From positions 62,001 to 126,000 of the forward strand of contig JAQTOU010000002.1 of assembly GCA_028713125.1 (NCBI GenBank): a DNA stretch of 64,000 nucleotides. Reading direction: 5' to 3'. The notes beneath the pieces were generated by a model. The model was not told the origin of the DNA. It ran no database searches and saw only the letters and a list, made by a program, of their open reading frames with translations. The DNA is from Elusimicrobiales bacterium. Its GTDB lineage: Bacteria > Elusimicrobiota > Elusimicrobia > Elusimicrobiales > UBA9959. Numbering within the stretch: position 1 is the first letter of the stretch; the number at the start of each line of letters is the position of its first letter. Positions 1 through 64,000 of this stretch are shown here, piece after piece. A program made the translations under genes and the position numbers.

Positions 1-2
1 AT

Positions 3-851
3 GCCGCGAAAGAACTCGCGAAATACCCGGGAAAGAAGCTGTTCATCACACAGGGGTATATCTGCCGGAACGCCTCGGGTGAGACCGACAATTTAAAGCG
101 CGGGGGGAGCGACTACACCGCCACGATACTCGGCGCCGCTATCAGGGCGGAGGAGATCCAGATCTGGACCGATATCGACGGGATGCATAACAACGACCCC
201 CGCCTGGTGGAGAAGACCCGGCCGATAGCCGAGCTCTCTTTCGACGAGGCCGCCGAGCTGGCCTATTTCGGGGCCAAGATACTGCACCCGACCTGCATCC
301 TCCCGGCCCAGCTGAGGAACATCCCGGTCCGGCTGCTGAACACGATGCAGCCCGAGGCCAGGGGCACCCTTATCACCGAAAGGTCCTCCGGCGACGATAT
401 AAAGGCCGTCGCGGCGAAGGACGGGATCACCGCGATCAAGATAAAATCCGGGCGCATGCTGCTCGCCTACGGCTTCCTGCGGGCGGTCTTCGAGATCTTC
501 GAGCGCTATAAAACCCCGATCGACATGATCACCACTTCGGAGGTCGCGGTCTCCCTGACCATAGACAGCAGGACGAACCTGGACGCTATCGTCGCGGAGC
601 TGAAAAGCTTCTGCCGGGTGGAGGTCGACGGCGGCCTCAGCATAATCTGCGTGGTGGGAAGCTTTACCGCGGAGAAAGAGGGTTACGCGATGAAGATCTT
701 CGAAGCCCTGAAGAATATCCCGATCCGGATGATCTCCTACGGCGGCAGCGAGAACAACGTGTCCGTGCTGGTGGACACCGGACTGAAGCAGAAGGCCCTC
801 CTCGCCCTCCATAAGGGCTTGTTCCAGGAAAGGGACCGGGCCGCTCTTTAA
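3..851 (+). CDS. lysC: Aspartate kinase, C-terminal part (5' end outside window)
   Basis: Aspartokinase phosphorylates L-aspartate, the first step toward lysine, diaminopimelate, threonine and methionine. The frame is open from base 3, so the true start lies left of the window; the ATG at 183 is internal. The 282-residue fragment begins inside the amino-acid kinase domain, with GGSDYTAT (about residues 34-41) and TDIDGM (56-61), the usual nucleotide and substrate-binding segments. Two ACT domains follow (about 135-205 and 210-278), the feedback-binding part. No homoserine dehydrogenase domain follows, so it is monofunctional. Family assignment is firm; which amino acid inhibits it cannot be read from sequence. 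Confidence 0.95.
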   Translation, partial: AAKELAKYPGKKLFITQGYICRNASGETDNLKRGGSDYTATILGAAIRAEEIQIWTDIDGMHNNDPRLVEKTRPIAELSFDEAAELAYFGAKILHPTCILPAQLRNIPVRLLNTMQPEARGTLITERSSGDDIKAVAAKDGITAIKIKSGRMLLAYGFLRAVFEIFERYKTPIDMITTSEVAVSLTIDSRTNLDAIVAELKSFCRVEVDGGLSIICVVGSFTAEKEGYAMKIFEALKNIPIRMISYGGSENNVSVLVDTGLKQKALLALHKGLFQERDRAAL

Positions 852-858
852 GCCGCTT

Positions 859-1404
859 ATGATCTCAGTCCTGACGCTTTTCCTTATTCCCGTAGGCGGC
901 GGCATCCCGGCGGGGGTGCTGCTGGCCCGCAGCCAGCACCTGGCCTGGCCCGTTACGGCCGGCCTTTACCTGGTCTCCGACGTGATCCTGGCTTTCCTGT
1001 TCGAGCCGGTCCTCGGCCTGCTCAGGCTGGCGGGCCGGAAGATCAAATTCATCGGGCTTATGGGCGCGGCGATGAAGCTCGCGATGAGCCGGACCACGGC
1101 GCACTACGGCGGGGCGGGGCCGTTCGCGCTTATCATGATAGCGTTCGGCGTCGATCCCATGACGGGCCGCGCCGCGGCGGCCGCCGCCGGGCACGGCTTT
1201 ATCGCGGGGTGGGCGATCGCGATCGCCGGCGACATGCTCTATTTCGGCGTCGTGATGGCCGCCACGCTGAAGCTGAGCTCAGCCCTGGGCGATCCCGACC
1301 GCGCAATGTGGATCATCCTGGCGGCGATGCTCCTCCTCCCCGTAATAGTGCGCCGCCTGAAAACGGCCTATGTCCGGCTCAGGGTCTCCCGCGGGCCTGC
1401 CTGA
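859..1404 (+). CDS. Small polytopic membrane protein, unknown function
   Basis: This 181-residue protein is mostly hydrophobic, with about five likely membrane segments (around residues 3-22, 28-55, 83-98, 104-134 and 148-163), an Arg/Lys-rich loop near 58-65 and a basic tail. I recognise no family. It starts 7 nt after lysC without a clear Shine-Dalgarno site, so it is probably translated by coupling to lysC. The next gene begins 10 nt downstream, so the three look like one operon. A transporter or permease-like role is possible, but nothing in the sequence shows it. Confidence 0.7.
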   Translation: MISVLTLFLIPVGGGIPAGVLLARSQHLAWPVTAGLYLVSDVILAFLFEPVLGLLRLAGRKIKFIGLMGAAMKLAMSRTTAHYGGAGPFALIMIAFGVDPMTGRAAAAAAGHGFIAGWAIAIAGDMLYFGVVMAATLKLSSALGDPDRAMWIILAAMLLLPVIVRRLKTAYVRLRVSRGPA

Positions 1405-1414
1405 GGACCCGGCT

Positions 1415-2161
1415 ATGGCTGAAAAAATAAAATTGATCAAGGTTTTGAAGAACCAGGTGCTTTATTCCCTGCCTTCCGCGGCGCTGCTCGGCGACGGGTT
1501 CATCGACGGTGTCGGGTGGCCCGCCGATAAAGCCTCCCTCGTCTTCGTCTTCCCCGCTAAAGAAGCAGGAAGCGGCGAACCGGTCAGGGATATGGTCTCG
1601 GGCAGGAAATACGTCTGCCGCCTGACCTATATGGCTGACAAGAAGATGCTCCCCGCCGGCGGGACGCCGGGACTTTCCTGCGGCCTCACCCTGGAGCCTT
1701 TTAAGAATACCGCGGAGCATAAAAAGTGGGCGAGGGCTACCGACCTGAAATATTTTTCCGGGCCCTTCAAAAAATATCTTACCCCGAGCTTCGAGGCCGA
1801 GGCGAAGGAATATTACAAGAACGAGCTGCCGAAGGCTGAAGGCGTCAGCGTGCGCAAAAAAGGCAGGGTGGTTTCCATGCTTACGCTGCTGAAGATAGCC
1901 GGGAAGCCCGGCTCCAGGCCTTTGGACTGGATCTCCTGGGTCTGGGTGGATCCCGGCCTGGCCAAAGCCGAACGGCTGGCCGCCCACGCGCTCCTGCGGG
2001 GCTGGCTGCGCGAAAACAGCCGCGAATGTATCGGCGCCAGCGTTCACGCCGCGAACCTGAGGTCGCAGAAATGGTTCCTCAGGTCCGGGTTCCGGCCCGC
2101 CAGGATCTCCTTCTCGCGCCGGGCTTCCTCTCCCGCGGGGCGCCGCGCGGGCCGCGGGTAG
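1415..2161 (+). CDS. GNAT-like acetyltransferase domain protein
   Basis: A 248-residue soluble protein. The C-terminal third (about 150-235) looks like a GNAT fold: a strand reading WISWVWVDP, a helix of the kind that opens the acetyl-CoA site, and the typical ending SQKWFLRSGFRPAR, where the peptide after the last helix turns into the final strand. The N-terminal ~140 residues are unrecognised. I chose ATG 1415 over an earlier in-frame ATG at 1370 because GAGGA lies about 7 nt before it and the earlier start would overlap the previous gene. The substrate is unknown; the GNAT call is from pattern only. Confidence 0.6.
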   Translation: MAEKIKLIKVLKNQVLYSLPSAALLGDGFIDGVGWPADKASLVFVFPAKEAGSGEPVRDMVSGRKYVCRLTYMADKKMLPAGGTPGLSCGLTLEPFKNTAEHKKWARATDLKYFSGPFKKYLTPSFEAEAKEYYKNELPKAEGVSVRKKGRVVSMLTLLKIAGKPGSRPLDWISWVWVDPGLAKAERLAAHALLRGWLRENSRECIGASVHAANLRSQKWFLRSGFRPARISFSRRASSPAGRRAGRG

Positions 2162-2186
2162 GTCCCGCCCGCCGCCGGAATAATGC

Positions 2187-2215
2187 TTGTAGCGGCCCGG
2201 TGATTTCTGTAAAAT
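2187..2215 (+). promoter_or_regulatory. Sigma70-like promoter abutting the start codon
   Basis: TTGTAG (2187-2192) and TAAAAT (2210-2215) are separated by 17 nt. Transcription would begin about base 2222, which is the ATG of the receiver-metallohydrolase gene, and no Shine-Dalgarno site precedes that ATG. This predicts a leaderless mRNA. Confidence 0.6.
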
Positions 2216-2221
2216 TTGACG

Positions 2222-3553
2222 ATGCCCGAAAATAAGAAGCGTGTGCTTGTCGTGGACGACGATGCCGTGATCAGGGACATGGGCGTGGATATCCTTTCCT
2301 CTGAATACGAGGTCATGGAAGCCGAGGACGGGCAGGACGGCTGGGAAAAAGCGAAGTCCTGGCATCCCGACCTGGTGATCTCCGACCTGATGATGCCGCG
2401 CATGCACGGTTATGAACTGTGCAAGCTGCTGAAGGGGCCCGACGGATTAAGCGGCGTGAAGGTCCTGGTCGCGTCCTCCAAGCCTTTCGCCACGGATAAA
2501 GCGCAGGCTCTTGCCGCCGGGGCGGACGATTACATTGTAAAGCCTTTCCCCATCAACGACCTGCTCGAGAAAGTCAGAAAACTTTTATCCGGCGGTCCGC
2601 TGCCGCCCCGCGCCGCCGTCAATCCCGCCGTTACCAACCGGTCCTCTTCCCTTGCCGCCCCGGCGAAGCCCCAGACCCTTCAGCCGGTCTATGTGCAATT
2701 TTGGGGAACGCGCGGCTCATGCGCTACCAGCGGCGCTAAAACAGTGCGGTACGGCGGGAATACGCCCTGCACCGAGGTCCGCATAGGCGGCGTCCCCCTG
2801 ATATTAGACTGCGGGACCGGCCTGCGCGAACTTGGAGTCAAGCTCTCGCAGGAGTTCTCCGGCCGGCCCATAGAGGGCCATATCTTCGTCGGGCATACGC
2901 ACTGGGACCATATCCAGGGTTTCCCTTTCTTCACGCCCCTGTATAATCCGCTGAACAAGTTCAACGTATATAGTTTGCACGGGGCGAACAGCAGTTTGAG
3001 GAGCATTTTCGGGGAATCTATGGCTTTGGATTATTTTCCTATCCCTCTTTCAAGCCTGGCCTGCAAGCCTAACTTCATAGAGCTGGTAGGCCCCATAGAT
3101 ATAGGCGTCGCCAAGGTCTCCTTCCAGCACCTGAACCATCCCGGGGTCTGCATAGGTTTCCGTATCGAGACGCAGGGAAAGGTCATTACGTATCTGAGCG
3201 ACCACGAAGATTTCGGCAGGCTGGGCGGCGACAGCGAAATGTCGCGCCGCTACGACGCCGCGATCGTGGACTTCGCGCGGGGGAGCGACCTGCTCATAAG
3301 GGATTCACAGTATACCGAGGAAGAGTACGCCACCCGGAAAGGGTGGGGGCACAGCAGCTATGAAGACGTGGCGCGGTTCGCGGTGGCGGCCGGGGTCAAG
3401 CTCCTGGCGCTTTTCCACCACGATCCCTCCCATACGGACGAGATGATGGACGCGAATGTGAAATCCTGCCGGGCCATTATCGCCCAGGCCGGGTCAAAAG
3501 CCGAGTGCTTTGCGGCCTGGGACGGGCAGAGAATAGATATTTTGAAAATCTAA
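2222..3553 (+). CDS. Response-regulator receiver fused to metallo-beta-lactamase-fold hydrolase
   Basis: This 443-residue protein joins two domains. Residues 5-122 are a CheY-like receiver with acidic D12-D14, phospho-acceptor D55 in SDLMMP and K107 in VKPF. A Pro/Ala/Ser linker (about 123-155) leads to a metallo-beta-lactamase fold (156-443) starting FWGTRGS and carrying the metal motif H225-x-H227-x-D229-H230. Later ligand candidates are LNHPG, LSDHED and FHHDPSH. All catalytic positions look intact. In this family such domains hydrolyse phosphodiester or related bonds, so phosphorylation may control a hydrolytic output; the substrate is unknown. A TTG at 2216 is an alternative start two codons upstream. 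No kinase is adjacent. Confidence 0.88.
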   Translation: MPENKKRVLVVDDDAVIRDMGVDILSSEYEVMEAEDGQDGWEKAKSWHPDLVISDLMMPRMHGYELCKLLKGPDGLSGVKVLVASSKPFATDKAQALAAGADDYIVKPFPINDLLEKVRKLLSGGPLPPRAAVNPAVTNRSSSLAAPAKPQTLQPVYVQFWGTRGSCATSGAKTVRYGGNTPCTEVRIGGVPLILDCGTGLRELGVKLSQEFSGRPIEGHIFVGHTHWDHIQGFPFFTPLYNPLNKFNVYSLHGANSSLRSIFGESMALDYFPIPLSSLACKPNFIELVGPIDIGVAKVSFQHLNHPGVCIGFRIETQGKVITYLSDHEDFGRLGGDSEMSRRYDAAIVDFARGSDLLIRDSQYTEEEYATRKGWGHSSYEDVARFAVAAGVKLLALFHHDPSHTDEMMDANVKSCRAIIAQAGSKAECFAAWDGQRIDILKI

Positions 3554-3576
3554 TTAATATAAATATTGATATCTAT

Positions 3577-3954
3577 ATGAATATTAATTTCATCCTATAC
3601 GTAAGGGACCAGGCCAAGAGCAGGGAGTTCTACGCTATAGCCCTGGGCATGGCTCCGCGGCTGGATGTCCCGGGGATGACCGAATTCGAGCTTGCCCCCG
3701 GCAGCGTACTGGGGCTAATGCCTGAAAAAGGCATAAAACGCCTCCTGCCGGATATGCCGGACCCTGAAAAAGGCAGCGGCATCCCGAGGGCCGAAGTATA
3801 CCTGACCGTCCCCGACCCCGCTATTTACCACGCCAGGGCCCTGGCCGCCGGCGCCCGCGAGCTAAGCCCCCTGGCCCCGAGAGGCTGGGGGGATAAAGCC
3901 GCCTATAGCCTCGACCCGGACGGCCACGTGCTGGCTTTCGCGGCCAGAATATAA
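3577..3954 (+). CDS. VOC / glyoxalase-like domain protein
   Basis: A single vicinal-oxygen-chelate domain of 125 residues. It opens MNINFILYVRDQAKSREFY, the usual first strand and helix in which an enzyme and its substrate share a metal, and ends with YSLDPDGHVLAFA, the usual last strand with an acidic residue before the glycine. VOC proteins include isomerases, dioxygenases and resistance proteins; this copy gives no clue to substrate. ATG 3577 is chosen because the frame upstream overlaps the previous gene. The 25 nt before it are very AT-rich and lack a Shine-Dalgarno site. A weak hairpin (about 3973-3994) follows the gene. Confidence 0.82.
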   Translation: MNINFILYVRDQAKSREFYAIALGMAPRLDVPGMTEFELAPGSVLGLMPEKGIKRLLPDMPDPEKGSGIPRAEVYLTVPDPAIYHARALAAGARELSPLAPRGWGDKAAYSLDPDGHVLAFAARI

Positions 3955-4025
3955 TAAACTTTAAACCGGGCCAAGGCTGCGCGGGCTTGGCGGATTTGTC
4001 CCGATCCTGAAAAATAATAAAACCT

Positions 4026-4054
4026 TTGACACTGCGGGGACCTTTTGTTATAAT
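4026..4054 (+). promoter_or_regulatory. Consensus sigma70 promoter of the ribosomal protein operon
   Basis: TTGACA (4026-4031), a 17-nt spacer, then TATAAT (4049-4054). The TG at 4046-4047 adds an extended -10 element. Every position matches the bacterial housekeeping consensus, as expected for a very strong promoter. The start point should be near 4061, about 275 nt before rplC. Confidence 0.92.
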
Positions 4055-4060
4055 AAATCT

Positions 4061-4334
4061 GTAGTTAACTGCGGCAACGCCGCGGTTTCTTTGAAAAAGC
4101 AGTTTTTATTACGCTGTCGCGTTCTTCGGAATACGGGCAGCGGCCCTATAGATGGAGCGGCCTTGATTCCCTCCAGCTGCGGGCTTAATCATAGAAACTT
4201 AAAATATCGTTTTTAAAAAACCGGAGCTAAAAAGTTCCGGCGCGGTTTGTTCGTTTGTTTTTTGCGACCGCGGAAACCCGGCGTCAGAACCGGGCCTTTC
4301 CCGTCGCAGCGGCTAACGCAAGGAGCGGATCGAT
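4061..4334 (+). promoter_or_regulatory. Structured 5' leader of the ribosomal protein operon
   Basis: About 275 nt of untranslated leader between the promoter and rplC. It contains a stem-loop at 4112-4142: CGCTG pairs with CAGCG at the base and a C(UUCG)G tetraloop sits at the top. A 7-bp hairpin lies at 4221-4240 (CCGGAGC with GTTCCGG). It is followed by a U-rich run (4245-4263) bounded by CGCGG and CCGCGG, then a CCCGG/CCGGG hairpin (about 4276-4293). Leaders of such operons are often bound by an encoded ribosomal protein; which one acts here, and whether by attenuation, is unknown. Confidence 0.6.
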
Positions 4335-5126
4335 ATGACAGAAGAAAACAAAGAAAATACAACTCCCGAGGCAAAGCCCGAAGTACAGGTGCTGCCCGTA
4401 GCGCATAAATTTCTCGTCGGCAAGAAGCTGGGCATGACCCAGATCTTCGACGCCGCGGGTAATCTCCACGCCGTCACCGTCGTGCAGACCGGCCCGTGCC
4501 GCGTGGTCTACACCCGCACCAAGGAAAAGGACGGCTACCAGGCCATCTGCCTCGGCTTCGGGGACAAGAAAGAGAGCAGCGCCAACGCCGCTGAAAAAGG
4601 CCTGGCCAAGAAGCTCGATATTAAACCCCTTAAGTACCTGAAGGAATTCCGCGTGACCGACCTCGCGGGCGCCGCCGCAGGCCAGACCGCCAGCGTAGAG
4701 CGCTTCGCCGAAGGCCAGTACGTCGACCTGCAGGGCATCAGCAAGGGTAAAGGTTTCGCGGGCGGCATGAAACGCCACGGCTTCGCCGGCGGCGGAGCTT
4801 CCCACGGCGCCTCCGACAGGGAAAGGGCGCCCGGTTCGCTGGGTTCCCGCCGCTCCCTCGGGCGCGTGCTTCCCGGCCAGCGCATGGCCGGCCACATGGG
4901 CGTGGACACGGTCTCCGTGATGAAGGTCAAGATAATAAAGATCATACCCGAGGAGAACCTGATCCTGGTGAACAACGGTATCCCCGGCGCCACCGGCAGC
5001 ATGGTCCGCATCATGCTCACCAACAAGAAAGTCAATGTCGCCCGCGCGGAGAACCTGAAAGCTAAATCCAAGAAGGACGCCATAAAGGGCACGGCCAAGA
5101 AGCCGGCGCCGGCGGCCAAGAAATAA
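4335..5126 (+). CDS. rplC: Ribosomal protein L3
   Basis: L3 is a primary 23S rRNA binder near the peptidyl transferase centre. The 263-residue product has the signature loop rich in Gly, His and Arg: GKGFAGGMKRHGF, then GASDRERAPGS, then LPGQRMAGHMG. The core starts at about residue 27 (FLVGKKLGMTQIF), after an acidic, Pro-rich N-terminal extension, and it ends in a Lys/Ala/Pro-rich tail of about 25 residues. Both make it longer than the usual ~210. AAGGAG (4319-4324) precedes the ATG. It is the first gene of the operon, where rpsJ (S10) would normally stand; no S10 gene is in the window. Confidence 0.97.
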   Translation: MTEENKENTTPEAKPEVQVLPVAHKFLVGKKLGMTQIFDAAGNLHAVTVVQTGPCRVVYTRTKEKDGYQAICLGFGDKKESSANAAEKGLAKKLDIKPLKYLKEFRVTDLAGAAAGQTASVERFAEGQYVDLQGISKGKGFAGGMKRHGFAGGGASHGASDRERAPGSLGSRRSLGRVLPGQRMAGHMGVDTVSVMKVKIIKIIPEENLILVNNGIPGATGSMVRIMLTNKKVNVARAENLKAKSKKDAIKGTAKKPAPAAKK

Positions 5127-5151
5127 CGGGTAGGCAAAGCAAGGAAAAACT

Positions 5152-5775
5152 ATGGAAACAAAACTTTTAAACCTGCAAGGCAAAGAAGTGGGCAAGTTCG
5201 ACCTGCCGGAGCTTTTCTCCACCAGGCCCGATTCCTGCTTCATCCACGAAGTGATGAAGTATTACCTGGCCAATAAGCACCGCGGTACGGCCTGCACCAA
5301 GACCCGCGCCGAGATCTCCGGCGGCGGCAAGAAGCCGTGGAAGCAGAAAGGCACCGGCCGCGCGCGCGCCGGTTCCACCCGCTCCCCGATCTGGCGCAAA
5401 GGCGGCGTGGTGTTCGGGCCCAAGCCCCGCTCCTTCCGCCAGTACCTGCCCATACAGAAGCTTCAGAAAGCCCTGATCGAGGCCCTCTCCGCCCGCGCCG
5501 CCGACGGCGCCGTGCTGGTGATGGAGAACCTCGCCCTCGAGGCCCCCAAGACCAGCGCTCTCAACGCCCTGCACAAGGGTATCAACGCCAAGAGCATCCT
5601 GTTCATAACGGACAAGATGGACAAGAACTTCAAGATCGCGGCCAGGAACAGGGCCGACTTCGGGTGGTGCCTGGCCAACAACCTGAACGCCTACGAAGCG
5701 ATGCGCAACGAGAAACTCGTTTTCACCACTGCCGGCCTGAAAGTCCTGACCGACAGCGTCAAGGAGGCCAAATGA
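5152..5775 (+). CDS. rplD: Ribosomal protein L4
   Basis: L4 lines the exit tunnel of the large subunit and in some bacteria also represses its own operon. The 207-residue length is normal. The tunnel loop is clear: RGTACTKTRAEISGGGKKPW followed by QKGTGRARAGSTRSPIW (about residues 43-82), with the C-terminal Rossmann-like part after it. It lies 25 nt after rplC, and its stop codon overlaps the start of rplW by 4 nt (ATGA), so the two are probably translationally coupled. An autoregulatory role here is only a possibility suggested by the long operon leader. Confidence 0.97.
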   Translation: METKLLNLQGKEVGKFDLPELFSTRPDSCFIHEVMKYYLANKHRGTACTKTRAEISGGGKKPWKQKGTGRARAGSTRSPIWRKGGVVFGPKPRSFRQYLPIQKLQKALIEALSARAADGAVLVMENLALEAPKTSALNALHKGINAKSILFITDKMDKNFKIAARNRADFGWCLANNLNAYEAMRNEKLVFTTAGLKVLTDSVKEAK

Positions 5776-6062
5776 ACTTTACCGAAGTCCTCGTTTCCCC
5801 TATCCTCAGCGAAAAAAGCATGACCATCAAGGACACGCAGAACCGCTACACCTTCCGCGTCAACCCCAAGTCCAACAAGATCGAGATAAAGAAGGCCATC
5901 GAGGCTCTCTTTAAGGTCAAGGTTACGGCCGTACGCACCGCCATCTACAGAGGCAAACTGCACAAAGTGGGCCGCCACGAGGGCTACCGCTCCGACTGGA
6001 AGAAGGCGATAGTGACAGTGAAGGCCGGGCAGAAAATAGACGTGACCGAACTGCCGAAATAA
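5772..6062 (+). CDS. rplW: Ribosomal protein L23
   Basis: L23 sits at the tunnel exit and is a docking site for trigger factor and signal recognition particle. The 96-residue product has the family opening [12 protein letters not shown], the central [19 protein letters not shown] and the basic loop around residues 60-75. The start is ATG 5772, set by a perfect AAGGAGG (5761-5767) inside the end of rplD and by the 4-nt overlap. A much longer reading in this frame beginning at 5337 is only open frame inside rplD and is not the gene. Confidence 0.97.
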
Positions 6063-6085
6063 GGCGAATAAATAGGAAGAAAGAT

Positions 6086-6925
6086 ATGCCAATCAAATCA
6101 TACAGACCCTACACCCCCTCCCGGCGCACGATGCAGATCGCCGATTTCTCGGAGATCACCAAGCTGGATCCCGAAAAGTCGCTGGCTACCGGCCTGCGCA
6201 AGCACGGCGGCCGCAATAATACCGGCCAGGTAATGGTCCGGCACCACGGCGGAGGCCACCGCCGCCGCTACCGCGACATCGATTTCAAGCGCGAGAAGTA
6301 CGGCGTGCCCGCCCGCGTCGCCGCTATCGAATACGATCCCAACAGGAACGCCCGCATAGCCCTGCTGTTCTACGCGGACGGCGACAAGCGCTACATCCCC
6401 GCCCCCCTCGGGCTCGGCGTCGGCGCCAACGTGATGAGCGGCCCCCAGGCCGAGATCCGGCTGGGCAACGCGCTGCCTATCACCAATATTCCCGACGGTA
6501 CCTTTATCCACGCCATCGAAATGATCCCGGGCAAGGGCGCGCAGTTCGTCCGCGCGGCCGGAACCCAGGCGCAGCTGATGGCCAAAGAGGGCGACTACGC
6601 CCTCATCAAGATGCCCTCCGGCGAGATCCGCAAAGTTCTCAAGGCCTGCCTCGCCACCATCGGCCAGGTCGGCAATATCGAGCACAATACCATAACCCTC
6701 GGCAAGGCCGGGCGCCAGCGCCACATCGGCGTGAAGCCCACCGTGCGCGGCGGAGCCATGAACGCCTGCGACCACCCGCTCGGCGGCGGCCGCGGCCGCT
6801 CCAAGGGCAATAACGTGCCCCGCTCCCCGTGGAACCAGCCTTCCAGAGGCTACAAGACCAGGACCAAATCAAAGATCTGGGGCTGGATGATAGTGTCGGA
6901 CAGGCGCAAGTCGACGAACGCTTAA
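6086..6925 (+). CDS. rplB: Ribosomal protein L2
   Basis: L2 is required for subunit association and peptide bond formation. The 279-residue product has normal length. Its C-terminal domain carries the hallmark [20 protein letters not shown], with the functionally important His in the DHPLGGG loop, and ends with the basic [11 protein letters not shown] segment. The N-terminal RNA-binding domain shows [20 protein letters not shown]. It sits 23 nt after rplW and 14 nt before rpsS. Nothing unusual is seen. Confidence 0.98.
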
Positions 6926-6939
6926 TCAGGAGAATATAA

Positions 6940-7227
6940 ATGAGCAGATCTTCTAAAAAAGGCCCTTACGTAGACCAGAAACTTCTGGCGAAAGTCCAGG
7001 CTGCCGTTGCCAGCGGCAACAAAGTCCAGATAAAGACCTGGGCCCGCGCCTGCACCATCACCCCCGAATTCGTCGGGCAGACCCTTATGGTTCACAACGG
7101 CCGCAAGTTCCTGCCGGTGTACGTGAACGAGCGCATGGTCGGGCACAAGCTGGGCGAGTTCTCTTTCCCCAGGCTCTTCAAAGGCCATGGCCAGTCGCAT
7201 ACCAAAGAAGCGAACGCTCTTACCTAA
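6940..7227 (+). CDS. rpsS: Ribosomal protein S19
   Basis: S19 lies on the head of the small subunit and contacts the A-site tRNA region with S13. The 95-residue product starts [16 protein letters not shown]. It contains the typical [31 protein letters not shown] and [11 protein letters not shown] segments and a slightly longer tail ending in Thr. AGGAG (6927-6931) precedes it. A 43-nt spacer separates it from rplV, longer than most gaps here. Confidence 0.97.
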
Positions 7228-7270
7228 AGGGTAGAGAGCCTGAAATCGGGAAACTGAAACGGAGAAATTT

Positions 7271-7627
7271 ATGGAAGCTATATGCAAACTCAGGTACCAG
7301 CGCTTCGGCCGCCGCAAGGTGGCCCAGCTGCTCGACGCCGTACGCGGTAAATCCATCTGGGAGGCCCAGTATATCCTGAAGAGCCTTCCGCGGATCGCCA
7401 CCGACATCGTCGACAAGGCCATCCGGTCCGCCGGCGCCAACCTCTCGGTGAAGCTCGGCCGCAAGGTCGACCTGAAAGCCGTCTGGGTGACGGCCGCCAG
7501 CGCCGACCAGGGCCCGATGAAGATGCTGCGCCGCGTGCAGCCCGGTCCCCAGGGCCGCGCGATGCCGTTCAAGCGCAAGATGTGCCACATCAACGTCACG
7601 GTATCGGACACCAAGGAGCAGAAATAA
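7271..7627 (+). CDS. rplV: Ribosomal protein L22
   Basis: L22 binds 23S rRNA and its beta-hairpin reaches into the exit tunnel, where macrolide resistance mutations can arise. The 118-residue product shows the [13 protein letters not shown] segment, [12 protein letters not shown] and the hairpin [17 protein letters not shown]. The C-terminus is standard. GGAG (7261-7264) lies about 6 nt before the ATG. The gene ends 1 nt before rpsC, consistent with coupled translation. Confidence 0.97.
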
Positions 7628-7628
7628 T

Positions 7629-8369
7629 ATGGGTCAGAAAATTCATCCCCGCGGTTTAAGGCTCGGCTACATCCAGGACTGGCAGTCCCGCTGGTTCTCC
7701 CCCAAGAAGATGCCCGAGCTCATCGGCGAAGATTTTGAAATAAGGCGGATGGTCACGGAAAGGTTCCAGCTCGCCTCGGTCAGCTGGGTCGACATCGAAC
7801 GCGCCGGCGCCTACCTTAAAGTGACGATCCACACCGCCCGCCCCGGCGTAGTGATCGGCCGCAAGGGCGCCGACATAGAGAATCTCAAGAAGGACATCGA
7901 GCGCCTCACCAAGCGCAAGGTCTACATCAACGTTTCCGAGATAAAGATCCCCGAGCTCGACCCCCGCCTCGTCGGCCAGTCGGTCGCGCAGCAGCTCGAG
8001 AAGCGCATCTCTTTCAAGCGCGCCATCAAGCGCGCGATGGAGCGCACGATGGGCTCCGGCGCCCTCGGCATAAAGGTGATGGCCTCCGGCCGCCTCGGCG
8101 GCGCCGAGATCGCCCGCCGCGAGTGGTTCCGCAAGGGCCGCGTGCCCCTGCAGACCATCTCCGCCGACATCGATTACGGCTTAACCGAAGCCAATACCAG
8201 CATGGGCAAGATCGGGATAAAAGTGTGGATCTTCAAGAAGCTGTTCTTCGCGAAGACGCCCCGCGAGCTGCGCGAGCAGCTGATAAAGATGGAAGCCGAG
8301 AACCCCACCGAAATACCGGTGATGGACGAATCGGGACAGGCCCGCAGGGACGCGCACCCCGGCGCTTAA
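7629..8369 (+). CDS. rpsC: Ribosomal protein S3
   Basis: S3 forms part of the mRNA entry channel and has helicase activity with S4. The 246-residue product contains a KH domain with the GxxG-type loop [18 protein letters not shown] (about residues 75-95) and the C-terminal domain with RMAxR-like basic helices and the conserved [20 protein letters not shown]. The C-terminal ~20 residues are acidic then basic and variable. It follows rplV by a single base and precedes rplP by 21 nt. Confidence 0.97.
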
Positions 8370-8390
8370 GCTATTTAAGGAGCAATAACT

Positions 8391-8807
8391 ATGTTAATGC
8401 CAAAGAGAGTAAAATACCGCAAGACGCATTCGGCCCCGCGCATCAAGGGCATGGCGAAGAGCGGAACCACGCTGGCTTTCGGCGAGTTCGGCCTGAAGGC
8501 CCTCGAGCCCCGCTGGATAACCGCGCGCCAGATAGAAGCCTGCCGCGTGTGCATCGTGCGCTACCTGCGCAAGAAAGGCAAGATCTGGATCCGCATATTC
8601 CCGGACAAGGCCGTCACCAAACACCCCGCCGAAACCCGCATGGGTAAAGGTAAGGGCGCGCCCGATCATTGGGTAGCCGTCGTGAAGCCCGGCAGGATGC
8701 TGTTCGAGGTCGAAGGCCTGGACCACGCTACCGCGAAAGAAGCTTTCATCCGCGCCGGACACAAGCTGCCGATAAAGACCCGGCTCGTGTGCCGCGAAGA
8801 GAATTAA
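8391..8807 (+). CDS. rplP: Ribosomal protein L16
   Basis: L16 organises the A-site side of the large subunit and contacts tRNA acceptor ends. This is the normal 138-residue form starting [20 protein letters not shown]. It has the conserved [12 protein letters not shown], the [24 protein letters not shown] segment, and GRMLFEVEG near the C-terminus. The [12 protein letters not shown] loop includes the arginine often hydroxylated in other bacteria. AAGGAG precedes it by about 7 nt. Confidence 0.98.
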
Positions 8808-8819
8808 GGAGCGCTTACC

Positions 8820-9047
8820 ATGAAAAGTAAAGACAAAGAAACTTTAAAGAACATGAGCGACGCCGAAATGAAGGCGCAGGCCGCGGACCTCAAGAAGCAG
8901 ATCTTCCAGCTTAAGTTCAAGCGCACTACCGCGCCTATCGAGAACCCGCTGGTCCTGCGCACTTCCCGCCGCAAGATAGCCATGATAAACACTTATCTCC
9001 GGCAGCGCGAGATCGCGAAGACCAAAGCCGCCGAGGTTAAAAAATGA
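8820..9047 (+). CDS. rpmC: Ribosomal protein L29
   Basis: L29 is a small helical hairpin protein near the tunnel exit beside L23. The 75-residue product shows the standard two-helix pattern, with LKKQIFQLKFKRTTAPIENP at the turn and TSRRKIAMINTYLRQREI in the second helix. The short Lys/Ala tail is variable in the family. It begins 12 nt after rplP, and its stop overlaps rpsQ by 4 nt (ATGA). Confidence 0.96.
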   Translation: MKSKDKETLKNMSDAEMKAQAADLKKQIFQLKFKRTTAPIENPLVLRTSRRKIAMINTYLRQREIAKTKAAEVKK

Positions 9048-9325
9048 AAGAACAAACTGAAACCACCGAATCCAGAACCAACAGGAAAGTCCTGCGCGGC
9101 GTCGTCGTCTCCGACAAGATGACCAAGACCCGCGTCATCAGCGTGGACCACGTCATCAGCCACGCCGTTTACGCCAAGACCCTCCGGCGCCACCGCAAGT
9201 TCTACGCCCACGACGAGGCCAACGAATCGAAGACCGGCGACCTGGTGGAAATCGTCAGCACCCGCCCCCTGTCCGCGCTGAAGCGCTGGAGGGTAAGCCG
9301 CATAGTGGAGAAGAGCAAGAAGTAA
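9044..9325 (+). CDS. rpsQ: Ribosomal protein S17
   Basis: S17 is a primary 16S rRNA binder of the OB-fold type. The 93-residue product shows LRGVVVSDKMTKTRVISVD, the KTLRRHRKFYAHDEANESKTGD segment and a STRPLSALKRWRVSRIVE ending, all typical. The first ~12 residues (Glu/Thr-rich) are an extra, probably disordered, N-terminus. The 4-nt overlap with rpmC supports this start. The 44-nt spacer to rplN contains no obvious structure. Confidence 0.97.
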   Translation: MKEQTETTESRTNRKVLRGVVVSDKMTKTRVISVDHVISHAVYAKTLRRHRKFYAHDEANESKTGDLVEIVSTRPLSALKRWRVSRIVEKSKK

Positions 9326-9369
9326 CGGCTCCCGGGTGATAAACAGAATTCAGTGAAAAGGAACGATCT

Positions 9370-9738
9370 ATGATACAGTTGAGAACGATGTTGAACGTGG
9401 CCGACAATTCCGGCGCCAGGAAGCTCATGTGCTTCCACGTGATGGGCGGCAGCTACCGCCGCTACGCTTTCCTGGGAGACACGGTGGTCTGCTCGGTGAA
9501 GGACGCCACCCCGCACGCCGCGATAAAGAAAGGCGAGGTCGTAAAGGCCGTGGTGGTCCGCGTCAGGAAGGAAGTGCGCCGCGCTGACGGCTCCTATATA
9601 CGCTTCGACGATAACGCCGTCTGCATAATAGACGAGAACGGCGAGCCCAAGGGCACCCGCGTTTTCGGGCCCGTGGCCCGCGAGCTGCGCGCGAAGAACT
9701 ACCTCAAGATAGTCTCGCTCGCTCCGGAAGTAATTTAA
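9370..9738 (+). CDS. rplN: Ribosomal protein L14
   Basis: L14 bridges the subunits with L19 and is one of the most conserved large-subunit proteins. The 122-residue length is exact for the family. It begins [20 protein letters not shown] and carries [27 protein letters not shown] in pieces, then [27 protein letters not shown]. No extension or gap is visible. AAAAGGA (9356-9362) precedes the ATG. Confidence 0.98.
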
Positions 9739-9753
9739 TAAGGCGGAAAAATC

Positions 9754-10062
9754 ATGCTTAAACTCAGGAAAAAAGACACTGTCATAGTTATAGCCGGCAA
9801 GGACAAGGGCAAAAAAGGCGAAGTAAAAGAGCTCCTGCCCGTGACGCGCAAGGTGGTCGTGATGGGGATAAACATAGTCTCCAAGCACAAGAAGACGACC
9901 AAGGAAAAGCCCGGCGGCATCCACAAGATGGAAGCGGCGATGAGCATTTCCAACGTGCAGCTGGTCTGCCCCAAGTGCAACAAGCCCGCCCGCGTTAAAG
10001 TTCTGGTACAGGGCGGCGAAAAGATGCGCGCCTGCAAGAAATGCGGCGAGACGATAATCTAA
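9754..10062 (+). CDS. rplX: Ribosomal protein L24
   Basis: L24 starts assembly of the large subunit. The 102-residue product has the KOW motif VIAGKDKGKKGEVKELLP and the family centre NIVSKHKKTTKE and PGGIHKMEAAMSISNVQLVC. The C-terminal part has two Cys pairs (CPKCNKPARV and CKKCGETII) that could hold a zinc ion, as in many bacterial L24 proteins. It lies 15 nt after rplN. Confidence 0.97.
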   Translation: MLKLRKKDTVIVIAGKDKGKKGEVKELLPVTRKVVVMGINIVSKHKKTTKEKPGGIHKMEAAMSISNVQLVCPKCNKPARVKVLVQGGEKMRACKKCGETII

Positions 10063-10075
10063 AGAGGTAATTTAA

Positions 10076-10792
10076 ATGGCGAAGGATACACCCAAAGAAC
10101 CGAAGAAAGAGCACAAAGAGCACTCTGCCACTAAAGAGCAGCAGAAAGCCAAGAGCAAGGAACAGCACCAGAAGGTGCAGGTGACGGAGGCCCATAAAGG
10201 CGCCGTCATCCCCATGCCCAAGGGCTACAAAGTGCGCATGAACGAAATGTACCTCAACACCGTGAGGCCGGCGCTCATGAAGGAATTCAACCTGACTTCC
10301 CCGATGGCCGCCCCCAGGATCACCAAGATCGTGATCAATATCGGCGTCAGCGAGGCCAAGGAAAATATCCAGGCCCTGGACCTGGCCAAGGAAGACCTTA
10401 CGGTCATCTCCGGCCAGGCGCCCCAGGTGCGCCGCGCGAAGAAGTCCATCTCGAACTTCAAGCTGCGCGAGGGCATGCCCATCGCCGTGCGCGTCACGCT
10501 GCGCGGAGCGCGGATGTACGAGTTCTTCGACCGCTTCGTGTCGGTCTCGGTACCCCGCATGCGCGATTTCCAGGGCATCGACCCCCGGTTCTTCGACGGG
10601 CGCGGCAACCTGAACCTCGGCCTGAAAGAGCATCACATCTTCCCGGAAGTCAACATGGAAAAGTCTCCCAAGGCGCGCGGCATGAACATAACTTTCGTGA
10701 CCACCGCCGGCGACAATAAAAAGGGCCAGGCCCTGCTGGAAAACATGGGCATGCCGTTCAAGAAGCCCGCGAAGCCGGAAGTGAAGAACTAA
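10076..10792 (+). CDS. rplE: Ribosomal protein L5 with long charged N-terminal extension
   Basis: L5 binds 5S rRNA and contacts P-site tRNA. The conserved body starts near residue 56 (MNEMYLNTVRPALMKEF) and contains ITKIVINIGVSEAKENI, RRAKKSISNFKLREGMPIAV, and GLKEHHIFPEV. Before it lie about 55 extra residues rich in Lys, Glu, Gln and His, unlike the usual ~180-residue protein. The start at 10076 is supported by AGAGG (10062-10067) 8 nt before it and 13 nt after rplX. A later ATG near 10214 or 10238 has no comparable ribosome site. The extension is likely disordered. Confidence 0.95.
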   Translation: MAKDTPKEPKKEHKEHSATKEQQKAKSKEQHQKVQVTEAHKGAVIPMPKGYKVRMNEMYLNTVRPALMKEFNLTSPMAAPRITKIVINIGVSEAKENIQALDLAKEDLTVISGQAPQVRRAKKSISNFKLREGMPIAVRVTLRGARMYEFFDRFVSVSVPRMRDFQGIDPRFFDGRGNLNLGLKEHHIFPEVNMEKSPKARGMNITFVTTAGDNKKGQALLENMGMPFKKPAKPEVKN

Positions 10793-10825
10793 AGTCGAAC
10801 GTTTTAACTAAACTAGGAGAAAGAC

Positions 10826-11011
10826 ATGGCTACATATGCTTGGATGGCGAAGATGCGCAAACCCCAGAAGTTCTCTACGCGCTTCCGCAACCGCTGCCAG
10901 ATCTGCGGCAGGCCGCGCGGCTACTACCGCGACTTCGGGCTCTGCAGGATATGCCTGAGGAAGATGGCGCACGAAGGCCTGATCCCCGGTCTCAGGAAGT
11001 CGAGCTGGTAA
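10826..11011 (+). CDS. rpsN: Ribosomal protein S14, zinc-binding type
   Basis: S14 is in the head of the small subunit. At 61 residues this is the short type Z form. It has both Cys pairs, [11 protein letters not shown] and [12 protein letters not shown], for a zinc ion, and the C-terminal [11 protein letters not shown]. Retention of the zinc form, together with zinc forms of S4 and L36 nearby, suggests ribosomes built under adequate zinc. AGGAG precedes the ATG by about 6 nt. The following 84-nt spacer holds a 7-bp tandem repeat. Confidence 0.97.
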
Positions 11012-11016
11012 TACGG

Positions 11017-11051
11017 AAGTCACAAGTCACAGGTCACAAGTCACAATCAAT
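11017..11051. repeat. Heptamer tandem repeat, unit AAGTCAC
   Basis: Four consecutive 7-bp units (AAGTCAC, AAGTCAC, AGGTCAC, AAGTCAC; 11017-11044), then a decayed fifth. It lies in the rpsN-rpsH spacer, the longest gap in this part of the operon. No inverted partner arm is seen nearby. Confidence 0.85.
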
Positions 11052-11095
11052 TAGGGCCGCGACCTGCGTAAGTTTTCAGATTAAGAGGTGAAAAA

Positions 11096-11503
11096 ATGGA
11101 TCCTATAGCAAACATGCTGTGCGCGATAAAGAACGCCACGACCAAAAAGAAAGAGCGGGTGGACGTCCCCTTCTCCGGCATCAAGGTCGGGCTCGTAAAG
11201 GTCCTCAAGGACGAGGGCTTCGTTTCGAATTTCAAGGTGCTTGACCCGAAACTGGACAAGACCATAGACCGGCGCGGCGTGATCCGCATCACGCTGAAGT
11301 ACACGATGGACAAGCAGCCCGTGATAAACGGCATCCGCCGCGTATCGAAGCCCGGCTTGCGCATCTACCGGGCCCACGACGAGATGCCCCATGTGCGCGC
11401 CGCCTTCGGCGTGACGATCGTCTCGACTTCTAAGGGCCTGCTGACCGACGCGGACGCCAAGAAGCAGAAGCTCGGCGGCGAAGTGCTCTGCCAGGTCTGG
11501 TAA
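11096..11503 (+). CDS. rpsH: Ribosomal protein S8
   Basis: S8 is a central-domain 16S rRNA binder and in enterobacteria represses part of its operon. The 135-residue product begins MDPIANMLCAIKNATTKKKE and ends with the family signature GVTIVSTSKGLLTDADAKKQ, then GGEVLCQVW. GGTAAAA-like purines (AGAGGTG, 11084-11090) precede the ATG. Normal length; nothing missing. The repeat in the upstream spacer does not touch the ribosome binding site. Confidence 0.97.
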   Translation: MDPIANMLCAIKNATTKKKERVDVPFSGIKVGLVKVLKDEGFVSNFKVLDPKLDKTIDRRGVIRITLKYTMDKQPVINGIRRVSKPGLRIYRAHDEMPHVRAAFGVTIVSTSKGLLTDADAKKQKLGGEVLCQVW

Positions 11504-11545
11504 GAGCGGCGGAATAGCTGACAGAATCTTTCAAGAGGTAAAACT

Positions 11546-12124
11546 ATGAGCAGAATTGGAAAAAAGCCGATAGCGCTTCCGGAAAAAGTGAAGGCGAGGG
11601 TGGATAACAGGAAGGTCCTTGTCGAAGGCCCCCTGGGCAAGCTTTCGTTCTCCCTGCCCGATGGCATAGACGCCGCCGTCTCAGGCGCGAACATCAATAT
11701 CAGCATAGCCAAGGGCGCCGCCGGCAAAGGCGCGCTTTTCGGCACCGCCAGGGCCCGCGTGAACAACATGGTGTCCGGCGTGACCAAAGAATTTGAAAAG
11801 GTGCTCGAGATCAGCGGCGTAGGTTTCAAGGGAGCCGTAGAAGGCAACCGCGTATCCATGCAGCTTGGTTTCTCCCACCCCGTGATAGTGGACATACCGG
11901 CCGGGATCAAGATGTCTTTCGACCCCAAGCAGGTCGTCCTTACGATAAAGGGCATAGACAGGGAAGCCGTGGGCAACCTGGCCGCCCAGATCAAACGCAT
12001 TAAACCCCCGGAACCCTACAAGGGCACCGGCATTAAATACCAGGGCGAGCACATCATCCGCAAGGCCGGCAAGACGGCGGCGGGCGCCAGCGCGGGTGCG
12101 GCCGGCGGTGCGGCTAAGAAATAA
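11546..12124 (+). CDS. rplF: Ribosomal protein L6
   Basis: L6 lies near the GTPase centre of the large subunit. The 192-residue product contains both duplicated alpha/beta domains. It starts MSRIGKKPIALPEKVKARVD and ends in the signature PPEPYKGTGIKYQGEHIIRK. A Gly/Ala-rich tail of about 17 residues ending in two Lys is extra, similar in style to the tail of L3 in this operon. It follows rpsH by 42 nt with AGAGG before the start. Confidence 0.97.
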   Translation: MSRIGKKPIALPEKVKARVDNRKVLVEGPLGKLSFSLPDGIDAAVSGANINISIAKGAAGKGALFGTARARVNNMVSGVTKEFEKVLEISGVGFKGAVEGNRVSMQLGFSHPVIVDIPAGIKMSFDPKQVVLTIKGIDREAVGNLAAQIKRIKPPEPYKGTGIKYQGEHIIRKAGKTAAGASAGAAGGAAKK

Positions 12125-12139
12125 TCAGGGAGATCCAAT

Positions 12140-12502
12140 ATGATAAGCAAACAAGAACGCTACGAATTCCGCAAGATCCGCTCAAGGAACGGCCTGTTCG
12201 CCAACGGCATACATAAGCTGAGGCTGAGCGTCTACCGGGGTACCAAGTACATCTACGCCCAGGTCGTCGACGACAAGAAGGGCGTGACCCTCGCGGCCGC
12301 CTCCAGCCTGGAGAAGGACCTGAAGGGCAAGTTTAAGTCCGGCAAGAGCCTGGACTCCGCCAAGACGGTCGGAGCCCTCCTCGCCAAGCGCGCCATCGCC
12401 AAGGGCGTTACGGAAGTCTGTTTCGACCGCGGCGGCAGGATCTACCACGGCCGCATCAAGGCCCTCGCTGACGCCGCCCGCGAAGCCGGCTTGAAATTCT
12501 AA
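12140..12502 (+). CDS. rplR: Ribosomal protein L18
   Basis: L18 binds 5S rRNA together with L5 and L25 (rplY, also in this window). The 120-residue product has the usual basic N-terminus [18 protein letters not shown], the central [18 protein letters not shown] and the C-terminal signature [20 protein letters not shown]. Spacing is 15 nt after rplF and 13 nt before rpsE. No anomalies are seen. Confidence 0.97.
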
Positions 12503-12515
12503 GGGAGACTCCAAA

Positions 12516-13070
12516 ATGCTCAGAAACCAGAAACAGCTTAAGACCAGCAAAGAACTCAACGCCCAGGGCAAGACCCCCGGCGAGGCTATGGAGCTCGACC
12601 TGACCGAAGCCAAAGAGGAAAAAATAGTGACCGTGGTCGTCAACCGCGTCACCAAGGTCGTGAAGGGCGGCAAGCGCTTCTCTTTCAACGCCCTCGTGGT
12701 GGTCGGCGACAATAACGGCAAGGTCGGCGTAGGCCTTGGCAAATCGAACGAGGTGCAGGGCGCCATACAGAAGGGCACCGCCGGCGCCCGCAAAGAAATG
12801 TTCCAGTTCCCTCTCGAAGGGGCCACTATCCCGCACGAGATCGAAGGCAGGTTCGGCGCGGGCAAGGTCTGGATGAAGCCCGCCGTGGGCGGCACCGGCC
12901 TGATAGCCGGCGGCGGCGTGCGCGCCGTGCTCGAAGCGGGCGGGGTCAAGAACATCCTTACCAAGAACCTCGGCACGCGCAACGCGTTCAATACGGTTTA
13001 CGCCACTCTCGACGCCCTCAAGCGGCTCAAGAGCAAGGAAGAAGTAATGAAGATCCGCGGCAAGGAATAG
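12516..13070 (+). CDS. rpsE: Ribosomal protein S5
   Basis: S5 helps decoding accuracy and lies at the mRNA entry. The 184-residue product has an unusual ~25-residue charged N-terminus, then the core with [35 protein letters not shown] and the second domain [20 protein letters not shown]. The ending [13 protein letters not shown] is typical. The next gene is rplO; the rpmD (L30) gene that usually lies between them is absent from the 47-nt gap. Confidence 0.97.
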
Positions 13071-13117
13071 AGCCGCCGCTTCGGAACGACGATTTCGGGA
13101 AACACAGGAGAAACACT

Positions 13118-13642
13118 ATGATCTCACTTCACAATCTTAAGCCCCATTACGGCTCCATGCACAAGCGCAAGCGCCTCGGCACCGGCCAGGGTTCCGGCCA
13201 CGGCCAGACCTCTACCCGCGGGCAGAAGGGCCAGCACGCCACTTCCGGCGGCACCAAGCCCGTAGGTTTCGAAGGCGGGCAGACCCCGCTGCTGCGCCGC
13301 ATCCCCAAGAGCGGCTTCAGCAATGTGCAGTTCCGCCAGTACTACGAGTGGATCAACCTCTCCTCGCTGGAAAAGAATTTTCCCGCCGGCGCCACCGTCA
13401 CCCCGGCCGACATGCTCAAGCGCAGGCTGATCAAGCACGACACGCTGGTGAAGGTCCTCGGCAACGGGGAAGTCACGAAAGCCCTCAATGTCACCGCTCA
13501 TTCCTTCTCCAAGGGCGCGGCCGACAAGATAACCAAGGCCGGCGGCAAGATCACCCTGCTCGTCGGGCTTAAGGCGGCCAAGCAGGCCGTCGTGGACGCC
13601 CAGAACGTCTCCAAGAAGGCCGCCAAAACGGACAAGAAATAA
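13118..13642 (+). CDS. rplO: Ribosomal protein L15
   Basis: L15 is a late assembly protein of the large subunit. The 174-residue product starts MISLHNLKPHYGSMHKRKRL and has the Gly-rich N-terminal arm (GTGQGSGHGQTSTRGQKGQ), FEGGQTPLLRRIPKSGF and the C-terminal globular part. A Lys/Ala tail extends it beyond the usual ~145 residues. Its stop codon overlaps the secY ATG by one base, so the two are coupled. Confidence 0.97.
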   Translation: MISLHNLKPHYGSMHKRKRLGTGQGSGHGQTSTRGQKGQHATSGGTKPVGFEGGQTPLLRRIPKSGFSNVQFRQYYEWINLSSLEKNFPAGATVTPADMLKRRLIKHDTLVKVLGNGEVTKALNVTAHSFSKGAADKITKAGGKITLLVGLKAAKQAVVDAQNVSKKAAKTDKK

Positions 13643-14973
13643 TGCAACAGATAACCGACATTTTTAAGATAGAGGATCTTAAAAAACGGATATTCTTCGT
13701 GCTCGGGGCGCTCGCTGTCTACCGCCTCGGCGCGACTATCCCGATACCCGGCATCAATACCGCGGCGCTGCAGGCCATCTTCGCGGCCCAGAAGGGCTCG
13801 ATCCTTGGCTTCCTGGACATCTTCTCCGGCGGCGCTCTCAGCCGGTTCTCCATCTTCTCGATGGGCGTGATGCCCTACATCAACGCCTCCATCATCATGA
13901 GCCTGGTCCAGGGCGCGCATATTTTCCCGGTGCTCGACCGCCTCCAGAAAGAGGGCGAAAGCGGCCGCAAGAAGATAACGCAGTTCACCAGGCTGTTCAC
14001 CCTCGGTCTGGCGGCTTTCCAGTCGCTGGGCCTGACCATCGCCATGACCAAGATGGGCGCCGGCGGCAGCGGCCCCCAGATCGTGGCCAACCCGACCCTC
14101 GGCTTCTATTTCGTGACCGTGATCACCCTGGTCACCGGTACCATCTTCGTGATGTGGCTGGGCGAGCAGATCACCGAGCGCGGCATCGGCAACGGGATCT
14201 CCCTCATCATCTTCGCCGGCATCGTGGACCGCATGCCGTCCGCCGTGATGAGCATGATAAAGCTTATCCAGATCGACGAAATCAGCCTGCTCACCGGCAT
14301 CCTCATCCTGGCGGTCGTGCTGCTGATCATCGGCTTCGTCATCTGGGTGGAAACGGCGCAGCGCAAGATCCCGGTGCAGTACGCGCAGCGCATGGTGGGC
14401 CGCAAGATGTACGGCGGCGCCTCTACTTTCCTGCCCCTGAAAGTCGACCAGTCCGGCGTTATCGCGGTCATCTTCGCGGTCTCGCTGCTGAGCGTGCCCT
14501 ATACCATAGGCTCTTTCAACCCCGGCGCGCCCTGGGCCCAGAAGCTGATGGCGGTGATGAACCACTCCAGCATCCTTTACCAGATGGTTTATGTCGCCCT
14601 GATCATCTTCTTCTGCTACTTCTATAACTCCGTCAGCATCAACCCGAAGGACCTGGCCGAGAACATGAAGAAATGGGGCGGCTTCATCCCCGGCATGCGC
14701 CCGGGCGAGCCGACGGCGCAGCACATCGAGTGGGTGCTCAACCGCATCACCCTCGGCGGCGCGCTGTTCGTCTCCCTGATCGCCGTCCTGCCCGACTACC
14801 TGAGGGCCAAATTCAACGTGCCGTTCTATTTCGGCGGCACCTCCCTGCTGATCGTGGTGGGCGTGGCGCTCGACACGATCGCGCAGACCGAGGCGCACTT
14901 GGTGATGCGCAACTACGAAGGTTTTTACAAGAATTCCCGCGTGAAGGGCCGCTGGTTCAACGTCGGAAGCTGA
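13642..14973 (+). CDS. secY: Protein translocase subunit SecY
   Basis: SecY forms the membrane channel for protein export. The 443-residue protein shows ten expected membrane segments and the family stretches LGALAVYRLGATIPIPGI, LDIFSGGALSRFSIFSMGVM, GNGISLIIFAGIV and, near the end, the cytoplasmic loop before DTIAQTEAHLVMRNYEGF. All major cytoplasmic loops that contact SecA and ribosomes are present. It sits in the classic place after rplO. The 63-nt gap to adk has no clear terminator. Confidence 0.98.
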   Translation: MQQITDIFKIEDLKKRIFFVLGALAVYRLGATIPIPGINTAALQAIFAAQKGSILGFLDIFSGGALSRFSIFSMGVMPYINASIIMSLVQGAHIFPVLDRLQKEGESGRKKITQFTRLFTLGLAAFQSLGLTIAMTKMGAGGSGPQIVANPTLGFYFVTVITLVTGTIFVMWLGEQITERGIGNGISLIIFAGIVDRMPSAVMSMIKLIQIDEISLLTGILILAVVLLIIGFVIWVETAQRKIPVQYAQRMVGRKMYGGASTFLPLKVDQSGVIAVIFAVSLLSVPYTIGSFNPGAPWAQKLMAVMNHSSILYQMVYVALIIFFCYFYNSVSINPKDLAENMKKWGGFIPGMRPGEPTAQHIEWVLNRITLGGALFVSLIAVLPDYLRAKFNVPFYFGGTSLLIVVGVALDTIAQTEAHLVMRNYEGFYKNSRVKGRWFNVGS

Positions 14974-15036
14974 GCGGGCCGGCGAAGCTTAAAAATTCAG
15001 TGAACAAGTAAACCGTTCGCGGTTAACTGACAGATC

Positions 15037-15675
15037 ATGAATATAATACTCTTGGGGTCCCCTGGTTCCGGAAAGGGAACGCAGGCAAAGGTTCTTTCTC
15101 AAAAACTTGGATTATTCCATGTTTCCACCGGCGATATTTTCCGCGAGGAACTCGCCAACAAGACCCCGCTGGGGCAGGAAGTCGCCGGCTATCTCTCCGC
15201 CGGGCGCCTGGTTCCGGACAAGCTTGTGCTCGAGGTCCTCAAGGCCCGGCTGAGCAAGGAAAACCGGGGGATGCTGTTCGACGGCGTGCCCCGCACAGTG
15301 GACCAGGCCGAGGGGATGGACAGCTGGTTCGCCTCCCGCGGCCAGGCCGTCGATGTGGTGGTCTTTCTCAATGTTTCCGAGGCGGAAGTGACGAAGCGCC
15401 TGGGCTCGCGGCGCACCTGCACCGGCTGCGGCAGGATCTATAACACTATTACCCACGCCCCGGCTAAGGAAAACGTCTGCGACGCCTGCGCCAAGCCCCT
15501 GATGATGCGGGACGACGACAAGCCGGAAGTCATTCACCGGCGCCTGCAGGTTTACAGGGACCAGACCGAGCCGCTGCTGGCCTACTATCGTTCTTCAGGA
15601 AATTTTTTCGAGGCGGACGGGGCGCTCGCTCCCGAGGTGGTGGCTGAGAAGGTGGCCTCCCTGGTAAAGCGATAA
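15037..15675 (+). CDS. adk: Adenylate kinase with zinc lid
   Basis: Catalyses ATP + AMP to 2 ADP. The 212-residue protein has the P-loop GSPGSGKGT (residues 7-15), the AMP-binding FDGVPRTVDQAE and the long LID. The LID carries four cysteines, C128-x2-C131 and C148-x2-C151, the zinc-binding form. The secY-adk-map-infA order is common. A 2-nt gap to map implies coupled translation. Confidence 0.97.
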   Translation: MNIILLGSPGSGKGTQAKVLSQKLGLFHVSTGDIFREELANKTPLGQEVAGYLSAGRLVPDKLVLEVLKARLSKENRGMLFDGVPRTVDQAEGMDSWFASRGQAVDVVVFLNVSEAEVTKRLGSRRTCTGCGRIYNTITHAPAKENVCDACAKPLMMRDDDKPEVIHRRLQVYRDQTEPLLAYYRSSGNFFEADGALAPEVVAEKVASLVKR

Positions 15676-15677
15676 AC

Positions 15678-16466
15678 GTGATAGAAATAAAGACCCCGGC
15701 CGAGATAGAACTGATGCGCAAGGCGTCCAGGGTGGTCGCGGAAGTTCTCTTTCATCTCAAGTCCCGGGTAAGGCCCGGCGTTTCAACGGCGGAACTTGAC
15801 AAATTTGCGGAGAGCAGCGTGCGCGAAATGGGCGCCGTCCCGGCTTTCCTCGGCTACCGCGGTTATCCGGCAACGCTCTGCGTTTCCATAAACGAAGAGA
15901 TAGTGCACGGCATTCCTAGCCCCGGACGGATCATCCGCGAGGGCGATATAGTCAGCCTGGATATGGGCGCGGTCTGCGAAGGTTTTTACGGCGACGCCGC
16001 CGTTACTGTGGCGGCCGGAGCGGTCTCCGGCCAGGCGAAAAGGCTGATGGATGTGACCAGCCGGTCGCTGGAGATGGCGCTCTCCGAAGTAAGGGCGGGG
16101 GCGAGACTGGGCGACGTGTCCCACGCGGTGGAAAAATACGCGCTGGAGAACGGCATGTCTGTGGTGAGGGAGTTTACGGGCCACGGCATAGGAAGGCATC
16201 TTCACGAGGAGCCCTCCATCCCGAATTTCGGCAAGCCCGGCTCGGGACCGGTGCTGAAGGCCGGCATGACGCTGGCCATAGAGCCGATGCTCTGCCTGGG
16301 CAGGGCGGAAGTAGTGATAAAGAACGACGGCTGGACGGCGGTTTCAGCGGACGGCAGCCTGGCGGCCCACTACGAGCATACGGTGGCGGTGACCGAGAAA
16401 GGCTGCGATATTCTCAGCGCGGCCCCGAAGGCCGGCCAAGCAGGGTTCGCCCCGGAGAGGCTATAA
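15678..16466 (+). CDS. map: Methionine aminopeptidase, type I
   Basis: Removes the initiator methionine from new proteins. The 262-residue protein has the five metal ligands in their usual contexts: D in SLDMGAV, D in YGDAAVTV, H in [14 protein letters not shown] in IEPML and E in HYEHTVAV. It starts at GTG 15678, two bases after the adk stop. The C-terminal ~20 residues ([10 protein letters not shown]) run past the normal end and overlap a promoter-like sequence for infA. Confidence 0.96.
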
Positions 16467-16471
16467 TTTAG

Positions 16472-16477
16472 TACAAT
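16472..16477 (+). promoter_or_regulatory. Candidate -10 element close to infA
   Basis: TACAAT (16472-16477) stands 8 nt before the infA ATG, and TATAAT occurs at 16462-16467. No good -35 matches 17 nt upstream. If used, the message would be nearly leaderless. infA lacks a clear Shine-Dalgarno site, which fits. Confidence 0.35.
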
Positions 16478-16485
16478 ATATAAAT

Positions 16486-16707
16486 ATGTCAGAAAACAGT
16501 GAAAAAATAGAGATCGAAGGCATCGTAAAAGAGTCCCTTCCGAACGCCACTTTCAAGGTAGAGATCGCCCCGGGCAAGACGATACTCGGCATCATTTCCG
16601 GCAAGATGCGCATCCACCATATAAAGATACTGCCCGGCGACAAAGTGAAAATGGAACTGTCCCCGTACGATCTCAGCAAGGGCCGGATAGTGTACAGGGA
16701 AAAATAA
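16486..16707 (+). CDS. infA: Translation initiation factor IF-1
   Basis: IF-1 blocks the A site during initiation. The 73-residue OB-fold protein has standard length and the motif [19 protein letters not shown], then [20 protein letters not shown] and KGRIVYREK. The normal family gap-free pattern is kept. It sits 19 nt after map and 48 nt before rpmJ. The upstream sequence is AT-rich with -10-like hexamers rather than a ribosome binding site. Confidence 0.97.
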
Positions 16708-16755
16708 GCTGAATTTCAGTAAGCGGTGCGGAATAATACAGTCAGAGGTGCTTCA

Positions 16756-16869
16756 ATGAAAGTAAGAGCGAGCGTAAAGAAAATTTGTGTAAAGTGCGTG
16801 ATAGTCAGGCGCAAGGGCGTGGTACGCGTGATCTGCGACGATCCGCGCCACAAGCAGCGCCAGGGCTGA
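16756..16869 (+). CDS. rpmJ: Ribosomal protein L36, zinc-binding form
   Basis: A 37-residue protein, [20 protein letters not shown] and then a basic C-terminus. The zinc ligands Cys11, Cys14, Cys27 and His32 are all present, so this is the C+ form. AGAGG (16745-16749) lies about 6 nt before the ATG. Its place between infA and rpsM is the classic one. It is too short for common gene-length cut-offs, so it is easily missed. Confidence 0.97.
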
Positions 16870-16936
16870 ACCAGTAAGCAGCGGCCGGCTTAACGCCGGG
16901 AAAATATCGATCAACAGCGGTTAAAGAGGAGAAAGT

Positions 16937-17335
16937 ATGGCACGTATAGCAGGTGTGGATTTACCCAGAGAGAAGAAGGTCAGCATCGCCCTCGCCTATG
17001 TCTTCGGCATCGGGCGGCCCATGGCTAAAAAGATACTTGAGGGCCTGAAAGCCCAGATCGACCCTGAGATCAGGGTAAAAGATCTCACCGAGGACCAGGT
17101 GGGTCTGCTTAACGCCTACATCGCGAAAGAGTACAAGGTAGAGGGCGAGCTCCGCAGGGAGATCTCCGCCAACCTTAAGCGCTTTGTCGAAATAAACAGC
17201 TACCGCGGCTACCGGCACAGAAGGAATCTTCCCGCCCGCGGCCAGCGCACCCGCACCAACGCCCGCACCCGCAGGGGCCGGAGACGCACGGTGGGTTCGT
17301 CCGCCAAGGCGGCGGCAGCGACGGCGAAGGCTTAA
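16937..17335 (+). CDS. rpsM: Ribosomal protein S13
   Basis: S13 contacts tRNA and helps bridge the subunits. The 132-residue protein has the opening [20 protein letters not shown], the helix-two-turn-helix in the middle, and the end [20 protein letters not shown] followed by an Ala/Lys-rich tail. AGAGGAG (16924-16930) precedes the start. A perfect 8-bp GC hairpin occupies the spacer before rpsK. Confidence 0.97.
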
Positions 17336-17342
17336 GGCGGAT

Positions 17343-17361
17343 CCCCCCGCCCTGCGGGGGG
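17343..17361 (+). other. Perfect GC hairpin between rpsM and rpsK
   Basis: CCCCCCGC (17343-17350), a CCT loop, then GCGGGGGG (17354-17361). There is no following T-run, so this is not a typical terminator. It could be an RNA processing site, a ribosome stall or transcript-stability element between rpsM and rpsK. Confidence 0.7.
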
Positions 17362-17388
17362 AAATACTACGGAGGATGATTTAAAACT

Positions 17389-17817
17389 ATGGCAGACGAA
17401 AATAAAAACCAGGCCCAGGACGGGGCGAAGAAACCCGACCAGAAAGTTCAGGCCAAGCGCCGTTACCGCACCGTGGCGTTCGCCCGCGTGTACGTCAACT
17501 GCTCTTTCAACAACACCATCATAACCTTTACCGACGAGAAGGGCGGCGTCATCGCCTGGTCCACTTCCGGCGGCAACGGTTTCCGCGGCACCAAGAAGGG
17601 CACCCCCTTCGCGGCGCAGATCACCGCGGCAAAAGCCTCGGCCAAGGCCGCCGATTACGGCGTGAGGCAGGCCATGGTTTTCGTGAGCGGCCCCGGCCCC
17701 GGGCGCGAGACCGCCATCCGCGGCATCGCCCAGAGCGGCATACACGTGGTCTCCATCAAGGATATCACCCCGATCCCGCACAACGGCTGCAGGCCGCCCA
17801 AGGCGCGCAGAGTATAA
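17389..17817 (+). CDS. rpsK: Ribosomal protein S11
   Basis: S11 lies at the platform of the small subunit, near the Shine-Dalgarno helix. The 142-residue product has an extra charged N-terminus of about 22 residues, then VAFARVYVNCSFNNTIITFT, GFRGTKKGTPFAAQ and the end GIHVVSIKDITPIPHNGCRP. The last part is the classic S11 signature. The start is set by GGAGGA (17371-17376). Confidence 0.97.
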   Translation: MADENKNQAQDGAKKPDQKVQAKRRYRTVAFARVYVNCSFNNTIITFTDEKGGVIAWSTSGGNGFRGTKKGTPFAAQITAAKASAKAADYGVRQAMVFVSGPGPGRETAIRGIAQSGIHVVSIKDITPIPHNGCRPPKARRV

Positions 17818-17863
17818 TAACGCCGTCAAGTACTGACCTGGCGAAACTAGCAAGGAGACTTTA

Positions 17864-18502
17864 ATGTCGAGATATACCGGACCCAGCTGCAAGAAATGCG
17901 TAAAAGTAAGTCAGAAGATGTTCCTCAAGGGAACCAAGTGCCACACTAACTGCCTTGTGGACCGCGCCGCGAAAGCCGAGAAGGACAAGCGCTTCTCCGC
18001 CGGCAAGCGCCCGACCAAGATGTCGGATTACGGCAAACATCTCCGCGAGAAGCAGATAGCCCGCCTCTCCGCCCAGGTGACCGAAGCCCAGTTCAAGCGC
18101 TTCTTCAACAAGGCCTCCAAGGACAAGGGCCAGACCGGCGCGGCCCTGCTGCGCTTCCTGGAAGTCCGCCTCGACAATATAGTGCGGCGCCTCGGTTTCG
18201 CCGTGTCGCTCAAAGCGGCGCGCCAGCTCGTCAACCACGGGCATATCACGGTCAACGGCCGCTGCCTGGATATCCCTTCCGCCATCCTCAAGCCCGGCGA
18301 CGAGGTGTCCATAAACGCGAAGACCGCGGAGACGGTCCTGGTCAAGCAGGGCCTGGAGCACGCCGAGAAGACCACCCAGCGCCCCAGCTTCCTGTCGTGG
18401 GACGCCGGTTCCAAGAAGGGCAAGCTCGTGCGCTGGCCCGACCGCGCGGAGTCAAGCATCTCCGTCGATGAACAGCTCATCGTCGAGTTCTACTCCAAAT
18501 AA
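17864..18502 (+). CDS. rpsD: Ribosomal protein S4, zinc-binding form
   Basis: S4 starts assembly of the 30S body and acts at mRNA entry. The 212-residue product has the zinc form of the N-terminus, with Cys in SCKKCVK and in TKCHTNC, and the central S4 RNA-binding domain with LRRL-type RRLGFAVSLKAARQLVNHGH and the ending SRPSFLSWD-like segment. It is one of three zinc ribosomal proteins in this operon. AAGGAG (17850-17855) precedes the ATG. Confidence 0.97.
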   Translation: MSRYTGPSCKKCVKVSQKMFLKGTKCHTNCLVDRAAKAEKDKRFSAGKRPTKMSDYGKHLREKQIARLSAQVTEAQFKRFFNKASKDKGQTGAALLRFLEVRLDNIVRRLGFAVSLKAARQLVNHGHITVNGRCLDIPSAILKPGDEVSINAKTAETVLVKQGLEHAEKTTQRPSFLSWDAGSKKGKLVRWPDRAESSISVDEQLIVEFYSK

Positions 18503-18541
18503 GCGACGGTTTAATTCTATTCCAAGCAAGCGAGGTTACTA

Positions 18542-19516
18542 ATGGCAACTTTCTCAAAGCAGCTGGTTATTCCCGAAGCCCTCAACATCGACGACAAGTC
18601 GAAGACCGAGAACTACTCCAGGTTCACCGCCGAGCCCTACGAAAAGGGCTACGGCCACACCGTGGGTAATTCCCTGCGCCGCATCCTGCTCTCCAGCCTC
18701 GAGGGCGCGGCCGTGGTGGCCGTGCGCATCAAGGGCGCCAGGCACGAATATTCCGCCGTCAACGGCGTGCAGGAAGACGTGGTGAATATCGTCCTGAACC
18801 TCAAGAAGCTCCGCGTGCGCCTCAAGGGCGAGGGCCCCGAGACCGTGCAGATCTCCGTAAAGGGGAAGAAGGAAGTTAAAGCTTCCGACATCCGCGAGAA
18901 CTCCAACGTCGACATCATCAACAAGGACCTCGTGATAGCCCACGTGGAATCCGGCGCCGAGTTCGAAGCCGAGCTCGAGATCGCCCGCGGTTCCGGCTAC
19001 CTCACTTCCGACGAGATCCGCGCCCGCATGAACCTCCCGATGGAGTTCATCCCCATGGACGCGATCTTCTCCCCGATCCAGAAAGTCCACTACACCGTGG
19101 AGAACGCCCGCGTGGGCCAGCGCACCGACTACGACAAGCTCGTGCTCGAGGTCTGGACCGACGGGACGCTGAGCCCCGCCGCCGCCGTCAGCAACACCGC
19201 CGCGCTGCTGCGCCGCTCCATAATGCCTTTCCTGCCGGCCGAAGAAGCCGCGAAGGAACCCGCCAAGGCCGAGGAAGCCAAGAAAGAAGCCGGCGGCGAG
19301 CTGTCCGGCAAGCTGGACCAGGGCGTGGAGATGATCGAACTCTCCTCCCGCGCGTCCAACTGCCTCAAGGTGGCCGGCATCCGCACGATCGGCGAACTGG
19401 TCCGCAAGTCCGAGGACGACCTGCTGGCCGTGAAGAATTTCGGGCAGAAATCGCTCGACGAGATCAAGGAAAAGCTCAAAGAGATGGGCCTTGACCTCGG
19501 CATGAAGATAGACTAA
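18542..19516 (+). CDS. rpoA: RNA polymerase alpha subunit
   Basis: Alpha starts assembly of RNA polymerase and its C-terminal domain binds promoter DNA and activators. The 324-residue protein has the N-terminal domain with TVGNSLRRILLSSLEGAAVV and the C-terminal domain (about 258-324) with two helix-hairpin-helix motifs, SSRASNCLKVAGIRTIGEL and VKNFGQKSLDEIKEKL. The linker (about 235-257) is an Ala/Glu/Lys-rich stretch. It is flanked by rpsD and rplQ as usual. Confidence 0.98.
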   Translation: MATFSKQLVIPEALNIDDKSKTENYSRFTAEPYEKGYGHTVGNSLRRILLSSLEGAAVVAVRIKGARHEYSAVNGVQEDVVNIVLNLKKLRVRLKGEGPETVQISVKGKKEVKASDIRENSNVDIINKDLVIAHVESGAEFEAELEIARGSGYLTSDEIRARMNLPMEFIPMDAIFSPIQKVHYTVENARVGQRTDYDKLVLEVWTDGTLSPAAAVSNTAALLRRSIMPFLPAEEAAKEPAKAEEAKKEAGGELSGKLDQGVEMIELSSRASNCLKVAGIRTIGELVRKSEDDLLAVKNFGQKSLDEIKEKLKEMGLDLGMKID

Positions 19517-19537
19517 GATTATTTTTAAGGAACCCTT

Positions 19538-19879
19538 ATGATAAACAACCTGGGCGCCAGAAAACTTTCAAGGACCGGCTCTCACCGCCGGGCGATGTTC
19601 TCCAACATGGCTACGAGCCTCCTGCTGCACGAGAAGGTGGAAACCACCCTCCCGAAGGCCAAGGAACTCCGCCGCGTGGTGGAGCGCGTGATCGCCGACG
19701 CGAAGAACAACCGCCGCGTCGAAGTCCGCCGCATCATCAAAGATAAAGTCGTGTACCACAAGGTGTTCGACGTGCTCGCCCCCCGCTACAAAGAGCGGCC
19801 CGGCGGCTTTACCCGCATCCTCAAGCTCGGCGCCCGCAGGGGCGACGCGGCCGAAGCGGCGCTGGTTAAACTGGTTTAA
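19538..19879 (+). CDS. rplQ: Ribosomal protein L17
   Basis: L17 is near the tunnel exit. The 113-residue product is normal in length, beginning INNLGARKLSRTGSHRRAMF and containing TTLPKAKELRRVVERVI and the end GGFTRILKLGARRGDAAEAA. AAGGAAC-type purines (19528-19533) precede the start. It is the last ribosomal gene here; mreB starts only 12 nt later with no terminator, so the shape genes may share the transcript. Confidence 0.97.
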   Translation: MINNLGARKLSRTGSHRRAMFSNMATSLLLHEKVETTLPKAKELRRVVERVIADAKNNRRVEVRRIIKDKVVYHKVFDVLAPRYKERPGGFTRILKLGARRGDAAEAALVKLV

Positions 19880-19891
19880 TTCAGGAGCTTA

Positions 19892-20935
19892 ATGGGACTG
19901 TTCGACTACTTTTTCAGCCTGTTCTCCAACGATATCGGGATAGATCTCGGCACCGCGAATACCCTTGTATATGTAAAAGGCAAGGGTATCGTGCTGCGTG
20001 AGCCTTCCGTCGTCGCGATAGACAAGAACAGGCGGAAAGTGCTGGCCGTGGGCGCGGAAGCCAAGCTGATGCTGGGCCGCACCCCGTCGAACATCGTCGC
20101 CGTGCGCCCGCTCCGGAACGGCGTGATCGCCGACTTCGAACTCACACAGGAGCTCATAAAATATTTCATCCGCAAGGTGCATAACAGGCGCAGCCTGCTG
20201 CATCCCCGCATAGTGATAGGCATCCCGTCGGGCATAACCGAAGTGGAGAAGCGCGCCGTGCAGGAATCCGCCGAACAGGCGGGCGCCCGCGAGGTGCAGC
20301 TTATAGAGGAGCCTATGGCCGCCGCCATAGGTTCGGACCTCCCGGTTTCTGAGCCTCACGCCAGCATGATATGCGATATAGGCGGCGGCACCACCGAGGT
20401 GGCGGTCATCTCGCTGGGCGGCATGGTCGTAGCGAAGTCCATCGACGTGGCCGGGGACGAGATGGACGAGTGCATAGTGCAGTATTTCCGGCGCAAGCAC
20501 AATTTAGTCATAGGCGAAACTACCGCGGAAGAGGTAAAGATACAGATCGGTTCGGTTTTCCCTTTAAAAGAAGAAAAAACGATTGAAGTTAAGGGCAGGG
20601 ACCAGGCCAAGGGGCTGCCCAAGACGATTCTTGTGACTTCTGAAGAGATAAGGCAGGCCCTCATGGAGCCTGTCCAGCTGATAGTGGACGTGATCAAGCA
20701 GGTGCTGGAGGCTACTCCGCCCGAACTTTCCTCGGACCTCGTGGACCGCGGGATGGTGCTGGCCGGCGGCGGCTCGCTCCTGCGCGGTTTCCCGGAGCTG
20801 ATCCGGCAGGAAACCGAACTGCCCGTCCACAGGGCTGCCGATCCTTTGAGCTGTGTCGCCTTGGGTTGCGGTAAGTATCTTGAAGAGCTGGATAAGATCC
20901 AGCGGCCCGAATTCCTGAATTCCTACCGCAGCTGA
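19892..20935 (+). CDS. mreB: Rod shape-determining protein MreB
   Basis: MreB is the bacterial actin that guides lateral wall synthesis. The 347-residue protein begins [20 protein letters not shown]; the short membrane-attaching helix precedes the phosphate-binding [10 protein letters not shown]. It also shows [29 protein letters not shown] and [15 protein letters not shown], the nucleotide-binding motifs. A start ATG with GGAG upstream lies 12 nt after rplQ. Together with the next four genes it forms the elongasome set. Confidence 0.98.
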
Positions 20936-20987
20936 CCCCTTTAGAGGGGCGGGCGGTTTTCAGGAGGGGTCCTCAAGGCGATAGGCG

Positions 20988-21845
20988 ATGAGCAGAGAAA
21001 AGGACGCAGCTAACTACGCGGTAGTTTTTTTTGCCGTCCTGTCGGTCCTCCTCCTTATTTTCCCCGCATCAAAAATAGCGCATACGGCCCGGATCGTGGC
21101 CAGCTACAGTCTTTACCCCTCGCTGCATTACGGCGCCCGGTACGGGTATTTCGTGCGCAACGTCCCGGCTAATTTCGTCTCGCTGCTGAGCACGGACCAG
21201 GAGAACCGCGCCCTCAGGGAGAAGGTGAAGGATCTCGAGGTGAAGCTCCTTAACGCCTCCGCGGCGGTTTCCGAGAACGAGCGGCTCGCGCAGGAGCTGA
21301 GGCTTTCCCATACCCTGCCCTGGGCCGGCTCCTGGGCCAGGGTGGTCAATAAGACGCCGTCCGACTGGTACGGCTCCTTCTTCATAAGCAAGGGTTCGGA
21401 TGACGGCATAGAAGTGAACGACACCGTCCTCGGCATGCAGGAGGGCCGCGCCGGGCTGGCGGGCCGCGTGTTCGAGGTTTACCCCAAATTTTCTAAGGTC
21501 CTGCTGATCACCAACAGCGCCGCCTCCGCGGTCTGCTCGATCGCGCCGTCCGGGCTTGAGGCGCTGGTGGAGGGCAAGGGCACCTGGCTGCTGAAGGTTA
21601 ACTATGTCCCGGAGCAGTCGGAACTGGCGGAGGGCGCGGAGATCACTACCGCTTCCGGCGGCCTGCTTTTCCCGGCCGGCGTGCCGGTAGGCAAAGTGAC
21701 CAAGGTCTACCCGAGGGAATCTTTCATGAATTTCATCACTGCCGACGTGACGCCGGCCGTGGACCTGAACACGCTTAAAGAGGTCTTCGTCGTGAGGCGG
21801 CACCTGCAGCAGGAAAATATTCCGGCGGCCGGAGCGGAACGCTGA
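20988..21845 (+). CDS. mreC: Rod shape-determining protein MreC
   Basis: MreC is a bitopic membrane protein that links MreB to periplasmic enzymes. The 285-residue protein has a membrane segment at about residues 9-32, a coiled coil at about 70-110 (ENRALREKVKDLEVKLLNA), and two beta-barrel domains after it. It overlaps mreD by one base. Typical length and order; no motif for catalysis is expected. Confidence 0.93.
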   Translation: MSREKDAANYAVVFFAVLSVLLLIFPASKIAHTARIVASYSLYPSLHYGARYGYFVRNVPANFVSLLSTDQENRALREKVKDLEVKLLNASAAVSENERLAQELRLSHTLPWAGSWARVVNKTPSDWYGSFFISKGSDDGIEVNDTVLGMQEGRAGLAGRVFEVYPKFSKVLLITNSAASAVCSIAPSGLEALVEGKGTWLLKVNYVPEQSELAEGAEITTASGGLLFPAGVPVGKVTKVYPRESFMNFITADVTPAVDLNTLKEVFVVRRHLQQENIPAAGAER

Positions 21846-22324
21846 TGGCTATAATCCTCGAGATCCTCCTGTACCTGGCCTCCGGCACTTTTTACTGGTG
21901 GTGGACGCAGAACCTGGCCTTTTTCGGCCTCGCGCCCAATTTTATCTTCGCGGCGGCCCTGAGCGCGGCCATCCTCGCCGGACCGGTGAAGGCCGTGGCC
22001 TGGGGTTTTTTCCTGGGGCTTTACGCCGACATCCTGGGAGTCAGCGCTTTCGGCGGCTACGCGCTCACTTATTCGCTGATGGCTTACGCCGTCTACGTCG
22101 TGAAGCGCCACTTCGACATGGACAGCTTTTTCTCCCAGCTGGTCGCAGCGCTTTCCCTTTCCTGGATCAGCATGTTTTTCTACCAGGGGCTCAGCCTTGT
22201 TTTTTTCAGGATAAATCCCACCGGCCTTAAAATTTTCCTTACGGAACCTTTCCTGAACGCGCTGGCAGTGCCGGTCGTGTTCCAGGTGTTCTACTGGCTC
22301 AAGCGGCGGACAGGGATACTATGA
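21845..22324 (+). CDS. mreD: Rod shape-determining protein MreD
   Basis: A small polytopic membrane protein of 159 residues with about five hydrophobic segments. It is not conserved enough to recognise by motif alone, but it stands between mreC and mrdA with 1- and 4-nt overlaps. The GLYADILGVSAFGGYALTY stretch is typical of MreD. It partners with MreC in the elongasome. Confidence 0.9.
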   Translation: MAIILEILLYLASGTFYWWWTQNLAFFGLAPNFIFAAALSAAILAGPVKAVAWGFFLGLYADILGVSAFGGYALTYSLMAYAVYVVKRHFDMDSFFSQLVAALSLSWISMFFYQGLSLVFFRINPTGLKIFLTEPFLNALAVPVVFQVFYWLKRRTGIL

Positions 22325-24177
22325 TCGACCGCCAGATACCGCAGGAAAGGCTCGAGCTGCTCTGGATACTGGCCTACGCGGCCGCGCTCATCTTCATCCT
22401 GCGGCTGGTGAACCTGCAGGTGCTGGGCGGGGCGCATTACAGGGAGATCGCGGAAAAGAACCGGACCCAGATCATAGCCCAGGCCGCGCCGCGCGGGCGC
22501 ATCTTCTCCTCCGATGAAGTTGCGCTGGTCACCAGCAAACCTTCTTTCAGCCTCATTTATTTCCCAGGCCAGGCGAAAAGCGGCGCCGAGATAGACCGCA
22601 TGGCCAGGGCCCTGGCCAGGCCGCTGGGCGCCGATTTCGACGCGCTGCGCAAGAATATTTACAAAGCGGCTTCGAGGGAGAAGCCGGTGCGCCTGGCGGA
22701 AAACCTGCCGCCCAAGATCATGCTGGCCCTTTCGGAGCTCAAGGCCGTGTATCCCGGCGTGGACGTTATCGTCGAGGCCAGGCGCTATTACCCCTTCGGC
22801 GCGTATCTCAGCCACCTGGTTGGCTACATAGGGAAGATGGACCCCAAGGAATGGGCCTCCCGCTCCAGGGACAAAAATTATTCCATGGACTCGCGGCTGG
22901 GCAAGGCCGGCCTGGAGCAGATGTACGAGAAGGAACTCAAGGGCAAGGACGGCGGGATCTACCTGGAGGTGGACTCCAGGGGCAAGCTTAACAGGGTGCT
23001 GGAAAGCCGCAAGTGGGTTCCCGGCGCCGACATTTTCCTGACCATAGATTCTAAAGCGCAGGCCGCCGCGGAGGAGGGCCTGAAGAAATCCATCAGCGGC
23101 AAGGGGGCCGTGGTGGCGCTGGACCCGCGGACGGGGGCCATCATCGCTTTCGCCTCCGCCCCAGATTATGATCCCAATATGTTCGTGCTGTCAGGCTCCG
23201 AAAGGGAAGGGCTGCCGGCGGGCAAGACCCTGCCCGAGTTCAACGTGGCGCTGCAGGGCAGCTATCCGCCCGGCTCAATTTTCAAGATAATCACCGCCGC
23301 CGCTATCCTCGAATCCGGCCGTGTCGGCACCGACGAGAAGTTCTATTGTCCCGGCTACTACGACGCCGGCAGCCGCGTTTTTAAATGCTGGGACAAGAAG
23401 GGGCATGGGCAGGTGTCTTTTATCGACGGCCTGGCCAAATCCTGCGACGTTTACTTCTATAACGCCGGCCAGCGCGCGGGCGCCCTGGCGATAGAGAAGC
23501 AGGCGCGGGCTTTCCGGCTGGGGCAGATCTCCGGCATCCCTCTGTCCGGCGAGAAGCCTGGCAACGTTTTCGGCCCGAGCCTGCGCGCCGCCAAGAAAAG
23601 CTACTGGTTCATAGGCGATACGCTGAACCAGGCCATAGGCCAGGGCGAGACCCTGATGACCCCGATGCAGGCCGCCGGCGAGATCGCCGCGGTCGCCAAC
23701 GGGGGGGTCTTTCACCGCCCTTATTACGTGGACCGCATAGTTAAAAGCGACGGCCAGCTTTTTTACCAGGGCAAACCCGAGACTTTGAGCCGCATACAGC
23801 TGAAAGACAGCACCTGGCAACTTATCAGGGAAGGCTTGCGCAGCGTGGTGGAGGCGGGTACGGGCCAGGCCGGAAAAATAGCCGGCGCCGAGATCTACGG
23901 CAAGACCGGAACGGCGCAGAACCCGCAGGGGAAGGACCATGCCTGGTTCGTAGCTTACGCCACCGTCAACGACGAGCCCTCCAAGATAGCGGTGGCCGTG
24001 CTGGTGGAGCACGGCGAGCACGGGGCCTCGGCGGCCGTGCCTATAGCGAAAGCCGTGATAGAGGCCGCCCTGCGCTCGGAACTTCCGGCTAAAAACGCGC
24101 CGGCCTCCCTGCCCAGGCTGCCCCATGGCCCGAAACTTCCGCTGCCTTCCGTGCTGCATCCCGGGAGCACCATATGA
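22321..24177 (+). CDS. mrdA: Penicillin-binding protein 2 (rod-shape transpeptidase)
   Basis: PBP2 cross-links peptidoglycan during elongation. The 618-residue protein has an N-terminal membrane anchor (about 15-33), a dimerisation part with the family motif RGRIFSSDEVAL, and a transpeptidase domain. The catalytic residues are S319-x-x-K322, S374-C-D376 and K528-T-G530. It overlaps mreD and rodA by 4 nt each, supporting tight coupling. A Pro-rich C-terminal tail of about 25 residues follows the catalytic domain. Confidence 0.97.
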   Translation: MIDRQIPQERLELLWILAYAAALIFILRLVNLQVLGGAHYREIAEKNRTQIIAQAAPRGRIFSSDEVALVTSKPSFSLIYFPGQAKSGAEIDRMARALARPLGADFDALRKNIYKAASREKPVRLAENLPPKIMLALSELKAVYPGVDVIVEARRYYPFGAYLSHLVGYIGKMDPKEWASRSRDKNYSMDSRLGKAGLEQMYEKELKGKDGGIYLEVDSRGKLNRVLESRKWVPGADIFLTIDSKAQAAAEEGLKKSISGKGAVVALDPRTGAIIAFASAPDYDPNMFVLSGSEREGLPAGKTLPEFNVALQGSYPPGSIFKIITAAAILESGRVGTDEKFYCPGYYDAGSRVFKCWDKKGHGQVSFIDGLAKSCDVYFYNAGQRAGALAIEKQARAFRLGQISGIPLSGEKPGNVFGPSLRAAKKSYWFIGDTLNQAIGQGETLMTPMQAAGEIAAVANGGVFHRPYYVDRIVKSDGQLFYQGKPETLSRIQLKDSTWQLIREGLRSVVEAGTGQAGKIAGAEIYGKTGTAQNPQGKDHAWFVAYATVNDEPSKIAVAVLVEHGEHGASAAVPIAKAVIEAALRSELPAKNAPASLPRLPHGPKLPLPSVLHPGSTI

Positions 24178-25514
24178 TCTTCACCCCCCAGGGAGGGCTT
24201 AAAAAAGGCAGGATAGACTGGGTGCTTTTCCTGGCCGCGATGTTCCTGCTTGCGCTGGGCACGATAGCTATTTTTTCCTCGGTGGCGGTGCTGCCCGGCC
24301 AGGCCCGCATAATCAGGGTGCAGCTAATAGCCATACCGTTGGCCATCCTCGTCTTCGGCGCGGCCTGGAGCCTTAACTACCAGGTCTACCAGGACCAGTG
24401 GAAATTCGTTTACGGCGTGATCCTGGCTTCTCTCGTCGGAGTTCTTCTGTTCGGAGTTGTGGACAAGGGCGCCAAATCCTGGTACCGCCTCCCGTATTTT
24501 TCCATACAGCCTTCCGAGTTCGCCCGCGTCGGGCTTATCCTGGTGCTGGCTAATTTCCTGGACAAGCGCATTTCCAAGATAAAGGAACTCCCCACGGTGC
24601 TGGGCGCTTTCGCGCTGTGCGTGCCGGTGTTCCTGCTCCTTATAAAGCAGCCGGACTTTTCCGCGATCCTGATAACCTTCCCGGTGGTCCTGATCATGCT
24701 CTTCGCCTCGGGCGCGAGCCTTTTCCACCTTTTCATCATACTCGGCTACGCCTTCATCTCCGCGCTTTTCCCCGTCCTCTGGAGCATCATTACCCTTACC
24801 CCCGAGCTCCTGGACAACGTCCTGGTAAACTATTTTTTCCATCTTTCCGATTCCTGGTTCAGCGCTTCCGCCTTCATGGCCTCCGTGGTCTTCGGCTGCT
24901 GGCTGCTCTGGCGTCTTTCGGTAAGGCTTTACGCAAATGTCTCCGGAGTCTACTTCGCCGGCGCCGCCCTGGTCCTGATGCTGGGCTTTTTCTCCGGCAT
25001 GCTGGTGAAGAACCAGATGAAGGAATACCAGCAGAAGCGGCTTGAAGTTTTCCTTTCCCCGGAGACCGACCCGCGCGGCGCGGGCTACAATCTGCTGCAG
25101 GCGCGCATAGCCATAGGCTCCGGCGGCATACTCGGGCGCGGCGTATTTTCCGGCACCCAGTCGCGCCTCGGCTTCGTGCCCGAGAGGCACACCGACTTCA
25201 TTCTGGCCGTCATCGGCGAGGAGCTGGGTTTCTGGGGCATGCTGCTGGTGACCGGGCTTTACGTGCTGCTGATGCGCAGGACGATGCAGGGCGCGCGGCT
25301 GGCCCGCGACCGGTTCGGCTACCTGGTGAACTGCGGGATCTTCGGCATGTTCCTGGTATATTTCTGCATAAATTTCGGCATGCTTCTGGGGCTGTCGCCG
25401 GTGGCCGGGGTGCCGCTGCCGCTGGTTTCCTACGGCGGCTCCAATTTGGTGGCCACGCTGATGGCGCTGGGCATAGCCGAGTCGGTGTACGCGCGGCGGT
25501 ACGCTTTGGTCTGA
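24174..25514 (+). CDS. rodA: Peptidoglycan glycosyltransferase RodA
   Basis: RodA is the SEDS-family glycan polymerase that works with PBP2. The 446-residue protein has about ten membrane segments. It shows the family features KGAKSWYRLPYFSIQPSEFA with the catalytic-region acidic contexts, the large loop, LGFVPERHTDFILAVIGEE and the end PLPLVSYGGSNLVATLMALG. A ~60-residue hydrophobic insertion between about 205 and 265 makes it longer than usual (~370). It overlaps mrdA by 4 nt. Confidence 0.97.
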   Translation: MIFTPQGGLKKGRIDWVLFLAAMFLLALGTIAIFSSVAVLPGQARIIRVQLIAIPLAILVFGAAWSLNYQVYQDQWKFVYGVILASLVGVLLFGVVDKGAKSWYRLPYFSIQPSEFARVGLILVLANFLDKRISKIKELPTVLGAFALCVPVFLLLIKQPDFSAILITFPVVLIMLFASGASLFHLFIILGYAFISALFPVLWSIITLTPELLDNVLVNYFFHLSDSWFSASAFMASVVFGCWLLWRLSVRLYANVSGVYFAGAALVLMLGFFSGMLVKNQMKEYQQKRLEVFLSPETDPRGAGYNLLQARIAIGSGGILGRGVFSGTQSRLGFVPERHTDFILAVIGEELGFWGMLLVTGLYVLLMRRTMQGARLARDRFGYLVNCGIFGMFLVYFCINFGMLLGLSPVAGVPLPLVSYGGSNLVATLMALGIAESVYARRYALV

Positions 25515-25518
25515 GCTT

Positions 25519-26193
25519 ATGAACGAAGTCCCTAAATCCAGGCTGCGGCTTAAATTCGCCCGGCTAGCGCCGGCGAAAGACCTCAGCCACCTGGAGCAGA
25601 TAAAGGTGCTGCGCGGCAGGGCCGCGGCCAGCGGCCTGAAATTCTGCCAGGCGGCGGGAGGCAAGCCGATGCCGCGCATGGCCTTCGGCCCGGCCGTCTC
25701 GGTGGGCCACGAAAGCCTGTGCGAATACGCCGACCTCTACCTGGAAGAGTTCGTGAGGGAGGACGCGGCGGCGGAGAAGCTGCGGCCGCTGGACGACGCG
25801 TCTTTCCGTCTTATTTCGGCGCGCCGCATCCCGGTATTTTTCCCCTCTATAGAGGCGGCCGTGAACGCGGCCGAGTATTTTATGGAGGCGGAGTTCCCGG
25901 CGGAGTTCTCGCAGGCCGCGGTGGACGCCTTCCTTGCGCTTAAGAATTTGGCTTACGAAAGGGTGAAACCTTCCGGCGAGCGCAAGACGCTGGACGCGAG
26001 AACGCCCGTGCTGGCGGCTTCCTACGATAAGGAGAGCTCGCTGCTGAAGGTCACGCTGAAGCTGGAGCCCGGCAAGAGCGTGAAGCCGGAAATAGTCGCG
26101 GAGCTGATGGCGGGGGGGAAGCCCGTTTTCAGGCGCATAGTGCGCAAGGAACTTTACTGGTTCAATTCGGGCGGGAAGCTGGAAGTATTTTAG
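25519..26193 (+). CDS. TIGR03936 / DUF2344 radical SAM-linked protein
   Basis: This 224-residue protein matches the family described as radical-SAM-linked (TIGR03936, DUF2344): KSRLRLKFARLAPAKDLSHL, then a helix with R, then PMPRMAFGPAVSVGHESLCE. Its job is unknown. In other genomes it is next to or fused with a B12-binding radical SAM protein and upstream of rng. Here rng follows at 22 nt, but the radical SAM partner is absent: rodA is directly upstream. It starts 4 nt after rodA. Confidence 0.8.
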   Translation: MNEVPKSRLRLKFARLAPAKDLSHLEQIKVLRGRAAASGLKFCQAAGGKPMPRMAFGPAVSVGHESLCEYADLYLEEFVREDAAAEKLRPLDDASFRLISARRIPVFFPSIEAAVNAAEYFMEAEFPAEFSQAAVDAFLALKNLAYERVKPSGERKTLDARTPVLAASYDKESSLLKVTLKLEPGKSVKPEIVAELMAGGKPVFRRIVRKELYWFNSGGKLEVF

Positions 26194-26215
26194 CTGACGG
26201 TTTTAAGGAGCATTT

Positions 26216-27664
26216 ATGGCAAACGCAAAGATCAAGAAAGAAATATTCGCGAACACGTCCTTCGAGGAGACGAGGATAGCGATCCTGGAGTCCGGAAAGC
26301 TGGCCGAGCTGTTCTGGGAGCGCCGCAGCTCCGGGAACATCGTGGGCAATATTTATAAAGCCACGGTCGAGAACGTGCTGCCGGGCATCTCCAGCGCTTT
26401 CATGGATATCGGGCTGGACAAGAACGCCTATATCTACATCTCCGACGTGCTGGGCAACCAGAAAGAGCCGATAGACAAGCTGCTGAGAAAGGGCCAGGAG
26501 GTCATGGTCCAGGTCACGAAGGACGCCATCAGCACCAAGGGCATGAAGGTGACCATGGACGTGTCCCTGCCGGGGCGCTTCCTGGTGCTGACGCCCTTCC
26601 AGGAATTCGTGGGAGTTTCCAAGAACATCGAGGACGCGGAGGAGCGCAAGCGGCTCTCCGAGATAATGCGCAAGATCGCCGACACCAAGACCCTCGGCAC
26701 CAAGGGCTGCATCGTGCGCACCGAGGCGGAAGGCGCCACCGAGGAGGAGATGGAACGCGAGGTGAAGTACCTGCTTAAGATGTGGGACACCGTGCAGGCG
26801 CATTTCGATACCGCCAGGCCGCCCGCGCTGCTGCACAAGGATATGGACATGACCATGCAGGTGGCGCGCGACATCCTCTCCGACGAAACCACCATCTACA
26901 TGCTGGACAACAAGGACGATTTCCACAACGTGCAGGAATTCGCCGCGAAGATCTCCCCGGACCTGAAGGACCGGATAAAGCTGTACGACAGCAAGACCCC
27001 GATCTTCAAGGCCTTCAATATCGAAAAAGAGATAGACGAGCTGCGGCGCGTAAAAGTGCCGCTCCCTAACGGGGGCAGCATCATCATCCAGGAGGCGGAG
27101 TCCCTGTGCGCGATAGACGTGAACACCGGCCGCTTCACCGGCTCCAAGTCGCAGGAGGAGACCGTGACCGCCACCAACATCGAGGCGGCCCTGGAAGCGG
27201 CGCGGCAGCTCAGGCTGCGCAATATCGGCGGCATCATCGTGATCGACTTCATCGACATGAAGAAGGCCGCGAACCGCCACAAGGTGGTCAGCGTCATGGA
27301 GGCCGCGGTGAGCCGCGACCGGGCCAAGATCCGGATACTTCCCATCACCCGCCTGGGCCTGGTGGAGATGACGCGCGAGCGCAAGCGCGAGAGCACCGTA
27401 AGCCTGCTTACCGAGGAGTGCCCCGAGTGCCACGGCTGCGGCCGCGTGCTCTCCAGCGAGACCATCCGCATAAAGATACAGCGCGAGATCCACAATATCA
27501 CGATGGGCCGCCCCGGCGGGAACCTGAGGATAGTGACTCATCCCATCCTCTGCGAGGTGCTCAAGAAAAAGCAGGGGATGATAGAGAAGAACGTGCACCG
27601 CAGCGTGAAGCTGGCCGCCGATCCGCAGCTTACCTGGGAAGACTACCGGATAATACTCGAATAA
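26216..27664 (+). CDS. rng: Ribonuclease E/G family protein (Rng type)
   Basis: An endoribonuclease that acts in rRNA and mRNA processing. The 482-residue protein has an S1 domain near the N-terminus (about 40-130, with GNIYKATVENVLPGISSAFM), the catalytic core with D residues in ESLCAIDVNTGRFTGS and GIIVIDFIDMKKAANRHK, and the zinc-link CPECHGCGRV. It lacks the long C-terminal scaffold of RNase E, so it is of the RNase G type. AAGGAG (26205-26210) precedes the ATG. Confidence 0.96.
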   Translation: MANAKIKKEIFANTSFEETRIAILESGKLAELFWERRSSGNIVGNIYKATVENVLPGISSAFMDIGLDKNAYIYISDVLGNQKEPIDKLLRKGQEVMVQVTKDAISTKGMKVTMDVSLPGRFLVLTPFQEFVGVSKNIEDAEERKRLSEIMRKIADTKTLGTKGCIVRTEAEGATEEEMEREVKYLLKMWDTVQAHFDTARPPALLHKDMDMTMQVARDILSDETTIYMLDNKDDFHNVQEFAAKISPDLKDRIKLYDSKTPIFKAFNIEKEIDELRRVKVPLPNGGSIIIQEAESLCAIDVNTGRFTGSKSQEETVTATNIEAALEAARQLRLRNIGGIIVIDFIDMKKAANRHKVVSVMEAAVSRDRAKIRILPITRLGLVEMTRERKRESTVSLLTEECPECHGCGRVLSSETIRIKIQREIHNITMGRPGGNLRIVTHPILCEVLKKKQGMIEKNVHRSVKLAADPQLTWEDYRIILE

Positions 27665-27751
27665 GGACCGGGGGTCGGGAGTCGAGCAAAGCGAGGCCGT
27701 GCTTGTCGGGGAGCGAAGATCGGAAATCGGGAGCCGGGGATCAGAGAGGGA
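27665..27751. repeat. Degenerate heptamer repeats upstream of amidase
   Basis: Two runs of 7-bp units: GGACCGG, GGGTCGG, GAGTCGA (27665-27685) and AGATCGG, AAATCGG, GAGCCGG, GGATCAG, AGAGGGA (27717-27751). Both are purine-rich in the same direction. They fill the spacer between rng and the amidase gene and end in its ribosome binding site. Confidence 0.7.
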
Positions 27752-27755
27752 GTTT

Positions 27756-29348
27756 ATGCTGAAAAGATTGCTTGTGTTCATGTTCGTGGCGGCGGCGCTT
27801 TGCCAGCCGGTTCAGGCGCGGGTGGACGAGGTGACCTATCTCAAGAACGGGGTTTATACCGGGAAGATAGGCACTTACGCGCTGAGCGGGACGGTTTACC
27901 TCGACGCCGGGCAGGCGGCCAAGCTTATCGGGGGGAAGATCTACTGGTACCCCGTCTCCGGCAAGCTGCTGCTGCAGATAAAGGGCAAGAAAGTGGTGTT
28001 TTTCATGAAGTCCGATTCGGTCATCATCAACGACGAGACCGAGCAGTTCCCCAACCCGATGATAGTGCGCGGCGGGAAGGCCTTCCTTGCGCTGAACTTC
28101 TTTATCTCCAAGCATTTCTCGGACGCGTTCGGCTTCAGGCTGGAGTATAACCAGGCCACCGGTGCGCTGACCGCGCAGCGGGAGGTCAACATAACCTCTA
28201 TCAATTACTTCTCCCACCAGGACAAGACGAGGATCGTGGTCTATATGGAGGAGCCGCTGGAGTTCCAGTCCTCCCAGAAAGAGAATAACCTTTTCAAGGT
28301 GACCATCCTCGGCGGGGTTGTCGGCCGCGAGGAGAAGCTCAGCGTGGGCGACGGCGTCGTACGCGGAGTCGACCTGCTGCAGGAAAATAAAATGGCCCGT
28401 CTCGTGATCAACCCGGACGCTAATTTCGGCAAGGTCAGCGTTTTCAGGCTTTCCGACCCCGACCGCCTCGTCATAGACGTCTCGAAGCTGGACGTGCCGG
28501 TGCAGCAGAGCATCACGGGCGAAGCCGCCGGGGAGCCTGGCGCCATCCCCGTCATAGCTCCCTCCGCAGGGGGCTTCGAAACGGGGGCCGCTGCCGCCGT
28601 CGCGGGCGGAGCGTCCTCGTCCACGGCGGGGATGAATATCCCGGACAAGCTGGAGGTGGGCGGCGCGGGTCGTAAAAAGATAGTCATAGACGCGGGCCAC
28701 GGCGGCAAGGACCCGGGCGGAAAAAAACTTTTCGGGCTGAAGGAAAAGGACCTGAACCTGCTTATAGCCAAAGAGCTCTACGACCAGCTCAAAGCCGAGG
28801 ATAATTTCGACGTCCTGCTTACCCGCGGCACGGACGAGTTCATCCCGCTGGCCGACCGCTCGGTCATGGCCAATAATTTCAAGGCGGACCTCTTCATCTC
28901 CATTCACGCCAACGCCTCGCGCGACAGGCGCGAGAGGGGTTTTGAAATTTACTTCATGTCCGAGAAGGCGTCCGACCCCTGGGCCGCCGAAGTGGCCGAC
29001 TACGAAAACTCCGTCATCAGCCTCGAGGACGGGGCGGAGCAGGGCGATCCTGCGGCCATGCTGCTGCACTCCATGGCCCGCAACGAATATCTTAACGAGG
29101 GCAGCCGGCTGGCCGGCCTTGTCACCGCGGAGATGGAGAAGCGCACCCCCTTCGTGAACCGCGGGGTGAAGCAGGCCGCCTTTTACGTGCTCAGGGGCAC
29201 CTACTCCCCCGGCATTCTGGTAGAAACGGGCTTCATGACCAATTCCTCCGACCAGAAAAGCATGAACGATAAAAAAGTGCGCACGAAGGTGGCTAACGCC
29301 ATCTATAGAGCGGTGATGAAATACGGAGAGCTGAAGAAGTGGCACTAG
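27756..29348 (+). CDS. N-acetylmuramoyl-L-alanine amidase, exported, AMIN plus Amidase_3
   Basis: Cleaves the peptide from the glycan strand of peptidoglycan. Residues 1-22 are a signal peptide (MLKRLLVFMFVAAALCQPVQ). Next are two beta-rich regions, the second AMIN-like (about 150-245), which would bind the wall. After a Gly/Ala/Ser linker (about 255-300) comes the Amidase_3 domain with zinc ligand H in IDAGHGGKDPGG, E in LKEKDLNL, H in SIHANASRDR and catalytic E in VETGFMTN. ATG 27756 is preferred over 27699 since the signal peptide begins there and GAGAGGGAG precedes it. Confidence 0.95.
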   Translation: MLKRLLVFMFVAAALCQPVQARVDEVTYLKNGVYTGKIGTYALSGTVYLDAGQAAKLIGGKIYWYPVSGKLLLQIKGKKVVFFMKSDSVIINDETEQFPNPMIVRGGKAFLALNFFISKHFSDAFGFRLEYNQATGALTAQREVNITSINYFSHQDKTRIVVYMEEPLEFQSSQKENNLFKVTILGGVVGREEKLSVGDGVVRGVDLLQENKMARLVINPDANFGKVSVFRLSDPDRLVIDVSKLDVPVQQSITGEAAGEPGAIPVIAPSAGGFETGAAAAVAGGASSSTAGMNIPDKLEVGGAGRKKIVIDAGHGGKDPGGKKLFGLKEKDLNLLIAKELYDQLKAEDNFDVLLTRGTDEFIPLADRSVMANNFKADLFISIHANASRDRRERGFEIYFMSEKASDPWAAEVADYENSVISLEDGAEQGDPAAMLLHSMARNEYLNEGSRLAGLVTAEMEKRTPFVNRGVKQAAFYVLRGTYSPGILVETGFMTNSSDQKSMNDKKVRTKVANAIYRAVMKYGELKKWH

Positions 29349-29435
29349 CAATCGACAATCGGGAATCGAGGATCGAGAATCCTCGGAAGCAGAGCTGGTA
29401 GTTTTCTTCTGATCCCCGATTCCCGATTCTTGATC
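29349..29435. repeat. Inverted heptamer repeat element between amidase and murI
   Basis: Left arm 29349-29383 holds 7-bp units CAATCGA, CAATCGG, GAATCGA, GGATCGA, GAATCCT. Right arm 29411-29435 holds the complement, CCCGATT, CCCGATT, CTTGATC. The 25-nt cores (29350-29374 and 29411-29435) pair at 21 of 25 positions around a 36-nt spacer. The right arm ends next to TATAAT and the murI ATG. Confidence 0.85.
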
Positions 29436-29442
29436 TATAATT

Positions 29443-30243
29443 ATGAAGAACAGCGAAAGGCCGATCGGTATTTTTGACTCGGGGCTCGGCGGGCTTACGG
29501 TTTTCAAAGAACTGCGCTCCCTGCTGCCGGGAGAGGACCTTATCTATTTCGGCGACACCGCCCGGGTTCCCTACGGCACGAAGTCGGCCGAGGCCGTCCT
29601 GTCCTTTTCAAAGGAGATCACCGCCTTCCTGCTAGGAAAAAAGATAAAATTCCTGATAGTGGCCTGCAATACGGCCTCCTCGCTGGCGCTGGACGAAATA
29701 AGAAAACTTTCCCCGGTGCCCGTAATGGGAGTTATACAGCCGGGCGCGGAGGCCGCACTGAAAGCGGTTCCGGCCGGCGGCCGGGTCCTCGTCACCGGGA
29801 CCTCGGCCACGGTGAACAGCCGCGCTTACTCCCGGGCCCTGGCGGAGTCAGGCCGCGGGATAAAGGTGACGGAAAAGGCCTGCCCGCTGTTCGTACCGCT
29901 AGTGGAGGAAGGCTGGTGCTCGAAGCCGGCCGCGGCGCTGACGGCGCGCGAATATCTAGCGCCGTTCAGGGGGAAAGCCGACGTTCTCATACTCGGCTGC
30001 ACCCATTACCCGCTGCTGAAAAAAGTGATCGCGCGGGTGATGGGTCCGCGCACCAGGATAGTCGATTCCGCGCTGGCGGCCGCGGTAAGCGCCAGGAACG
30101 AACTGGCGGGACTGGGCCTGCTTAACCGGGCCCGGAGAGGGCGCTCCGAGTTCATCGTCAGCGACGCGCCGGAAAGATTTTCCGAGTTGGCTTTAAAGCT
30201 GCTGAAGATCCGGACAGGCAGGGTTGCGGTCAAGAGGTTCTAG
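29443..30243 (+). CDS. murI: Glutamate racemase
   Basis: Makes D-glutamate for peptidoglycan. The 266-residue protein has PIGIFDSGLGGLTVFKEL, the first catalytic cysteine in VACNTASSLA and the second in LGCTHYPLL, with the family lengths between them. The ATG stands 1 nt after TATAAT (29436-29441); that hexamer is too close to be its own promoter. No strong ribosome site is visible. The heptamer inverted repeat is directly upstream. Confidence 0.96.
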   Translation: MKNSERPIGIFDSGLGGLTVFKELRSLLPGEDLIYFGDTARVPYGTKSAEAVLSFSKEITAFLLGKKIKFLIVACNTASSLALDEIRKLSPVPVMGVIQPGAEAALKAVPAGGRVLVTGTSATVNSRAYSRALAESGRGIKVTEKACPLFVPLVEEGWCSKPAAALTAREYLAPFRGKADVLILGCTHYPLLKKVIARVMGPRTRIVDSALAAAVSARNELAGLGLLNRARRGRSEFIVSDAPERFSELALKLLKIRTGRVAVKRF

Positions 30244-30262
30244 CTAAGGGAGGCTTAAGTAT

Positions 30263-30721
30263 ATGAACAAAACTTTAATCGCGGCGCTGCTGCTGGTTTG
30301 CGCTGGACCGCTTTACGCGAAGGAGCCGTCTAAAAAGATAAAAGCCGAGATGGCCGCGCTCACGGCCGCTACCACGCAGCAGATGGCCCTGGACTCCGTA
30401 CAGAGCAAGAAGGCCGAGCAGGCGAAAGCCGCCGCGGCCAAGCAGGAACAGGACGCCGAGGAATCCGTCGTCATGATCGATTCGAAGACCGAGGAGACCG
30501 AGTCTCCCGCGGCTTACGGCATGGAGGGGGAAGACCGGCTGGTCCCCGGCGGGCTCCCTTCTTCCTACGGGCAGTGCAAAGGCACTATCACCGACGCCGG
30601 CCGGAATATAATGATCTTTGAGAGCCTCGACGACGGCTCCCTCTCTTTCGTCCAGGTGACGGTGGGGAAGGCCAATGTTTCCTGGAAACTTATAGACCGC
30701 GTACCGCGCAGCGCCGACTAG
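30263..30721 (+). CDS. Exported protein of unknown function
   Basis: A 152-residue protein with a signal peptide (residues 1-19, cut after LYA). Residues 20-75 are rich in Lys, Ala, Gln and Glu, probably helical, and the C-terminal ~60 residues look like a small beta domain (GQCKGTITDAGRNIMIFES and FVQVTVGKANVSWKLI). I recognise no family. It begins 20 nt after murI with AGGGAGG (30246-30252) before it. Probably co-transcribed with murI; no role can be inferred. Confidence 0.75.
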   Translation: MNKTLIAALLLVCAGPLYAKEPSKKIKAEMAALTAATTQQMALDSVQSKKAEQAKAAAAKQEQDAEESVVMIDSKTEETESPAAYGMEGEDRLVPGGLPSSYGQCKGTITDAGRNIMIFESLDDGSLSFVQVTVGKANVSWKLIDRVPRSAD

Positions 30722-30833
30722 ACGGCAGGCGGCCGGGGAGCTCCACGTTTTAAAACCAAATACTTCCCCGTTCCGAGAATGCTAAAATATATTTAACGGC
30801 CGCGCGTTTCCCGCCGGCCCCGAGAGGTACAAT

Positions 30834-31019
30834 ATGAAAAGAAAAGACCTTGTAAGACACCTTGTAAGCAAAGGCTGCGTGCTTTCCCGCGAGGGCGGAA
30901 AGTATTCTGTTTTTATGAACCCGGTCACCAACAAGGAAGTCCCGGTTACCAGGCATACCGAAATAGCCGATTTTACCGTGCGCAAGATCTGCCGGGACCT
31001 GGGAGTAGACCAGCCCTGA
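30834..31019 (+). CDS. Orphan HicA-like toxin-fold protein, catalytic His missing
   Basis: A 61-residue protein with the HicA/YcfA dsRBD-like pattern: KRKDLVRHLVSKGCVLSREGGKYSVF, then VPVTRH, then VRKICRDLGV. HicA toxins carry a histidine in a G-S-H-H or G-G-K-H motif; here the site reads GGKY, so mRNA cleavage is unlikely. No HicB-like antitoxin gene is adjacent: the next gene is a lipoprotein. GAGAGG (30822-30827) precedes the ATG. It may be a decayed toxin or a repurposed RNA-binding domain. Confidence 0.72.
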   Translation: MKRKDLVRHLVSKGCVLSREGGKYSVFMNPVTNKEVPVTRHTEIADFTVRKICRDLGVDQP

Positions 31020-31030
31020 AGCTGAGGGCG

Positions 31031-31120
31031 AAGGATCAAGGATGAGGGATGAAGGAAAGAAGCGCGGGGGAACAAAGAGGTCTTCTCTGCCCCTGGTCTT
31101 TTATCCTTTATCCTTTATTA
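31031..31120. repeat. Inverted heptamer repeat overlapping a lipoprotein gene
   Basis: Left arm 31031-31058 has units AAGGATC, AAGGATG, AGGGATG, AAGGAAA. Right arm 31100-31120 has TTTATCC, TTTATCC, TTTATTA, the complementary family. The arms flank about 41 nt. The left arm contains the ATG at 31042 and the right arm encodes part of the signal peptide of the gene. Confidence 0.8.
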
Positions 31121-31482
31121 TTTTCGCCTGCGCCTGCGCGTCGGCGAAGCTGGACGTGATCCAGGTGGGCCCCTGGTTCGCCCCGCGCGACTGGCGCAAA
31201 GTAGAGGTCTATTCCTCGCGCGGCGAGACGAGCGCCCCCTGGGGCGGGATAGCCATTATCCACAGCGAAAGGGTCAGCGCGAAAACCGGCGAGGCTGCCC
31301 TTGAGGGGCTTAAGCTGCAGGCCCGTAAAAAAGCGGCGGAGCTCGGCGCCGACGGCGTGATACTGACGGTGGACTCCGCCCCGTCCGGACCGCAGATGGG
31401 CGTTTACCAGGAGCCGGAGATCTTCCTGAGCGCGCTGGCCATAAAATATGTCACAGAAGTCTCCACCTCCCCAGTCAAATAA
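31042..31482 (+). CDS. Putative lipoprotein of unknown function
   Basis: A 146-residue protein. After a charged start (MRDEGKKRGGTKR) comes a hydrophobic run SLPLVFYPLSFIIFACACAS with a lipobox-like IFAC, so membrane anchoring as a lipoprotein is likely. The mature part has a central helix and strands (KTGEAALEGLKLQARKKAAE) and resembles small DUF-type secreted domains, with no family I can name. ATG 31042 has no clear ribosome site, and it lies inside a heptamer repeat. The end overlaps the next gene by 35 nt. Confidence 0.65.
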   Translation: MRDEGKKRGGTKRSSLPLVFYPLSFIIFACACASAKLDVIQVGPWFAPRDWRKVEVYSSRGETSAPWGGIAIIHSERVSAKTGEAALEGLKLQARKKAAELGADGVILTVDSAPSGPQMGVYQEPEIFLSALAIKYVTEVSTSPVK

Positions 31483-32170
31483 GATACGCATCGCTTTCGA
31501 CCGCGCGGAAGCCGTCACCTGGCGCGGCCGCGGCATAGTGATAGACCTGTTCAGGTTCTCCAATACCATCTGCGCGCTTCTGGAAAGCGGGCGCCGCGAC
31601 GTGAGGGTCTACGCCACCCCGGCGCTGGCGCTGGCGGCCCGCGGCCGGCAGAAAGATTCGGACCTCTTCTCCGAGATAGACATGGGGCCCGGCGTGGACC
31701 AGTACGACAATTCCCCTTATACCGCGCTCTACGGCTCCGACCCTTCCCGCCCCGCGCTTTCGGTCACTAATTCCGGGTCCCCGGCCGCCGCCTCCCTGCT
31801 GCTGGCCGAAGAGATCCTGGTGGCCTGCTTCGCTAATTTCCCGGCCCTGGTCTCTTATTGCCTCGCGGGCCCGAAGCCCACTCTTATCGTGCCTGCCTGC
31901 CTGTTCTACGACAGCCGACACGTAGAAGACATGATCTGCGCCCGCGCGCTGGCTGAGGAAATGGAGGGGCGGGATATTTTCGAGCAGGCCCTGCAGGAGA
32001 TACACTCCAGCGGCAGGGTCCTGGATTTTATCGCCGGCAGGCCGGAAACCGGCAAGCGCGATATGGAAATGGCGCTGAAAAAAGGCCATATGAAAACCGT
32101 CCCGCGGATAAAATTCAAGGCCGGCGCGGGCATTGTGGACGACGCCGCGAAGCATAAGGCAAAAGAATGA
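31448..32170 (+). CDS. ComB-like 2-phosphosulfolactate phosphatase family protein
   Basis: A 240-residue protein with the pattern of ComB: VIDLFRFSNTICALLESG, DMGPGVDQYDNSPYTALYGS, LSVTNSGSPAAAS, and the later CARALAEEM helix. In methanogens ComB removes phosphate from 2-phosphosulfolactate for coenzyme M. No ComA or ComC is near, so the substrate here is open. ATG 31448 lies within the previous gene (35-nt overlap), and the end overlaps queC by 4 nt, so it may be coupled to queuosine genes. Confidence 0.75.
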   Translation: MSQKSPPPQSNKIRIAFDRAEAVTWRGRGIVIDLFRFSNTICALLESGRRDVRVYATPALALAARGRQKDSDLFSEIDMGPGVDQYDNSPYTALYGSDPSRPALSVTNSGSPAAASLLLAEEILVACFANFPALVSYCLAGPKPTLIVPACLFYDSRHVEDMICARALAEEMEGRDIFEQALQEIHSSGRVLDFIAGRPETGKRDMEMALKKGHMKTVPRIKFKAGAGIVDDAAKHKAKE

Positions 32171-32847
32171 AAGCTAAAAAAGCTGTCGTGCTCTTTTCCG
32201 GCGGGCTGGATTCCACTACGGCCCTGTGCTGGGCCTTGTCCAAGGGCTATGAATGCCTGGCCGTGTCGTTCGACTACGGGCAGCGCCACTCCCGCGAGAA
32301 CGCCGCCGCCCGCGCCATTGCCAGGCGCCTCGGGGTTAAACTTTACGAAATAAAACTGGACTTCCCCTGGTTTAATACCAGCTCGCTGGTCAACGGCGGG
32401 ATGAAGCTGCCCGACGTCAAACTGTCAAAGATAGGAAAGAAGGGAGACATCCCCTCTACTTATGTGCCCGGGCGCAACCTGGTTTTCGCCTCCGCCGGTT
32501 TTTCCCTGGCCGACGCCGAGGGGGCCGCGGCCGTGGTCCTCGGCCCCAACGTGGTGGATTATTCCGGCTACCCCGACTGCCGCCCGGCTTTTTACCGCGC
32601 CCTTGAAAAAGCCGCCGCGCACGGGACCCGGAGCGGCGCGGGGGGGAAGAGGATAAAATTGCTCACGCCCCTTATCAAACTTAGCAAGGCCGGCATAGCC
32701 CGCCTCGCGCTGAAGCTCGGGGCCCCGCTGGAGCTTACCTGGTCCTGCTACAGCGGCGGGAAGAAACCCTGCGGCCATTGCGATTCGTGCAAACTGCGGC
32801 AGAAAGGCTTCGCGGACGCCGGTCTTAAAGACCCGGCGCTGGTATAA
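32167..32847 (+). CDS. queC: 7-cyano-7-deazaguanine synthase
   Basis: Makes preQ0 for queuosine tRNA modification from 7-carboxy-7-deazaguanine, ammonia and ATP. The 226-residue protein has the PP-loop SGGLDSTT (residues 11-18), YVPGRNLVF and, at the end, the zinc site with four cysteines in SCYSGG, PCGHC and SCKL. It is followed 7 nt later by queE. Genes for queD and folE are not in the window. It overlaps the ComB-like gene by 4 nt. Confidence 0.95.
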   Translation: MKAKKAVVLFSGGLDSTTALCWALSKGYECLAVSFDYGQRHSRENAAARAIARRLGVKLYEIKLDFPWFNTSSLVNGGMKLPDVKLSKIGKKGDIPSTYVPGRNLVFASAGFSLADAEGAAAVVLGPNVVDYSGYPDCRPAFYRALEKAAAHGTRSGAGGKRIKLLTPLIKLSKAGIARLALKLGAPLELTWSCYSGGKKPCGHCDSCKLRQKGFADAGLKDPALV

Positions 32848-32854
32848 GGGCAGA

Positions 32855-33559
32855 GTGAAAAATATTAAAGCGCCTGTTTCCGAGATCTTCTGCTCCGTCC
32901 AGGGCGAGGGCCTTTACTGCGGGCAGCGGCAGGTCTTCCTGCGCTTCGCGGGCTGCAATCTGGCCTGCGGCTATTGCGACGAGCCGGCCGCGCTGGACGC
33001 TTCGGCTGCGGCGCTTATGACCTGCGCGGAGGCCGCGGCGGCGGTTATAAAGCTGGCCCGCGCGAAAAAATCAAAGCACGTTTCGCTTACCGGCGGAGAG
33101 CCGCTGCTGTACTGGCGGTTCATAAAAGCGCTCGCCCCGGCGCTGAAAAAATCCGGACTTACCCTCCACCTCGAAACGAACGGCGTGCTCCATGAGGAGC
33201 TTTTAAAAGTAGCGGGGCTCGCCGACGTCATAGCTATGGATATAAAGCTCCCCTCCTCCACGGGGCAGAAAGCGCGCTGGGCGGAACATAAGAAGTTCCT
33301 CTCCTCCGCCCCGGAAAAAACCTTTATCAAAGCCGTGGTGACCTCTAAAACTAAAATTACGGAGCTTAAAAAGGCCGTCGACCTGGCGGCCTCGGTCAGC
33401 CCAGGGATCCATTTTTTTATACAGCCGGCCACGGCGCGGAAGGCCGGGGAGAAACCGCCGTCGGCTAAATTCGTGGAGGAAGCGGCCTGTTACGCCGCCT
33501 CCAGGCTGAGCCGGGTCAAAGTTCTGCCGCAGCAGCACCCGCTGTGGGGGATAAGATAA
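32855..33559 (+). CDS. queE: 7-carboxy-7-deazaguanine synthase
   Basis: A radical SAM enzyme that contracts the ring of 6-carboxytetrahydropterin on the way to queuosine. The 234-residue protein has the Fe-S motif C34-x3-C38-x2-C41 and the SAM-binding SLTGGEPLLYW. It starts at GTG 32855 with an AGAG-like site. It precedes a small zinc-ribbon-like protein by 27 nt. Radical SAM core is clear; QueE rather than another carboxy-synthase is supported by queC next to it and FCSVQGEG near the start. Confidence 0.93.
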   Translation: MKNIKAPVSEIFCSVQGEGLYCGQRQVFLRFAGCNLACGYCDEPAALDASAAALMTCAEAAAAVIKLARAKKSKHVSLTGGEPLLYWRFIKALAPALKKSGLTLHLETNGVLHEELLKVAGLADVIAMDIKLPSSTGQKARWAEHKKFLSSAPEKTFIKAVVTSKTKITELKKAVDLAASVSPGIHFFIQPATARKAGEKPPSAKFVEEAACYAASRLSRVKVLPQQHPLWGIR

Positions 33560-33586
33560 TCGAGGATCGTAGAGGGGGAAAGAATT

Positions 33587-33892
33587 ATGTCGGACGGAAC
33601 TTTTATCGTGGATTGTCCCTGCTGCAAAGCGCGCATAGAGGTGGACAGCAAGAGCGGCAAGGTGCTGCGCCAATGGGAGAAGCCGGCGGTCAAGGAAGGC
33701 GGCGACCCGATGCAGGAAGCTATAAAAAAAATGAAAGAGGACAAGCTCCGCCTGGACAGCTACTTCTCCAGCGCCGGTAAATCCCTGGAGGATAAAAAGA
33801 AGGAGCTCGACGAAAAGTTCGAAAAAGAGAAGAAGCGCATAAAGGATTCAGGCGACACCTCCAGGCCGGAATCACCCTGGGACCTGGACTAA
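33587..33892 (+). CDS. Small zinc-ribbon and coiled-coil protein, unknown function
   Basis: A 101-residue protein. The start FIVDCPCCKARIEVDSKSG looks like a short zinc-ribbon half (CPCC), followed by a charged helical part (about 40-85), with KKKELDEKFEKEKKRIKD likely a coiled coil. The ending is acidic. No family is recognised. The intrinsic terminator at 33916 closes the unit. The AGAGGGGG site (33571-33578) precedes the ATG. Confidence 0.75.
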   Translation: MSDGTFIVDCPCCKARIEVDSKSGKVLRQWEKPAVKEGGDPMQEAIKKMKEDKLRLDSYFSSAGKSLEDKKKELDEKFEKEKKRIKDSGDTSRPESPWDLD

Positions 33893-33915
33893 GAACCTTT
33901 TCCGCCTGCCCCAAG

Positions 33916-33944
33916 GGCCCACGGCAGCGTGGGCCTGTTTTTTT
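33916..33944 (+). terminator. Rho-independent terminator
   Basis: GGCCCACG (33916-33923), GCAG loop, CGTGGGCC (33928-33935), then a T-rich run to 33944. It ends the ComB-queC-queE-zinc-ribbon unit. Confidence 0.92.
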
Positions 33945-33990
33945 AGGATTTGTTCCCTTACGGCTCTATTAATAACGAGCGGGGGGGAGC

Positions 33991-33996
33991 TAGAAT
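33991..33996 (+). promoter_or_regulatory. Candidate -10 element before the PLD-like gene
   Basis: TAGAAT (33991-33996) ends 6 nt before GTG 34003, so transcription would begin at the start codon. No strong -35 is seen. Confidence 0.35.
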
Positions 33997-34002
33997 ATAA
34001 GT

Positions 34003-35640
34003 GTGAAAATAACTATAACCTTCCAGGCCGTTCTTCTTCTCGTTCTATGCTCACGATCGGTTTCCGCGCAGGTAGCTTACAGCCCTGCCGTTAACGACGC
34101 TAAAACCAGGGATTTCGAAGCGAAAATAGCCAGGACCGCGCAGGAACTCGGGATCAGCGTATATGAAGATCTTCCCGTATCCGCGGCCCGGTCCGCGGCG
34201 CCGCAGGCCGCTCCCGCATATGCAAAAATAGTCCGGCCGGCGCCTTTCCGGGTTCCGGAAGTTCCTAAGCCGGAGCAGCAGCCCCCGGCCGGCAACAGCA
34301 TGCCTATCGGAAATGTCTGGGGCTATGCGCCGATGGCCTACCATACTATAAGCGCTCAGCTGGCCGATTCCGGCTTCGTGCCCTGGGCGGACGCCGCTCC
34401 CGGTTTCGACGAGATCTCCCTCAAAGCGGCGGCCGCGGTCAAAAATTCAAGGTACGAAGCGCGGAAGGCCGGAGCGGCCTCGCTCCTGCTTGACCAGGGC
34501 TTTATAAACGAGATGGAAGCACTTACCGGGTCGAAGTTCCTCCCAGGCGGCGCGGTCGACTACCTCGTGAACGGACCCGCCTCTTTCGCGCAAAAAGACC
34601 GCCTGATGAGGGAAGCCAAAAAAACAATTTACGTGGCCACCTACGCCATCTACGACGACGTTACCGGCGACGAGACCACCGAGATCCTCCTGGCCAAAAA
34701 GAAGGAGGGCGTGGACATCAAGTTCATGACCGACAATAAGCTGGCCTACGTTTTCGGCGGCAAGAATTTAAAGCGCCTGGCGGCGGCCGGCATAGACGTA
34801 GTGCGCTACCAGGAGAGCCCCAGGACCCACGATTACCTGCACGTAAAAATGATGATAGTGGACGGGGAATACGCCATCGAGGGCGGAATGAATTTCGGAG
34901 ACCCTTATTCCCACAAGAACCCGGACGGGCTGAAGTGGCGGGATACGGACGTCCTCTACACCGGGCCGGCCGTGACCGACTCCGTGAAACTTTTCGCGGG
35001 GATGTGGAACTCCCAGGTCAAAGAACCGTCCAGGCGCGTAGCCGCGCCTCGGAGCCCCGCGGCCGGGACCGGCTCCGCCCGCATTTCCGTGCTCCTGCAA
35101 AACCCGCCCAGCCTTACCCCGCCGATACTTTTAAGCATACTGAAAGCCATACAGGGCGCCACGGACCGGATTAACATAGAGAACGCCTACATCGTCGCCA
35201 TACCGGCTTTCACCCAGGCGGTAATAGAGGCCCGGGCGCGCGGAGTGGAGGTGAACATCCTCACCAATTCAAAGGAGAGCATAGACTCGGACGGGAAATC
35301 TTTCGCGGATACCATAATCAAGGGGATGAAGGTTTTTGCCGACGCCGGGGTTAACGTCTACCTCAAGCAGGGGCAGACCCTCCATTCCAAGTTCATGACA
35401 GTGGACGGGGTTTTCTGCAGCCTGGGCTCGTACAATTTGCACCCCAGGAGCGAAAGGTACGATACGGAGCTAAATATCAGCGTGCTGGACCGCGATTCTA
35501 CGGCCCGGCTGGACTCGGTTTTTTCCAGCGACATAGCCGAGGCTAAAAAAATGTCTTCGGAAGACCTTTCCGGCAAGCCGGGCTGGCTGTCAGGCATAAT
35601 GGAGAACTATTTCTACTCCCAGCTCTCGCCTCAAAAATAG
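34003..35640 (+). CDS. Exported phospholipase D-like protein, two HKD motifs
   Basis: A 545-residue protein with a signal peptide (residues 1-23, ending SVSA). A Pro/Ala-rich region follows (about 40-110), then two phospholipase D domains. The HKD motifs are H280-V-K282 with the Asp in MMIVD, and H461-S-K463 with D in FMTVD. The family includes cardiolipin synthases and nucleases. Here export suggests an extracellular or periplasmic phosphodiesterase; lipid or nucleic acid as substrate is not resolved. It starts with GTG 34003 and has its own terminator. Confidence 0.85.
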   Translation: MKITITFQAVLLLVLCSRSVSAQVAYSPAVNDAKTRDFEAKIARTAQELGISVYEDLPVSAARSAAPQAAPAYAKIVRPAPFRVPEVPKPEQQPPAGNSMPIGNVWGYAPMAYHTISAQLADSGFVPWADAAPGFDEISLKAAAAVKNSRYEARKAGAASLLLDQGFINEMEALTGSKFLPGGAVDYLVNGPASFAQKDRLMREAKKTIYVATYAIYDDVTGDETTEILLAKKKEGVDIKFMTDNKLAYVFGGKNLKRLAAAGIDVVRYQESPRTHDYLHVKMMIVDGEYAIEGGMNFGDPYSHKNPDGLKWRDTDVLYTGPAVTDSVKLFAGMWNSQVKEPSRRVAAPRSPAAGTGSARISVLLQNPPSLTPPILLSILKAIQGATDRINIENAYIVAIPAFTQAVIEARARGVEVNILTNSKESIDSDGKSFADTIIKGMKVFADAGVNVYLKQGQTLHSKFMTVDGVFCSLGSYNLHPRSERYDTELNISVLDRDSTARLDSVFSSDIAEAKKMSSEDLSGKPGWLSGIMENYFYSQLSPQK

Positions 35641-35658
35641 GAGAAGGCGGCGGCCGAA

Positions 35659-35698
35659 CGGGAAGCCGGGGTTTTTCAGCCCCGGCTTCCCGTTTTTT
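35659..35698 (+). terminator. Rho-independent terminator after the PLD-like gene
   Basis: A perfect 13-bp stem (35659-35671 with 35680-35692), an 8-nt loop and six Ts (35693-35698). It is one of the strongest in the window. Confidence 0.95.
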
Positions 35699-35725
35699 AT
35701 CGTGGCAAAAACACTCTAAAAAACC

Positions 35726-35731
35726 TAAAAT
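35726..35731 (+). promoter_or_regulatory. Candidate -10 element before hpt
   Basis: TAAAAT (35726-35731) lies 9 nt before the hpt ATG, right after a terminator, so a new promoter is expected here. The -35 region is weak (TGGCAA at 35703-35708). Confidence 0.5.
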
Positions 35732-35740
35732 ATAGGACGG

Positions 35741-36282
35741 ATGCATAAAGATTTGCAGGAAATACTCGTTTCCAGCGCGGAGCTGGACGCGGGCGTAAAA
35801 AAGCTGGGCGAGCGGATCTCCAAAGATTACGCCGGCCGCTGCGTCACCCTGGTAGGGGTGCTTAAGGGCTGCGTGCTTTTCATGTCGGACCTGGCCAAGA
35901 ATATCTCCCTGGATACCCGCATGGATTTCATGATGCTCTCCTCGTATTCCGGCACCCATTCCACCGGCGTGGTGCGCATCCTGCTGGACCTCAAGGAGAG
36001 CATAGAGGACTGCGACGTGCTGATAGTGGAGGATATCGTCGACTCCGGCCTGACGATGGAGTATATGCTGCAGAACCTTAAGACCCGCCGCCCCAGGTCG
36101 CTCGAGATCTGCACGCTGCTGGACAAGCCCAGCCGCCGCCGGGCGCAGGTCCCGATAAAATACACCGGCTTCACCATCGAGGATAAGTTCGTGGTGGGCT
36201 ACGGGCTGGACTATAACGGGATCTACAGGAACCTGCCGTATATCGGGGTCCTCAGCAAAGAAGCGATAGAAGGAAAAAAAAT

Positions 36283-36292
<10 letters not shown>
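35741..36292 (+). CDS. hpt: Hypoxanthine phosphoribosyltransferase
   Basis: Salvages purines by joining hypoxanthine or guanine to PRPP. The 183-residue protein has the PRPP-binding loop VLIVEDIVDSGLTMEYML and the family strand TLVGVLKGCVLFMSDLA. The ending region FVVGYGLDYNGIYRNLPYIG is characteristic. Its stop overlaps ftsH by 10 nt, an arrangement also seen in many bacteria. Confidence 0.95.
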
Positions 36293-38091
<1,799 letters not shown>

Positions 38092-38110
38092 GGACAGGGG
38101 GGAGCAACGG

Positions 38111-38926
38111 ATGTACCTGCAGTACGCTAAGAACCTTGCCGATATCGCGGTGGTATACTATATCGTATACCGCCTGATATTGCTGCTTAAGGGCACGCGC
38201 GCCATGCAGGTTATCTGGGGCGTTTTTATCCTGGCCGTCATCACCGCCGTGGCCAAATACCTGAACCTTTCCGCTACCGTCTGGCTGATGCAGCAGTTCT
38301 GGCTGGCCGGCATGTTCCTCCTTATAGTGGTCTTCCAGCCCGAGATCCGGTTCGCGCTCGCCAATATCGGCTCGAATCCGCTGGGCCGGGTGATGGTGTC
38401 CCAGGAGTACCGCTTCATAGGCGAAATGATGGAGGCCGTCCGCGCCGCCGCCGCGGAGAAAATGGGGATGCTGATAGTGCTGGAGCAGGACATGGCGCTG
38501 CGCGACATCGTAGAGACGGGGGTGCGCATAAACGGCGAGGTCTCCAAGGAGATGCTGCTGACGGTTTTCCACATAAACACCCTGCTTCACGACGGCGCGG
38601 CCGTCATAGCCAATAACAGGCTGGTCGCGGCCGGCTGCATTCTGCCGCTGACGGAGCAGCAGGAGCTTTCAAAGATACTAGGCATGAGGCACCGCGCCGC
38701 GCTGGGCCTCAGCGAAGTGGCTGACGCGATCATAATCATAGTTTCCGAGGAGACCGGGACGCTGTCGGTGGCCCGCAACGGGAAGCTCCAGCAGGCCGTC
38801 GATCCGAAGGACCTCGAGGCCATGCTGTACCAGCTCTACCGCTCGAAAGCCGAGAAGACCCTGCTCAGGAAAGCCCCGCGCCCTGAGGCCCAGGCCGCCC
38901 CTCACGCGGCGCCGCCGCAGGCCTAA
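38111..38926 (+). CDS. cdaA: Diadenylate cyclase, CdaA type
   Basis: Makes cyclic di-AMP from two ATP. The 271-residue protein has an N-terminal membrane region (about residues 8-75) and a DAC domain with D161-G-A and R193-H-R195, both key catalytic motifs. The Pro/Ala-rich C-terminus is extra. Cyclic di-AMP controls osmolyte and potassium balance in other phyla. Only a 32-residue fragment follows it where cdaR would normally stand. Confidence 0.95.
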   Translation: MYLQYAKNLADIAVVYYIVYRLILLLKGTRAMQVIWGVFILAVITAVAKYLNLSATVWLMQQFWLAGMFLLIVVFQPEIRFALANIGSNPLGRVMVSQEYRFIGEMMEAVRAAAAEKMGMLIVLEQDMALRDIVETGVRINGEVSKEMLLTVFHINTLLHDGAAVIANNRLVAAGCILPLTEQQELSKILGMRHRAALGLSEVADAIIIIVSEETGTLSVARNGKLQQAVDPKDLEAMLYQLYRSKAEKTLLRKAPRPEAQAAPHAAPPQA

Positions 38927-38930
38927 CCGT

Positions 38931-39029
38931 ATGAATATCCAGGAACTTTTTACCCGGAACTGGCAGATAAAACTGCTCTCCCTCATCATAGCCCTGCTTA
39001 TCTGGTACTTTATAACGGGCGGCGCTTAA
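38931..39029 (+). CDS. 32-residue CdaR/YbbR-like membrane segment
   Basis: A short reading frame 4 nt after cdaA: MNIQELFTRNWQIKLLSLII, then ALLIWYFITGGA and stop. YbbR/CdaR proteins begin with just such an N-W-x-x-K-L-L-S-L-hydrophobic anchor and then carry several extracellular YbbR repeats. Here no repeats follow; the frame stops and the next gene begins 14 nt later. It may be a mini-regulator of CdaA or a decayed cdaR. The position makes translation plausible. Confidence 0.6.
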   Translation: MNIQELFTRNWQIKLLSLIIALLIWYFITGGA

Positions 39030-39043
39030 AAGGAAATAAGCCT

Positions 39044-39787
39044 ATGGCCTCTGTCTCCGTTTACGCTCACAGGGGGGGTATGCTTAAGGCCCCCGAAAAT
39101 ACCGTGGCCGCCTTCAAGGCGGCTTTTTCAGCCGGGGCCGACGCCGTGGAATGCGACATCCGCCGCACCGCCGACGGGCAGTTCGTGGCCTTCCATGACT
39201 CCGGGACCGGCAGGGTCTGCGGCCGGGACTGGAAGATCGCGGCCACCTCGTGGCCGCATTTGAAAAGCCTGCGCGTGCTCGGGAAGGAGCCCATCCCGCA
39301 CCTGGACGATATCCTTAACCTTATGATACTGCATCCCGGCAGGGAATTCTATTTCGAGATGGCGCTTGAAAAAGAGGCCGACGCCGCGGACCTGGCCCTG
39401 CAGATAAAAAGGGCGGGCGTACAGAGCCGCGCCTTCCTGCTTACCTACTCCTGCCGGAGCGGTTTCCTTGCGGCCGCGCGCGCGGCCGTGCCGGGCGTGG
39501 GACTGGCGGTCATGCCGCTTTTCCCCTCGGACATGCTTACCACGGCCGTGAAGACCGGCGCCTCGAAGGTCTGCGCCGGCTGGATCGACTGGCCGCTGAC
39601 GAAACAGCTTTTTTACGCAGGCGCTTCGGCGTTCGATTTTAAAAAGCAGGCGGAAGAGGCGGCCCTGGCCGGAGTGGAGATCTCCGCCGGCATAGCCAAC
39701 CACCCGCGCGACGTGCGCCGCCTTCTTGATCTGGGCGCCAAAGCCGTGTGGACCGACGACGTGGAGATGGCGGTGAAATATGTATAA
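39044..39787 (+). CDS. Glycerophosphodiester phosphodiesterase
   Basis: Hydrolyses glycerophosphodiesters to glycerol 3-phosphate and an alcohol. The 247-residue protein has the family's SVYAHRGGMLKAPENTVAAF (catalytic His, Arg, Glu region), AVECDIRRTADGQFVAFHD (metal and second His) and NLMILHPGREFYFEM. It lacks a signal peptide, so the cytoplasm is its place. The ATGs and 8-nt overlap with the response regulator suggest co-transcription. Confidence 0.92.
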   Translation: MASVSVYAHRGGMLKAPENTVAAFKAAFSAGADAVECDIRRTADGQFVAFHDSGTGRVCGRDWKIAATSWPHLKSLRVLGKEPIPHLDDILNLMILHPGREFYFEMALEKEADAADLALQIKRAGVQSRAFLLTYSCRSGFLAAARAAVPGVGLAVMPLFPSDMLTTAVKTGASKVCAGWIDWPLTKQLFYAGASAFDFKKQAEEAALAGVEISAGIANHPRDVRRLLDLGAKAVWTDDVEMAVKYV

Positions 39788-40469
39788 AAGAATACTGCTG
39801 GTCGACGACGATAAGCTGGTGCTGAACTCCACCCGGCGCTACCTCGAGGACCGCGGCTTCACTGTCGCCGCCGCGGACAACGGGGCCGAGGCGGTGGCAC
39901 TGGCGCGCGAGTCGAAGCCGGACCTGGTCATAACCGACGCGCAGATGAAGGGTCTGGACGGCTTCGCGCTCTGCAAGGCCTTGAAGGAGACCGAAGGCTT
40001 TACCGGGGTTCCGGTCATAATAATTTCAGGCAGCAAGATCAGCGAGGAAGATATCCTGGCCGGCTATAACAAGGGCGCCGACGATTATATCCTTAAACCT
40101 TTTTCTTTCCCGGTCCTGCTGGCCAAGGTGAAGGCGGTCATGAAGCGCTACGAGGGCGTGGCGGAGAAAACGGAGAAGATAAAGAAGCTTGGCATGGTGA
40201 TCGACCCTTCGGGGCGGACCGTGACGATCAAGAGCTCCGTGATAAATCTTACCCGCAAAGAGTTCGATCTGCTGATGGCGCTGATAACCGAAGAGGGCCG
40301 GCTGCTGGGCATCCCGCACCTCCTGGAGACGGTCTGGGGCTACGACCCGGCCAGCTACAATGACCCGCATACGGTCGGGGTGCATATTTCATCCCTCCGC
40401 AAAAAGCTCGGCCATGAAATAGGTGAGCACATCACCAGCGTCACCGGCCACGGTTACAAATTCGAATAA
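39780..40469 (+). CDS. OmpR/PhoB-family response regulator
   Basis: A DNA-binding two-component regulator. Residues 1-118 are the receiver, with D9-D11, phospho-acceptor D53 and K in YILKPF. Residues 130-229 are the winged-helix output: LTRKEFDLLMALITEEGRLL, then VWGYDPASYNDPHTVGVHIS and HITSVTGHGYKFE. The cognate kinase is not adjacent on this strand; the only kinase in the area is 42074-43624 on the other strand. It overlaps the preceding gene by 8 nt. Confidence 0.93.
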   Translation: MYKRILLVDDDKLVLNSTRRYLEDRGFTVAAADNGAEAVALARESKPDLVITDAQMKGLDGFALCKALKETEGFTGVPVIIISGSKISEEDILAGYNKGADDYILKPFSFPVLLAKVKAVMKRYEGVAEKTEKIKKLGMVIDPSGRTVTIKSSVINLTRKEFDLLMALITEEGRLLGIPHLLETVWGYDPASYNDPHTVGVHISSLRKKLGHEIGEHITSVTGHGYKFE

Positions 40470-40488
40470 CTTCCACATGGTTCTGGCC

Positions 40489-40615
40489 GGGCGGTACGGC
40501 GACCGGAACGCAAAACGCGTTCGGCCACACCGTGGCCTCACTCGGTATTCGCCCGCCGGGCTATGCAACCGGCGGGCTCAACGACGGTTTTGCTAACCCG
40601 GCCGCCGTGCCACCC
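40489..40615 (+). other. Structured repeat element A
   Basis: A 127-nt palindrome-rich element. The ends pair: 40489-40506 with 40598-40615 at 16 of 18 positions. Inside, GCAAAAC (40510-40516) pairs GTTTTGC (40587-40593) after an internal loop of AAC against TAAC. Two hairpins follow: GGCCAC-ACC-GTGGCC (40523-40537) and a perfect 9-bp stem (40551-40559 with 40569-40577) whose loop contains TATGCAA. It matches elements at 55681-55880 and 56178-56311. The remainder of the 272-nt gap before 40742 holds only weak promoter-like sequence (TTGGTT 40688, TGATAG 40711). Confidence 0.8.
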
Positions 40616-40741
40616 TTAACCCCATCCTTTGCGCAGTTTTCAAAGCAAAGTATCCAAAGTTACATTTGACCGAAATTTGATAATTTTTTGGTTTTTACCG
40701 TATTCCCCTCTGATAGAGTATTAACGTGGAAAGGAGGGGTT

Positions 40742-41659
40742 ATGAAAACGGTAAATTCGGCCTTAAAAATAACTTTCGCAGCCGCCTTCGGGCTGATCCT
40801 CGGCGCCCCCCATAACTCCTTCGCGGAAGACGCCTACAAGAAAATGGCGAACGACTTCGCTAAGTACTCCACCGACAAAAAAGTCAAGAACGTGACCGTG
40901 GTCGGTTTTTCGCGCAAGGCCCGCACTTCCCGCGAGGAGAGCGAATATTTCTCGGAGAAGCTCATCTCCTGCCTGGTGGCCTCGGGCAAGGTCAACCTGC
41001 TCGAGCGGTCGCAGCTGGACAAAGTGCTGGAGGAGCGCAGCCTCTCGGCCTCCGGGGTGGCGGAGGAGGGCGCGGACGGCGGCAGGAAAAAGATAGACCC
41101 GAGTAACGCGATAATCGTGGGCACCATCTTCGGCACTAAAGAACATCTTAAAATAATAGCCAAGATGATAGACCCGGTTACCGGCGCGGTGCTGCATACC
41201 GTCGAGGGCCAGACCGAAAGGCAGTGGGAGATACTGCCGGAGCGGCCCGATTTTGAATTCGAGGTGCCGGACCTGCGGATGGTGGCGGCCATGTTCAGCG
41301 ATGAGGAGCCGGAGCTCAGGCCCGAGCTCTCCAATTTCCGCGACGCGCCCGCCAGCCTCAATACCGACAGCTGCAATACCCGCCGCGCGCGCCTCGCTTC
41401 CATGCAGACGGCGGCCCTCGACGCCAAAGCGAAGTACTGGGCGCTGCAGATGCGCGACCCCAACTTCAAAAGCAGGAAGCTCACCCGCAACCCCGGCGGG
41501 GAAATAAAGAATAATGAGGACAGGAAGAGATTCTACGCCCTGCTCCAGGCCTATCACCGCTCCCCGGAGCTTCCCAGGCTTTCAGTGCCGGAGATGAACG
41601 CCGTGATAACGATCATGGACGAGGAGGGAAAGATCTCGGACGAATGCGGGCTGCACTAA
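40742..41659 (+). CDS. Exported FlgO/CsgG-like protein
   Basis: A 305-residue protein with a signal peptide (about 1-27, SFA before EDAYKK). The domain KNVTVVGFSRKARTSREESE, then LISCLVASGKVNLLERSQLD and SNAIIVGTIFGTKEHLKIIA resembles the FlgO/CsgG-type fold that builds outer-membrane-linked assemblies. A second helical region (about 190-300) has no recognised family. ATG 40742 is chosen over 40688 because AAAGGAGGGG (40730-40739) precedes it and the signal peptide starts there. Likely periplasmic or outer membrane. Confidence 0.75.
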   Translation: MKTVNSALKITFAAAFGLILGAPHNSFAEDAYKKMANDFAKYSTDKKVKNVTVVGFSRKARTSREESEYFSEKLISCLVASGKVNLLERSQLDKVLEERSLSASGVAEEGADGGRKKIDPSNAIIVGTIFGTKEHLKIIAKMIDPVTGAVLHTVEGQTERQWEILPERPDFEFEVPDLRMVAAMFSDEEPELRPELSNFRDAPASLNTDSCNTRRARLASMQTAALDAKAKYWALQMRDPNFKSRKLTRNPGGEIKNNEDRKRFYALLQAYHRSPELPRLSVPEMNAVITIMDEEGKISDECGLH

Positions 41660-41697
41660 GAGGCGGCCGCCAACCAGCGGTCGAAGGTAAAGAGGTG

Positions 41698-42060
41698 TCA
41701 GCAGCCGAGGACTTTCTCAACCAGGTTCCTGATCTCGTCTATGCCGAAGGGTTTTATAAGGAAGCCCTCCAGCTCCACGCCGGGCACCAGGGGGGTGCTT
41801 ATGTTGGAGACGGAGCCGGTGATGGCTATGATCTTTATGGCGGGGAGCATATCGCGGATCCTTTTTATGACCTCTTCGCCGCGCATATCCGGCATTTTCA
41901 GGTCGCAGATGACCGCGTCGAAATCTTTTTGTTTAAGCAGCTCGAGCGCGGCGGCCCCGTTGTCCGCCTCGCTTATCTCCCAGCCGCGGCTGGCCAGCGC
42001 GCGCCGCACGTAATTCCGGACCAGGTCCTCGTCGTCCACTATAAGTATTCTTTTTGCCAT
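41698..42060 (-). CDS. CheY-like single-domain response regulator
   Basis: A 120-residue receiver with D9-D10, phospho-acceptor D53 (ICDLKMPDMRG) and K in LIKPFG. No output domain. It starts 13 nt after the kinase gene on the same strand, so the two are probably one operon. It may act as a phosphate sink or a protein-binding output for that kinase. It ends convergent to the FlgO-like gene, with 38 nt between them and no clear terminator. Confidence 0.93.
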   Translation of the reverse strand: MAKRILIVDDEDLVRNYVRRALASRGWEISEADNGAAALELLKQKDFDAVICDLKMPDMRGEEVIKRIRDMLPAIKIIAITGSVSNISTPLVPGVELEGFLIKPFGIDEIRNLVEKVLGC

Positions 42061-42073
42061 AAACGGAAAGCCG

Positions 42074-43624
42074 TCAGGCCGGCAGGCCTATGGTGAAGGT
42101 CGTGCCCCCGTTGGGGCGGTTGTGAGCCTTTATCGTGCCGTTATGCCTGTTTATGATGCCAAGGCAGACCGAAAGCCCCAGGCCCGTGCCCTTGCCTACA
42201 GGTTTGGTGGTGAAGAAAGGGTCAAAAACGCTAGCCAGTATTTCAGGCTTTATCCCGGTCCCAGTATCGGAGACCGTGGTCATTATCATCTCCCGGCCAG
42301 CCGGGTCCTTCAGGAGGCTGGTTCCCACGGTAAGCTCGCCGCCCTCCGGCATTGCGTCGCGCGCGTTAGTGAACAGGTTCAGGAAAACCTGCATCAGCTG
42401 CTGGTAGTCCCCGGTCACCATCGGGAGGCCCTGTCCGAACTCCCTGGCTATGCGCACGCTCTTAAGCTCCATCTGGCGCGCGCAGAGGGTCAGTGTTTCC
42501 TCTATGACTTCGTTTATGTTAACCGGTTCCATGCGAGTCTTTTCCTGCCGGGCGAAAGAGAGCAGGGAAACTATGATCTTCTTGCAGCGGAAGACGGCTT
42601 TCTCTATATCTTTCAGGTCAGTGAAATTCTGGCTGTCTGGCTTGGTATTTTCCAGAACGAGCTGGGTAAGGCCGAGTATGCCCGAGAGCGGGTTGTTGAT
42701 CTCATGCGCTAGCCCGCCCGCGAGCTGGCCCAGCGCGGACATCTTTTCCGCCTGGATCAGCTGCGACTGGGTCTCCTGCAGCTGGCGGTAGAGGTTGGAG
42801 TTCCTGAGCGCCAGGTTCACCAGGGAGCCGAAGATCTTCGCCCTTTGCAGATCTTCCTCCGTGAAATATTCGCCCTCCTGGGTGCGGTTTATATTTATCA
42901 GGCCGGAGGGCTTGTTCTCCTCCATCAGCGGCAGGAAGAGCGCGCATTTTATCCCGCTTATGCCGGGCAGGTCGGAGAAGGCCTTGTCCCTGGCCGGTTC
43001 GTCGACAAGTATGACGGATTTAGTTTCCCCGCCAAGGCGCCCCATCATCCTGTCGCAAAGGCCGAGCCTCGAGTTAAGGCGCGCCTCGTCCTCCAGGCCC
43101 TCCGAGACCGCCACTTTCAGGCGGCCGCCCTTATCCGGCAGCACCAGCAGCGATTCCTCGGCTTTGAGTATCCTCGTCACCGAGTCGATGGTAACGCGCA
43201 GAAGTTCCTCCGGCTTGATGGTGGAGAAAATGGCTTTTGTGATATCGTTGAACTTGCGCTTCTCAAGCGCTTTTCCCACCACGGCCAGGAGTTCCTTGAT
43301 CTCGAAGGGCTTGTGCAGATAGTCGAAGGCGCCCTTGCGCATGCTCTGTATGGCCGTCCCCATGGTCCCGTGCCCCGTCGCGATTATTACCTCCAGCTCC
43401 GGGTCTATCTTTTTCATCTCGCCCAGGGCGGTGATGCCGTCCATGCCCGGCATCTGGATGTCCGTGATCACCAGGTCGAATTTTTCGGCGGCTATTTTCT
43501 TCACCGCCTGCTCTCCGTCGTAGACCACCGAGACCGCGTAGCCGTGCAGCTGCAGGGAGGCGGAGATCATCTCCGCTATCTGCGGTTCATCGTCCACCAC
43601 GAGGATGCTGGCTTTATTGGTCAT
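42074..43624 (-). CDS. Receiver-GAF-histidine kinase
   Basis: A 516-residue soluble sensor kinase. Domains: receiver (about 5-120, phospho-acceptor D55), GAF-like domain (about 135-275), dimerisation helix with H307 in GLAHEINNPL, and the ATPase with NLFTNARDAM, DTGTGIKPE and GKGTGLGLS. No membrane segment, so input would be cytoplasmic or via the receiver. The start has no ribosome site, but TACAAT (43641-43636, minus strand) ends 11 nt before it. The CheY-like gene follows. Confidence 0.94.
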   Translation of the reverse strand: MTNKASILVVDDEPQIAEMISASLQLHGYAVSVVYDGEQAVKKIAAEKFDLVITDIQMPGMDGITALGEMKKIDPELEVIIATGHGTMGTAIQSMRKGAFDYLHKPFEIKELLAVVGKALEKRKFNDITKAIFSTIKPEELLRVTIDSVTRILKAEESLLVLPDKGGRLKVAVSEGLEDEARLNSRLGLCDRMMGRLGGETKSVILVDEPARDKAFSDLPGISGIKCALFLPLMEENKPSGLININRTQEGEYFTEEDLQRAKIFGSLVNLALRNSNLYRQLQETQSQLIQAEKMSALGQLAGGLAHEINNPLSGILGLTQLVLENTKPDSQNFTDLKDIEKAVFRCKKIIVSLLSFARQEKTRMEPVNINEVIEETLTLCARQMELKSVRIAREFGQGLPMVTGDYQQLMQVFLNLFTNARDAMPEGGELTVGTSLLKDPAGREMIMTTVSDTGTGIKPEILASVFDPFFTTKPVGKGTGLGLSVCLGIINRHNGTIKAHNRPNGGTTFTIGLPA

Positions 43625-43681
43625 AGGTTAGAACAATTGTATAAAATTAGCCCCGCGATAAAGCCGGGCAGGCCCCGGGCA

Positions 43682-43711
43682 ATTAAAAAGCCCCCTGCGG
43701 GGCTTTTTAAT
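43682..43711 (-). terminator. Bidirectional intrinsic terminator
   Basis: A perfect 13-bp stem (43682-43694 with 43699-43711) and a 4-nt loop, with A/T runs on both sides. On the minus strand it ends the tRNA-Ser transcript before the kinase gene. Confidence 0.92.
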
Positions 43712-43768
43712 CAGCGCTATCCTGCGCTTCTTCCTGGACACAAAGAACTTTTTGCGAAGTAAAAAGTT

Positions 43769-43853
43769 CGGAGAGGGAGGGATTCGAACCCTCGAAGGTT
43801 TGACCCTTACAGGTTTTCGAGACCTGCTGTTTCAACCGCTCACACACCTCTCC
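43769..43853 (-). tRNA. tRNA-Ser (anticodon CGA)
   Basis: An 85-nt class II tRNA on the minus strand. Acceptor GGAGAGG pairs CCTCTCC, the anticodon stem CAGGT/ACCTG holds loop CTCGAAA with anticodon CGA (reads UCG), and a long variable arm and T loop TTCGAAT follow. CCA is not encoded: after the discriminator G the sequence reads AAC. Confidence 0.95.
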
Positions 43854-43860
43854 ATAGATC

Positions 43861-43951
43861 TGGCGGAAGGGGAGGGATTCGAACCCACGGTACGGATTAA
43901 CCGTACATCGGTTTTCAAGACCGACGCCTTAAACCACTCGGCCACCCTTCC
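43861..43951 (-). tRNA. tRNA-Ser (anticodon UGA)
   Basis: A 91-nt class II tRNA on the minus strand, 7 nt upstream of the other tRNA-Ser. Acceptor GGAAGGG pairs CCCTTCC, the anticodon loop CTTGAAA has anticodon TGA (reads UCA), and the variable arm is long. It has an encoded CCA (43861-43863), unlike its neighbour. Confidence 0.95.
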
Positions 43952-43997
43952 CTTATAAGCGCTGCCCGGGCACTGCACATGGCGCGGTCAGTAATGA

Positions 43998-44014
43998 TAT
44001 AATATAAAATTATA
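43998..44014. promoter_or_regulatory. Divergent -10 region for tRNA-Ser and glmM
   Basis: An AT-rich stretch with TATAAT on the plus strand (43998-44003) toward glmM and TATAAT on the minus strand (44014-44009) toward the tRNAs. The -35 regions are weak on both sides. Confidence 0.5.
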
Positions 44015-44089
44015 TAAGACAGTTAACAGCGGCCGCCCTGATAGCATAGCTCTTATGGCGGTACTAGCATAGCTTCGGGGCTTACATAA

Positions 44090-45454
44090 ATGGGCAAACT
44101 TTTCGGAACTGACGGCATACGCGGCATCACCTGGGACTACCCATTTACCCCGGATTTTATACGCAAGATCGGCTATGCGGCCTCCCTGGTCCTTCCGAAA
44201 TACAAAAAAAGGGGCCATGGCAAGCCGGTGGTCCTTGTGGGCATGGATTCCCGCGCTTCCGGCCGGCTTATAAAAAAGTACCTGGTGGAAGGCCTTGGCG
44301 CGAGCAAGTTCAAGGTGGTGGACCTGGGGATAATCCCAACCCCGGCCGTCTCCTACCTGGTAAAGCGCGAGAACGCCGATTTCGGCATAGTCATCTCCGC
44401 CAGCCATAACCCGCCCGAATTCAACGGGATAAAGTTCTTCTCCTGCGACGGGCTCAAGCTCAGCGAAGCTATCGAGGCCAAGATCGAGAAGCTGCTGCTC
44501 GGCAAGAAGCCGCTTTCTTTCAGGCCCTCCCATCCCGGCCTGCATAAAAAAGATTTTACGCGCGACTACGAAGCGTTCCTTAAGGGCACGCTGCCGCCCG
44601 GGTTCACGCTCAAGGGCGTTAAAATACTTCTGGACTGCGCCAACGGCGCCGCCTATAAAATAGCCCCGCGGATCTTCCGCGACCTGGGCGCCAGGGTGAA
44701 GGTCATAGGCGACAAGCCGAACGGCAAAAACATAAACGTGGGCTGCGGGGCGCTGCATACAGAGAGGATGGCGAAAGAGGCGGCCAAGTGGGGCGCTTTC
44801 TGCGGGATCAGCTTCGACGGGGACGCCGACCGCTGCATGTTCGCCGACGAGAAAGGCGTCCAGCTGGACGGGGACGATATCATCGCGCTTACGGCGCCCT
44901 ACCTTAAGGAGCGCGGCCGCCTTACAAATAACGGCGTCTCCCTGACTTTCATGTCCAACTACGGCCTGCTGAAATACCTCAAGGGGCAGGGCATAAGCGT
45001 CGCGCAGGTCCCGGTCGGCGACAAGAACGTCACCGACGCGATGGAGAAGGGCGACCTTAAAGTGGGCGGCGAGACCAGCGGTCATATAATTTTCCGCGAA
45101 TTCGCGCCTACCGGAGACGGGGTGCTGACCGCGCTGCAGACGCTGGCGGTCGTGCTCGACCTGGGCAAGCCGTTCAGCTGGTTCCGGCGCCACTGGAACC
45201 GCTACCCGCAGGTGGTGGAGAAGGTCAAGGTGTCTCACAAGCCGGCTTTCAAGAGCGTCACCGGCTTCAGCGACAAGGTCGTTAAATTCGAGAACGACCT
45301 GAAAGGCAACGGGCGCATCTTCATCCGCTATTCCGGCACGGAGCCGCTCCTGCGGCTGCTCGTCGAGGGGGAATCCCGCGCCGAGATCAAGGCGATAGCC
45401 GAGGAATTGCTGGCGCATTACAGGAAGCATTCGGGAGCGGTAGCGGCTAAATAG
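44090..45454 (+). CDS. glmM: Phosphoglucosamine mutase
   Basis: Converts glucosamine 6-phosphate to glucosamine 1-phosphate for UDP-GlcNAc. The 454-residue protein has catalytic S105 in ISASHNPPEFNG, the metal site DGDADRC, the sugar site GGETSGHI and the phosphate site RYSGTEPLLR. glmS and glmU, the other enzymes of this pathway, are also in the window. It begins after a leader of about 85 nt. Confidence 0.97.
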   Translation: MGKLFGTDGIRGITWDYPFTPDFIRKIGYAASLVLPKYKKRGHGKPVVLVGMDSRASGRLIKKYLVEGLGASKFKVVDLGIIPTPAVSYLVKRENADFGIVISASHNPPEFNGIKFFSCDGLKLSEAIEAKIEKLLLGKKPLSFRPSHPGLHKKDFTRDYEAFLKGTLPPGFTLKGVKILLDCANGAAYKIAPRIFRDLGARVKVIGDKPNGKNINVGCGALHTERMAKEAAKWGAFCGISFDGDADRCMFADEKGVQLDGDDIIALTAPYLKERGRLTNNGVSLTFMSNYGLLKYLKGQGISVAQVPVGDKNVTDAMEKGDLKVGGETSGHIIFREFAPTGDGVLTALQTLAVVLDLGKPFSWFRRHWNRYPQVVEKVKVSHKPAFKSVTGFSDKVVKFENDLKGNGRIFIRYSGTEPLLRLLVEGESRAEIKAIAEELLAHYRKHSGAVAAK

Positions 45455-45497
45455 AGCTCAGGCGGCGTTTTTAATTTATTTTTCTGGAGGTTTTACC

Positions 45498-46217
45498 ATG
45501 GGATACGTTAAACTCGGAGTGAATATCGACCACGTAGCCACGCTGCGCCAGGCGCGCGGGGAAAAGAACCCGGATACCGTCGAGGCCGCCCGCGTGGTTT
45601 ACAGCTCCGGCGGGGACATGGTGGTGATGCACCTGCGCCAGGACCGCCGCCACATACAGGACTCCGACCTCGAGCGGGTGCGGCACGACGTTAAGGGGCT
45701 TATCCACCTGGAGATGGCGGCCACCTCCGAGATGGAGAAGATCGCCCTGATCGTCCGCCCCGATTCCGTCTGCCTGGTGCCGGAAGGCCCCCGCGAGCTA
45801 ACCACCCAGGGCGGGATGAAGCTTGACAAGAAGAACCCGGAGCTCGAGAAAATAATCAAGAAGCTCTCCGGAGCCGGCATGGAAGTCAGCGTCTTCACGG
45901 ACCCGGACCCGAAAGCCATACGCGCCGCACATAATATGGGAGCCGACAGCATCGAGCTCTGCACGAAGAAATACGCGGAGTCCTGGGGCAAGAAGCTGCA
46001 GGCCGACGAGCTGGAGCAGCTGCAGCTGGCCGGACACCTCGTGAAGGAGCTCAAGATGGAGCTGCACGCCGGCCACGGCCTGGACTACTACAATGTGGCC
46101 CCGGTGGCCCGCATCGAAGGCATGGACTGCCTCAATATCGGCTTCTCGATAATTTCCCGCGGCATGTTCGTGGGCTTGAAGACTGCCGTGTCGGAAATGA
46201 AAAGGCTTATACAGTAA
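45498..46217 (+). CDS. pdxJ: Pyridoxine 5'-phosphate synthase
   Basis: Condenses 1-deoxyxylulose 5-phosphate with a 3-amino-ketone phosphate to give vitamin B6. The 239-residue TIM barrel has LGVNIDHVATLRQARG, VHLR-like VVMHLRQDRRHI, MELHAGHGLDYYNV and LNIGFSIISRGMFVGL. GGAGG (45486-45490) precedes it. It stands between glmM and glmS; a hairpin with a T-rich tail (46234-46283) separates it from glmS. Confidence 0.96.
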   Translation: MGYVKLGVNIDHVATLRQARGEKNPDTVEAARVVYSSGGDMVVMHLRQDRRHIQDSDLERVRHDVKGLIHLEMAATSEMEKIALIVRPDSVCLVPEGPRELTTQGGMKLDKKNPELEKIIKKLSGAGMEVSVFTDPDPKAIRAAHNMGADSIELCTKKYAESWGKKLQADELEQLQLAGHLVKELKMELHAGHGLDYYNVAPVARIEGMDCLNIGFSIISRGMFVGLKTAVSEMKRLIQ

Positions 46218-46233
46218 TAGCGCCGCTGCCGGC

Positions 46234-46283
46234 GGCCGGTAGGCTGGTGAGCTTTTCGGAGCCTGCTGGCCTATCGTATTTTT
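46234..46283 (+). terminator. Hairpin with T-rich tail between pdxJ and glmS
   Basis: 12 bp (46234-46245 with 46260-46271, two G-U) and a 14-nt loop. An interrupted T tail (46277-46283) follows after five bases. It may be a weak terminator or attenuator for glmS. Confidence 0.55.
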
Positions 46284-46306
46284 GAAGACGCAAGGACACT
46301 CTTAAT

Positions 46307-48181
46307 ATGTGCGGAATAACGGGCTATATCGGAGACAACAAGACCACGGACATCCTCATCGACGGCCTCAAGCGGCTCGAGTACCGCGGCTACGATTCCT
46401 GCGGCATAGCCGCCGTGGACGGGAAGAACCGCCTTTACCTTAAAAGAGTGAGCGGCCGCGTGGACGCGCTCGACAAACTGGTGGCCGCCGAGCCCGTGAA
46501 GGGCGCCCATGCCGGCGTGGGGCATACCCGCTGGGCCACCCACGGGGCCCCTTCCGAAGACAATGCGCACCCGCATACCGACTGCTCCTCCGAAGTAGTG
46601 GTGGTGCATAACGGCATAATCGAAAATTACCTGGACCTGAAAGAGAAGCTCCTGGCCGGCGGCCACAAGTTCAAATCCGAGACCGACACCGAGGTCATAG
46701 CCCATATCGTCGAAGAGAAACTGAAGAGCCTGCACGTGCAGGCCTCGGCCGCGCGCGCCGATATGCTGGAGCCGGTTTTCTTCGAAGCTTTCCGGCGCGC
46801 CGTAGCGGACCTTAAAGGCTCTTTCGCCATTTCGGTGGTCTGGGCGAAATGCCCCGGCATGATCCTGGCCGCGCGGATGCACAGCCCGCTGGTGGTGGGC
46901 TTGGGCAAAGGCGAGAATTTCATAGCCTCCGACGTTTCGGCCTTCCTGAAGCACACTAAGCGGGTGGTCTTCCTTAACGACGGGGAAATGGCGGCCGTGA
47001 AAAAGGACGGCATAGATTTTTACACCTTCCAGGGCAAGAAAGTAGCCAAGGAGCCCGTTACTATACAGTGGGACTCCACGATGGCCGAGAAGGGCGGCTA
47101 TAAGCACTTCATGCTAAAGGAGATCCACGAGCAAGCGGAGGCCGTGGAGAACACTCTGCGCGGCCGGCTGCTGCCGATCGGCGGCGACATCCTCAGGTCC
47201 GAGATCGGGCTTTCGGCCGAGGCCATGAAGTCTTTTTCCTCGCTTCAGTTCATCGCCTGCGGCACGGCCTACCACGCGGCGCTCGTAGGGCGCGTCCTTT
47301 TCGAGAATTTCGGCATCGCCGCGCACGCGGACGTGGCCTCGGAGTTCACGGACCGCGCCAAGCTGATGGCGCCCAACACGCTGGTGATAGCCATCTCGCA
47401 GTCCGGCGAGACCGCCGACACGCTTTTCGCCGTGCGCGAGGCCAAGGCTTCCGGCGCGAAGGTCCTGGCCATAACCAATACCGTGGGCGCCACGCTCACG
47501 CGGGAAGCCGACTATGTCCTCCATACGCACTGCGGGCCCGAGATCGGAGTGGCCTCCACTAAAGCTTTCCTCGGCCAGCTGGCCGCCATCTATCTGCTCG
47601 CGGGGCATTTCGCCGCCGCGCGGGGCCGCCTGACAGGCACCGACGCGAGGAACTACGCCGAGGAGCTGCTCAAGATCCCCCGCCTTATAGAGGAGACTCT
47701 GGAGAAGGAGAAAGAGATCGCCAAAGTGGCCGACAGCTTCGCCTCCAGCGAGCATTTCCTGTTCATCTCCAGGCACATCAATTACCCCATAGCGCTCGAA
47801 GGCGCGCTTAAGATAAAAGAGATCGCTTACGTCCACGCCGAGGGTTACGCCGCCGGCGAGATGAAGCATGGACCGATAGCCATAATCTACAAGGGCATGC
47901 CGCTGCTGGCGGTGGCGCCTTCCGGCAGGACGCTGGACCTGATGGCCGGTAACATAGAGGAAGCCAAAGCCCGCGGGGCCGATGTGGTCGCTATCGTGGA
48001 CGAGGCTTCTAAGAAAACCGTAAAAGCCTCGCGCTATCTGGTGCTGCCGACCACGGGAGAACTTTTTACGCCGATGCTTACGGTGATACCTCTGCAGATC
48101 TTCGCCTATTATGTGGCGCTGGCCAAGAAGTGCGATATAGACAAACCGCGCAATTTGGCGAAAAGCGTCACTGTTCGCTAA
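46307..48181 (+). CDS. glmS: Glutamine-fructose-6-phosphate aminotransferase
   Basis: Makes glucosamine 6-phosphate. The 624-residue protein begins MCGITGYIG; Cys2 is the glutaminase nucleophile. It has two SIS sugar isomerase domains (about 300-430 and 470-610) with ACGTAYHAALVG and ISQSGETADT, and the end DKPRNLAKSVTV. The ~89-nt upstream region does not look like a glmS ribozyme. acpS follows after 4 nt. Confidence 0.97.
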   Translation: MCGITGYIGDNKTTDILIDGLKRLEYRGYDSCGIAAVDGKNRLYLKRVSGRVDALDKLVAAEPVKGAHAGVGHTRWATHGAPSEDNAHPHTDCSSEVVVVHNGIIENYLDLKEKLLAGGHKFKSETDTEVIAHIVEEKLKSLHVQASAARADMLEPVFFEAFRRAVADLKGSFAISVVWAKCPGMILAARMHSPLVVGLGKGENFIASDVSAFLKHTKRVVFLNDGEMAAVKKDGIDFYTFQGKKVAKEPVTIQWDSTMAEKGGYKHFMLKEIHEQAEAVENTLRGRLLPIGGDILRSEIGLSAEAMKSFSSLQFIACGTAYHAALVGRVLFENFGIAAHADVASEFTDRAKLMAPNTLVIAISQSGETADTLFAVREAKASGAKVLAITNTVGATLTREADYVLHTHCGPEIGVASTKAFLGQLAAIYLLAGHFAAARGRLTGTDARNYAEELLKIPRLIEETLEKEKEIAKVADSFASSEHFLFISRHINYPIALEGALKIKEIAYVHAEGYAAGEMKHGPIAIIYKGMPLLAVAPSGRTLDLMAGNIEEAKARGADVVAIVDEASKKTVKASRYLVLPTTGELFTPMLTVIPLQIFAYYVALAKKCDIDKPRNLAKSVTVR

Positions 48182-48185
48182 CCTT

Positions 48186-48557
48186 ATGCCGCCAAAAAAA
48201 GAAAAGCGGCCGCTGGCCGTGACAGGGCTCGGAGTGGACCTGGTCGAAGTGGCCAGGATCCGCGGCCTGGCGGAGCGGACCCCCGGTTTCCTGAAAAGAT
48301 TTTTTACGCCGGGGGAGCTCGCCTATTCGCTAAAAAGCAAGAATATGTACGAGCGCCTGGCCGCGCGCTTCGCCGTAAAAGAAGCCGTCATCAAAGCCCT
48401 GGACGCGAAGAGCCTGCCCCTCAAAAGCATAGAAGTGGAGAATACCGCCAGCGGCCGGCCGCAAGTAAAGGTGAAAGGCCGCCCCGGCGCGCGCCTGATG
48501 GTCTCGATCTCGCATACCAGCAGCTATGCCGCAGCTTCCGTAATAGCTTTCGGATAA
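48186..48557 (+). CDS. acpS: Holo-[acyl-carrier-protein] synthase
   Basis: Moves the phosphopantetheine arm from coenzyme A to acyl carrier protein. The 123-residue protein has the magnesium site GLGVDLVEVARI and the helix LAARFAVKEAVIKAL with the Glu ligand, then SISHTSSYAAA. It sits 4 nt after glmS and 8 nt before nnrD. Confidence 0.95.
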   Translation: MPPKKEKRPLAVTGLGVDLVEVARIRGLAERTPGFLKRFFTPGELAYSLKSKNMYERLAARFAVKEAVIKALDAKSLPLKSIEVENTASGRPQVKVKGRPGARLMVSISHTSSYAAASVIAFG

Positions 48558-48565
48558 GCCGGGCT

Positions 48566-49459
48566 ATGAAAACCTCTATCTTATCTCCCCGCTTTTTAAA
48601 ACCGCTCCTTCCTGCGCGCGCTAAAGATTCCCATAAGGGAAATTACGGGCGGGTCCTCGTAGTAGCGGGCTCGCGCGGCATGGCCGGCGCCGCCATACTC
48701 GCGGCCCGCGCGGCGCTTAAGTCCGGCGCCGGTCTTGTGACCGTGGCCTGCCCCGAAAGCGAAAGAAAGATCATAGCCTGCGCTCTGCCCGAGGCCATGA
48801 CCTTCGGCGCGGATTCCTCCGGCGGCTCCTTTTCCTTGAGGGCGGCGGCGCAGGTGGCGGCCTTCGCCCGCCGTAATAAAACGGACGCGATGCTTATAGG
48901 CCCGGGCCTGGGCTCTAAACCAGGCGCGCGCGCTTTCGCGGCCAAACTCCTTAAGACCCTGGCGGTCCCCGCCGTGATCGACGCCGACGCGCTGAACGCC
49001 CTGTCCGGTTCCGGGCTGCGCTCGTTCAAGTTCGCTTCTGGGCCGCTGATACTGACCCCGCATCCGGGAGAAGCGGAGCGGCTTCTCGGCGGTAAGATAG
49101 AAGACCGGCAGGCGGCGGTAATCGGGCTGGCCGCTCTCTCCGGAGGAATCGCCGTGCTTAAAGGCGCGGGCACGCTGGTCTGCGGCGGAAAAACGGTTTT
49201 AAAGAATCCTACCGGCGGCCCGGCGCTCGCCAAGGGCGGTTCCGGCGACGTCCTGGCCGGGCTCTGCGCCGGTTTTTTCGCGCAGGCGGGGCTTAAGCGC
49301 GGCTTCACCGCGGCGACGGCCCTGGAAAGCGCGGCCCTCGCGGTCTACCTGCACGGGCTTTGCGGCGACCTGGCCGCCGAAAAATATACGGAGCGCTGCG
49401 TGCTGGCCGGGGAGCTGCTCGATTTCCTCCCGGCGGCCATACGGAGGCTCGCGAGATGA
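48566..49459 (+). CDS. nnrD: ADP-dependent NAD(P)H-hydrate dehydratase
   Basis: Repairs hydrated NAD(P)H. The 297-residue protein has the family motifs KGNYGRVLVVAGSRGMAGAA, then AMLIGPGLGS, LTPHPGEAERL and GGSGDVLAGL. It is only the dehydratase part: the epimerase domain usually fused at the N-terminus is not present. Its stop overlaps thiL by 4 nt. Confidence 0.94.
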   Translation: MKTSILSPRFLKPLLPARAKDSHKGNYGRVLVVAGSRGMAGAAILAARAALKSGAGLVTVACPESERKIIACALPEAMTFGADSSGGSFSLRAAAQVAAFARRNKTDAMLIGPGLGSKPGARAFAAKLLKTLAVPAVIDADALNALSGSGLRSFKFASGPLILTPHPGEAERLLGGKIEDRQAAVIGLAALSGGIAVLKGAGTLVCGGKTVLKNPTGGPALAKGGSGDVLAGLCAGFFAQAGLKRGFTAATALESAALAVYLHGLCGDLAAEKYTERCVLAGELLDFLPAAIRRLAR

Positions 49460-50430
49460 AAAAGAAGAAGGCCGGCGAAGCGAGGCTGCTCGAGCATATA
49501 GAAAAAACTTTCCGGTTCCCCCTGGACCGCCGCCTGCTGCTTGGACCGGGCGACGACTGCGCCGTGCTGCGTCACGGGCCGGGCAGGAACCTGGTGATAA
49601 CCACCGACGAGATAGTGGAAGGCACGCATTACCTTGAGCGCTTCGCTACGCCCGAGGACCTGGCCCGTAAGCTCACGCGCATAAACCTGAGTGACCTGGC
49701 TTCGATGGGCGAAGTTAAGCCGGTCTCCTGCGTGGTCGGCGCCGGCCTGCGCAAAAATACCCCGAAAGATTTTATCCTGCGCTTCATGAAAGAGCTCAAG
49801 AAGGAGGCTCTGCGTTTCGGCATCTCCATAGCCGGCGGCAACCTGGCGGGGGCGCGGGAGAACCATTTCTACATGACGGTCTGGGGCGAGTCCGGCGGCT
49901 CGAAGCTGGTTACGCGCTACGGCGCGAAGCCCGGCGACCTCCTTTTGAACATAGGCCCTCTCGGCCTGGCCGCCGCGGGGCTTGAGATACTGATGGGCGG
50001 CAGGGCGGCGGAAAAGAAAGAATTCTCCGGCCTGATAAAAGCTTTCTGGCGCCCGGAGCCCCTGCTTAAGGCCGGCGCGGTGCTGGGCAGGGAAGGCCTG
50101 GCCTCGGCGATGCTGGATAATTCCGACGGGCTGGCGCGCAGCGCCGCCATAATTTCCGGTCTTTCCCGCTGCCGCGTTATCGTCAGTCCGGGAGAGGACG
50201 CCTGCCCGCCCGCCCTGAGGGCCTACAGCGCTTTAAAGAAAAAGCCCTGGCTTCACTACGTTCTTACCGGCGGGGAAGACTTCGGCCTGGTATTTACGGC
50301 CCCCGCGCGGAGGCTCGCCCGGATAAAAGAACTCCTGCCGGCGGCTTTGGTTTTGGGCCGCCTGGAAAAAGGTTCCGGCATGGAAATAGAGAACTTTAAT
50401 GGCAAAGTCAAAAGCTTCGAACATTTTTAA
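49456..50430 (+). CDS. thiL: Thiamine-monophosphate kinase
   Basis: Phosphorylates thiamine phosphate to the coenzyme. The 324-residue protein has GPGDDCAVL, ITTDEIVEGTHYL, LSDLASMGEVKPV and the end GGEDFGLVFTAP. The ATG at 49456 is chosen (the earlier 49360 start lies in nnrD) because it makes the usual 4-nt overlap. A tsaE ATG at 50399 lies inside its end. Confidence 0.95.
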   Translation: MKKKKAGEARLLEHIEKTFRFPLDRRLLLGPGDDCAVLRHGPGRNLVITTDEIVEGTHYLERFATPEDLARKLTRINLSDLASMGEVKPVSCVVGAGLRKNTPKDFILRFMKELKKEALRFGISIAGGNLAGARENHFYMTVWGESGGSKLVTRYGAKPGDLLLNIGPLGLAAAGLEILMGGRAAEKKEFSGLIKAFWRPEPLLKAGAVLGREGLASAMLDNSDGLARSAAIISGLSRCRVIVSPGEDACPPALRAYSALKKKPWLHYVLTGGEDFGLVFTAPARRLARIKELLPAALVLGRLEKGSGMEIENFNGKVKSFEHF

Positions 50431-50887
50431 GGTAAAAAGCTCCTGCCCCGCGGACACGGCGCGGCTGGCCGGGCTCTTCGCCGCCGGGCTTAAAGGCGGG
50501 GATGCTCTTTTCCTCGAGGGACCCATAGGTTCCGGCAAAACTTTTTTCGTGCGGGAGCTGGCCGCCGCGCTCGGCGCTAAAAAGCTGCCGGTCAGCGCGA
50601 GTTTTAATCTTATGCGCGCTTACAAGGGGCGGCTTAAGCTTTATCACTTCGACCTCTTCCGCGCGGGCGAGGCTGATATGGAAAATATCGGCCTGGACGA
50701 ATACCTTGGCCGGGCGGACGGGATAACCGCCGTGGAATGGCCTGCCGCCGCCGGCGAGGCCGGCGCCGAGCCGATAAGGCTGGAATTCGAGCTGGGGGGG
50801 GGCGACCGCCGGGTCATAAAAATAACGTCGGGCGCTGCCGACCGGCCGGCCGTGGAGAAAATAGAGGCTAAATGGCTGAAAAAATAA
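50399..50887 (+). CDS. tsaE: tRNA threonylcarbamoyladenosine ATPase TsaE
   Basis: An ATPase needed by TsaB and TsaD to make t6A in tRNA. The 162-residue protein has the P-loop G41-PIGSGK-T48, SASFNLMRAYKG and LYHFDLFR, and AVEWP. It overlaps thiL by 32 nt and tsaB by 16 nt. tsaD is not in the window. Confidence 0.93.
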   Translation: MAKSKASNIFKVKSSCPADTARLAGLFAAGLKGGDALFLEGPIGSGKTFFVRELAAALGAKKLPVSASFNLMRAYKGRLKLYHFDLFRAGEADMENIGLDEYLGRADGITAVEWPAAAGEAGAEPIRLEFELGGGDRRVIKITSGAADRPAVEKIEAKWLKK

Positions 50888-51582
50888 TATTGGGCCTCTG
50901 CACTTCCGGCAAAAGGCTGAAAATAGCGGTCCTGGCCGAAGGCCGCTTTTTCCAGGCGCAGAAAAAGGTGTTCAACCAGGAGCGCGCCCTTTTCGCTTTG
51001 GTCAAACTGGAATTGAAAAAGGCGGGCGCGGGGCTGCGCTGCGTAACCACGGTTTGCGCGGCGCGGGGGCCCGGGCGCTTTACCGGCATAAGGATCTCGC
51101 TGACGCTGGCCGGCGCGCTGAAGGCGCTGTCGGGCGCGGGCGTCTATACGGCGACGCTGTTCGAGATCCTGGCGCTGCAGGCCGCGGAAAACCCCCATTT
51201 CAAAAAAAGCGGCTGCCGCCTGCTGGCCGTGCTGGTTCACGCTTTCAAGGACGAATATTTCTGCCAGCTTTTCACAGCTGCCGGCAAACTGCCTGTCCCG
51301 AACGGGGAGCCGGTCTGGCTCAAGGCGGAAGAGCTGAAAACCAGGCTGGCCGGAGAGAAGCTGCCCTTCTACGCTATAGCCGACGCCGAAGAGGAGCCCG
51401 CCATCTACGGCCTGCTGCCGGCGCAGGCGGTAAGGGCCCCGGCCGCGGTTTCAAAGATAATCCCGGCTTACATCATAAAGGCGGCGCTGGCCGGCAAGAA
51501 CAAAACATTAAAACCGCTATACCTGAAGCCGGCCAAGTACGAGCTGGAGAACAATGTCAGGCCCGCGCCGGCTCGAGGCTGA
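50872..51582 (+). CDS. tsaB: tRNA threonylcarbamoyladenosine protein TsaB
   Basis: A scaffold partner of TsaD with the ASKHA fold. The 236-residue protein shows LGLCTSGKRLKIAVL, ARGPGRFTGIRISLTLAGAL and ALSGAGVYTATLFEI, typical of the family. The C-terminal part is poorly conserved. It sits in the usual tsaE-tsaB-rimI order. Confidence 0.92.
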   Translation: MAEKIILGLCTSGKRLKIAVLAEGRFFQAQKKVFNQERALFALVKLELKKAGAGLRCVTTVCAARGPGRFTGIRISLTLAGALKALSGAGVYTATLFEILALQAAENPHFKKSGCRLLAVLVHAFKDEYFCQLFTAAGKLPVPNGEPVWLKAEELKTRLAGEKLPFYAIADAEEEPAIYGLLPAQAVRAPAAVSKIIPAYIIKAALAGKNKTLKPLYLKPAKYELENNVRPAPARG

Positions 51583-51583
51583 T

Positions 51584-52033
51584 ATGCTGATACGCAGGGC
51601 GAAAAAAGAAGACTATCCCGCTTTCGCCGCTATCGAGGCGGAGCATCCCGGCTATCCCGCCTGGGGGGAGAAAGGGTTCGCGGCCGAGGAGAAGAACCCG
51701 AATTCGGTCACGCTCGCCGCCGAGCTGGACGGACGTGCCGCCGGCTTCATAAATTTCTGGATACTCAGGCCGCAGGTGCAGCTTAATACCCTCGCCGTGG
51801 GCCGGGCTTTCCTCAGGCGCGGGGCGGCTTCGGCCCTGCTGGGAAAGCTGCTCGAATACGCGGCCAAGAGCGCCTGCCGGGAAATAGACCTGGAGGTCAA
51901 CGAGCACAATGCGGCAGCCATAGCGCTCTACCGCGCCAGGGGTTTCGAGCAGGTTGGCAAAAGGCCGAAATTTTACAATAATACTGACGCGGCTTTGCTT
52001 CTGCGCAAGGTGCTGCCTTCAAAGGACATATGA
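51584..52033 (+). CDS. rimI: Ribosomal protein S18 alanine N-acetyltransferase RimI
   Basis: Acetylates the N-terminus of ribosomal protein S18 in other bacteria. The 149-residue GNAT protein has VQLNTLAVGRAFLRRGAAS, the acetyl-CoA loop, and EVNEHNAAAIALYRARGFEQ. ATG 51584 is chosen because GAGG (51575-51578) precedes it and it starts just after tsaB; 51554 is a second choice. Overlaps the next gene by 4 nt. Confidence 0.92.
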   Translation: MLIRRAKKEDYPAFAAIEAEHPGYPAWGEKGFAAEEKNPNSVTLAAELDGRAAGFINFWILRPQVQLNTLAVGRAFLRRGAASALLGKLLEYAAKSACREIDLEVNEHNAAAIALYRARGFEQVGKRPKFYNNTDAALLLRKVLPSKDI

Positions 52034-54186
52034 TCAAAAGAATTATCCACGGCGTTCTTGTTTTTTCCTGCTTCGTGACGGTTTCCGCCGCCGCCGCGGA
52101 CAAGGAAGCCTATCTCCACTTTATGACCGGCATGGTGCAGGAGCGCAAGGGCAACTACGATTCCGCCCTGCAGGAATACCGCCGCACGATGCTGCTCGAT
52201 CCCCAGTCCGTCTTCGTTTACAAGCAGGCGCTTAACCTTGCGCTGCATATCGGCAAGGTGGACGAAGCCGCGCAGTGGGCGGAGTTCGTGGTGCAGTCCG
52301 ATTCCGCGACGGCCGACAACTGGGTGCTCTACGGGAACGTCAAGTGGGCCAAGGGCGACCTTGAGGGCGCGCGCGCGGCTTACGAAAAAGGCGTGGAGCT
52401 CGACCCCTCCTCCTACGAAGCGCTTTACCAGCTGGCCAGCATCTGGAGCTCGAAGAACCCGGACAAAGCTATCGGCTACCTTGAAAAATACATGGACCTG
52501 CGCTCCGAGGACTCGGCGGAGATCTATTACCAGATAGCGGTGCTGAAGAACGCCAAGGGAGACGCCGCCGGGGTAAGGGAGAACCTCATAAAATCCAAGG
52601 AGGCCGATTCCTTCTACCCCCAGCCGCGCTATATGCTGGCCAATCTTTACGAGATGACCAGCGACAGCGCCGCCGCGCTCTCGGAATACCTGGAACTGAT
52701 AGCGATAGAGCCGAAGAACATCGAGCTCTTCGACCGCGTAGGCGAACTTTATTCCGGGCCGATGCTGAACAATCTGGAGGAGGCCGAAAAATATTTCCTC
52801 AAGGCCTGGGACCTGGACAAGAAAGACCCTACCGCCTGCTTCTGGCTGTCGGTGATAAACGAGCAGAAGAGGGATTTCAGCGCCGCCGCCGCGTATCTCG
52901 AGAACTCCGGCGGGCTTAAGGACGACGCCGGCCTGGTGCTGCGCCTGGCCTATTATTATACGCAGAGCGGCCGCTATGAAAGGGCCATCGCCCTGCTGGA
53001 GCTGGCTTTAAAGAAGTGGCCCGACAATATGGAGATAGCCTATTTCCTGGCGCTGGGCTATGACGACATGGGCAAGACGGACAAATCGCGGGCGATGCTC
53101 AAGGCCATAGTGGCGAAAGAGCCGGACAATGCCGAGGCCCGCATGCAGTACGCGGTCATAAGCGAGCGTGAGAACGATATGGCCACGGCGGAGGAGAATT
53201 TCCGCTACCTGCTGTCCAAGAACCAGAAGAACGCGAACGTGATGAATTACCTGGGCTATTCGCTGGCCGACAGGGGCCTGAAGCTGGACGAGGCCGAGCT
53301 GCTGATCATGGGCGCGATCTCCCTGGAGCCGGAGAACGGCGCTTACCTCGACTCGCTGGCCTGGGTAAGGTTCAAGCGCGGGAATATAGCGGGGGCCCAG
53401 GAGGGGATAAAGAGGGCCGTAAAAGCGGTCTCCGACGACGCCGTGATCTGGGCGCACGCCGGGGAGATCTACTCGGCGGCCGGGAATAATAACATCTCCT
53501 GGCTGGCCTGGAGGAATTCCTGGCTGCTGGAAAAGCCCGCCAAGCGCGCCAAAGCCTCCGCCCGCCTGAAGGAGCTGCGAAAAAATATTCCGCCGGCCGA
53601 CCTGGCCAACCTCGAGCTGGCCTATCTCCGGAATTTCAGCCCCGCCGGCATGGAATTCGCCTCCTTCGCAAAAGTGGAGGCGAAACTGCGCGGCAAGACA
53701 GTGAAGTTCGACGCTATCCTGCATTTCTCTCCGCCTTCGGATTTCAGCCTGACGGTGATGGGGCCGCTGATGGTCCCGCTCTGGAAAGCCAGGGTTTCCG
53801 CCGGCGTAATGGACATGGACGCGATCTCGATAAAGGACATAGATTCGGGGACTTTCAGCTACTGGGCTTCACTGATCGCCGGGGAGCTGAGCGGCTGGTT
53901 CGCCGGCGACTACCTGGCCGGCGCGAAGGGCGGAACCTGGCGCGAACCCTGCTTTACCGGCGGCGACAGGGAGGTCTGCCTGGACTCCGCGCTCTCCTGG
54001 CCCGAGGAGATAACCAATAAATCCGAGGGCAAGCTGAAATTCAGGCCGGGGAACTACTTCATGAAGAATCTCTATCTTTTCCCGGAGACCCTGGATTTCA
54101 AGCTGCCTTTCGTCTCGGTAAAGATCACGCTGGATAAGAACCAGATGAACTTCACCGGCGCGAATACGCTGAAGCTTCCTGAATAA
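52030..54186 (+). CDS. Exported TPR-repeat protein with C-terminal LolB-like domain
   Basis: A 718-residue protein with a signal peptide (residues 1-22). About twelve TPR units run from 28 to ~530 (for example GNYDSALQEYRRTMLLDPQ and GRYERAIALLELALKKWPD). The C-terminal ~190 residues form a beta-rich part (FDAILHFSPPSDFSLTVMG, then SGTFSYWASLIAGELSGWF) resembling the LolB/DUF4292 lipid-carrying fold. That resemblance is weak and from pattern only. It may work at the inner face of the outer membrane. It overlaps rimI by 4 nt. Confidence 0.8.
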   Translation: MIKRIIHGVLVFSCFVTVSAAAADKEAYLHFMTGMVQERKGNYDSALQEYRRTMLLDPQSVFVYKQALNLALHIGKVDEAAQWAEFVVQSDSATADNWVLYGNVKWAKGDLEGARAAYEKGVELDPSSYEALYQLASIWSSKNPDKAIGYLEKYMDLRSEDSAEIYYQIAVLKNAKGDAAGVRENLIKSKEADSFYPQPRYMLANLYEMTSDSAAALSEYLELIAIEPKNIELFDRVGELYSGPMLNNLEEAEKYFLKAWDLDKKDPTACFWLSVINEQKRDFSAAAAYLENSGGLKDDAGLVLRLAYYYTQSGRYERAIALLELALKKWPDNMEIAYFLALGYDDMGKTDKSRAMLKAIVAKEPDNAEARMQYAVISERENDMATAEENFRYLLSKNQKNANVMNYLGYSLADRGLKLDEAELLIMGAISLEPENGAYLDSLAWVRFKRGNIAGAQEGIKRAVKAVSDDAVIWAHAGEIYSAAGNNNISWLAWRNSWLLEKPAKRAKASARLKELRKNIPPADLANLELAYLRNFSPAGMEFASFAKVEAKLRGKTVKFDAILHFSPPSDFSLTVMGPLMVPLWKARVSAGVMDMDAISIKDIDSGTFSYWASLIAGELSGWFAGDYLAGAKGGTWREPCFTGGDREVCLDSALSWPEEITNKSEGKLKFRPGNYFMKNLYLFPETLDFKLPFVSVKITLDKNQMNFTGANTLKLPE

Positions 54187-54210
54187 GGAAGGCCGCCGCA
54201 GTTACGGGAT

Positions 54211-55083
54211 ATGCTTAAACTCAAAGCTCACGCCAAGCTCAACCTTTTCCTTGAAGTCGCGCGCCGCCGGCCGGACGGGTATCACGACCTGGCGACGCTG
54301 TTCGCGCGGATAGGGATAAGCGACGGCCTTTCTTTTAAGAAGAGCCCCGTTCCCGGTATAAGTCTTTCGGTGAAAGGCGGGCCGCGGGAACTCGGCCGCC
54401 CGGGAGATAATATTGTCTTCAAAGCGGCGGTGAGGTTCTTCGAGACTTTCGGCATCGAGCCGGCGGTAGAGATAAAGCTGGAAAAGAATATCCCGGTTGG
54501 CGCCGGCCTTGGCGGCGGGTCTTCGGACGCCGCGGCCGCGCTGCTTGGCCTCGCGCGTCTTTATAAACTGCCGCAAAGCGCTTCGGGCCGGCTGATGACG
54601 ATAGCGGCGGAGCTGGGCTCCGATGTTCCTTTCTTTATGCTCGATACCGCCATGGCCGAGGGTTCCGGGAGGGGGGAGAAACTCAAGGTCCTTAAACCCT
54701 CCGGGCCCCTTCCTTATATCGTGCTGGTTTATCCGGGGGTTCCGGTTTATACGAAAGAAGTTTATAGCAGCCTTAAGCTGGGCGCGCCTTCTGAGATAAA
54801 AAGGCGCCTTGCGGATTTCCGGCGGCTGACCGGGTCATTGAAAAAAGGCGTGTTTAATTCCGAACTATTGTTCAACCGCCTCGAGGACCCGGTCCTCCCG
54901 AAGCACAAGGCTGTGAGGCTGGCTAAAGAAAAGTTGGCCGGCTCGGGCGCGGACGCGGTACTTATGTCCGGTTCCGGGGCCTCCGTCTTCGCCCTTTGCC
55001 GCAGCAGGGCTAAAGCCGGGCGGCTCGCCGCCGAAATGAAGTGTATCCGCGGTTACAAGGTTTTTTTAACAAAATTTTGCTAA
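54211..55083 (+). CDS. ispE: 4-diphosphocytidyl-2-C-methyl-D-erythritol kinase
   Basis: A GHMP kinase of the MEP isoprenoid pathway. The 290-residue protein has KLKAHAKLNLFLEVARRRPD, DGYHDLATLFA, the ATP loop PVGAGLGGGSSDAAAALLG and LMSGSGASVFAL. It lies 24 nt after the TPR gene, and spoVG follows after 101 nt. Confidence 0.96.
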   Translation: MLKLKAHAKLNLFLEVARRRPDGYHDLATLFARIGISDGLSFKKSPVPGISLSVKGGPRELGRPGDNIVFKAAVRFFETFGIEPAVEIKLEKNIPVGAGLGGGSSDAAAALLGLARLYKLPQSASGRLMTIAAELGSDVPFFMLDTAMAEGSGRGEKLKVLKPSGPLPYIVLVYPGVPVYTKEVYSSLKLGAPSEIKRRLADFRRLTGSLKKGVFNSELLFNRLEDPVLPKHKAVRLAKEKLAGSGADAVLMSGSGASVFALCRSRAKAGRLAAEMKCIRGYKVFLTKFC

Positions 55084-55184
55084 AATTCCAGTAAGTAGAA
55101 ACAGTGTAACGCTACCTTGAGAGTTTGTTCTAAGTTCCGGCTGGGTGCCGGGTTTTGTCGGGGGGCGGAAATTAGGGGGACAAC

Positions 55185-55493
55185 ATGGAAATCACCGAAG
55201 TTAGAATACATCTCAGGAACGAGGCACGCCTTAAGGCTTTCGCCACTGTTACCTTTGATAATGCCTTCGTGGTTCATAACATGAAGGTAGTGAGCGGAAA
55301 TAACGGGCTGATAGTCTGCATGCCGTCCAGGAAGATCAAGGACGGCACGTACAAGGACATAGCCCATCCTATAAATAACGAGTTCCGCGGGGTGCTCGAG
55401 CAGCTCATTCTCAAGGAGTACGAGAAAGAGATGGCGAAGGCCGGCCCCTTGCCGGTCCCGACCCAAACAGAGGGCTTCGCCGAAGGCGTCTAA
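55185..55493 (+). CDS. spoVG: SpoVG-family nucleic acid-binding regulator
   Basis: A small site-specific DNA- and RNA-binding regulator, found in many non-sporulating bacteria. The 102-residue protein has MEITEVRIHLRNEARLKAFA, FVVHNMKVVSGNNGLIVCMP and DIAHPINNEFRGVLEQLIL. It stands alone as a unit: a 101-nt upstream gap (with TAAAAT at 55081-55086) and its own terminator. AGGGGGA (55174-55180) precedes the ATG. Confidence 0.97.
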   Translation: MEITEVRIHLRNEARLKAFATVTFDNAFVVHNMKVVSGNNGLIVCMPSRKIKDGTYKDIAHPINNEFRGVLEQLILKEYEKEMAKAGPLPVPTQTEGFAEGV

Positions 55494-55512
55494 CCCGAAT
55501 GCGGCAAGGTGC

Positions 55513-55545
55513 AAAACCCTTCCCGCGGGCCGCGGGAAGGGTTTT
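55513..55545 (+). terminator. Intrinsic terminator after spoVG
   Basis: A perfect 15-bp stem (55513-55527 with 55531-55545), a 3-nt loop, and A and T runs at its two ends. Confidence 0.95.
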
Positions 55546-55571
55546 CGTGCTGTGTAATTTTTAAGTTTTAT

Positions 55572-55642
55572 TCCCGGGTGGTGTAACGGTAGCACAACCG
55601 CCTTTGACGCGGTCAGTCATGGTTCGAATCCATGCCCGGGAG
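55572..55642 (+). tRNA. tRNA-Gln (anticodon UUG)
   Basis: A 71-nt tRNA. Acceptor TCCCGGG pairs CCCGGGA; the D arm has GTG/CAC; the anticodon stem ACCGC/GCGGT holds loop CTTTGAC with anticodon TTG; the T arm is CATGG-TTCGAAT-CCATG. No encoded CCA. Confidence 0.95.
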
Positions 55643-55680
55643 TTCTTTAAGTAAAAGGTAACGGCAGGCTTGCAAGTTCG

Positions 55681-55880
55681 CGGGCGGCTGAGGGACAGGA
55701 ACGCAAAAACGTTGTCACTGCGGTGTCCTGGCAGAAACGCAGGATAGTGTAGTCCACCCGCACACCGTGCTCGCAACTCCCGCTCACTGCAGTGGCCGCT
55801 GCGGCCACCCGCCCTTTCCCGCGCTTACGCAAGCGTCGGGCTCCGAGAGGGTTTTGCTAACCCTGTCCCACAGCCGCCCG
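55681..55880 (+). other. Structured repeat element B
   Basis: A 200-nt element 38 nt after tRNA-Gln. The ends pair at 17 of 18 positions (55682-55699 with 55862-55879). Then GCAAAAAC (55703-55710) faces GTTTTGC (55851-55857) across the same AAC/TAAC internal loop as element A. Inside lie CACACCGTG (55761-55769), a 7-bp hairpin GTGGCCG-CTG-CGGCCAC (55792-55808) and a CCCG-CGCTT/AAGCG-CGGG hairpin whose loop has TACGCAA (55826-55832). Confidence 0.8.
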
Positions 55881-55890
55881 GTCCAATTAT

Positions 55891-56157
55891 ATGCCTGCCG
55901 CATCCCTAAAAATAAAATCGTGGACCGTGTATATCGTGCGCTGCGCGAACGGTTCCTTATATACCGGGATAACTAATAACCTGTCCGGGCGCATCGCCGA
56001 CCATAATTCCGGCAAAGGCGCCAAGTATACGGCCGCTTTCGGGCCGGTTGAGCTGGTCTGGAAGAAAAGGAAGAAAGACAGGTCCGCGGCCTCTATCCTG
56101 GAAGCCGCTATCAAGAAACTTTCCCGCAAAGAGAAAGATTCCCTCATTAAAAAATAA
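55891..56157 (+). CDS. Single-domain GIY-YIG endonuclease (UPF0213/YhbQ-like)
   Basis: An 88-residue protein made of one GIY-YIG nuclease fold: WTVYIVRCANGSLYTGITNN, then catalytic Arg in LSGRIADH, then SGKGAKYTAAFGPVELVW with the acidic E at the usual place. The C-terminus is Lys-rich. It lies between two structured elements of opposite orientation, 10 nt after element B and 20 nt before element C. There is no ribosome site; AATTAT is directly upstream. Such proteins may be repair-type or mobile endonucleases; the setting favours mobility but does not prove it. Confidence 0.85.
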   Translation: MPAASLKIKSWTVYIVRCANGSLYTGITNNLSGRIADHNSGKGAKYTAAFGPVELVWKKRKKDRSAASILEAAIKKLSRKEKDSLIKK

Positions 56158-56177
56158 GTTCCCCATTACCTTTAGGA

Positions 56178-56311
56178 GCGGGTGGCAAGGGTATGGGCCC
56201 GGAGCGACCTCTCGGAGGCCCGAGCTTGCATAAGCGCGAGGGCCGAGAGAGGAGGCGCGCGCACGGTGTGCGCGACGCCGTGAGCGACGGGCCCATGCCC
56301 CCGCCACCCGC
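56178..56311 (-). other. Structured repeat element C (opposite orientation)
   Basis: A 134-nt element related to A and B but read on the minus strand. The ends pair over 24 positions (56178-56201 with 56288-56311), 23 as minus-strand RNA with two G-U. Reverse-complement motifs: CACACCGTG at 56270-56262, TATGCAA at 56232-56226 in a GCTT/AAGC hairpin, and CTCGGGC-CTCCGAGAGG at 56224-56208 as in element B. Bases 56312-56440 before glmU show an AT-rich stretch without a clear promoter. Confidence 0.8.
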
Positions 56312-56440
56312 GAACCCCCTTTCTATTGAGGTTGAGCCTCGATAAATAATCATTCTTTCGCAGCAGGCGGCTATTTTTGTAGAATTTGGGTGTAGTCCTA
56401 TCCGTTATCTTAGATTTTCTCAGTCTTCTTTCTAAATACT

Positions 56441-57835
56441 ATGCCCAAAAACAACAGTTTCGCGGCGGTGGTACTGGCGGCGGGTCTTGGAACCCGCATG
56501 CAGTCCGACCTCCCCAAAGTCCTCCATTACCTCGGCGACATGTCCCTCATCGAGCGGGCCATCCGCAAGATAGCCCTGCTCGGGCCAACGAAAATAATAA
56601 TCGTCACCGGTCACCATGCCGAGCTGGTAGAGGCCGAGCTCTCCAAAAGACTCGGCCCCGCTATCTTTGGAAAAATAGTTTTCGTCCGCCAGAAACTCCT
56701 GAAAGGCAGCGGCCGCGCCGTGCAGGAAGCAATGCCCCAGATACGCGCCCACGCCCATGTAATGGTCCTCTGCGGCGACGCCCCGCTCTTCCGCGTTGAG
56801 ACCGTCAAGAAGATGCTCGGCTACTACCTTAAGCACTCCCCCGACTGCCTCGTCATGACCGCCGACCTCGCCGAGCCCGGCTCCTATGGCCGCGTAAAGC
56901 GCAACCACGCCGGCGACGTAGCCGCCATCGTCGAAGCCGCCGACGCGGATACCTGGGAAAAGAACATCACCGAAGTAAATTCCGGAACCTATTTCTTCCG
57001 CGTCAAAGCCCTCGAGAAAGCCGTCCACGGCCTCAAGAAAAAAGGCTCCAAGGGCGAGTTCTACCTCACGGACGCTCTAGAGAACATCATAGCCGCCGGC
57101 GGCAAGACCGCCGCCTTCAAACTCTCCGACCCCACCGAGATGACAGGCATAAATTCCCGCGGCGACCTCGCCGCCGCCTACGCCATGCTCAACAAGCGCA
57201 AAGCCGCCGAGCTGATGGCTTCCGGCGTGACGGTAGTGGACCCCGCCAATACCTATATAGAAGAGAATACCGTTATCGGCCGCGATACCGTCATTTATCC
57301 CGGCGTCTTCATAAAAGGCGTTTCCTCCATAGGCCGCGGCTGCAAAATAGGACCGTATGGCGTCATCGAGGATTGCCGCATCGACGACGGCGCGGTCATA
57401 AAATATTCCTGCGCCCTCGAATCCAGCCGCGTCCGCGCCGGCGCCATCGTGGGCCCCTTCGCCCGCCTCCGCCCTCTTTCGGATATCGGCCCCAGCGCCG
57501 AAATAGGCAATTTCGCCGAGGTCAAGAAATCGATCATCGGCCGCGGCTCGAAGATGCACCATCACAGCTATATCGGCGACACCGAAATGGGCGAAAAAGT
57601 GAACGTCGGCGCGGGCACCATCACCTGCAATTACGACGGAGTCAATAAGAACAGGACTGTCATCGGGAACGGCGCTTTCATCGGCTCCAACACCAATCTT
57701 GTGGCCCCGGTAACTATCGGGGCCGGCGCTTACACGGCCGCCGGTTCAACCATAACGGAGGACGTCCCGGGCGGCGCGCTTGCCATAGCGCGCGCACGGC
57801 AGGTGGTAAAGCAGCTTAAAAAAAGGACAAAATGA
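56441..57835 (+). CDS. glmU: Bifunctional UDP-GlcNAc pyrophosphorylase / GlcN-1-P acetyltransferase
   Basis: Makes UDP-GlcNAc. The 464-residue protein has the nucleotide-transferase domain (AVVLAAGLGTRMQSDLPKVL, CGDAPLF) and a left-handed beta-helix acetyltransferase from about residue 255 (hexapeptides such as IGRDTVIYPGV and IGSNTNLVAPVTIG), with the His in HHHSYIGD. Its stop overlaps prs by 4 nt. It completes the glmM-glmS-glmU set in this window. Confidence 0.97.
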   Translation: MPKNNSFAAVVLAAGLGTRMQSDLPKVLHYLGDMSLIERAIRKIALLGPTKIIIVTGHHAELVEAELSKRLGPAIFGKIVFVRQKLLKGSGRAVQEAMPQIRAHAHVMVLCGDAPLFRVETVKKMLGYYLKHSPDCLVMTADLAEPGSYGRVKRNHAGDVAAIVEAADADTWEKNITEVNSGTYFFRVKALEKAVHGLKKKGSKGEFYLTDALENIIAAGGKTAAFKLSDPTEMTGINSRGDLAAAYAMLNKRKAAELMASGVTVVDPANTYIEENTVIGRDTVIYPGVFIKGVSSIGRGCKIGPYGVIEDCRIDDGAVIKYSCALESSRVRAGAIVGPFARLRPLSDIGPSAEIGNFAEVKKSIIGRGSKMHHHSYIGDTEMGEKVNVGAGTITCNYDGVNKNRTVIGNGAFIGSNTNLVAPVTIGAGAYTAAGSTITEDVPGGALAIARARQVVKQLKKRTK

Positions 57836-58785
57836 CTCCCGACCTGAGGAAAAGGGGCGCGTTCAAGGTGTTCAGCGGCAATGCCAACCCGGAGTTGGCC
57901 AAGAAGATCTGCGACATCCTCGGGGTGCCGCTTTCAGAGACCAAGGTCCAGAAGTTCGCCGACGGCGAGATCGACGCGCATATCCTCGAGAACGTGCGCG
58001 GCGAGGACTGCTACGTGGTGCAGCCCACCTGCCCGCCGGTCAACGACAATTTGATGGAGCTCCTCATCCTCATGGACGCGCTGCGCCGCGCCTCCGCCGG
58101 CCGCATCACCGCCGTCATGCCTTATTACGGCTACGCCCGCGCCGACCGCAAGCCCGCCCCCCGCGTGGCCATCACCGCCAAGCTGGTCGCCAACCTCATC
58201 ACCGAGGCCGGCGCCAACCGCGTCATCACCATCGACCTGCACGCCGCCCAGATCCAGGGCTTCTTCGACATCCCGCTGGACCACCTCTACGGCCGGCCGG
58301 TAGTGCTGGATTATATCAAGGGCCGGAAATTCGATAATATGGTCGTTGTTTCCCCTGACGTGGGCAGCGTGGAGCGGGCCCGCTCTTTCGCCAAGCGCCT
58401 GGACCTCGGCCTGGTCATCATCGACAAGCGCCGTCCCCGCCCCAATGAAGCCGTGGTCTACAATATCATCGGCGACGTAAAGGGCAAGACCTGCTTCATC
58501 TTCGACGACCTGGTGGACACGGCCGGCACGCTCTGCATGGTGGCCCAGTCCATAAAGGACCAGGGCGCGGCCAGGATAATAGCGGCCGCCACGCACGGAG
58601 TTCTCTCGCGGGACGCCATCGAGAAAATAGACAAATCCCCTATAGAAGAGCTCATTTTGACAGATACTATTCCCGTAAACGCCTCAAAAAGTGCTAAAAT
58701 AAAGGTAGTATCCGTGGCCGCGCTCCTTGCGGAGGCCATCAAACGCAATCACATGGGTGAGTCTATAAGCGAACTCTTTAAGTGA
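57832..58785 (+). CDS. prs: Ribose-phosphate pyrophosphokinase
   Basis: Makes PRPP from ribose 5-phosphate and ATP, used by hpt among others. The 317-residue protein has FSGNANPELAKKICDILGVP, YYGYARADRKPAPRVAITAK, the TIDLHAAQIQGFFDIPLDHL segment, VVSPDVGSVERARS and the PRPP loop FDDLVDTAGT. The glmU-prs-rplY order is common in bacteria. Confidence 0.97.
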   Translation: MTPDLRKRGAFKVFSGNANPELAKKICDILGVPLSETKVQKFADGEIDAHILENVRGEDCYVVQPTCPPVNDNLMELLILMDALRRASAGRITAVMPYYGYARADRKPAPRVAITAKLVANLITEAGANRVITIDLHAAQIQGFFDIPLDHLYGRPVVLDYIKGRKFDNMVVVSPDVGSVERARSFAKRLDLGLVIIDKRRPRPNEAVVYNIIGDVKGKTCFIFDDLVDTAGTLCMVAQSIKDQGAARIIAAATHGVLSRDAIEKIDKSPIEELILTDTIPVNASKSAKIKVVSVAALLAEAIKRNHMGESISELFK

Positions 58786-58815
58786 GCGTTGTATCATAGC
58801 AGGAGGACATGCAGC

Positions 58816-59550
58816 ATGAAACAGACATTACTTTCAGCCTCGCCGCGCACGAAAGCCGGCGTACGTGGAACGCTCAGCGCCCACAGGGCGGCCGACCAGA
58901 TCCCCGCCGTTATCTACGGCCAGGAGAAGACCCCCATCAGCATCGTAGTGGACTATAAGTCCATCTGCACTATAATCCGCTCCGACCCCAACGCCATCAT
59001 AACGATGAAGCACGAGGGCGGCGAGGACACGGTCATCATAAAGGCCATCCAGCGCCACCCGCTCACCGACAAATACACCCATTTCGACTTCCAGCGCATC
59101 TCGCTGAAAGAGAAGATCAAGGTGAAGGTCGCCGTGAAGCTCGTCGGCGAGTGCTACGGCGCGAAAGTCCAGGGCGGCCTGGTCGAGCACACCATGCGCG
59201 TGCTGAACGTCTCCTGCCTGCCCACCGAGATCCCCCACGAGATCGAGCTGGACATCACGGACCTGCACATGAACCATTCCCTGCGCATCAAGGATATCAA
59301 GGCCGGCAAGGCCGAACTCCTCGACGCTCCCGAGCAGATAGTCGTCAGCGTGACCGCGCCGAAGGAAGAGAAGGTTGAAGAGCCCATAGCCGGCGCCGCC
59401 GCCGAAGGCGCTCAGCCCGAAGTTATAGCCAAGGGCAAGAAGGAAGAGGGTGAGGAGGGCGCCGCCGCCGCCAAGCCCGGAGCCAAGCCCGAGGCTGGCA
59501 AGCCCGCCGCCGGCAAGGCCGACGACAAGAAGCCGGCTCCCAAGAAGTAA
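58816..59550 (+). CDS. rplY: Ribosomal protein L25/Ctc, long form
   Basis: Binds 5S rRNA with L5 and L18. The 244-residue CTC-type protein has the L25 domain (SPRTKAGVRGTLSAHRAADQ, PAVIYGQEKTPI) and the C-terminal beta domain (TEIPHEIELDITDLHMNHSL), ending in a ~55-residue Ala/Lys/Glu/Pro tail. ATG 58816 is chosen because AGGAGG (58801-58806) precedes it; a start at 58789 is less likely. Confidence 0.96.
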   Translation: MKQTLLSASPRTKAGVRGTLSAHRAADQIPAVIYGQEKTPISIVVDYKSICTIIRSDPNAIITMKHEGGEDTVIIKAIQRHPLTDKYTHFDFQRISLKEKIKVKVAVKLVGECYGAKVQGGLVEHTMRVLNVSCLPTEIPHEIELDITDLHMNHSLRIKDIKAGKAELLDAPEQIVVSVTAPKEEKVEEPIAGAAAEGAQPEVIAKGKKEEGEEGAAAAKPGAKPEAGKPAAGKADDKKPAPKK

Positions 59551-59567
59551 AAGGGGGCCAGGGCATC

Positions 59568-59607
59568 GGAGCAGAAGTTGGACCTTAACATGTTCGGCTT
59601 CTGCTCC
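59568..59607 (+). other. Hairpin upstream of pth
   Basis: A perfect 10-bp stem GGAGCAGAAG/CTTCTGCTCC (59568-59577 with 59598-59607) with a 20-nt loop. A short T-rich segment follows. It may be a weak terminator, or may control pth translation. An ATG in the loop (59590) opens a 14-codon frame that stops at 59634, overlapping the pth start. Confidence 0.6.
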
Positions 59608-59630
59608 TTGCTTTATCCCGGGGGATTTAA

Positions 59631-60209
59631 TTGAAAGACCAGATACAGATGGCGGCCCTGCTGGGGAACCCCGGCAGGGAATACGAGAAGACCAGGCATA
59701 ATATAGGCTTTATGCTGGCCGACCTCGCCGCCTCGCGCTTTGCCTCGGGGGGGAACTGGCGGGACTGGAAAGGCCTGGGCCTTTATCTCGAATTCGAGGC
59801 CGCCGGACGCAAAGCCTTCCTGCTGAAACCCCAGACCTACATGAACCTTTCCGGGAACGCCGTGCAGAGCTTCGCCTCTTTCTACAAGATCCCTCCCGCG
59901 GCCGTACTTACGGCTTATGACGACCTGGCGCTTCCTTTCGGGAAGCTGCGCCTGCGCAAGGAAGGCTCGGCGGGTTCGCACAACGGCATGGATTCGGTAG
60001 TTTCGGCGCTCGGGCCGGCCGTGCCCCGCCTGCGGCTGGGTATTGGGCCGCGGCCCGAGAATATCCCGGGAAAAAATTTCGTGCTGTCGGGATTCAATAA
60101 AGAAGAGGGGGGGCGGCTTCCTGATTTCCTGGCCCGGGCCTGCGAAGCGCTGAAGGCGGCCTTCGAGGACGGCGTGGAGACCGCGATGAACCGCTACAAT
60201 CATGAATGA
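59631..60209 (+). CDS. pth: Peptidyl-tRNA hydrolase
   Basis: Frees tRNAs from peptidyl-tRNA that drops off ribosomes. The 192-residue protein has LLGNPGREYEKTRHNIGFM with the catalytic His, KPQTYMNLSGNAV, YDDLALPFGKLRLR and GSAGSHNGMDSV. Start TTG 59631 with GGGGGA (59620-59625); ATG 59649, six codons later, is an alternative with a poorer site. It overlaps the next gene by 8 nt. Confidence 0.95.
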   Translation: MKDQIQMAALLGNPGREYEKTRHNIGFMLADLAASRFASGGNWRDWKGLGLYLEFEAAGRKAFLLKPQTYMNLSGNAVQSFASFYKIPPAAVLTAYDDLALPFGKLRLRKEGSAGSHNGMDSVVSALGPAVPRLRLGIGPRPENIPGKNFVLSGFNKEEGGRLPDFLARACEALKAAFEDGVETAMNRYNHE

Positions 60210-60432
60210 GATAAGCCCGTACCTTAAAATATTTTTCGGCCTGCTCTTTATCCTGCTCGGCCTGGGCTATATTTACAAGCCCGGGATCATAGAGCGGGTC
60301 AACCGCCTGATCAAAGAAACTTTCCTGAACGATTCCTACGTGGCGCTGCACCGGAAGAACTGGGGCTTCCTGCTGCTGCTCGTAGGCGGGGTGCTGGTTT
60401 ACATGGGTGTCTCAAGGTCCCTCGGCTGGTAG
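60202..60432 (+). CDS. Small membrane protein, unknown function
   Basis: A 76-residue protein with two membrane segments (about 8-26 and 54-71) and a basic loop between them (VNRLIKETFLNDSYVALHRK). No family is recognised. It overlaps pth by 8 nt, so it is probably co-translated. Confidence 0.7.
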   Translation: MNEISPYLKIFFGLLFILLGLGYIYKPGIIERVNRLIKETFLNDSYVALHRKNWGFLLLLVGGVLVYMGVSRSLGW

Positions 60433-60444
60433 GTCTTTCGGCAC

Positions 60445-60472
60445 TTGGCTTTTTACCGCCATGCTGTACAAT
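60445..60472 (+). promoter_or_regulatory. Promoter for the small gene at 60504
   Basis: TTGGCT (60445-60450), 16-nt spacer, TACAAT (60467-60472); start predicted near 60479. Confidence 0.55.
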
Positions 60473-60503
60473 ATCACGAGGGGTTAAATAAACGGGGGGG
60501 AAT

Positions 60504-60674
60504 ATGACTTGGGAAGAGATCACTAAAAATTACGAACAGGACGCGAAGGTGGAAAAACCGGGAAAAAAGCTCCCGAAGCTTGAGAAAAACTGGGAAAACC
60601 TGATCAAGTCCACTGACAAACTTATCTGGCTTTTCTCGCTTTCGAACGGTAAAAAGCCGCAATTCAAGAGATAA
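60504..60674 (+). CDS. Small charged protein, unknown function
   Basis: A 56-residue protein (MTWEEITKNYEQDAKVEKPG...), rich in Lys and Glu, with a short hydrophobic patch LIWLFSLSN near the C-terminus. A run of G (60495-60500) gives a good ribosome site, and its own promoter-like sequence and a terminator frame it as a single unit. No family is recognised. Being short, it is easily missed. Confidence 0.65.
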   Translation: MTWEEITKNYEQDAKVEKPGKKLPKLEKNWENLIKSTDKLIWLFSLSNGKKPQFKR

Positions 60675-60692
60675 CCGTAAGTTCAGCAGATT

Positions 60693-60732
60693 ACCCGGGA
60701 TACGCCGCAAGGCGGTCCCGGGTTTTATTTTT
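60693..60732 (+). terminator. Intrinsic terminator between convergent genes
   Basis: ACCCGGGA (60693-60700) pairs TCCCGGGT (60716-60723) around an inner CGCC-GCAA-GGCG hairpin, followed by TTTATTTTT. It serves the small gene; its tail touches the stop of the minus-strand gene. Confidence 0.93.
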
Positions 60733-61150
60733 GGGCGGAGTCCAGGGTTATTTCGATGTTCTTGCTGATGAACCTGACGCGGTCCTGGCGCGTTCCTTTC
60801 AGATCTCCCCTGCGCAAGGCTCCAAGCTGGCCGTGGGTGTTGACGAGCGCGTCAAGGTAGACCATCCGGGTCAGCAGGTCCGGCATGATCAAATTGGAGG
60901 AGGTCATCTCGAATTTGGCGGGAAAAACCGGGCTGATTATCTTTTTAACGGCTACCGGAACCCCGCTTTCGTTCCTGGCCACGATGAAGAGCATGCTGTT
61001 GGCTCCCGGCAGGTTCGGCAGCAGTTCCTGTGCCACGCTGACCGTGCCGGAGATCCTGAAGAAGTATTTAAGCGCATAAGGATAGCCGAAGCGCCAGGCA
61101 AGGGAAGCGGCCGCGGCCAGCAGGACCAGCCATATAAATCTCTTTAGCAT
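60725..61150 (-). CDS. Membrane-anchored CcmI C-terminal-like domain protein
   Basis: A 141-residue protein with a membrane anchor (residues 5-22) and a beta-rich domain: ISGTVSVAQELLPNLPGANS, MLFIVARNESGVPVAVKKI, FPAKFEMTSSNLI and QLGALRRGDLKGT. This order matches the C-terminal domain of the cytochrome c assembly protein CcmI/NrfG (family resemblance from motif order). No TPR part and no other ccm genes are near. It faces 60504-60674 and shares a 245-nt divergent upstream region with the coiled-coil gene. Confidence 0.65.
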   Translation of the reverse strand: MLKRFIWLVLLAAAASLAWRFGYPYALKYFFRISGTVSVAQELLPNLPGANSMLFIVARNESGVPVAVKKIISPVFPAKFEMTSSNLIMPDLLTRMVYLDALVNTHGQLGALRRGDLKGTRQDRVRFISKNIEITLDSAQK

Positions 61151-61337
61151 TAATTTAATTTTACTAAATAACAGCTATTTATATTTATAGCGGCAGAATA
61201 CCGCATAAGGCAAAAGAAGACGGCGGATTAAGCAAAAGAGGTTCCTGCGCTCTTCCCCCTCCGTGGCGCCCATGCTTTCAGCCTCTATCAGGTATTCTAT
61301 GACACAATCTGTTAATAATCATTCAATATTCCTTTTA

Positions 61338-61366
61338 TTGACTTAAGGGAGGGTGTGTATTAAACT
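61338..61366 (+). promoter_or_regulatory. Promoter of the coiled-coil gene
   Basis: TTGACT (61338-61343), 17-nt spacer, TAAACT (61361-61366), start near 61373; AAAAGGTG follows before the ATG. The rest of the 61151-61337 gap shows no gene or clear structure. Confidence 0.75.
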
Positions 61367-61395
61367 TGATATAGAGTATTTAAAAGGTGAAAACT

Positions 61396-64000
61396 ATGGC
61401 AAACGAATACGGCGAGATCGAACAGCTGGTCAATGATGTAACAAGCCTGGACACCGCCCGCATGACGCTGCGCTGGGCGCTGGAAAAGCTGAACTCCATT
61501 GAGAAAGAGAAGGCCGATCTCAAGAAAAACCTGACCCTGGCCGAAGAGACCGCCAAGCGGCTGCAGGTCAAAGAGGCCTCCCTCACCGACGCCTATTCCT
61601 CCCGCAACAAGACCCTGGAGGAGAAAGAAGATTTTTACACCAAGCTGGAAGCCACCATGTCCCTGCTGGGCGAGGGCAAGTTGGACATCCAGCAGCTCCT
61701 GAAGAAAGAGGCCAAGCTGGATTCGCTGCGCCACAGCCTGGAACAGGAATACTCCGACAAATTCGAAGAGCTGGACCGCAACCAGCGCTCCGTGATAGAG
61801 CGCTGGAACAGCCGCCTCCTGGAAGTTGAGAGCCAGTACGCCGGCCGCCTTGCCGAGGCCCAGAAGAAATACGACGGGCTGCGCGCGGAGCTGGAGGGCG
61901 AACACCAGGGGCGCCTGAGCAGGCTGGAAACCTCTTTTAAGGCCCGCGAAAAGGATCTTAACGAGCGGATCGGCGGGCTTGAGAAATGCGTCCACCTCTC
62001 CGAGGAGAAAGTGGAGACCCGCCGGCGCGAGCTGGAGGGCGAATATCTCGCCAAGAAGCGCGAGACGGAAGAGAACTACCGCAAGCTGCGGAATATGCTG
62101 GAAGCCGGCCTCGAGGAGAAGATCCGCGCCGCCGATTCCGACCATGCCGAGCAGGTGCGTTCTTTCGAGACCTCCTGGCAGATAGAGCGCGCCAGGCTCC
62201 TCGAGGAGCAGCATGTGCGCGAGGCGCAGTACGCCTCCGCCCAGGACCGCATAAAAGATATAGAGAACGCGCTGGCCGTCCAGCAGGAGACCCACCATAC
62301 CGAGCTGCTCAAGATAATTTCGGAAAAAGAAACCGCCTTCAGGGCCCAGCTGGCCGCGCTCGAAGCCGAAAAGAGCGCGAAAGAGGCGACAGTGAGGGAG
62401 CTGCAGGCCAGGCTCGAGAAAAAAGCCGCCGCCTGGGATGCCGACCGCGCTAGGCTGCAGGCCGAATATGACGCGAGGGTAAGCGTGATCGAGGAAGGCC
62501 AGCGCGGGCACGCCTCTTCGCTCGAGAAGACTTACGAGGAAAAGAAAAAAGAGGTTGAAAACGATCTGGCCGCCGGCCGCGCCGAGTTCGAAAAAGAATT
62601 CAACGCCCGCCTGGAGTCCGAGCGCAAGTCGATGGACGCCGAGAAGGCCGTCCTGGAAGAGGAAAAGCGCGCGCGCGAAGAAGCTCTTGCCGTTAATTCC
62701 GCCAGGCTTAAAGAACTTGAGAGCGCGATCACCGCTACGCGCGAGGAGCACCATAAAGACCTGATGGAGCGCATCCGCTCCGGGGAAGCCTCCTTCCGGG
62801 AGAAGCTGGCGGGCTTCGAGTCGGAAAAACAGGCCTATAACCAGACGATAAATAAACTTACCGACGAGCTCCGGCAGAAGGAAGCCTCCAATATAGAGGA
62901 GAAGAGAAAGATAGTAGAGGAATTTGAATCAAAGGCCTCCGCCCTTGAAGCCGGCTACTCCGCCAGGATCGCCAGCCTTGAGGCGGATTATTCCGCCCGC
63001 GTGGCGGCCGTTAAAGCCGAGGCTGTCGAAGAGATCAAGGCCGTGAAAGCCGGGGCCGCCGAAGAGATCAAGACCGTAAAAGCGGAAACAGCCGAACAGA
63101 TCAATGCGGTAAGGACCGAAGCGATCGGGAAGATCGAGTCGGTACAGGCAGAGTCCGCGGATACGATAGAGGCCGTACACGCCGAGGCAGCCGATAAAAT
63201 AGAAGCGGAAAGGAAGAACTGGCACGCCGAGCGCTCCAGGTTCGAAAATATGCTGTCCGAGGCTTCCGGCAATTATGCGGAAGCCCAGAAAAAAATAGAG
63301 ACGTACGACGCCGCCCTGCGCCAGGCCGGAATGGCCAATGCCGGGCTGGAGGAGCGCTTTAACAGGGGGCTGATCGAGGCCAGGGCAAATTACGAGAAGG
63401 AACTTTCCGTCCGCGTTAAAGAATCCGTAGCGGCGCAGACGGCGGACCTGTTCCAGGCCCTTGAAGCCGCCACGGCCAGGCAGGCCGAGCTTTCAACCGA
63501 GCTGGACGCCAAAACGGACGTGATCAACGCCTTGAACCATTCAGTAGTAGAAGCGAAACGCGACTGCGAAGCCCGCGCCAGCGCCTCGGTTTCCGAGGCT
63601 GTCGCCGCGCGCCGCGCCGAGCTGGAGAAGATCTACGCCCGCAAGCAGGCCGCCTTCGAAGAGGATTGCCAGGCGCGGCTGGAAGTAATGAACAGCGAGT
63701 TCACGATCAAGTGCGAGCGCCTCGCCGAGGAGAACGCCTCGCTTAGAAAAGATATCGAGAGGGAGAGCGCGGACGCGGCGAAAGCCAACGCCCGGGCGAA
63801 GGAGCAGGGCGAGAAGCTGCTTGCGGCCGAGAAGGCCTTCCACAACGAGAAGATCGAGCTGCAGAAGGCCCAGATCACGGAGCTGGAGCAGACGGTGGCC
63901 GACGCGGTCTCGACGGCCGTGGAGATGGCCGAGGACAGGCTGCGCCACGCCCAGGAGGAGCTTGAGAAGTCTAAAAAGGTCAACAGGGAAGAAGTGAAGC
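61396..64000 (+). CDS. Very large coiled-coil protein, N-terminal part (3' end outside window)
   Basis: The frame stays open from ATG 61396 to the window end (868 codons). After a short start (MANEYGEIEQLVNDVTSLDT) almost all residues form charged heptads rich in Glu, Ala, Lys and Arg, with few Pro or Gly. Residues about 538-603 contain an 11-residue repeat of the form AVKAEAVEEIK. No signal peptide, ATPase head or hinge is seen, so it is not an SMC protein by what is visible. It may be a cytoskeletal or cell-envelope scaffold; function unknown. Good ribosome site AAAGGTG. Confidence 0.85.
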   Translation, partial: MANEYGEIEQLVNDVTSLDTARMTLRWALEKLNSIEKEKADLKKNLTLAEETAKRLQVKEASLTDAYSSRNKTLEEKEDFYTKLEATMSLLGEGKLDIQQLLKKEAKLDSLRHSLEQEYSDKFEELDRNQRSVIERWNSRLLEVESQYAGRLAEAQKKYDGLRAELEGEHQGRLSRLETSFKAREKDLNERIGGLEKCVHLSEEKVETRRRELEGEYLAKKRETEENYRKLRNMLEAGLEEKIRAADSDHAEQVRSFETSWQIERARLLEEQHVREAQYASAQDRIKDIENALAVQQETHHTELLKIISEKETAFRAQLAALEAEKSAKEATVRELQARLEKKAAAWDADRARLQAEYDARVSVIEEGQRGHASSLEKTYEEKKKEVENDLAAGRAEFEKEFNARLESERKSMDAEKAVLEEEKRAREEALAVNSARLKELESAITATREEHHKDLMERIRSGEASFREKLAGFESEKQAYNQTINKLTDELRQKEASNIEEKRKIVEEFESKASALEAGYSARIASLEADYSARVAAVKAEAVEEIKAVKAGAAEEIKTVKAETAEQINAVRTEAIGKIESVQAESADTIEAVHAEAADKIEAERKNWHAERSRFENMLSEASGNYAEAQKKIETYDAALRQAGMANAGLEERFNRGLIEARANYEKELSVRVKESVAAQTADLFQALEAATARQAELSTELDAKTDVINALNHSVVEAKRDCEARASASVSEAVAARRAELEKIYARKQAAFEEDCQARLEVMNSEFTIKCERLAEENASLRKDIERESADAAKANARAKEQGEKLLAAEKAFHNEKIELQKAQITELEQTVADAVSTAVEMAEDRLRHAQEELEKSKKVNREEVK
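63007..63204 (+). repeat. Six 33-bp units coding an 11-residue repeat
   Basis: Six units of 33 bp in frame: AVKAEAVEEIK, AVKAGAAEEIK, TVKAETAEQIN, AVRTEAIGKIE, SVQAESADTIE, AVHAEAADKIE. The DNA copies have diverged while the hydrophobic spacing is kept. Confidence 0.9.

Follow-up and report, generated by a model that had tools for sequence, protein, structure and literature searches.

A receiver domain fused to a metallo-β-lactamase hydrolase in an Elusimicrobiales bacterium: a candidate two-component-controlled cyclic-mononucleotide phosphodiesterase

The window, i.e., the whole 64-kb stretch of DNA that was analyzed, contains a gene for a two-domain protein in which a receiver (REC) domain precedes a metallo-β-lactamase (MBL) hydrolase domain. 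Its features are:

2222–3553, + strand: REC–MBL gene coding for 443 aa, with the ATG at 2222 and the stop codon at 3551–3553 (translation, Pfam, orthologs)
2243–2578, + strand: receiver domain, residues 8–119 (Pfam, conservation, AlphaFold2 model)
2606–2671, + strand: low-confidence linker, residues 129–150 (pLDDT <50 in the AlphaFold2 model)
2684–3550, + strand: MBL hydrolase domain, residues ~155–443 (Pfam, AlphaFold2 model, structure and profile matches)
2894–2911, + strand: metal motif HTHWDH, residues 225–230 (invariant in a 36-sequence alignment; its four ligands invariant in 39 REC–MBL proteins)
3137–3139, + strand: metal ligand H306 (conservation in both alignments)
3200–3202, + strand: metal ligand D327 (conservation in both alignments)
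3416–3418, + strand: metal ligand H399, the first His of FHHD (conservation in both alignments)

The translation, the Pfam matches and the AlphaFold2 model bear out the preliminary description of 2222–3553 as a receiver fused to an MBL hydrolase, coordinates included; the frame is also opened by a TTG two codons upstream of the ATG. The Response_reg match spans residues 8–119 (E 1.1e-24, above the curated cut-off), and the domain qualifies as a receiver by its CheY fold with the acid pair D12/D13, the phospho-acceptor D55, S85 in the T/S position, and K107. In a VIA comparison, it aligns with the VicR receiver with a Z of 21.6. The Lactamase_B_2 match (PF12706) covers residues 194–400 (E 5.8e-12, 46.1 bits against a cut-off of 27), and this score, together with the full HxHxDH...H...D...H ligand set (H225, H227, D229, H230, H306, D327, and H399), places the C-terminal domain among the PF12706 metallohydrolases. 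The AlphaFold2 model obtained with the 36-sequence alignment (mean pLDDT 89.8, pTM 0.77) shows two confident domains and a floppy linker (129–150). A promoter scan over 2100–3700 found no sigma-70-like promoter, and the two terminator-like sites over the same range both lie within the REC–MBL gene, near chance level. The neighboring glyoxalase-like and ribosomal genes are kept in four close relatives (flanks of ~1.5 kb) and are uninformative on function. Elsewhere, the window codes for the diadenylate cyclase CdaA (38111–38926, + strand; DAC domain, E 2.7e-39) and an OmpR-type response regulator with receiver and Trans_reg_C domains (39780–40469, + strand).

We then examined the conservation of the active sites across 39 distinct REC–MBL proteins, a set that includes one truncated member (L112). 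D55 and K107 of the receiver and six metal ligands of the MBL domain (H225, H227, D229, H230, H306, and D327) are each present in 39/39, in agreement with the earlier observation on the window protein that all phosphorylation and metal residues are kept. H399 is found in 38/39, with one gap. The other receiver positions admit substitutions: D12 is D in 35 and E in 4, D13 is D in 37 and N or G in one each, and S85 is S in 35 and T in 4. Likewise, the six inner metal ligands show no variation in the 36-sequence alignment (A1), where H399 reaches at least 90% conservation; of the FHHD His pair, the paralog L003 retains the H399-equivalent His alone.

The same fusion is seen in orthologs at 62% (L009), 49% (L010), and 48% (L011) identity, and a close ortholog (E 1e-120 or better) was recovered in 15 of the 22 same-genus genomes, draft genomes among them. 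This retention of the fusion excludes its having arisen by chance. Close relatives of the MBL domain number three in the source genome, namely the window gene itself, a gene for an MBL domain alone (C29:7284), and another REC–MBL gene (C11:423367, L003), and the MBL family as a whole is found in 109 of the 294 Elusimicrobiota genomes at E 1e-15 or better. Beyond the Elusimicrobiota, MBL domains carry N-terminal receivers in MAGs of Verrucomicrobiota, Bacteroidota, and Lindowbacteria. Receiver-like domains at the C-terminus are found in MAGs of Rokubacteria, Chloroflexi, Burkholderiales, and Desulfosarcina, that of L021 being detected by the local model alone. We placed the window protein on an MBL tree with 108 rows, several of them identical owing to overlapping loci, which left out the window duplicates L001 and L089 and MBL stretches of less than ~220 or more than 420 residues. 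It falls in a starred clade whose 40 rows include 38 with a receiver fused at the N-terminus. On this tree, the N-receiver label requires six changes, at least three of them forced by starred branches. L018, L021, and L028 have C-terminal receivers that, judged by eye, appear degenerate, and phosphorylation control is therefore not common to every member of the family. A phage origin of the MBL domain was rejected, as our phage collection gave no match at E 1e-5.

Structure and profile searches place the MBL domain near both ribonucleases and phosphodiesterases. The first Foldseek match of its predicted structure is Bacillus subtilis YhfI (E 6.1e-14). With VIA, ZipD (Z 27.6, rmsd 2.7, 245 aligned), RNase Z (Z 27.3, rmsd 2.7, 244 aligned), and YhfI (Z 27.1, rmsd 2.4, 235 aligned) are tied, with Z differences of <1 counted as ties; an arylsulfatase and PNGM-1 (Z ~24–25) rank below RNase Z and YhfI, and the yeast cyclic-nucleotide PDE1 is also matched (Z 22.2, rmsd 3.3, 262 aligned). 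A profile of 36 MBL domains found RNase Z as its best PDB match (E 2.9e-20), along with YhfI (E 3.3e-11) and, weakly, phage Apyc1 (7u2s_A, E 0.066). Among the NCBIfam models, RNase_Z (TIGR02651) is the best match, with 60 bits against a cut-off of 292.95, and the score to the cyclic nucleotide-degrading phosphodiesterases of NF041851 is 35.3 bits against a cut-off of 400. Since it falls below the cut-offs of both, we treat the domain as a subfamily of its own. The classical class-II phosphodiesterase (PDE) domain PF02112 was not matched by the window protein in a Pfam scan at E 0.01. As the preliminary description had it, the wider family does contain phosphodiesterase-like enzymes: PF12706 holds the "atypical class-II" PDEs Rv1339 and Corynebacterium glutamicum CpdA, reported as cAMP phosphodiesterases (PMC9293780), and YhfI is a reported cAMP/cGMP phosphodiesterase favoring these nucleotides over cCMP/cUMP (PMC9117128). 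All three share their Pfam domain and the HxHxDH metal site with the window protein (PMC9293780, PMC9117128), but YhfI is ~20% identical to its MBL domain in the structural alignment, and the window protein differs further in carrying a receiver.

We next consider potential two-component partners. Kinase frames, detected with profiles seeded on known kinases and confirmed with Pfam, are present in L012, L014, L020, L052, L125, L129, and L173, and in only one (L012) of the nine N-terminally fused REC–MBL loci. In an Elusimicrobiota genome (G223; L129, 3175–7271, − strand), genes for a receiver (7271–6906), an MBL protein (6909–6046), a Crp-type regulator (5987–5331), and a kinase (5334–3175) follow one another, with 4-nt overlaps at the receiver/MBL and Crp-type/kinase junctions. 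The Crp-type protein matches HTH_Crp_2 above the cut-off (48 bits) and cNMP_binding below it (24.2 bits against 27.5); the kinase has PAS/GAF domains, with HATPase_c above and HisKA just below the cut-off. The four-gene cluster looks like a complete sensing-to-cyclic-nucleotide cassette. A betaproteobacterium (L014, 3083–6269, + strand) similarly codes for a HAMP–HisKA–HATPase kinase (3083–4591), a 135-aa protein (4588–4995), a receiver (4995–5384), and an MBL protein (from 5385), with gene ends touching or overlapping. In a Verrucomicrobiales MAG (L012, 3367–6305, + strand), two genes precede the fused REC–MBL gene, one of them small GTPase-like (as judged by eye) and the other coding for an HATPase_c protein (28.3 bits against a cut-off of 26.4; no HisKA match), with the end of the HATPase_c gene overlapping the start of the fusion gene; no copy of this kinase turned up beside L013, L016, L020, or L025. 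At a further locus (L131), three receivers precede the MBL gene, which is followed by genes that resemble succinate dehydrogenase ones by eye. In the source genome, a histidine kinase gene (L173, 3330–4634) lies 2.7 kb from the second REC–MBL gene, and no histidine kinase gene lies beside the window gene. Thus, the proposed two-component control gains indirect support from the clustering of unfused receiver/MBL pairs (L014, L129) and one fused relative (L012) with kinase-like genes: the co-occurring kinases expected at the outset are found with these relatives but not next to the window gene.

The MBL relatives also show a contextual linkage to cyclic-nucleotide signaling. A separate cyclase or cNMP-binding frame was found at 8 of the 46 MBL-family loci (three of the eight from one Gemmatimonadota clade) and at none of the 34 receiver-only loci of the same scan, which represent two-component rather than random neighborhoods (one-sided p 0.009; the cyclase and cNMP-binding models were iterated over the same loci as counted, with Pfam confirming 10/10 flanking frames). 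Taken separately, cyclases and cNMP-binding frames each occur in 5/46 against 0/34 (p 0.057 each). Contexts seen in the MBL family include a Crp-type regulator upstream of the MBL gene at three Gemmatimonadota loci, with 39–72 nt between the open frames (L029, L032, L036), and an overlap between a Guanylate_cyc frame and the MBL frame in a gammaproteobacterial Porticoccaceae MAG (L051). In Elusimicrobiota, a HAMP–Guanylate_cyc gene adjoins the MBL gene in two genomes (L119, L120). At locus L130, a cNMP_binding gene lies ~0.8 kb from the MBL gene. Four loci of the Elusimicrobiota family f3 (L119–L122) have the MBL gene near genes recognized by eye as GAPDH-like and/or RdgB-like, the adjacent cyclase being present only in L119 and L120. 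In Rokubacteria, an MBL domain, a receiver-like domain, cNMP_binding, and GGDEF are fused in this order (L018, L019), and cNMP and c-di-GMP signaling may meet in these proteins.

Plasmids furnish further examples: 12 of 14 plasmid stretches, picked for species variety from searches matching 243 and 246 records, mostly Rhizobiales and for the most part from one rhizobial clade, have a cyclase and/or a cNMP-binding gene (all but L144 and L148). The cyclase CDS overlaps the MBL CDS in Ensifer (L138), a cNMP-binding gene lies 6 nt upstream of the MBL gene in Mesorhizobium (L140), and the order cNMP-binding, MBL, cyclase is seen as consecutive genes in Rhizobium sp. ACO-34A (L143, 3395–6600) and, with the MBL gene in two frames, in R. 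daejeonense (L150). The L143 run suggests a redox-sensed cNMP module, because its cyclase carries an additional 2Fe–2S (Fer2) domain; the MBL gene of L150, divided between its two frames at 4001–4698, is possibly a pseudogene.

At the level of whole genomes, 105 of the 109 Elusimicrobiota genomes with the MBL family code for a class III cyclase as against 32 of the 185 without it, a co-occurrence confounded and inflated by shared ancestry and genome size. The source genome has six class III cyclases and nine cNMP-binding matches, and lacks a PF02112 PDE as well as EAL domains. Cyclase and cNMP-binding genes are absent from the 2-kb flanks of all nine N-terminally fused REC–MBL loci (these flanks being short in L015–L017), from the whole window, and, as frames, from the 15–19 kb around the other two MBL copies of the source genome; a cNMP-binding match lies ~17 kb from the MBL-only copy. 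Hence, the link to cyclic nucleotides comes from the unfused or C-terminally fused relatives. Four Elusimicrobiota contigs (L124–L127) have a fused REC–MBL gene and a cyclase ~4–11 kb apart; having been picked for possessing both, they were left out of the counts.

Taking together the domain order, the phosphorylation and metal sites, their conservation, and the clustering of relatives with kinase and Crp-type genes, all of which are directly observable in the sequences, we interpret the window protein as a single-protein response regulator, whose output would be a two-metal cyclic-mononucleotide phosphodiesterase of the RNase Z/YhfI branch (probability of roughly 0.55). The MBL domain is presumably an active hydrolase; its control by phosphorylation is quite likely, and a cyclic mononucleotide is its favored substrate, with somewhat less assurance. 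The earlier suggestion of a nucleotide second messenger is supported by the cyclase/cNMP-binding linkage and the PDEs of PF12706 (PMC9293780), and can be narrowed to cyclic mononucleotides, there being no enrichment of GGDEF. Because relatives of the enzyme often adjoin cyclic AMP-type messenger genes, an outside signal probably controls the destruction of such a messenger through the window protein. In this process, a histidine kinase would phosphorylate D55, altering the dimerization or docking of the receiver, and the flexible linker would relay this change to switch the MBL domain on or off. Its two-metal center would attack the cyclic phosphodiester, hydrolyzing a 3',5'-cyclic mononucleotide (of the cAMP or cGMP type) to the 5'-monophosphate and thus lowering the signal made by the class III cyclases of the cell. 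Receiver dimerization is a common switch. As YhfI and Apyc1 are, moreover, described as homodimers (PMC9117128, PMC9293780), dimer-based control is plausible for the REC–MBL proteins by analogy.

The kinship with RNase Z raises the alternative of a receiver-controlled ribonuclease, with the MBL domain acting on RNA in the manner of RNase Z or RNase J and a two-component signal altering RNA turnover. RNase Z and ZipD share a GHS motif with the window protein in the alignments, in addition to the top structural Z (ZipD, tied with YhfI within 1) and the best PDB-profile and NCBIfam matches. The source genome has no RNase_Z match above the family cut-off (the best is a 265-aa frame, C11:483326–484063), which would allow for one of its MBL proteins acting on RNA. 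However, the domain scores only 60 of the 293 bits, and the presence of a close ortholog in just 15/22 same-genus genomes makes it hardly a housekeeping protein; a housekeeping RNase Z was set aside on this patchy presence and the score. The relatives also adjoin cyclases and cNMP-binding genes in a neighbor survey that covered cyclase, cNMP-binding, GGDEF, and kinase genes, and we consider the ribonuclease improbable. A comparably low likelihood attaches to another phosphodiester messenger as the substrate, be it c-di-GMP or its linear product, c-di-AMP, or 2',3'-cyclic nucleotides. GGDEF frames near 5/46 MBL loci (L026, L034, L042, L052, L053) would fit it, but are no commoner than near the control receivers (6/34, p 0.88). 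While GGDEF is fused in L018 and L019, these proteins carry a cNMP-binding domain too; and while the source genome has eight GGDEF domains, its six HD_5 domains could serve c-di-GMP. The CdaA gene in the window, by which the organism probably also makes c-di-AMP, would likewise fit a substrate of this kind.

Very improbable, in our estimate, is the hydrolysis of a non-phosphodiester (sulfate ester, lactone, beta-lactam-like, or metabolic ester), with the cyclase linkage reflecting general regulation: the arylsulfatase and PNGM-1 that would favor it rank under RNase Z and YhfI among the fold matches, and the linkage to cNMP genes recurs across several phyla. Compatible with any of these substrates is a receiver that serves as a mere docking or localization module, its phosphorylation having no effect on catalysis. 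The low-confidence linker, the lack of a kinase gene beside the window gene, and the degenerate C-terminal receivers of L018, L021, and L028 could be so understood, but the phospho-Asp and Lys are invariant in 39/39 N-terminal fusions and kinase genes cluster with L012, L014, and L129, which renders it unlikely.

The preferred reading of a phosphorylation-gated cyclic-mononucleotide phosphodiesterase has precedents for its separate elements. Dictyostelium RegA follows the same logic, in that its receiver gates a cAMP PDE (PMC11988041), but its catalytic domain is of class I rather than MBL. Conversely, Dictyostelium GbpA and GbpB, which we liken to the window protein by their description, combine an MBL catalytic domain with cNMP-binding domains (PMC11988041), and it is cNMP binding rather than a receiver that controls them. 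Phage Apyc1 is an MBL cNMP phosphodiesterase too (PMC9117128), weakly matched by the profile of the window MBL family; unlike the window domain, with its lack of phage matches, it is a viral anti-Pycsar protein. RNase Z and ZipD differ in that the context of the window protein's family is cyclic-nucleotide signaling. Thus, the published accounts include receiver-gated PDEs from Dictyostelium and MBL PDEs from both Dictyostelium and bacteria (PMC11988041, PMC9293780, PMC9117128). Full-text searches of an open-access collection, judged by titles and abstract openings, yielded no account of a bacterial receiver–MBL phosphodiesterase. We tentatively propose, with the odds slightly against so broad a claim, a bacterial response-regulator family that would gate cyclic-mononucleotide destruction directly by two-component phosphorylation, a counterpart of RegA with an unrelated catalytic fold. 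It would exist in fused form, as in the window, and as split cassettes that include a histidine kinase along with a Crp-type receptor (L129), and would belong to an uncharacterized MBL phosphodiesterase subfamily forming receptor–phosphodiesterase–cyclase modules in several phyla. If true, this would constitute a direct wire in bacteria from two-component sensing to cAMP/cGMP breakdown, and would give a widespread MBL subfamily a testable function. In the annotated plasmid entries, the MBL relatives are mostly labeled "MBL fold metallo-hydrolase".

What the first reader, a model, noticed from the sequence alone, without database searches (positions are those of the whole stretch)
55681..56311. 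A three-member family of folded elements (A, B, C) with shared motifs and compensating stems
Elements at 40489-40615 (+), 55681-55880 (+) and 56178-56311 (-) share CACACCGTG and, 36-65 nt later, TAYGCAA in a hairpin loop. A and B also share the AAC/TAAC internal loop between GCAAAAC-GTTTTGC and the outer stem, and a GGGCTC after the second hairpin; B and C share CTCCGAGAGG. The outer stems differ in sequence between A, B and C yet keep 16-23 pairs, so base changes on one side are matched on the other. B has one extra hairpin that accounts for its length. I do not recognise a known RNA family. It may be a new structured RNA or mobile palindromic repeat.
Basis: seen in the sequence. Interest (0 to 1): 0.85.

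Follow-up and report, generated by a model that had tools for sequence, protein, structure and literature searches.

The report
Swappable hairpin repeats in Elusimicrobiota
The three folded elements are real and belong to a family of about a hundred dispersed, precisely folding repeats in the genomes of one family of Elusimicrobiota bacteria; they behave like mobile palindromic DNA whose chromosomal sites persist while the folded insert at each site is repeatedly replaced, sometimes back to front or by an unrelated hairpin.

Summary
A, B and C are members of a dispersed family: a covariance model finds 97 copies in this 3.48-Mb genome. In a sample of 150 genomes of the phylum, copies occur only in the window's own taxonomic family. 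Pairing is conserved through double changes (96.2% of cells paired; 24 of 37 pairs with two-sided changes; 0/500 shuffles). No Rfam family matches.

The best reading is a mobile palindromic DNA family, not an ordinary structured RNA gene. All 51 examined sites are intergenic, close to gene ends, in either orientation. All 22 adjacent pairs are convergent, 17 with a 42-45 nt linker.

The surprise is exchange. At 18 sites occupied in both this genome and a near relative (flanks mostly 85-97% identical), the cores are hardly more alike (73%) than random pairs (70%). Orthologous sites hold type I, type II, inverted or unrelated hairpins, or nothing. Identical 90-nt cores sit inside different, self-complementary outer stems. 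Wobble counts favour the strand opposite to the one drawn for A and B.

The mobilising or exchanging enzyme is unknown; the genome's one Y1 transposase belongs to a different, small REP.

The parts
40485..40620 (+). Element A, type I, single copy 15 nt after the stop of a response-regulator gene
   Evidence: CM hit 124.2 bits, E 2.3e-26; fold z -5.2; context
40507..40509 (+). A: AAC side of the conserved internal loop between outer stem P1 and P2 (partner TAAC 40594-40597)
   Evidence: sequence and alignment of 46 copies
40510..40515 (+). A: P2 5' strand GCAAAA (partner TTTTGC 40588-40593)
   Evidence: sequence; helix 2, 100% of cells paired
40526..40534 (+). A: P3 apex CACACCGTG (CAC-ACC-GTG hairpin)
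40562..40568 (+). A: P4 apex TATGCAA
   Evidence: sequence; invariant columns
55678..55884 (+). Element B, type I with two inserted hairpins, between a tRNA gene and a GIY-YIG ORF
   Evidence: CM hit 77.0 bits, E 1.1e-15; fold z -6.8
55713..55757 (+). B: optional hairpin inserted before CACACCGTG; absent from copies with the same core
   Evidence: comparison with L003, L012, L017
55761..55769 (+). B: P3 apex CACACCGTG
55785..55811 (+). B: second optional hairpin (CACTGCAGTGGCC...GGCCACCCG) inserted at the base of P4
   Evidence: comparison of copies with and without it
56179..56309 (-). Element C, type II; replaced by a type I element at the orthologous site of the near relative G179
   Evidence: CM hit 66.6 bits, E 2.5e-13; ortholog
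56262..56270 (-). C: P3 apex CACACCGTG

Best explanation
A, B and C are members of a family of non-autonomous, mobile palindromic DNA elements that behave like very large, mosaic REP/REPIN/BIME-type repeats. Each copy is a folded cassette of about 130-200 nt: outer stem P1, AAC/TAAC internal loop, P2, then hairpins P3 and P4 with conserved apices. Cassettes occur singly, or as a convergent doublet with a 42-45 nt linker between fixed short frames. Shown: high copy number, conserved pairing, intergenic 3'-biased placement, gain or loss of single and doublet units between near relatives, and persistence of sites while the cassette is exchanged, inverted or replaced by other hairpin families. Inferred: the DNA (or a single-stranded copy) extrudes as a hairpin or cruciform; breakage or template switching at this structure, repaired from another copy, replaces the cassette, and the self-complementary arms let it return in either orientation. 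The same process, or selection on the folded single strand, keeps the arms complementary. The conserved loops and wobble bias suggest recognition of one folded strand by an enzyme not identified here.
For: 97 copies in the genome. Double changes far above controls. 51/51 sites intergenic; 23/30 co-directional sites nearer the upstream stop than the downstream start (p 0.005); convergent gaps enriched (odds ratio 2.7, p 0.008); single elements between co-directional + genes lie 10 on one strand and 8 on the other. All 22 adjacent pairs convergent. Against relative G179: 18 sites occupied in both, core identity 73% vs 70% for random pairs, P1 arms 77% vs 62%, flanks mostly 85-97% identical, with two inverted cores. 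Four G179 sites (5 elements, one a whole ~425-bp doublet) are absent from G000. Across the genus, the A-site, 'b' and 'd' sites hold type I, II, III-like, unrelated hairpins or nothing. In this genome the frame CCGCGAGATGCNNAGTCGGGG carries type I, type II or family-3 hairpins. Identical cores sit in different complementary stems. Inverted doublets in extragenic space parallel REPINs (PMC3116915).
Against: No mobilising enzyme was found. The only Y1 transposase of this genome is flanked by a different small REP, 31 Y1 loci have no element nearby, and three genomes with 25-54 elements have no Y1 gene. No clean target-site duplication was recognised. Conserved unpaired nucleotides are more than a neutral palindrome needs. 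Exchange at non-composite sites such as C lacks obvious shared flanking homology.
Confidence: 0.6

Rival explanations
1. A functional structured RNA family: each copy is transcribed from the strand opposite to that drawn for A and B and acts in trans or as a 3'-UTR element, and selection for that fold causes the covariation.
For: Conserved apices and internal loops; in P1 G.U 5 vs A.C 28 on the drawn strand, i.e. 28 vs 5 on the other (p 7e-5); the opposite strand folds better in 121 of 133 copies; z-scores -5 to -7.5.
Against: About 100 copies, no fixed orientation to neighbouring genes, no promoter or terminator signal at A, B or C beyond chance, replacement of the element by unrelated hairpins at orthologous sites and absence in sister species. 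The wobble bias fits folded single-stranded DNA as well, and copies are not independent.
Confidence: 0.15
2. A domesticated 3'-end device: any strong hairpin behind a gene protects or ends its mRNA, so sites are kept and one hairpin family can stand in for another.
For: Elements sit just behind stop codons and are enriched between convergent genes; either orientation and several hairpin families are found at one site.
Against: Many orthologous sites have no hairpin at all (11 of 22 genomes at A, 11 of 18 at 'd', 12 of 20 at 'b'); no T-run follows the elements; does not explain the conserved complex core or identical cores at many sites.
Confidence: 0.12
3. A dedicated cassette-exchange system: a site-specific recombinase acts on the short inverted CCGG-NNN-GCAAAA junctions (or on the folded strand, as an integron integrase acts on attC) and moves hairpin cores between fixed sites.
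For: Cores swap and invert inside a retained outer stem (L347:18207 vs L293:14978; L229 vs L235); arms are better retained than cores at a site; frames carry unrelated cassettes.
Against: No recombinase was linked to the elements; exchange boundaries are not constant (some swaps replace P1 too); type II and family 3 lack the CCGG/GCAAAA junction.
Confidence: 0.1
4. Assembly artefact: short-read metagenome assemblies put the wrong repeat copy at a site.
For: Many contigs end inside elements (e.g. L025, L086, L310).
Against: A swapped core joined to its site's own stem needs reads across the junction; swaps recur in many independently assembled genomes; the element is about the length of one read.
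Confidence: 0.03

Closest known systems
REP / BIME / REPIN repeats mobilised by RAYT (TnpA-REP)
   Same: High-copy intergenic palindromes, inverted doublets with a fixed spacer, mosaic architecture, conserved loops and bulges, no coding capacity (PMC3116915, PMC8266576)
   Different: Cassettes are 130-200 nt with several stacked helices instead of 20-40 nt; no conserved GTAG tag seen; no RAYT association; the cassette at a fixed site is exchanged
CGTC-tagged palindromic repeats (incl. Neisseria dRS3, Rickettsia RPE-4/6)
   Same: Palindromic dimers without a dedicated transposase (PMC3733652)
   Different: Those have stems of 8-9 bp and a terminal unpaired CGTC; here P1 alone exceeds 12 bp and any GCGTC lies inside P1
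Mitochondrial repetitive or double hairpin elements and yeast GC clusters
   Same: Potentially mobile hairpin elements in intergenic DNA; several folded motifs; proposed recombination sites (PMC2800124)
   Different: Organellar and shorter; in the sponge elements stems are conserved and loops vary, the reverse of this family
MITEs
   Same: Non-autonomous intergenic units with inverted ends; the doublet is gained or lost as a unit
   Different: No target-site duplication or partner transposase found; internal folded cassettes are exchangeable
Integron attC sites
   Same: Recombination sites known, from general knowledge, to act as a folded single strand with variable stems and conserved unpaired bases
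   Different: No arrays, no gene cassettes, dispersed intergenic singles and doublets; integrase not tested

Membership tests
REP/REPIN (RAYT-mobilised) | Short imperfect palindrome of 20-40 nt with GTAG tag | tested here: not met
   Elements of 130-200 nt; no conserved GTAG beside the stem in the aligned copies
REP/REPIN (RAYT-mobilised) | Associated RAYT (Y1) gene | tested here: not met
   0 elements in 31 Y1 loci; G175, G183, G189 have elements but no Y1, G109 has 9 Y1 and no element
REP/REPIN (RAYT-mobilised) | Inverted doublets with fixed spacing, intergenic | tested here: met
   22/22 adjacent pairs convergent, 17 with gap 42-45; 51/51 sites intergenic
MITE | Terminal inverted repeats and target-site duplication | tested here: inconclusive
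   Composite ends share CCGCG-type inverted motifs, but no duplication recognised at four filled/empty sites
Known structured RNA family (Rfam 15) | Match at gathering score | tested here: not met
   Only tRNAs at gathering score in the window; best sub-threshold hits mir-631 E 0.13, Mcr7 E 1.1
Structured RNA (functional transcript) | Discrete conserved transcript | not testable with these tools
   No RNA-seq available
Intrinsic terminator | GC hairpin followed by T-run | tested here: not met
   No terminator-like site at A, B or C
Integron attC | R/L core sites and integrase-dependent arrays | not tested
   No arrays seen; the integrase was not searched for

The most novel reading that the evidence does not exclude
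A genome-wide hairpin-cassette exchange system: fixed chromosomal frames hold interchangeable folded cassettes drawn from several unrelated hairpin families, moved and inverted by dedicated machinery that reads one folded strand. This would be a kind of mobile DNA in which the site is inherited and the insert is traded.
Probability: 0.2. Interest if true: 0.85.

Novelty: new variant of a known kind. Interest (0 to 1): 0.63.

Why it matters
Interspersed bacterial palindromes are usually pictured as short hairpins that jump and then decay in place. Here the sites outlive their contents: folded inserts are swapped, flipped or replaced by unrelated hairpins while flanks diverge normally, and identical cores sit inside different self-complementary stems. 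That gives a natural data set for an open question, how palindromes keep their arms complementary and recombine in bacteria, in a phylum with almost no genetics. The covariation would fool a standard RNA-discovery pipeline into calling a riboregulator, so the G.U versus A.C count and the site-exchange test are useful controls for such pipelines.

Tried and rejected
RAYT mobilisation: rejected. The GIY-YIG ORF between B and C as the mobiliser: it lies between the elements in G179 too, and other doublets enclose only a linker, so it is treated as a neighbour gene. Viral carriage: 0 hits in viral contigs. Leading-strand orientation bias of single copies: 22/34, p 0.12, not significant. Intrinsic termination: no T-tail. 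Literature searches for palindromic or structured elements in Elusimicrobia returned nothing relevant among the results listed. MAFFT of only A, B and C misaligned B and C because of B's insertions. A first anchor regex failed and was replaced. A file of the own genome was not available, so pieces were fetched. Target-site duplications were looked for by eye at four filled/empty sites without a consistent result.

Full report
WHAT WAS CHECKED. The shared words are there and are not chance. Rfam has no match at gathering score besides tRNAs, and nothing convincing up to E = 5.

THE FAMILY. A word pattern found 24 copies in the genome. An alignment of 46 distinct type I copies gave a covariance model, which finds 97 copies in the 3.48-Mb genome and recovers A, B and C. 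A scan of a species-level genome collection hit mostly Elusimicrobia assemblies. In a 150-genome sample of the phylum, 11 of the 14 sampled genomes of the window's own family have copies and 0 of the 136 others do; within the family 29 of 40 genomes do, including all 13 sampled from the window's genus.

ANATOMY. From outside in: P1, a long stem whose sequence differs between copies; the internal loop AAC/TAAC; P2 GCAAAA/TTTTGC; then P3 with apex CACACCGTG and P4 with apex TAYGCAA. In type II (C), P1/P2 is replaced by GGCAAGGGTATGGG.../...CCCATACCCTTGCC, while the P3-P4 part is shared. Small extra hairpins are inserted in loops of some copies; B has two.

COVARIATION. 96.2% of cells pair; 24 of 37 pairs have changes on both sides; 247 cells change on both sides against 72 in shuffles; sliding the partner by 1-3 columns destroys the signal. 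In P1 pairs 1-10, over 116 distinct arm pairs, single departures are G.U 5 and A.C 28 on the drawn strand (p 7e-5, treating arm pairs as independent, which they are only in part). Read on the other strand these become 28 G.U and 5 A.C. The opposite strand also folds better in 121 of 133 copies, by 7.2 kcal/mol on average. The single-stranded form, RNA or DNA, is therefore probably the strand opposite to that drawn for A and B.

PLACEMENT. With a simple gene caller on fetched pieces of the genome, 51 of 51 element sites are intergenic. Of 49 with called neighbours on both sides, 14 lie between convergent genes, against 55 of 367 gaps overall (odds ratio 2.7 against the remaining gaps, p 0.008). 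In 23 of 30 co-directional sites the element is nearer the upstream stop than the downstream start (p 0.005). Orientation to genes is mixed. The table contains 22 adjacent pairs, all convergent, 17 with a 42-45 nt linker. No replication-strand bias was seen for singles.

EXCHANGE AT FIXED SITES. At 18 sites occupied in both genomes, core identity is 73% against 70% for random pairings (permutation p 0.04); P1 arms keep more of the site's identity, 77% against 62% (p < 1e-4). C is type II here and type I there; B has a different core there. Two cores are inverted at the same site (L341:3426 and L347:18207). Four G179 sites, one a complete doublet of about 425 bp, are empty here. Identical cores of about 90 nt occur in several different P1 stems, each complementary to itself, so core and stem do not travel as one inherited unit.

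ACROSS THE GENUS. At the A site, 22 genomes show type I in six (one inverted), other hairpins in three, remnants in two and nothing in eleven. At site 'd', 18 genomes: 11 empty, 7 filled with type I, type II, a third type, or an unrelated 'family 3' hairpin. At site 'b', 20 genomes: 12 empty or nearly so, 7 filled with different combinations, one with unrelated sequence. In this genome the frame CCGCGAGATGCNNAGTCGGG occurs 33 times (2 in the control); the 32 frames read carry type I, type II or family-3 hairpins, with one inverted and two truncated. Some copies look like fold-back products, e.g. L360, with TTAGCAAAAC on one side mirrored by GTTTTGCTAA on the other, and L402, in which the arms of two different copies are joined.

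MECHANISM. The pattern fits mobile palindromic DNA whose cassettes are replaced by recombination at the folded structure. Inserts are gained and lost as units (shown); contents are exchanged and inverted at fixed sites (shown); the route, by break repair from another copy, template switching or a recombinase, is inferred. The enzyme is unknown. Y1 transposases do not track the elements, and the genome's own Y1 gene sits among copies of a different palindrome, TATTGAGGTTGAGCCTCAATA.

CAUTIONS. Copies are related, so pair counts are not independent events. Gene calls are approximate. Assemblies are mostly short-read; contigs often end in elements, although swaps with both junctions assembled in many genomes argue against an artefact. 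No transcript data were available. 'Type III' and 'family 3' were recognised by eye and not modelled. The literature library holds open-licence papers only.

Noticed in passing
window 56324-56344; L163 (four copies around the Y1 gene, G000:C11:519591-519818): A classical small REP (TATTGAGGTTGAGCCTCAATA) lies beside element C and surrounds the genome's single Y1/RAYT gene, a likely REP-RAYT pair in this genome.
   Followed up: partly
L233 and L234 (A-site of G170 and G185): A different hairpin family with apex CGCACACAGTGCGC occupies the A-site in two genomes in opposite orientations.
   Followed up: no
L390, L381, L361, L359, L362, L360, L231; L409 and L421 in the window's genome: 'Family 3' long hairpin (GGAAACCCTTGCGTNGGTTTCCCCCC ... 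GGGGCCCCCCTTCC) shares frames with the type I/II elements.
   Followed up: partly
window 55891-56157: 88-aa GIY-YIG protein (PF01541, E 1.2e-18) between B and C; in G179 it is followed by an extra ~400-bp sequence before the C-site.
   Followed up: partly
L402 (G000:C11:364102) and L360: Hybrid elements whose left and right outer arms come from different copies or mirror each other, as expected from fold-back template switching.
   Followed up: no
L297 13909-14147 and the 'd' site orthologs: Inserts at this site share outer inverted motifs GACCGC(G)AG(A)TGC / GCA(C)TGC(G)GTC beyond the frame, possible true ends of the mobile unit.
   Followed up: no
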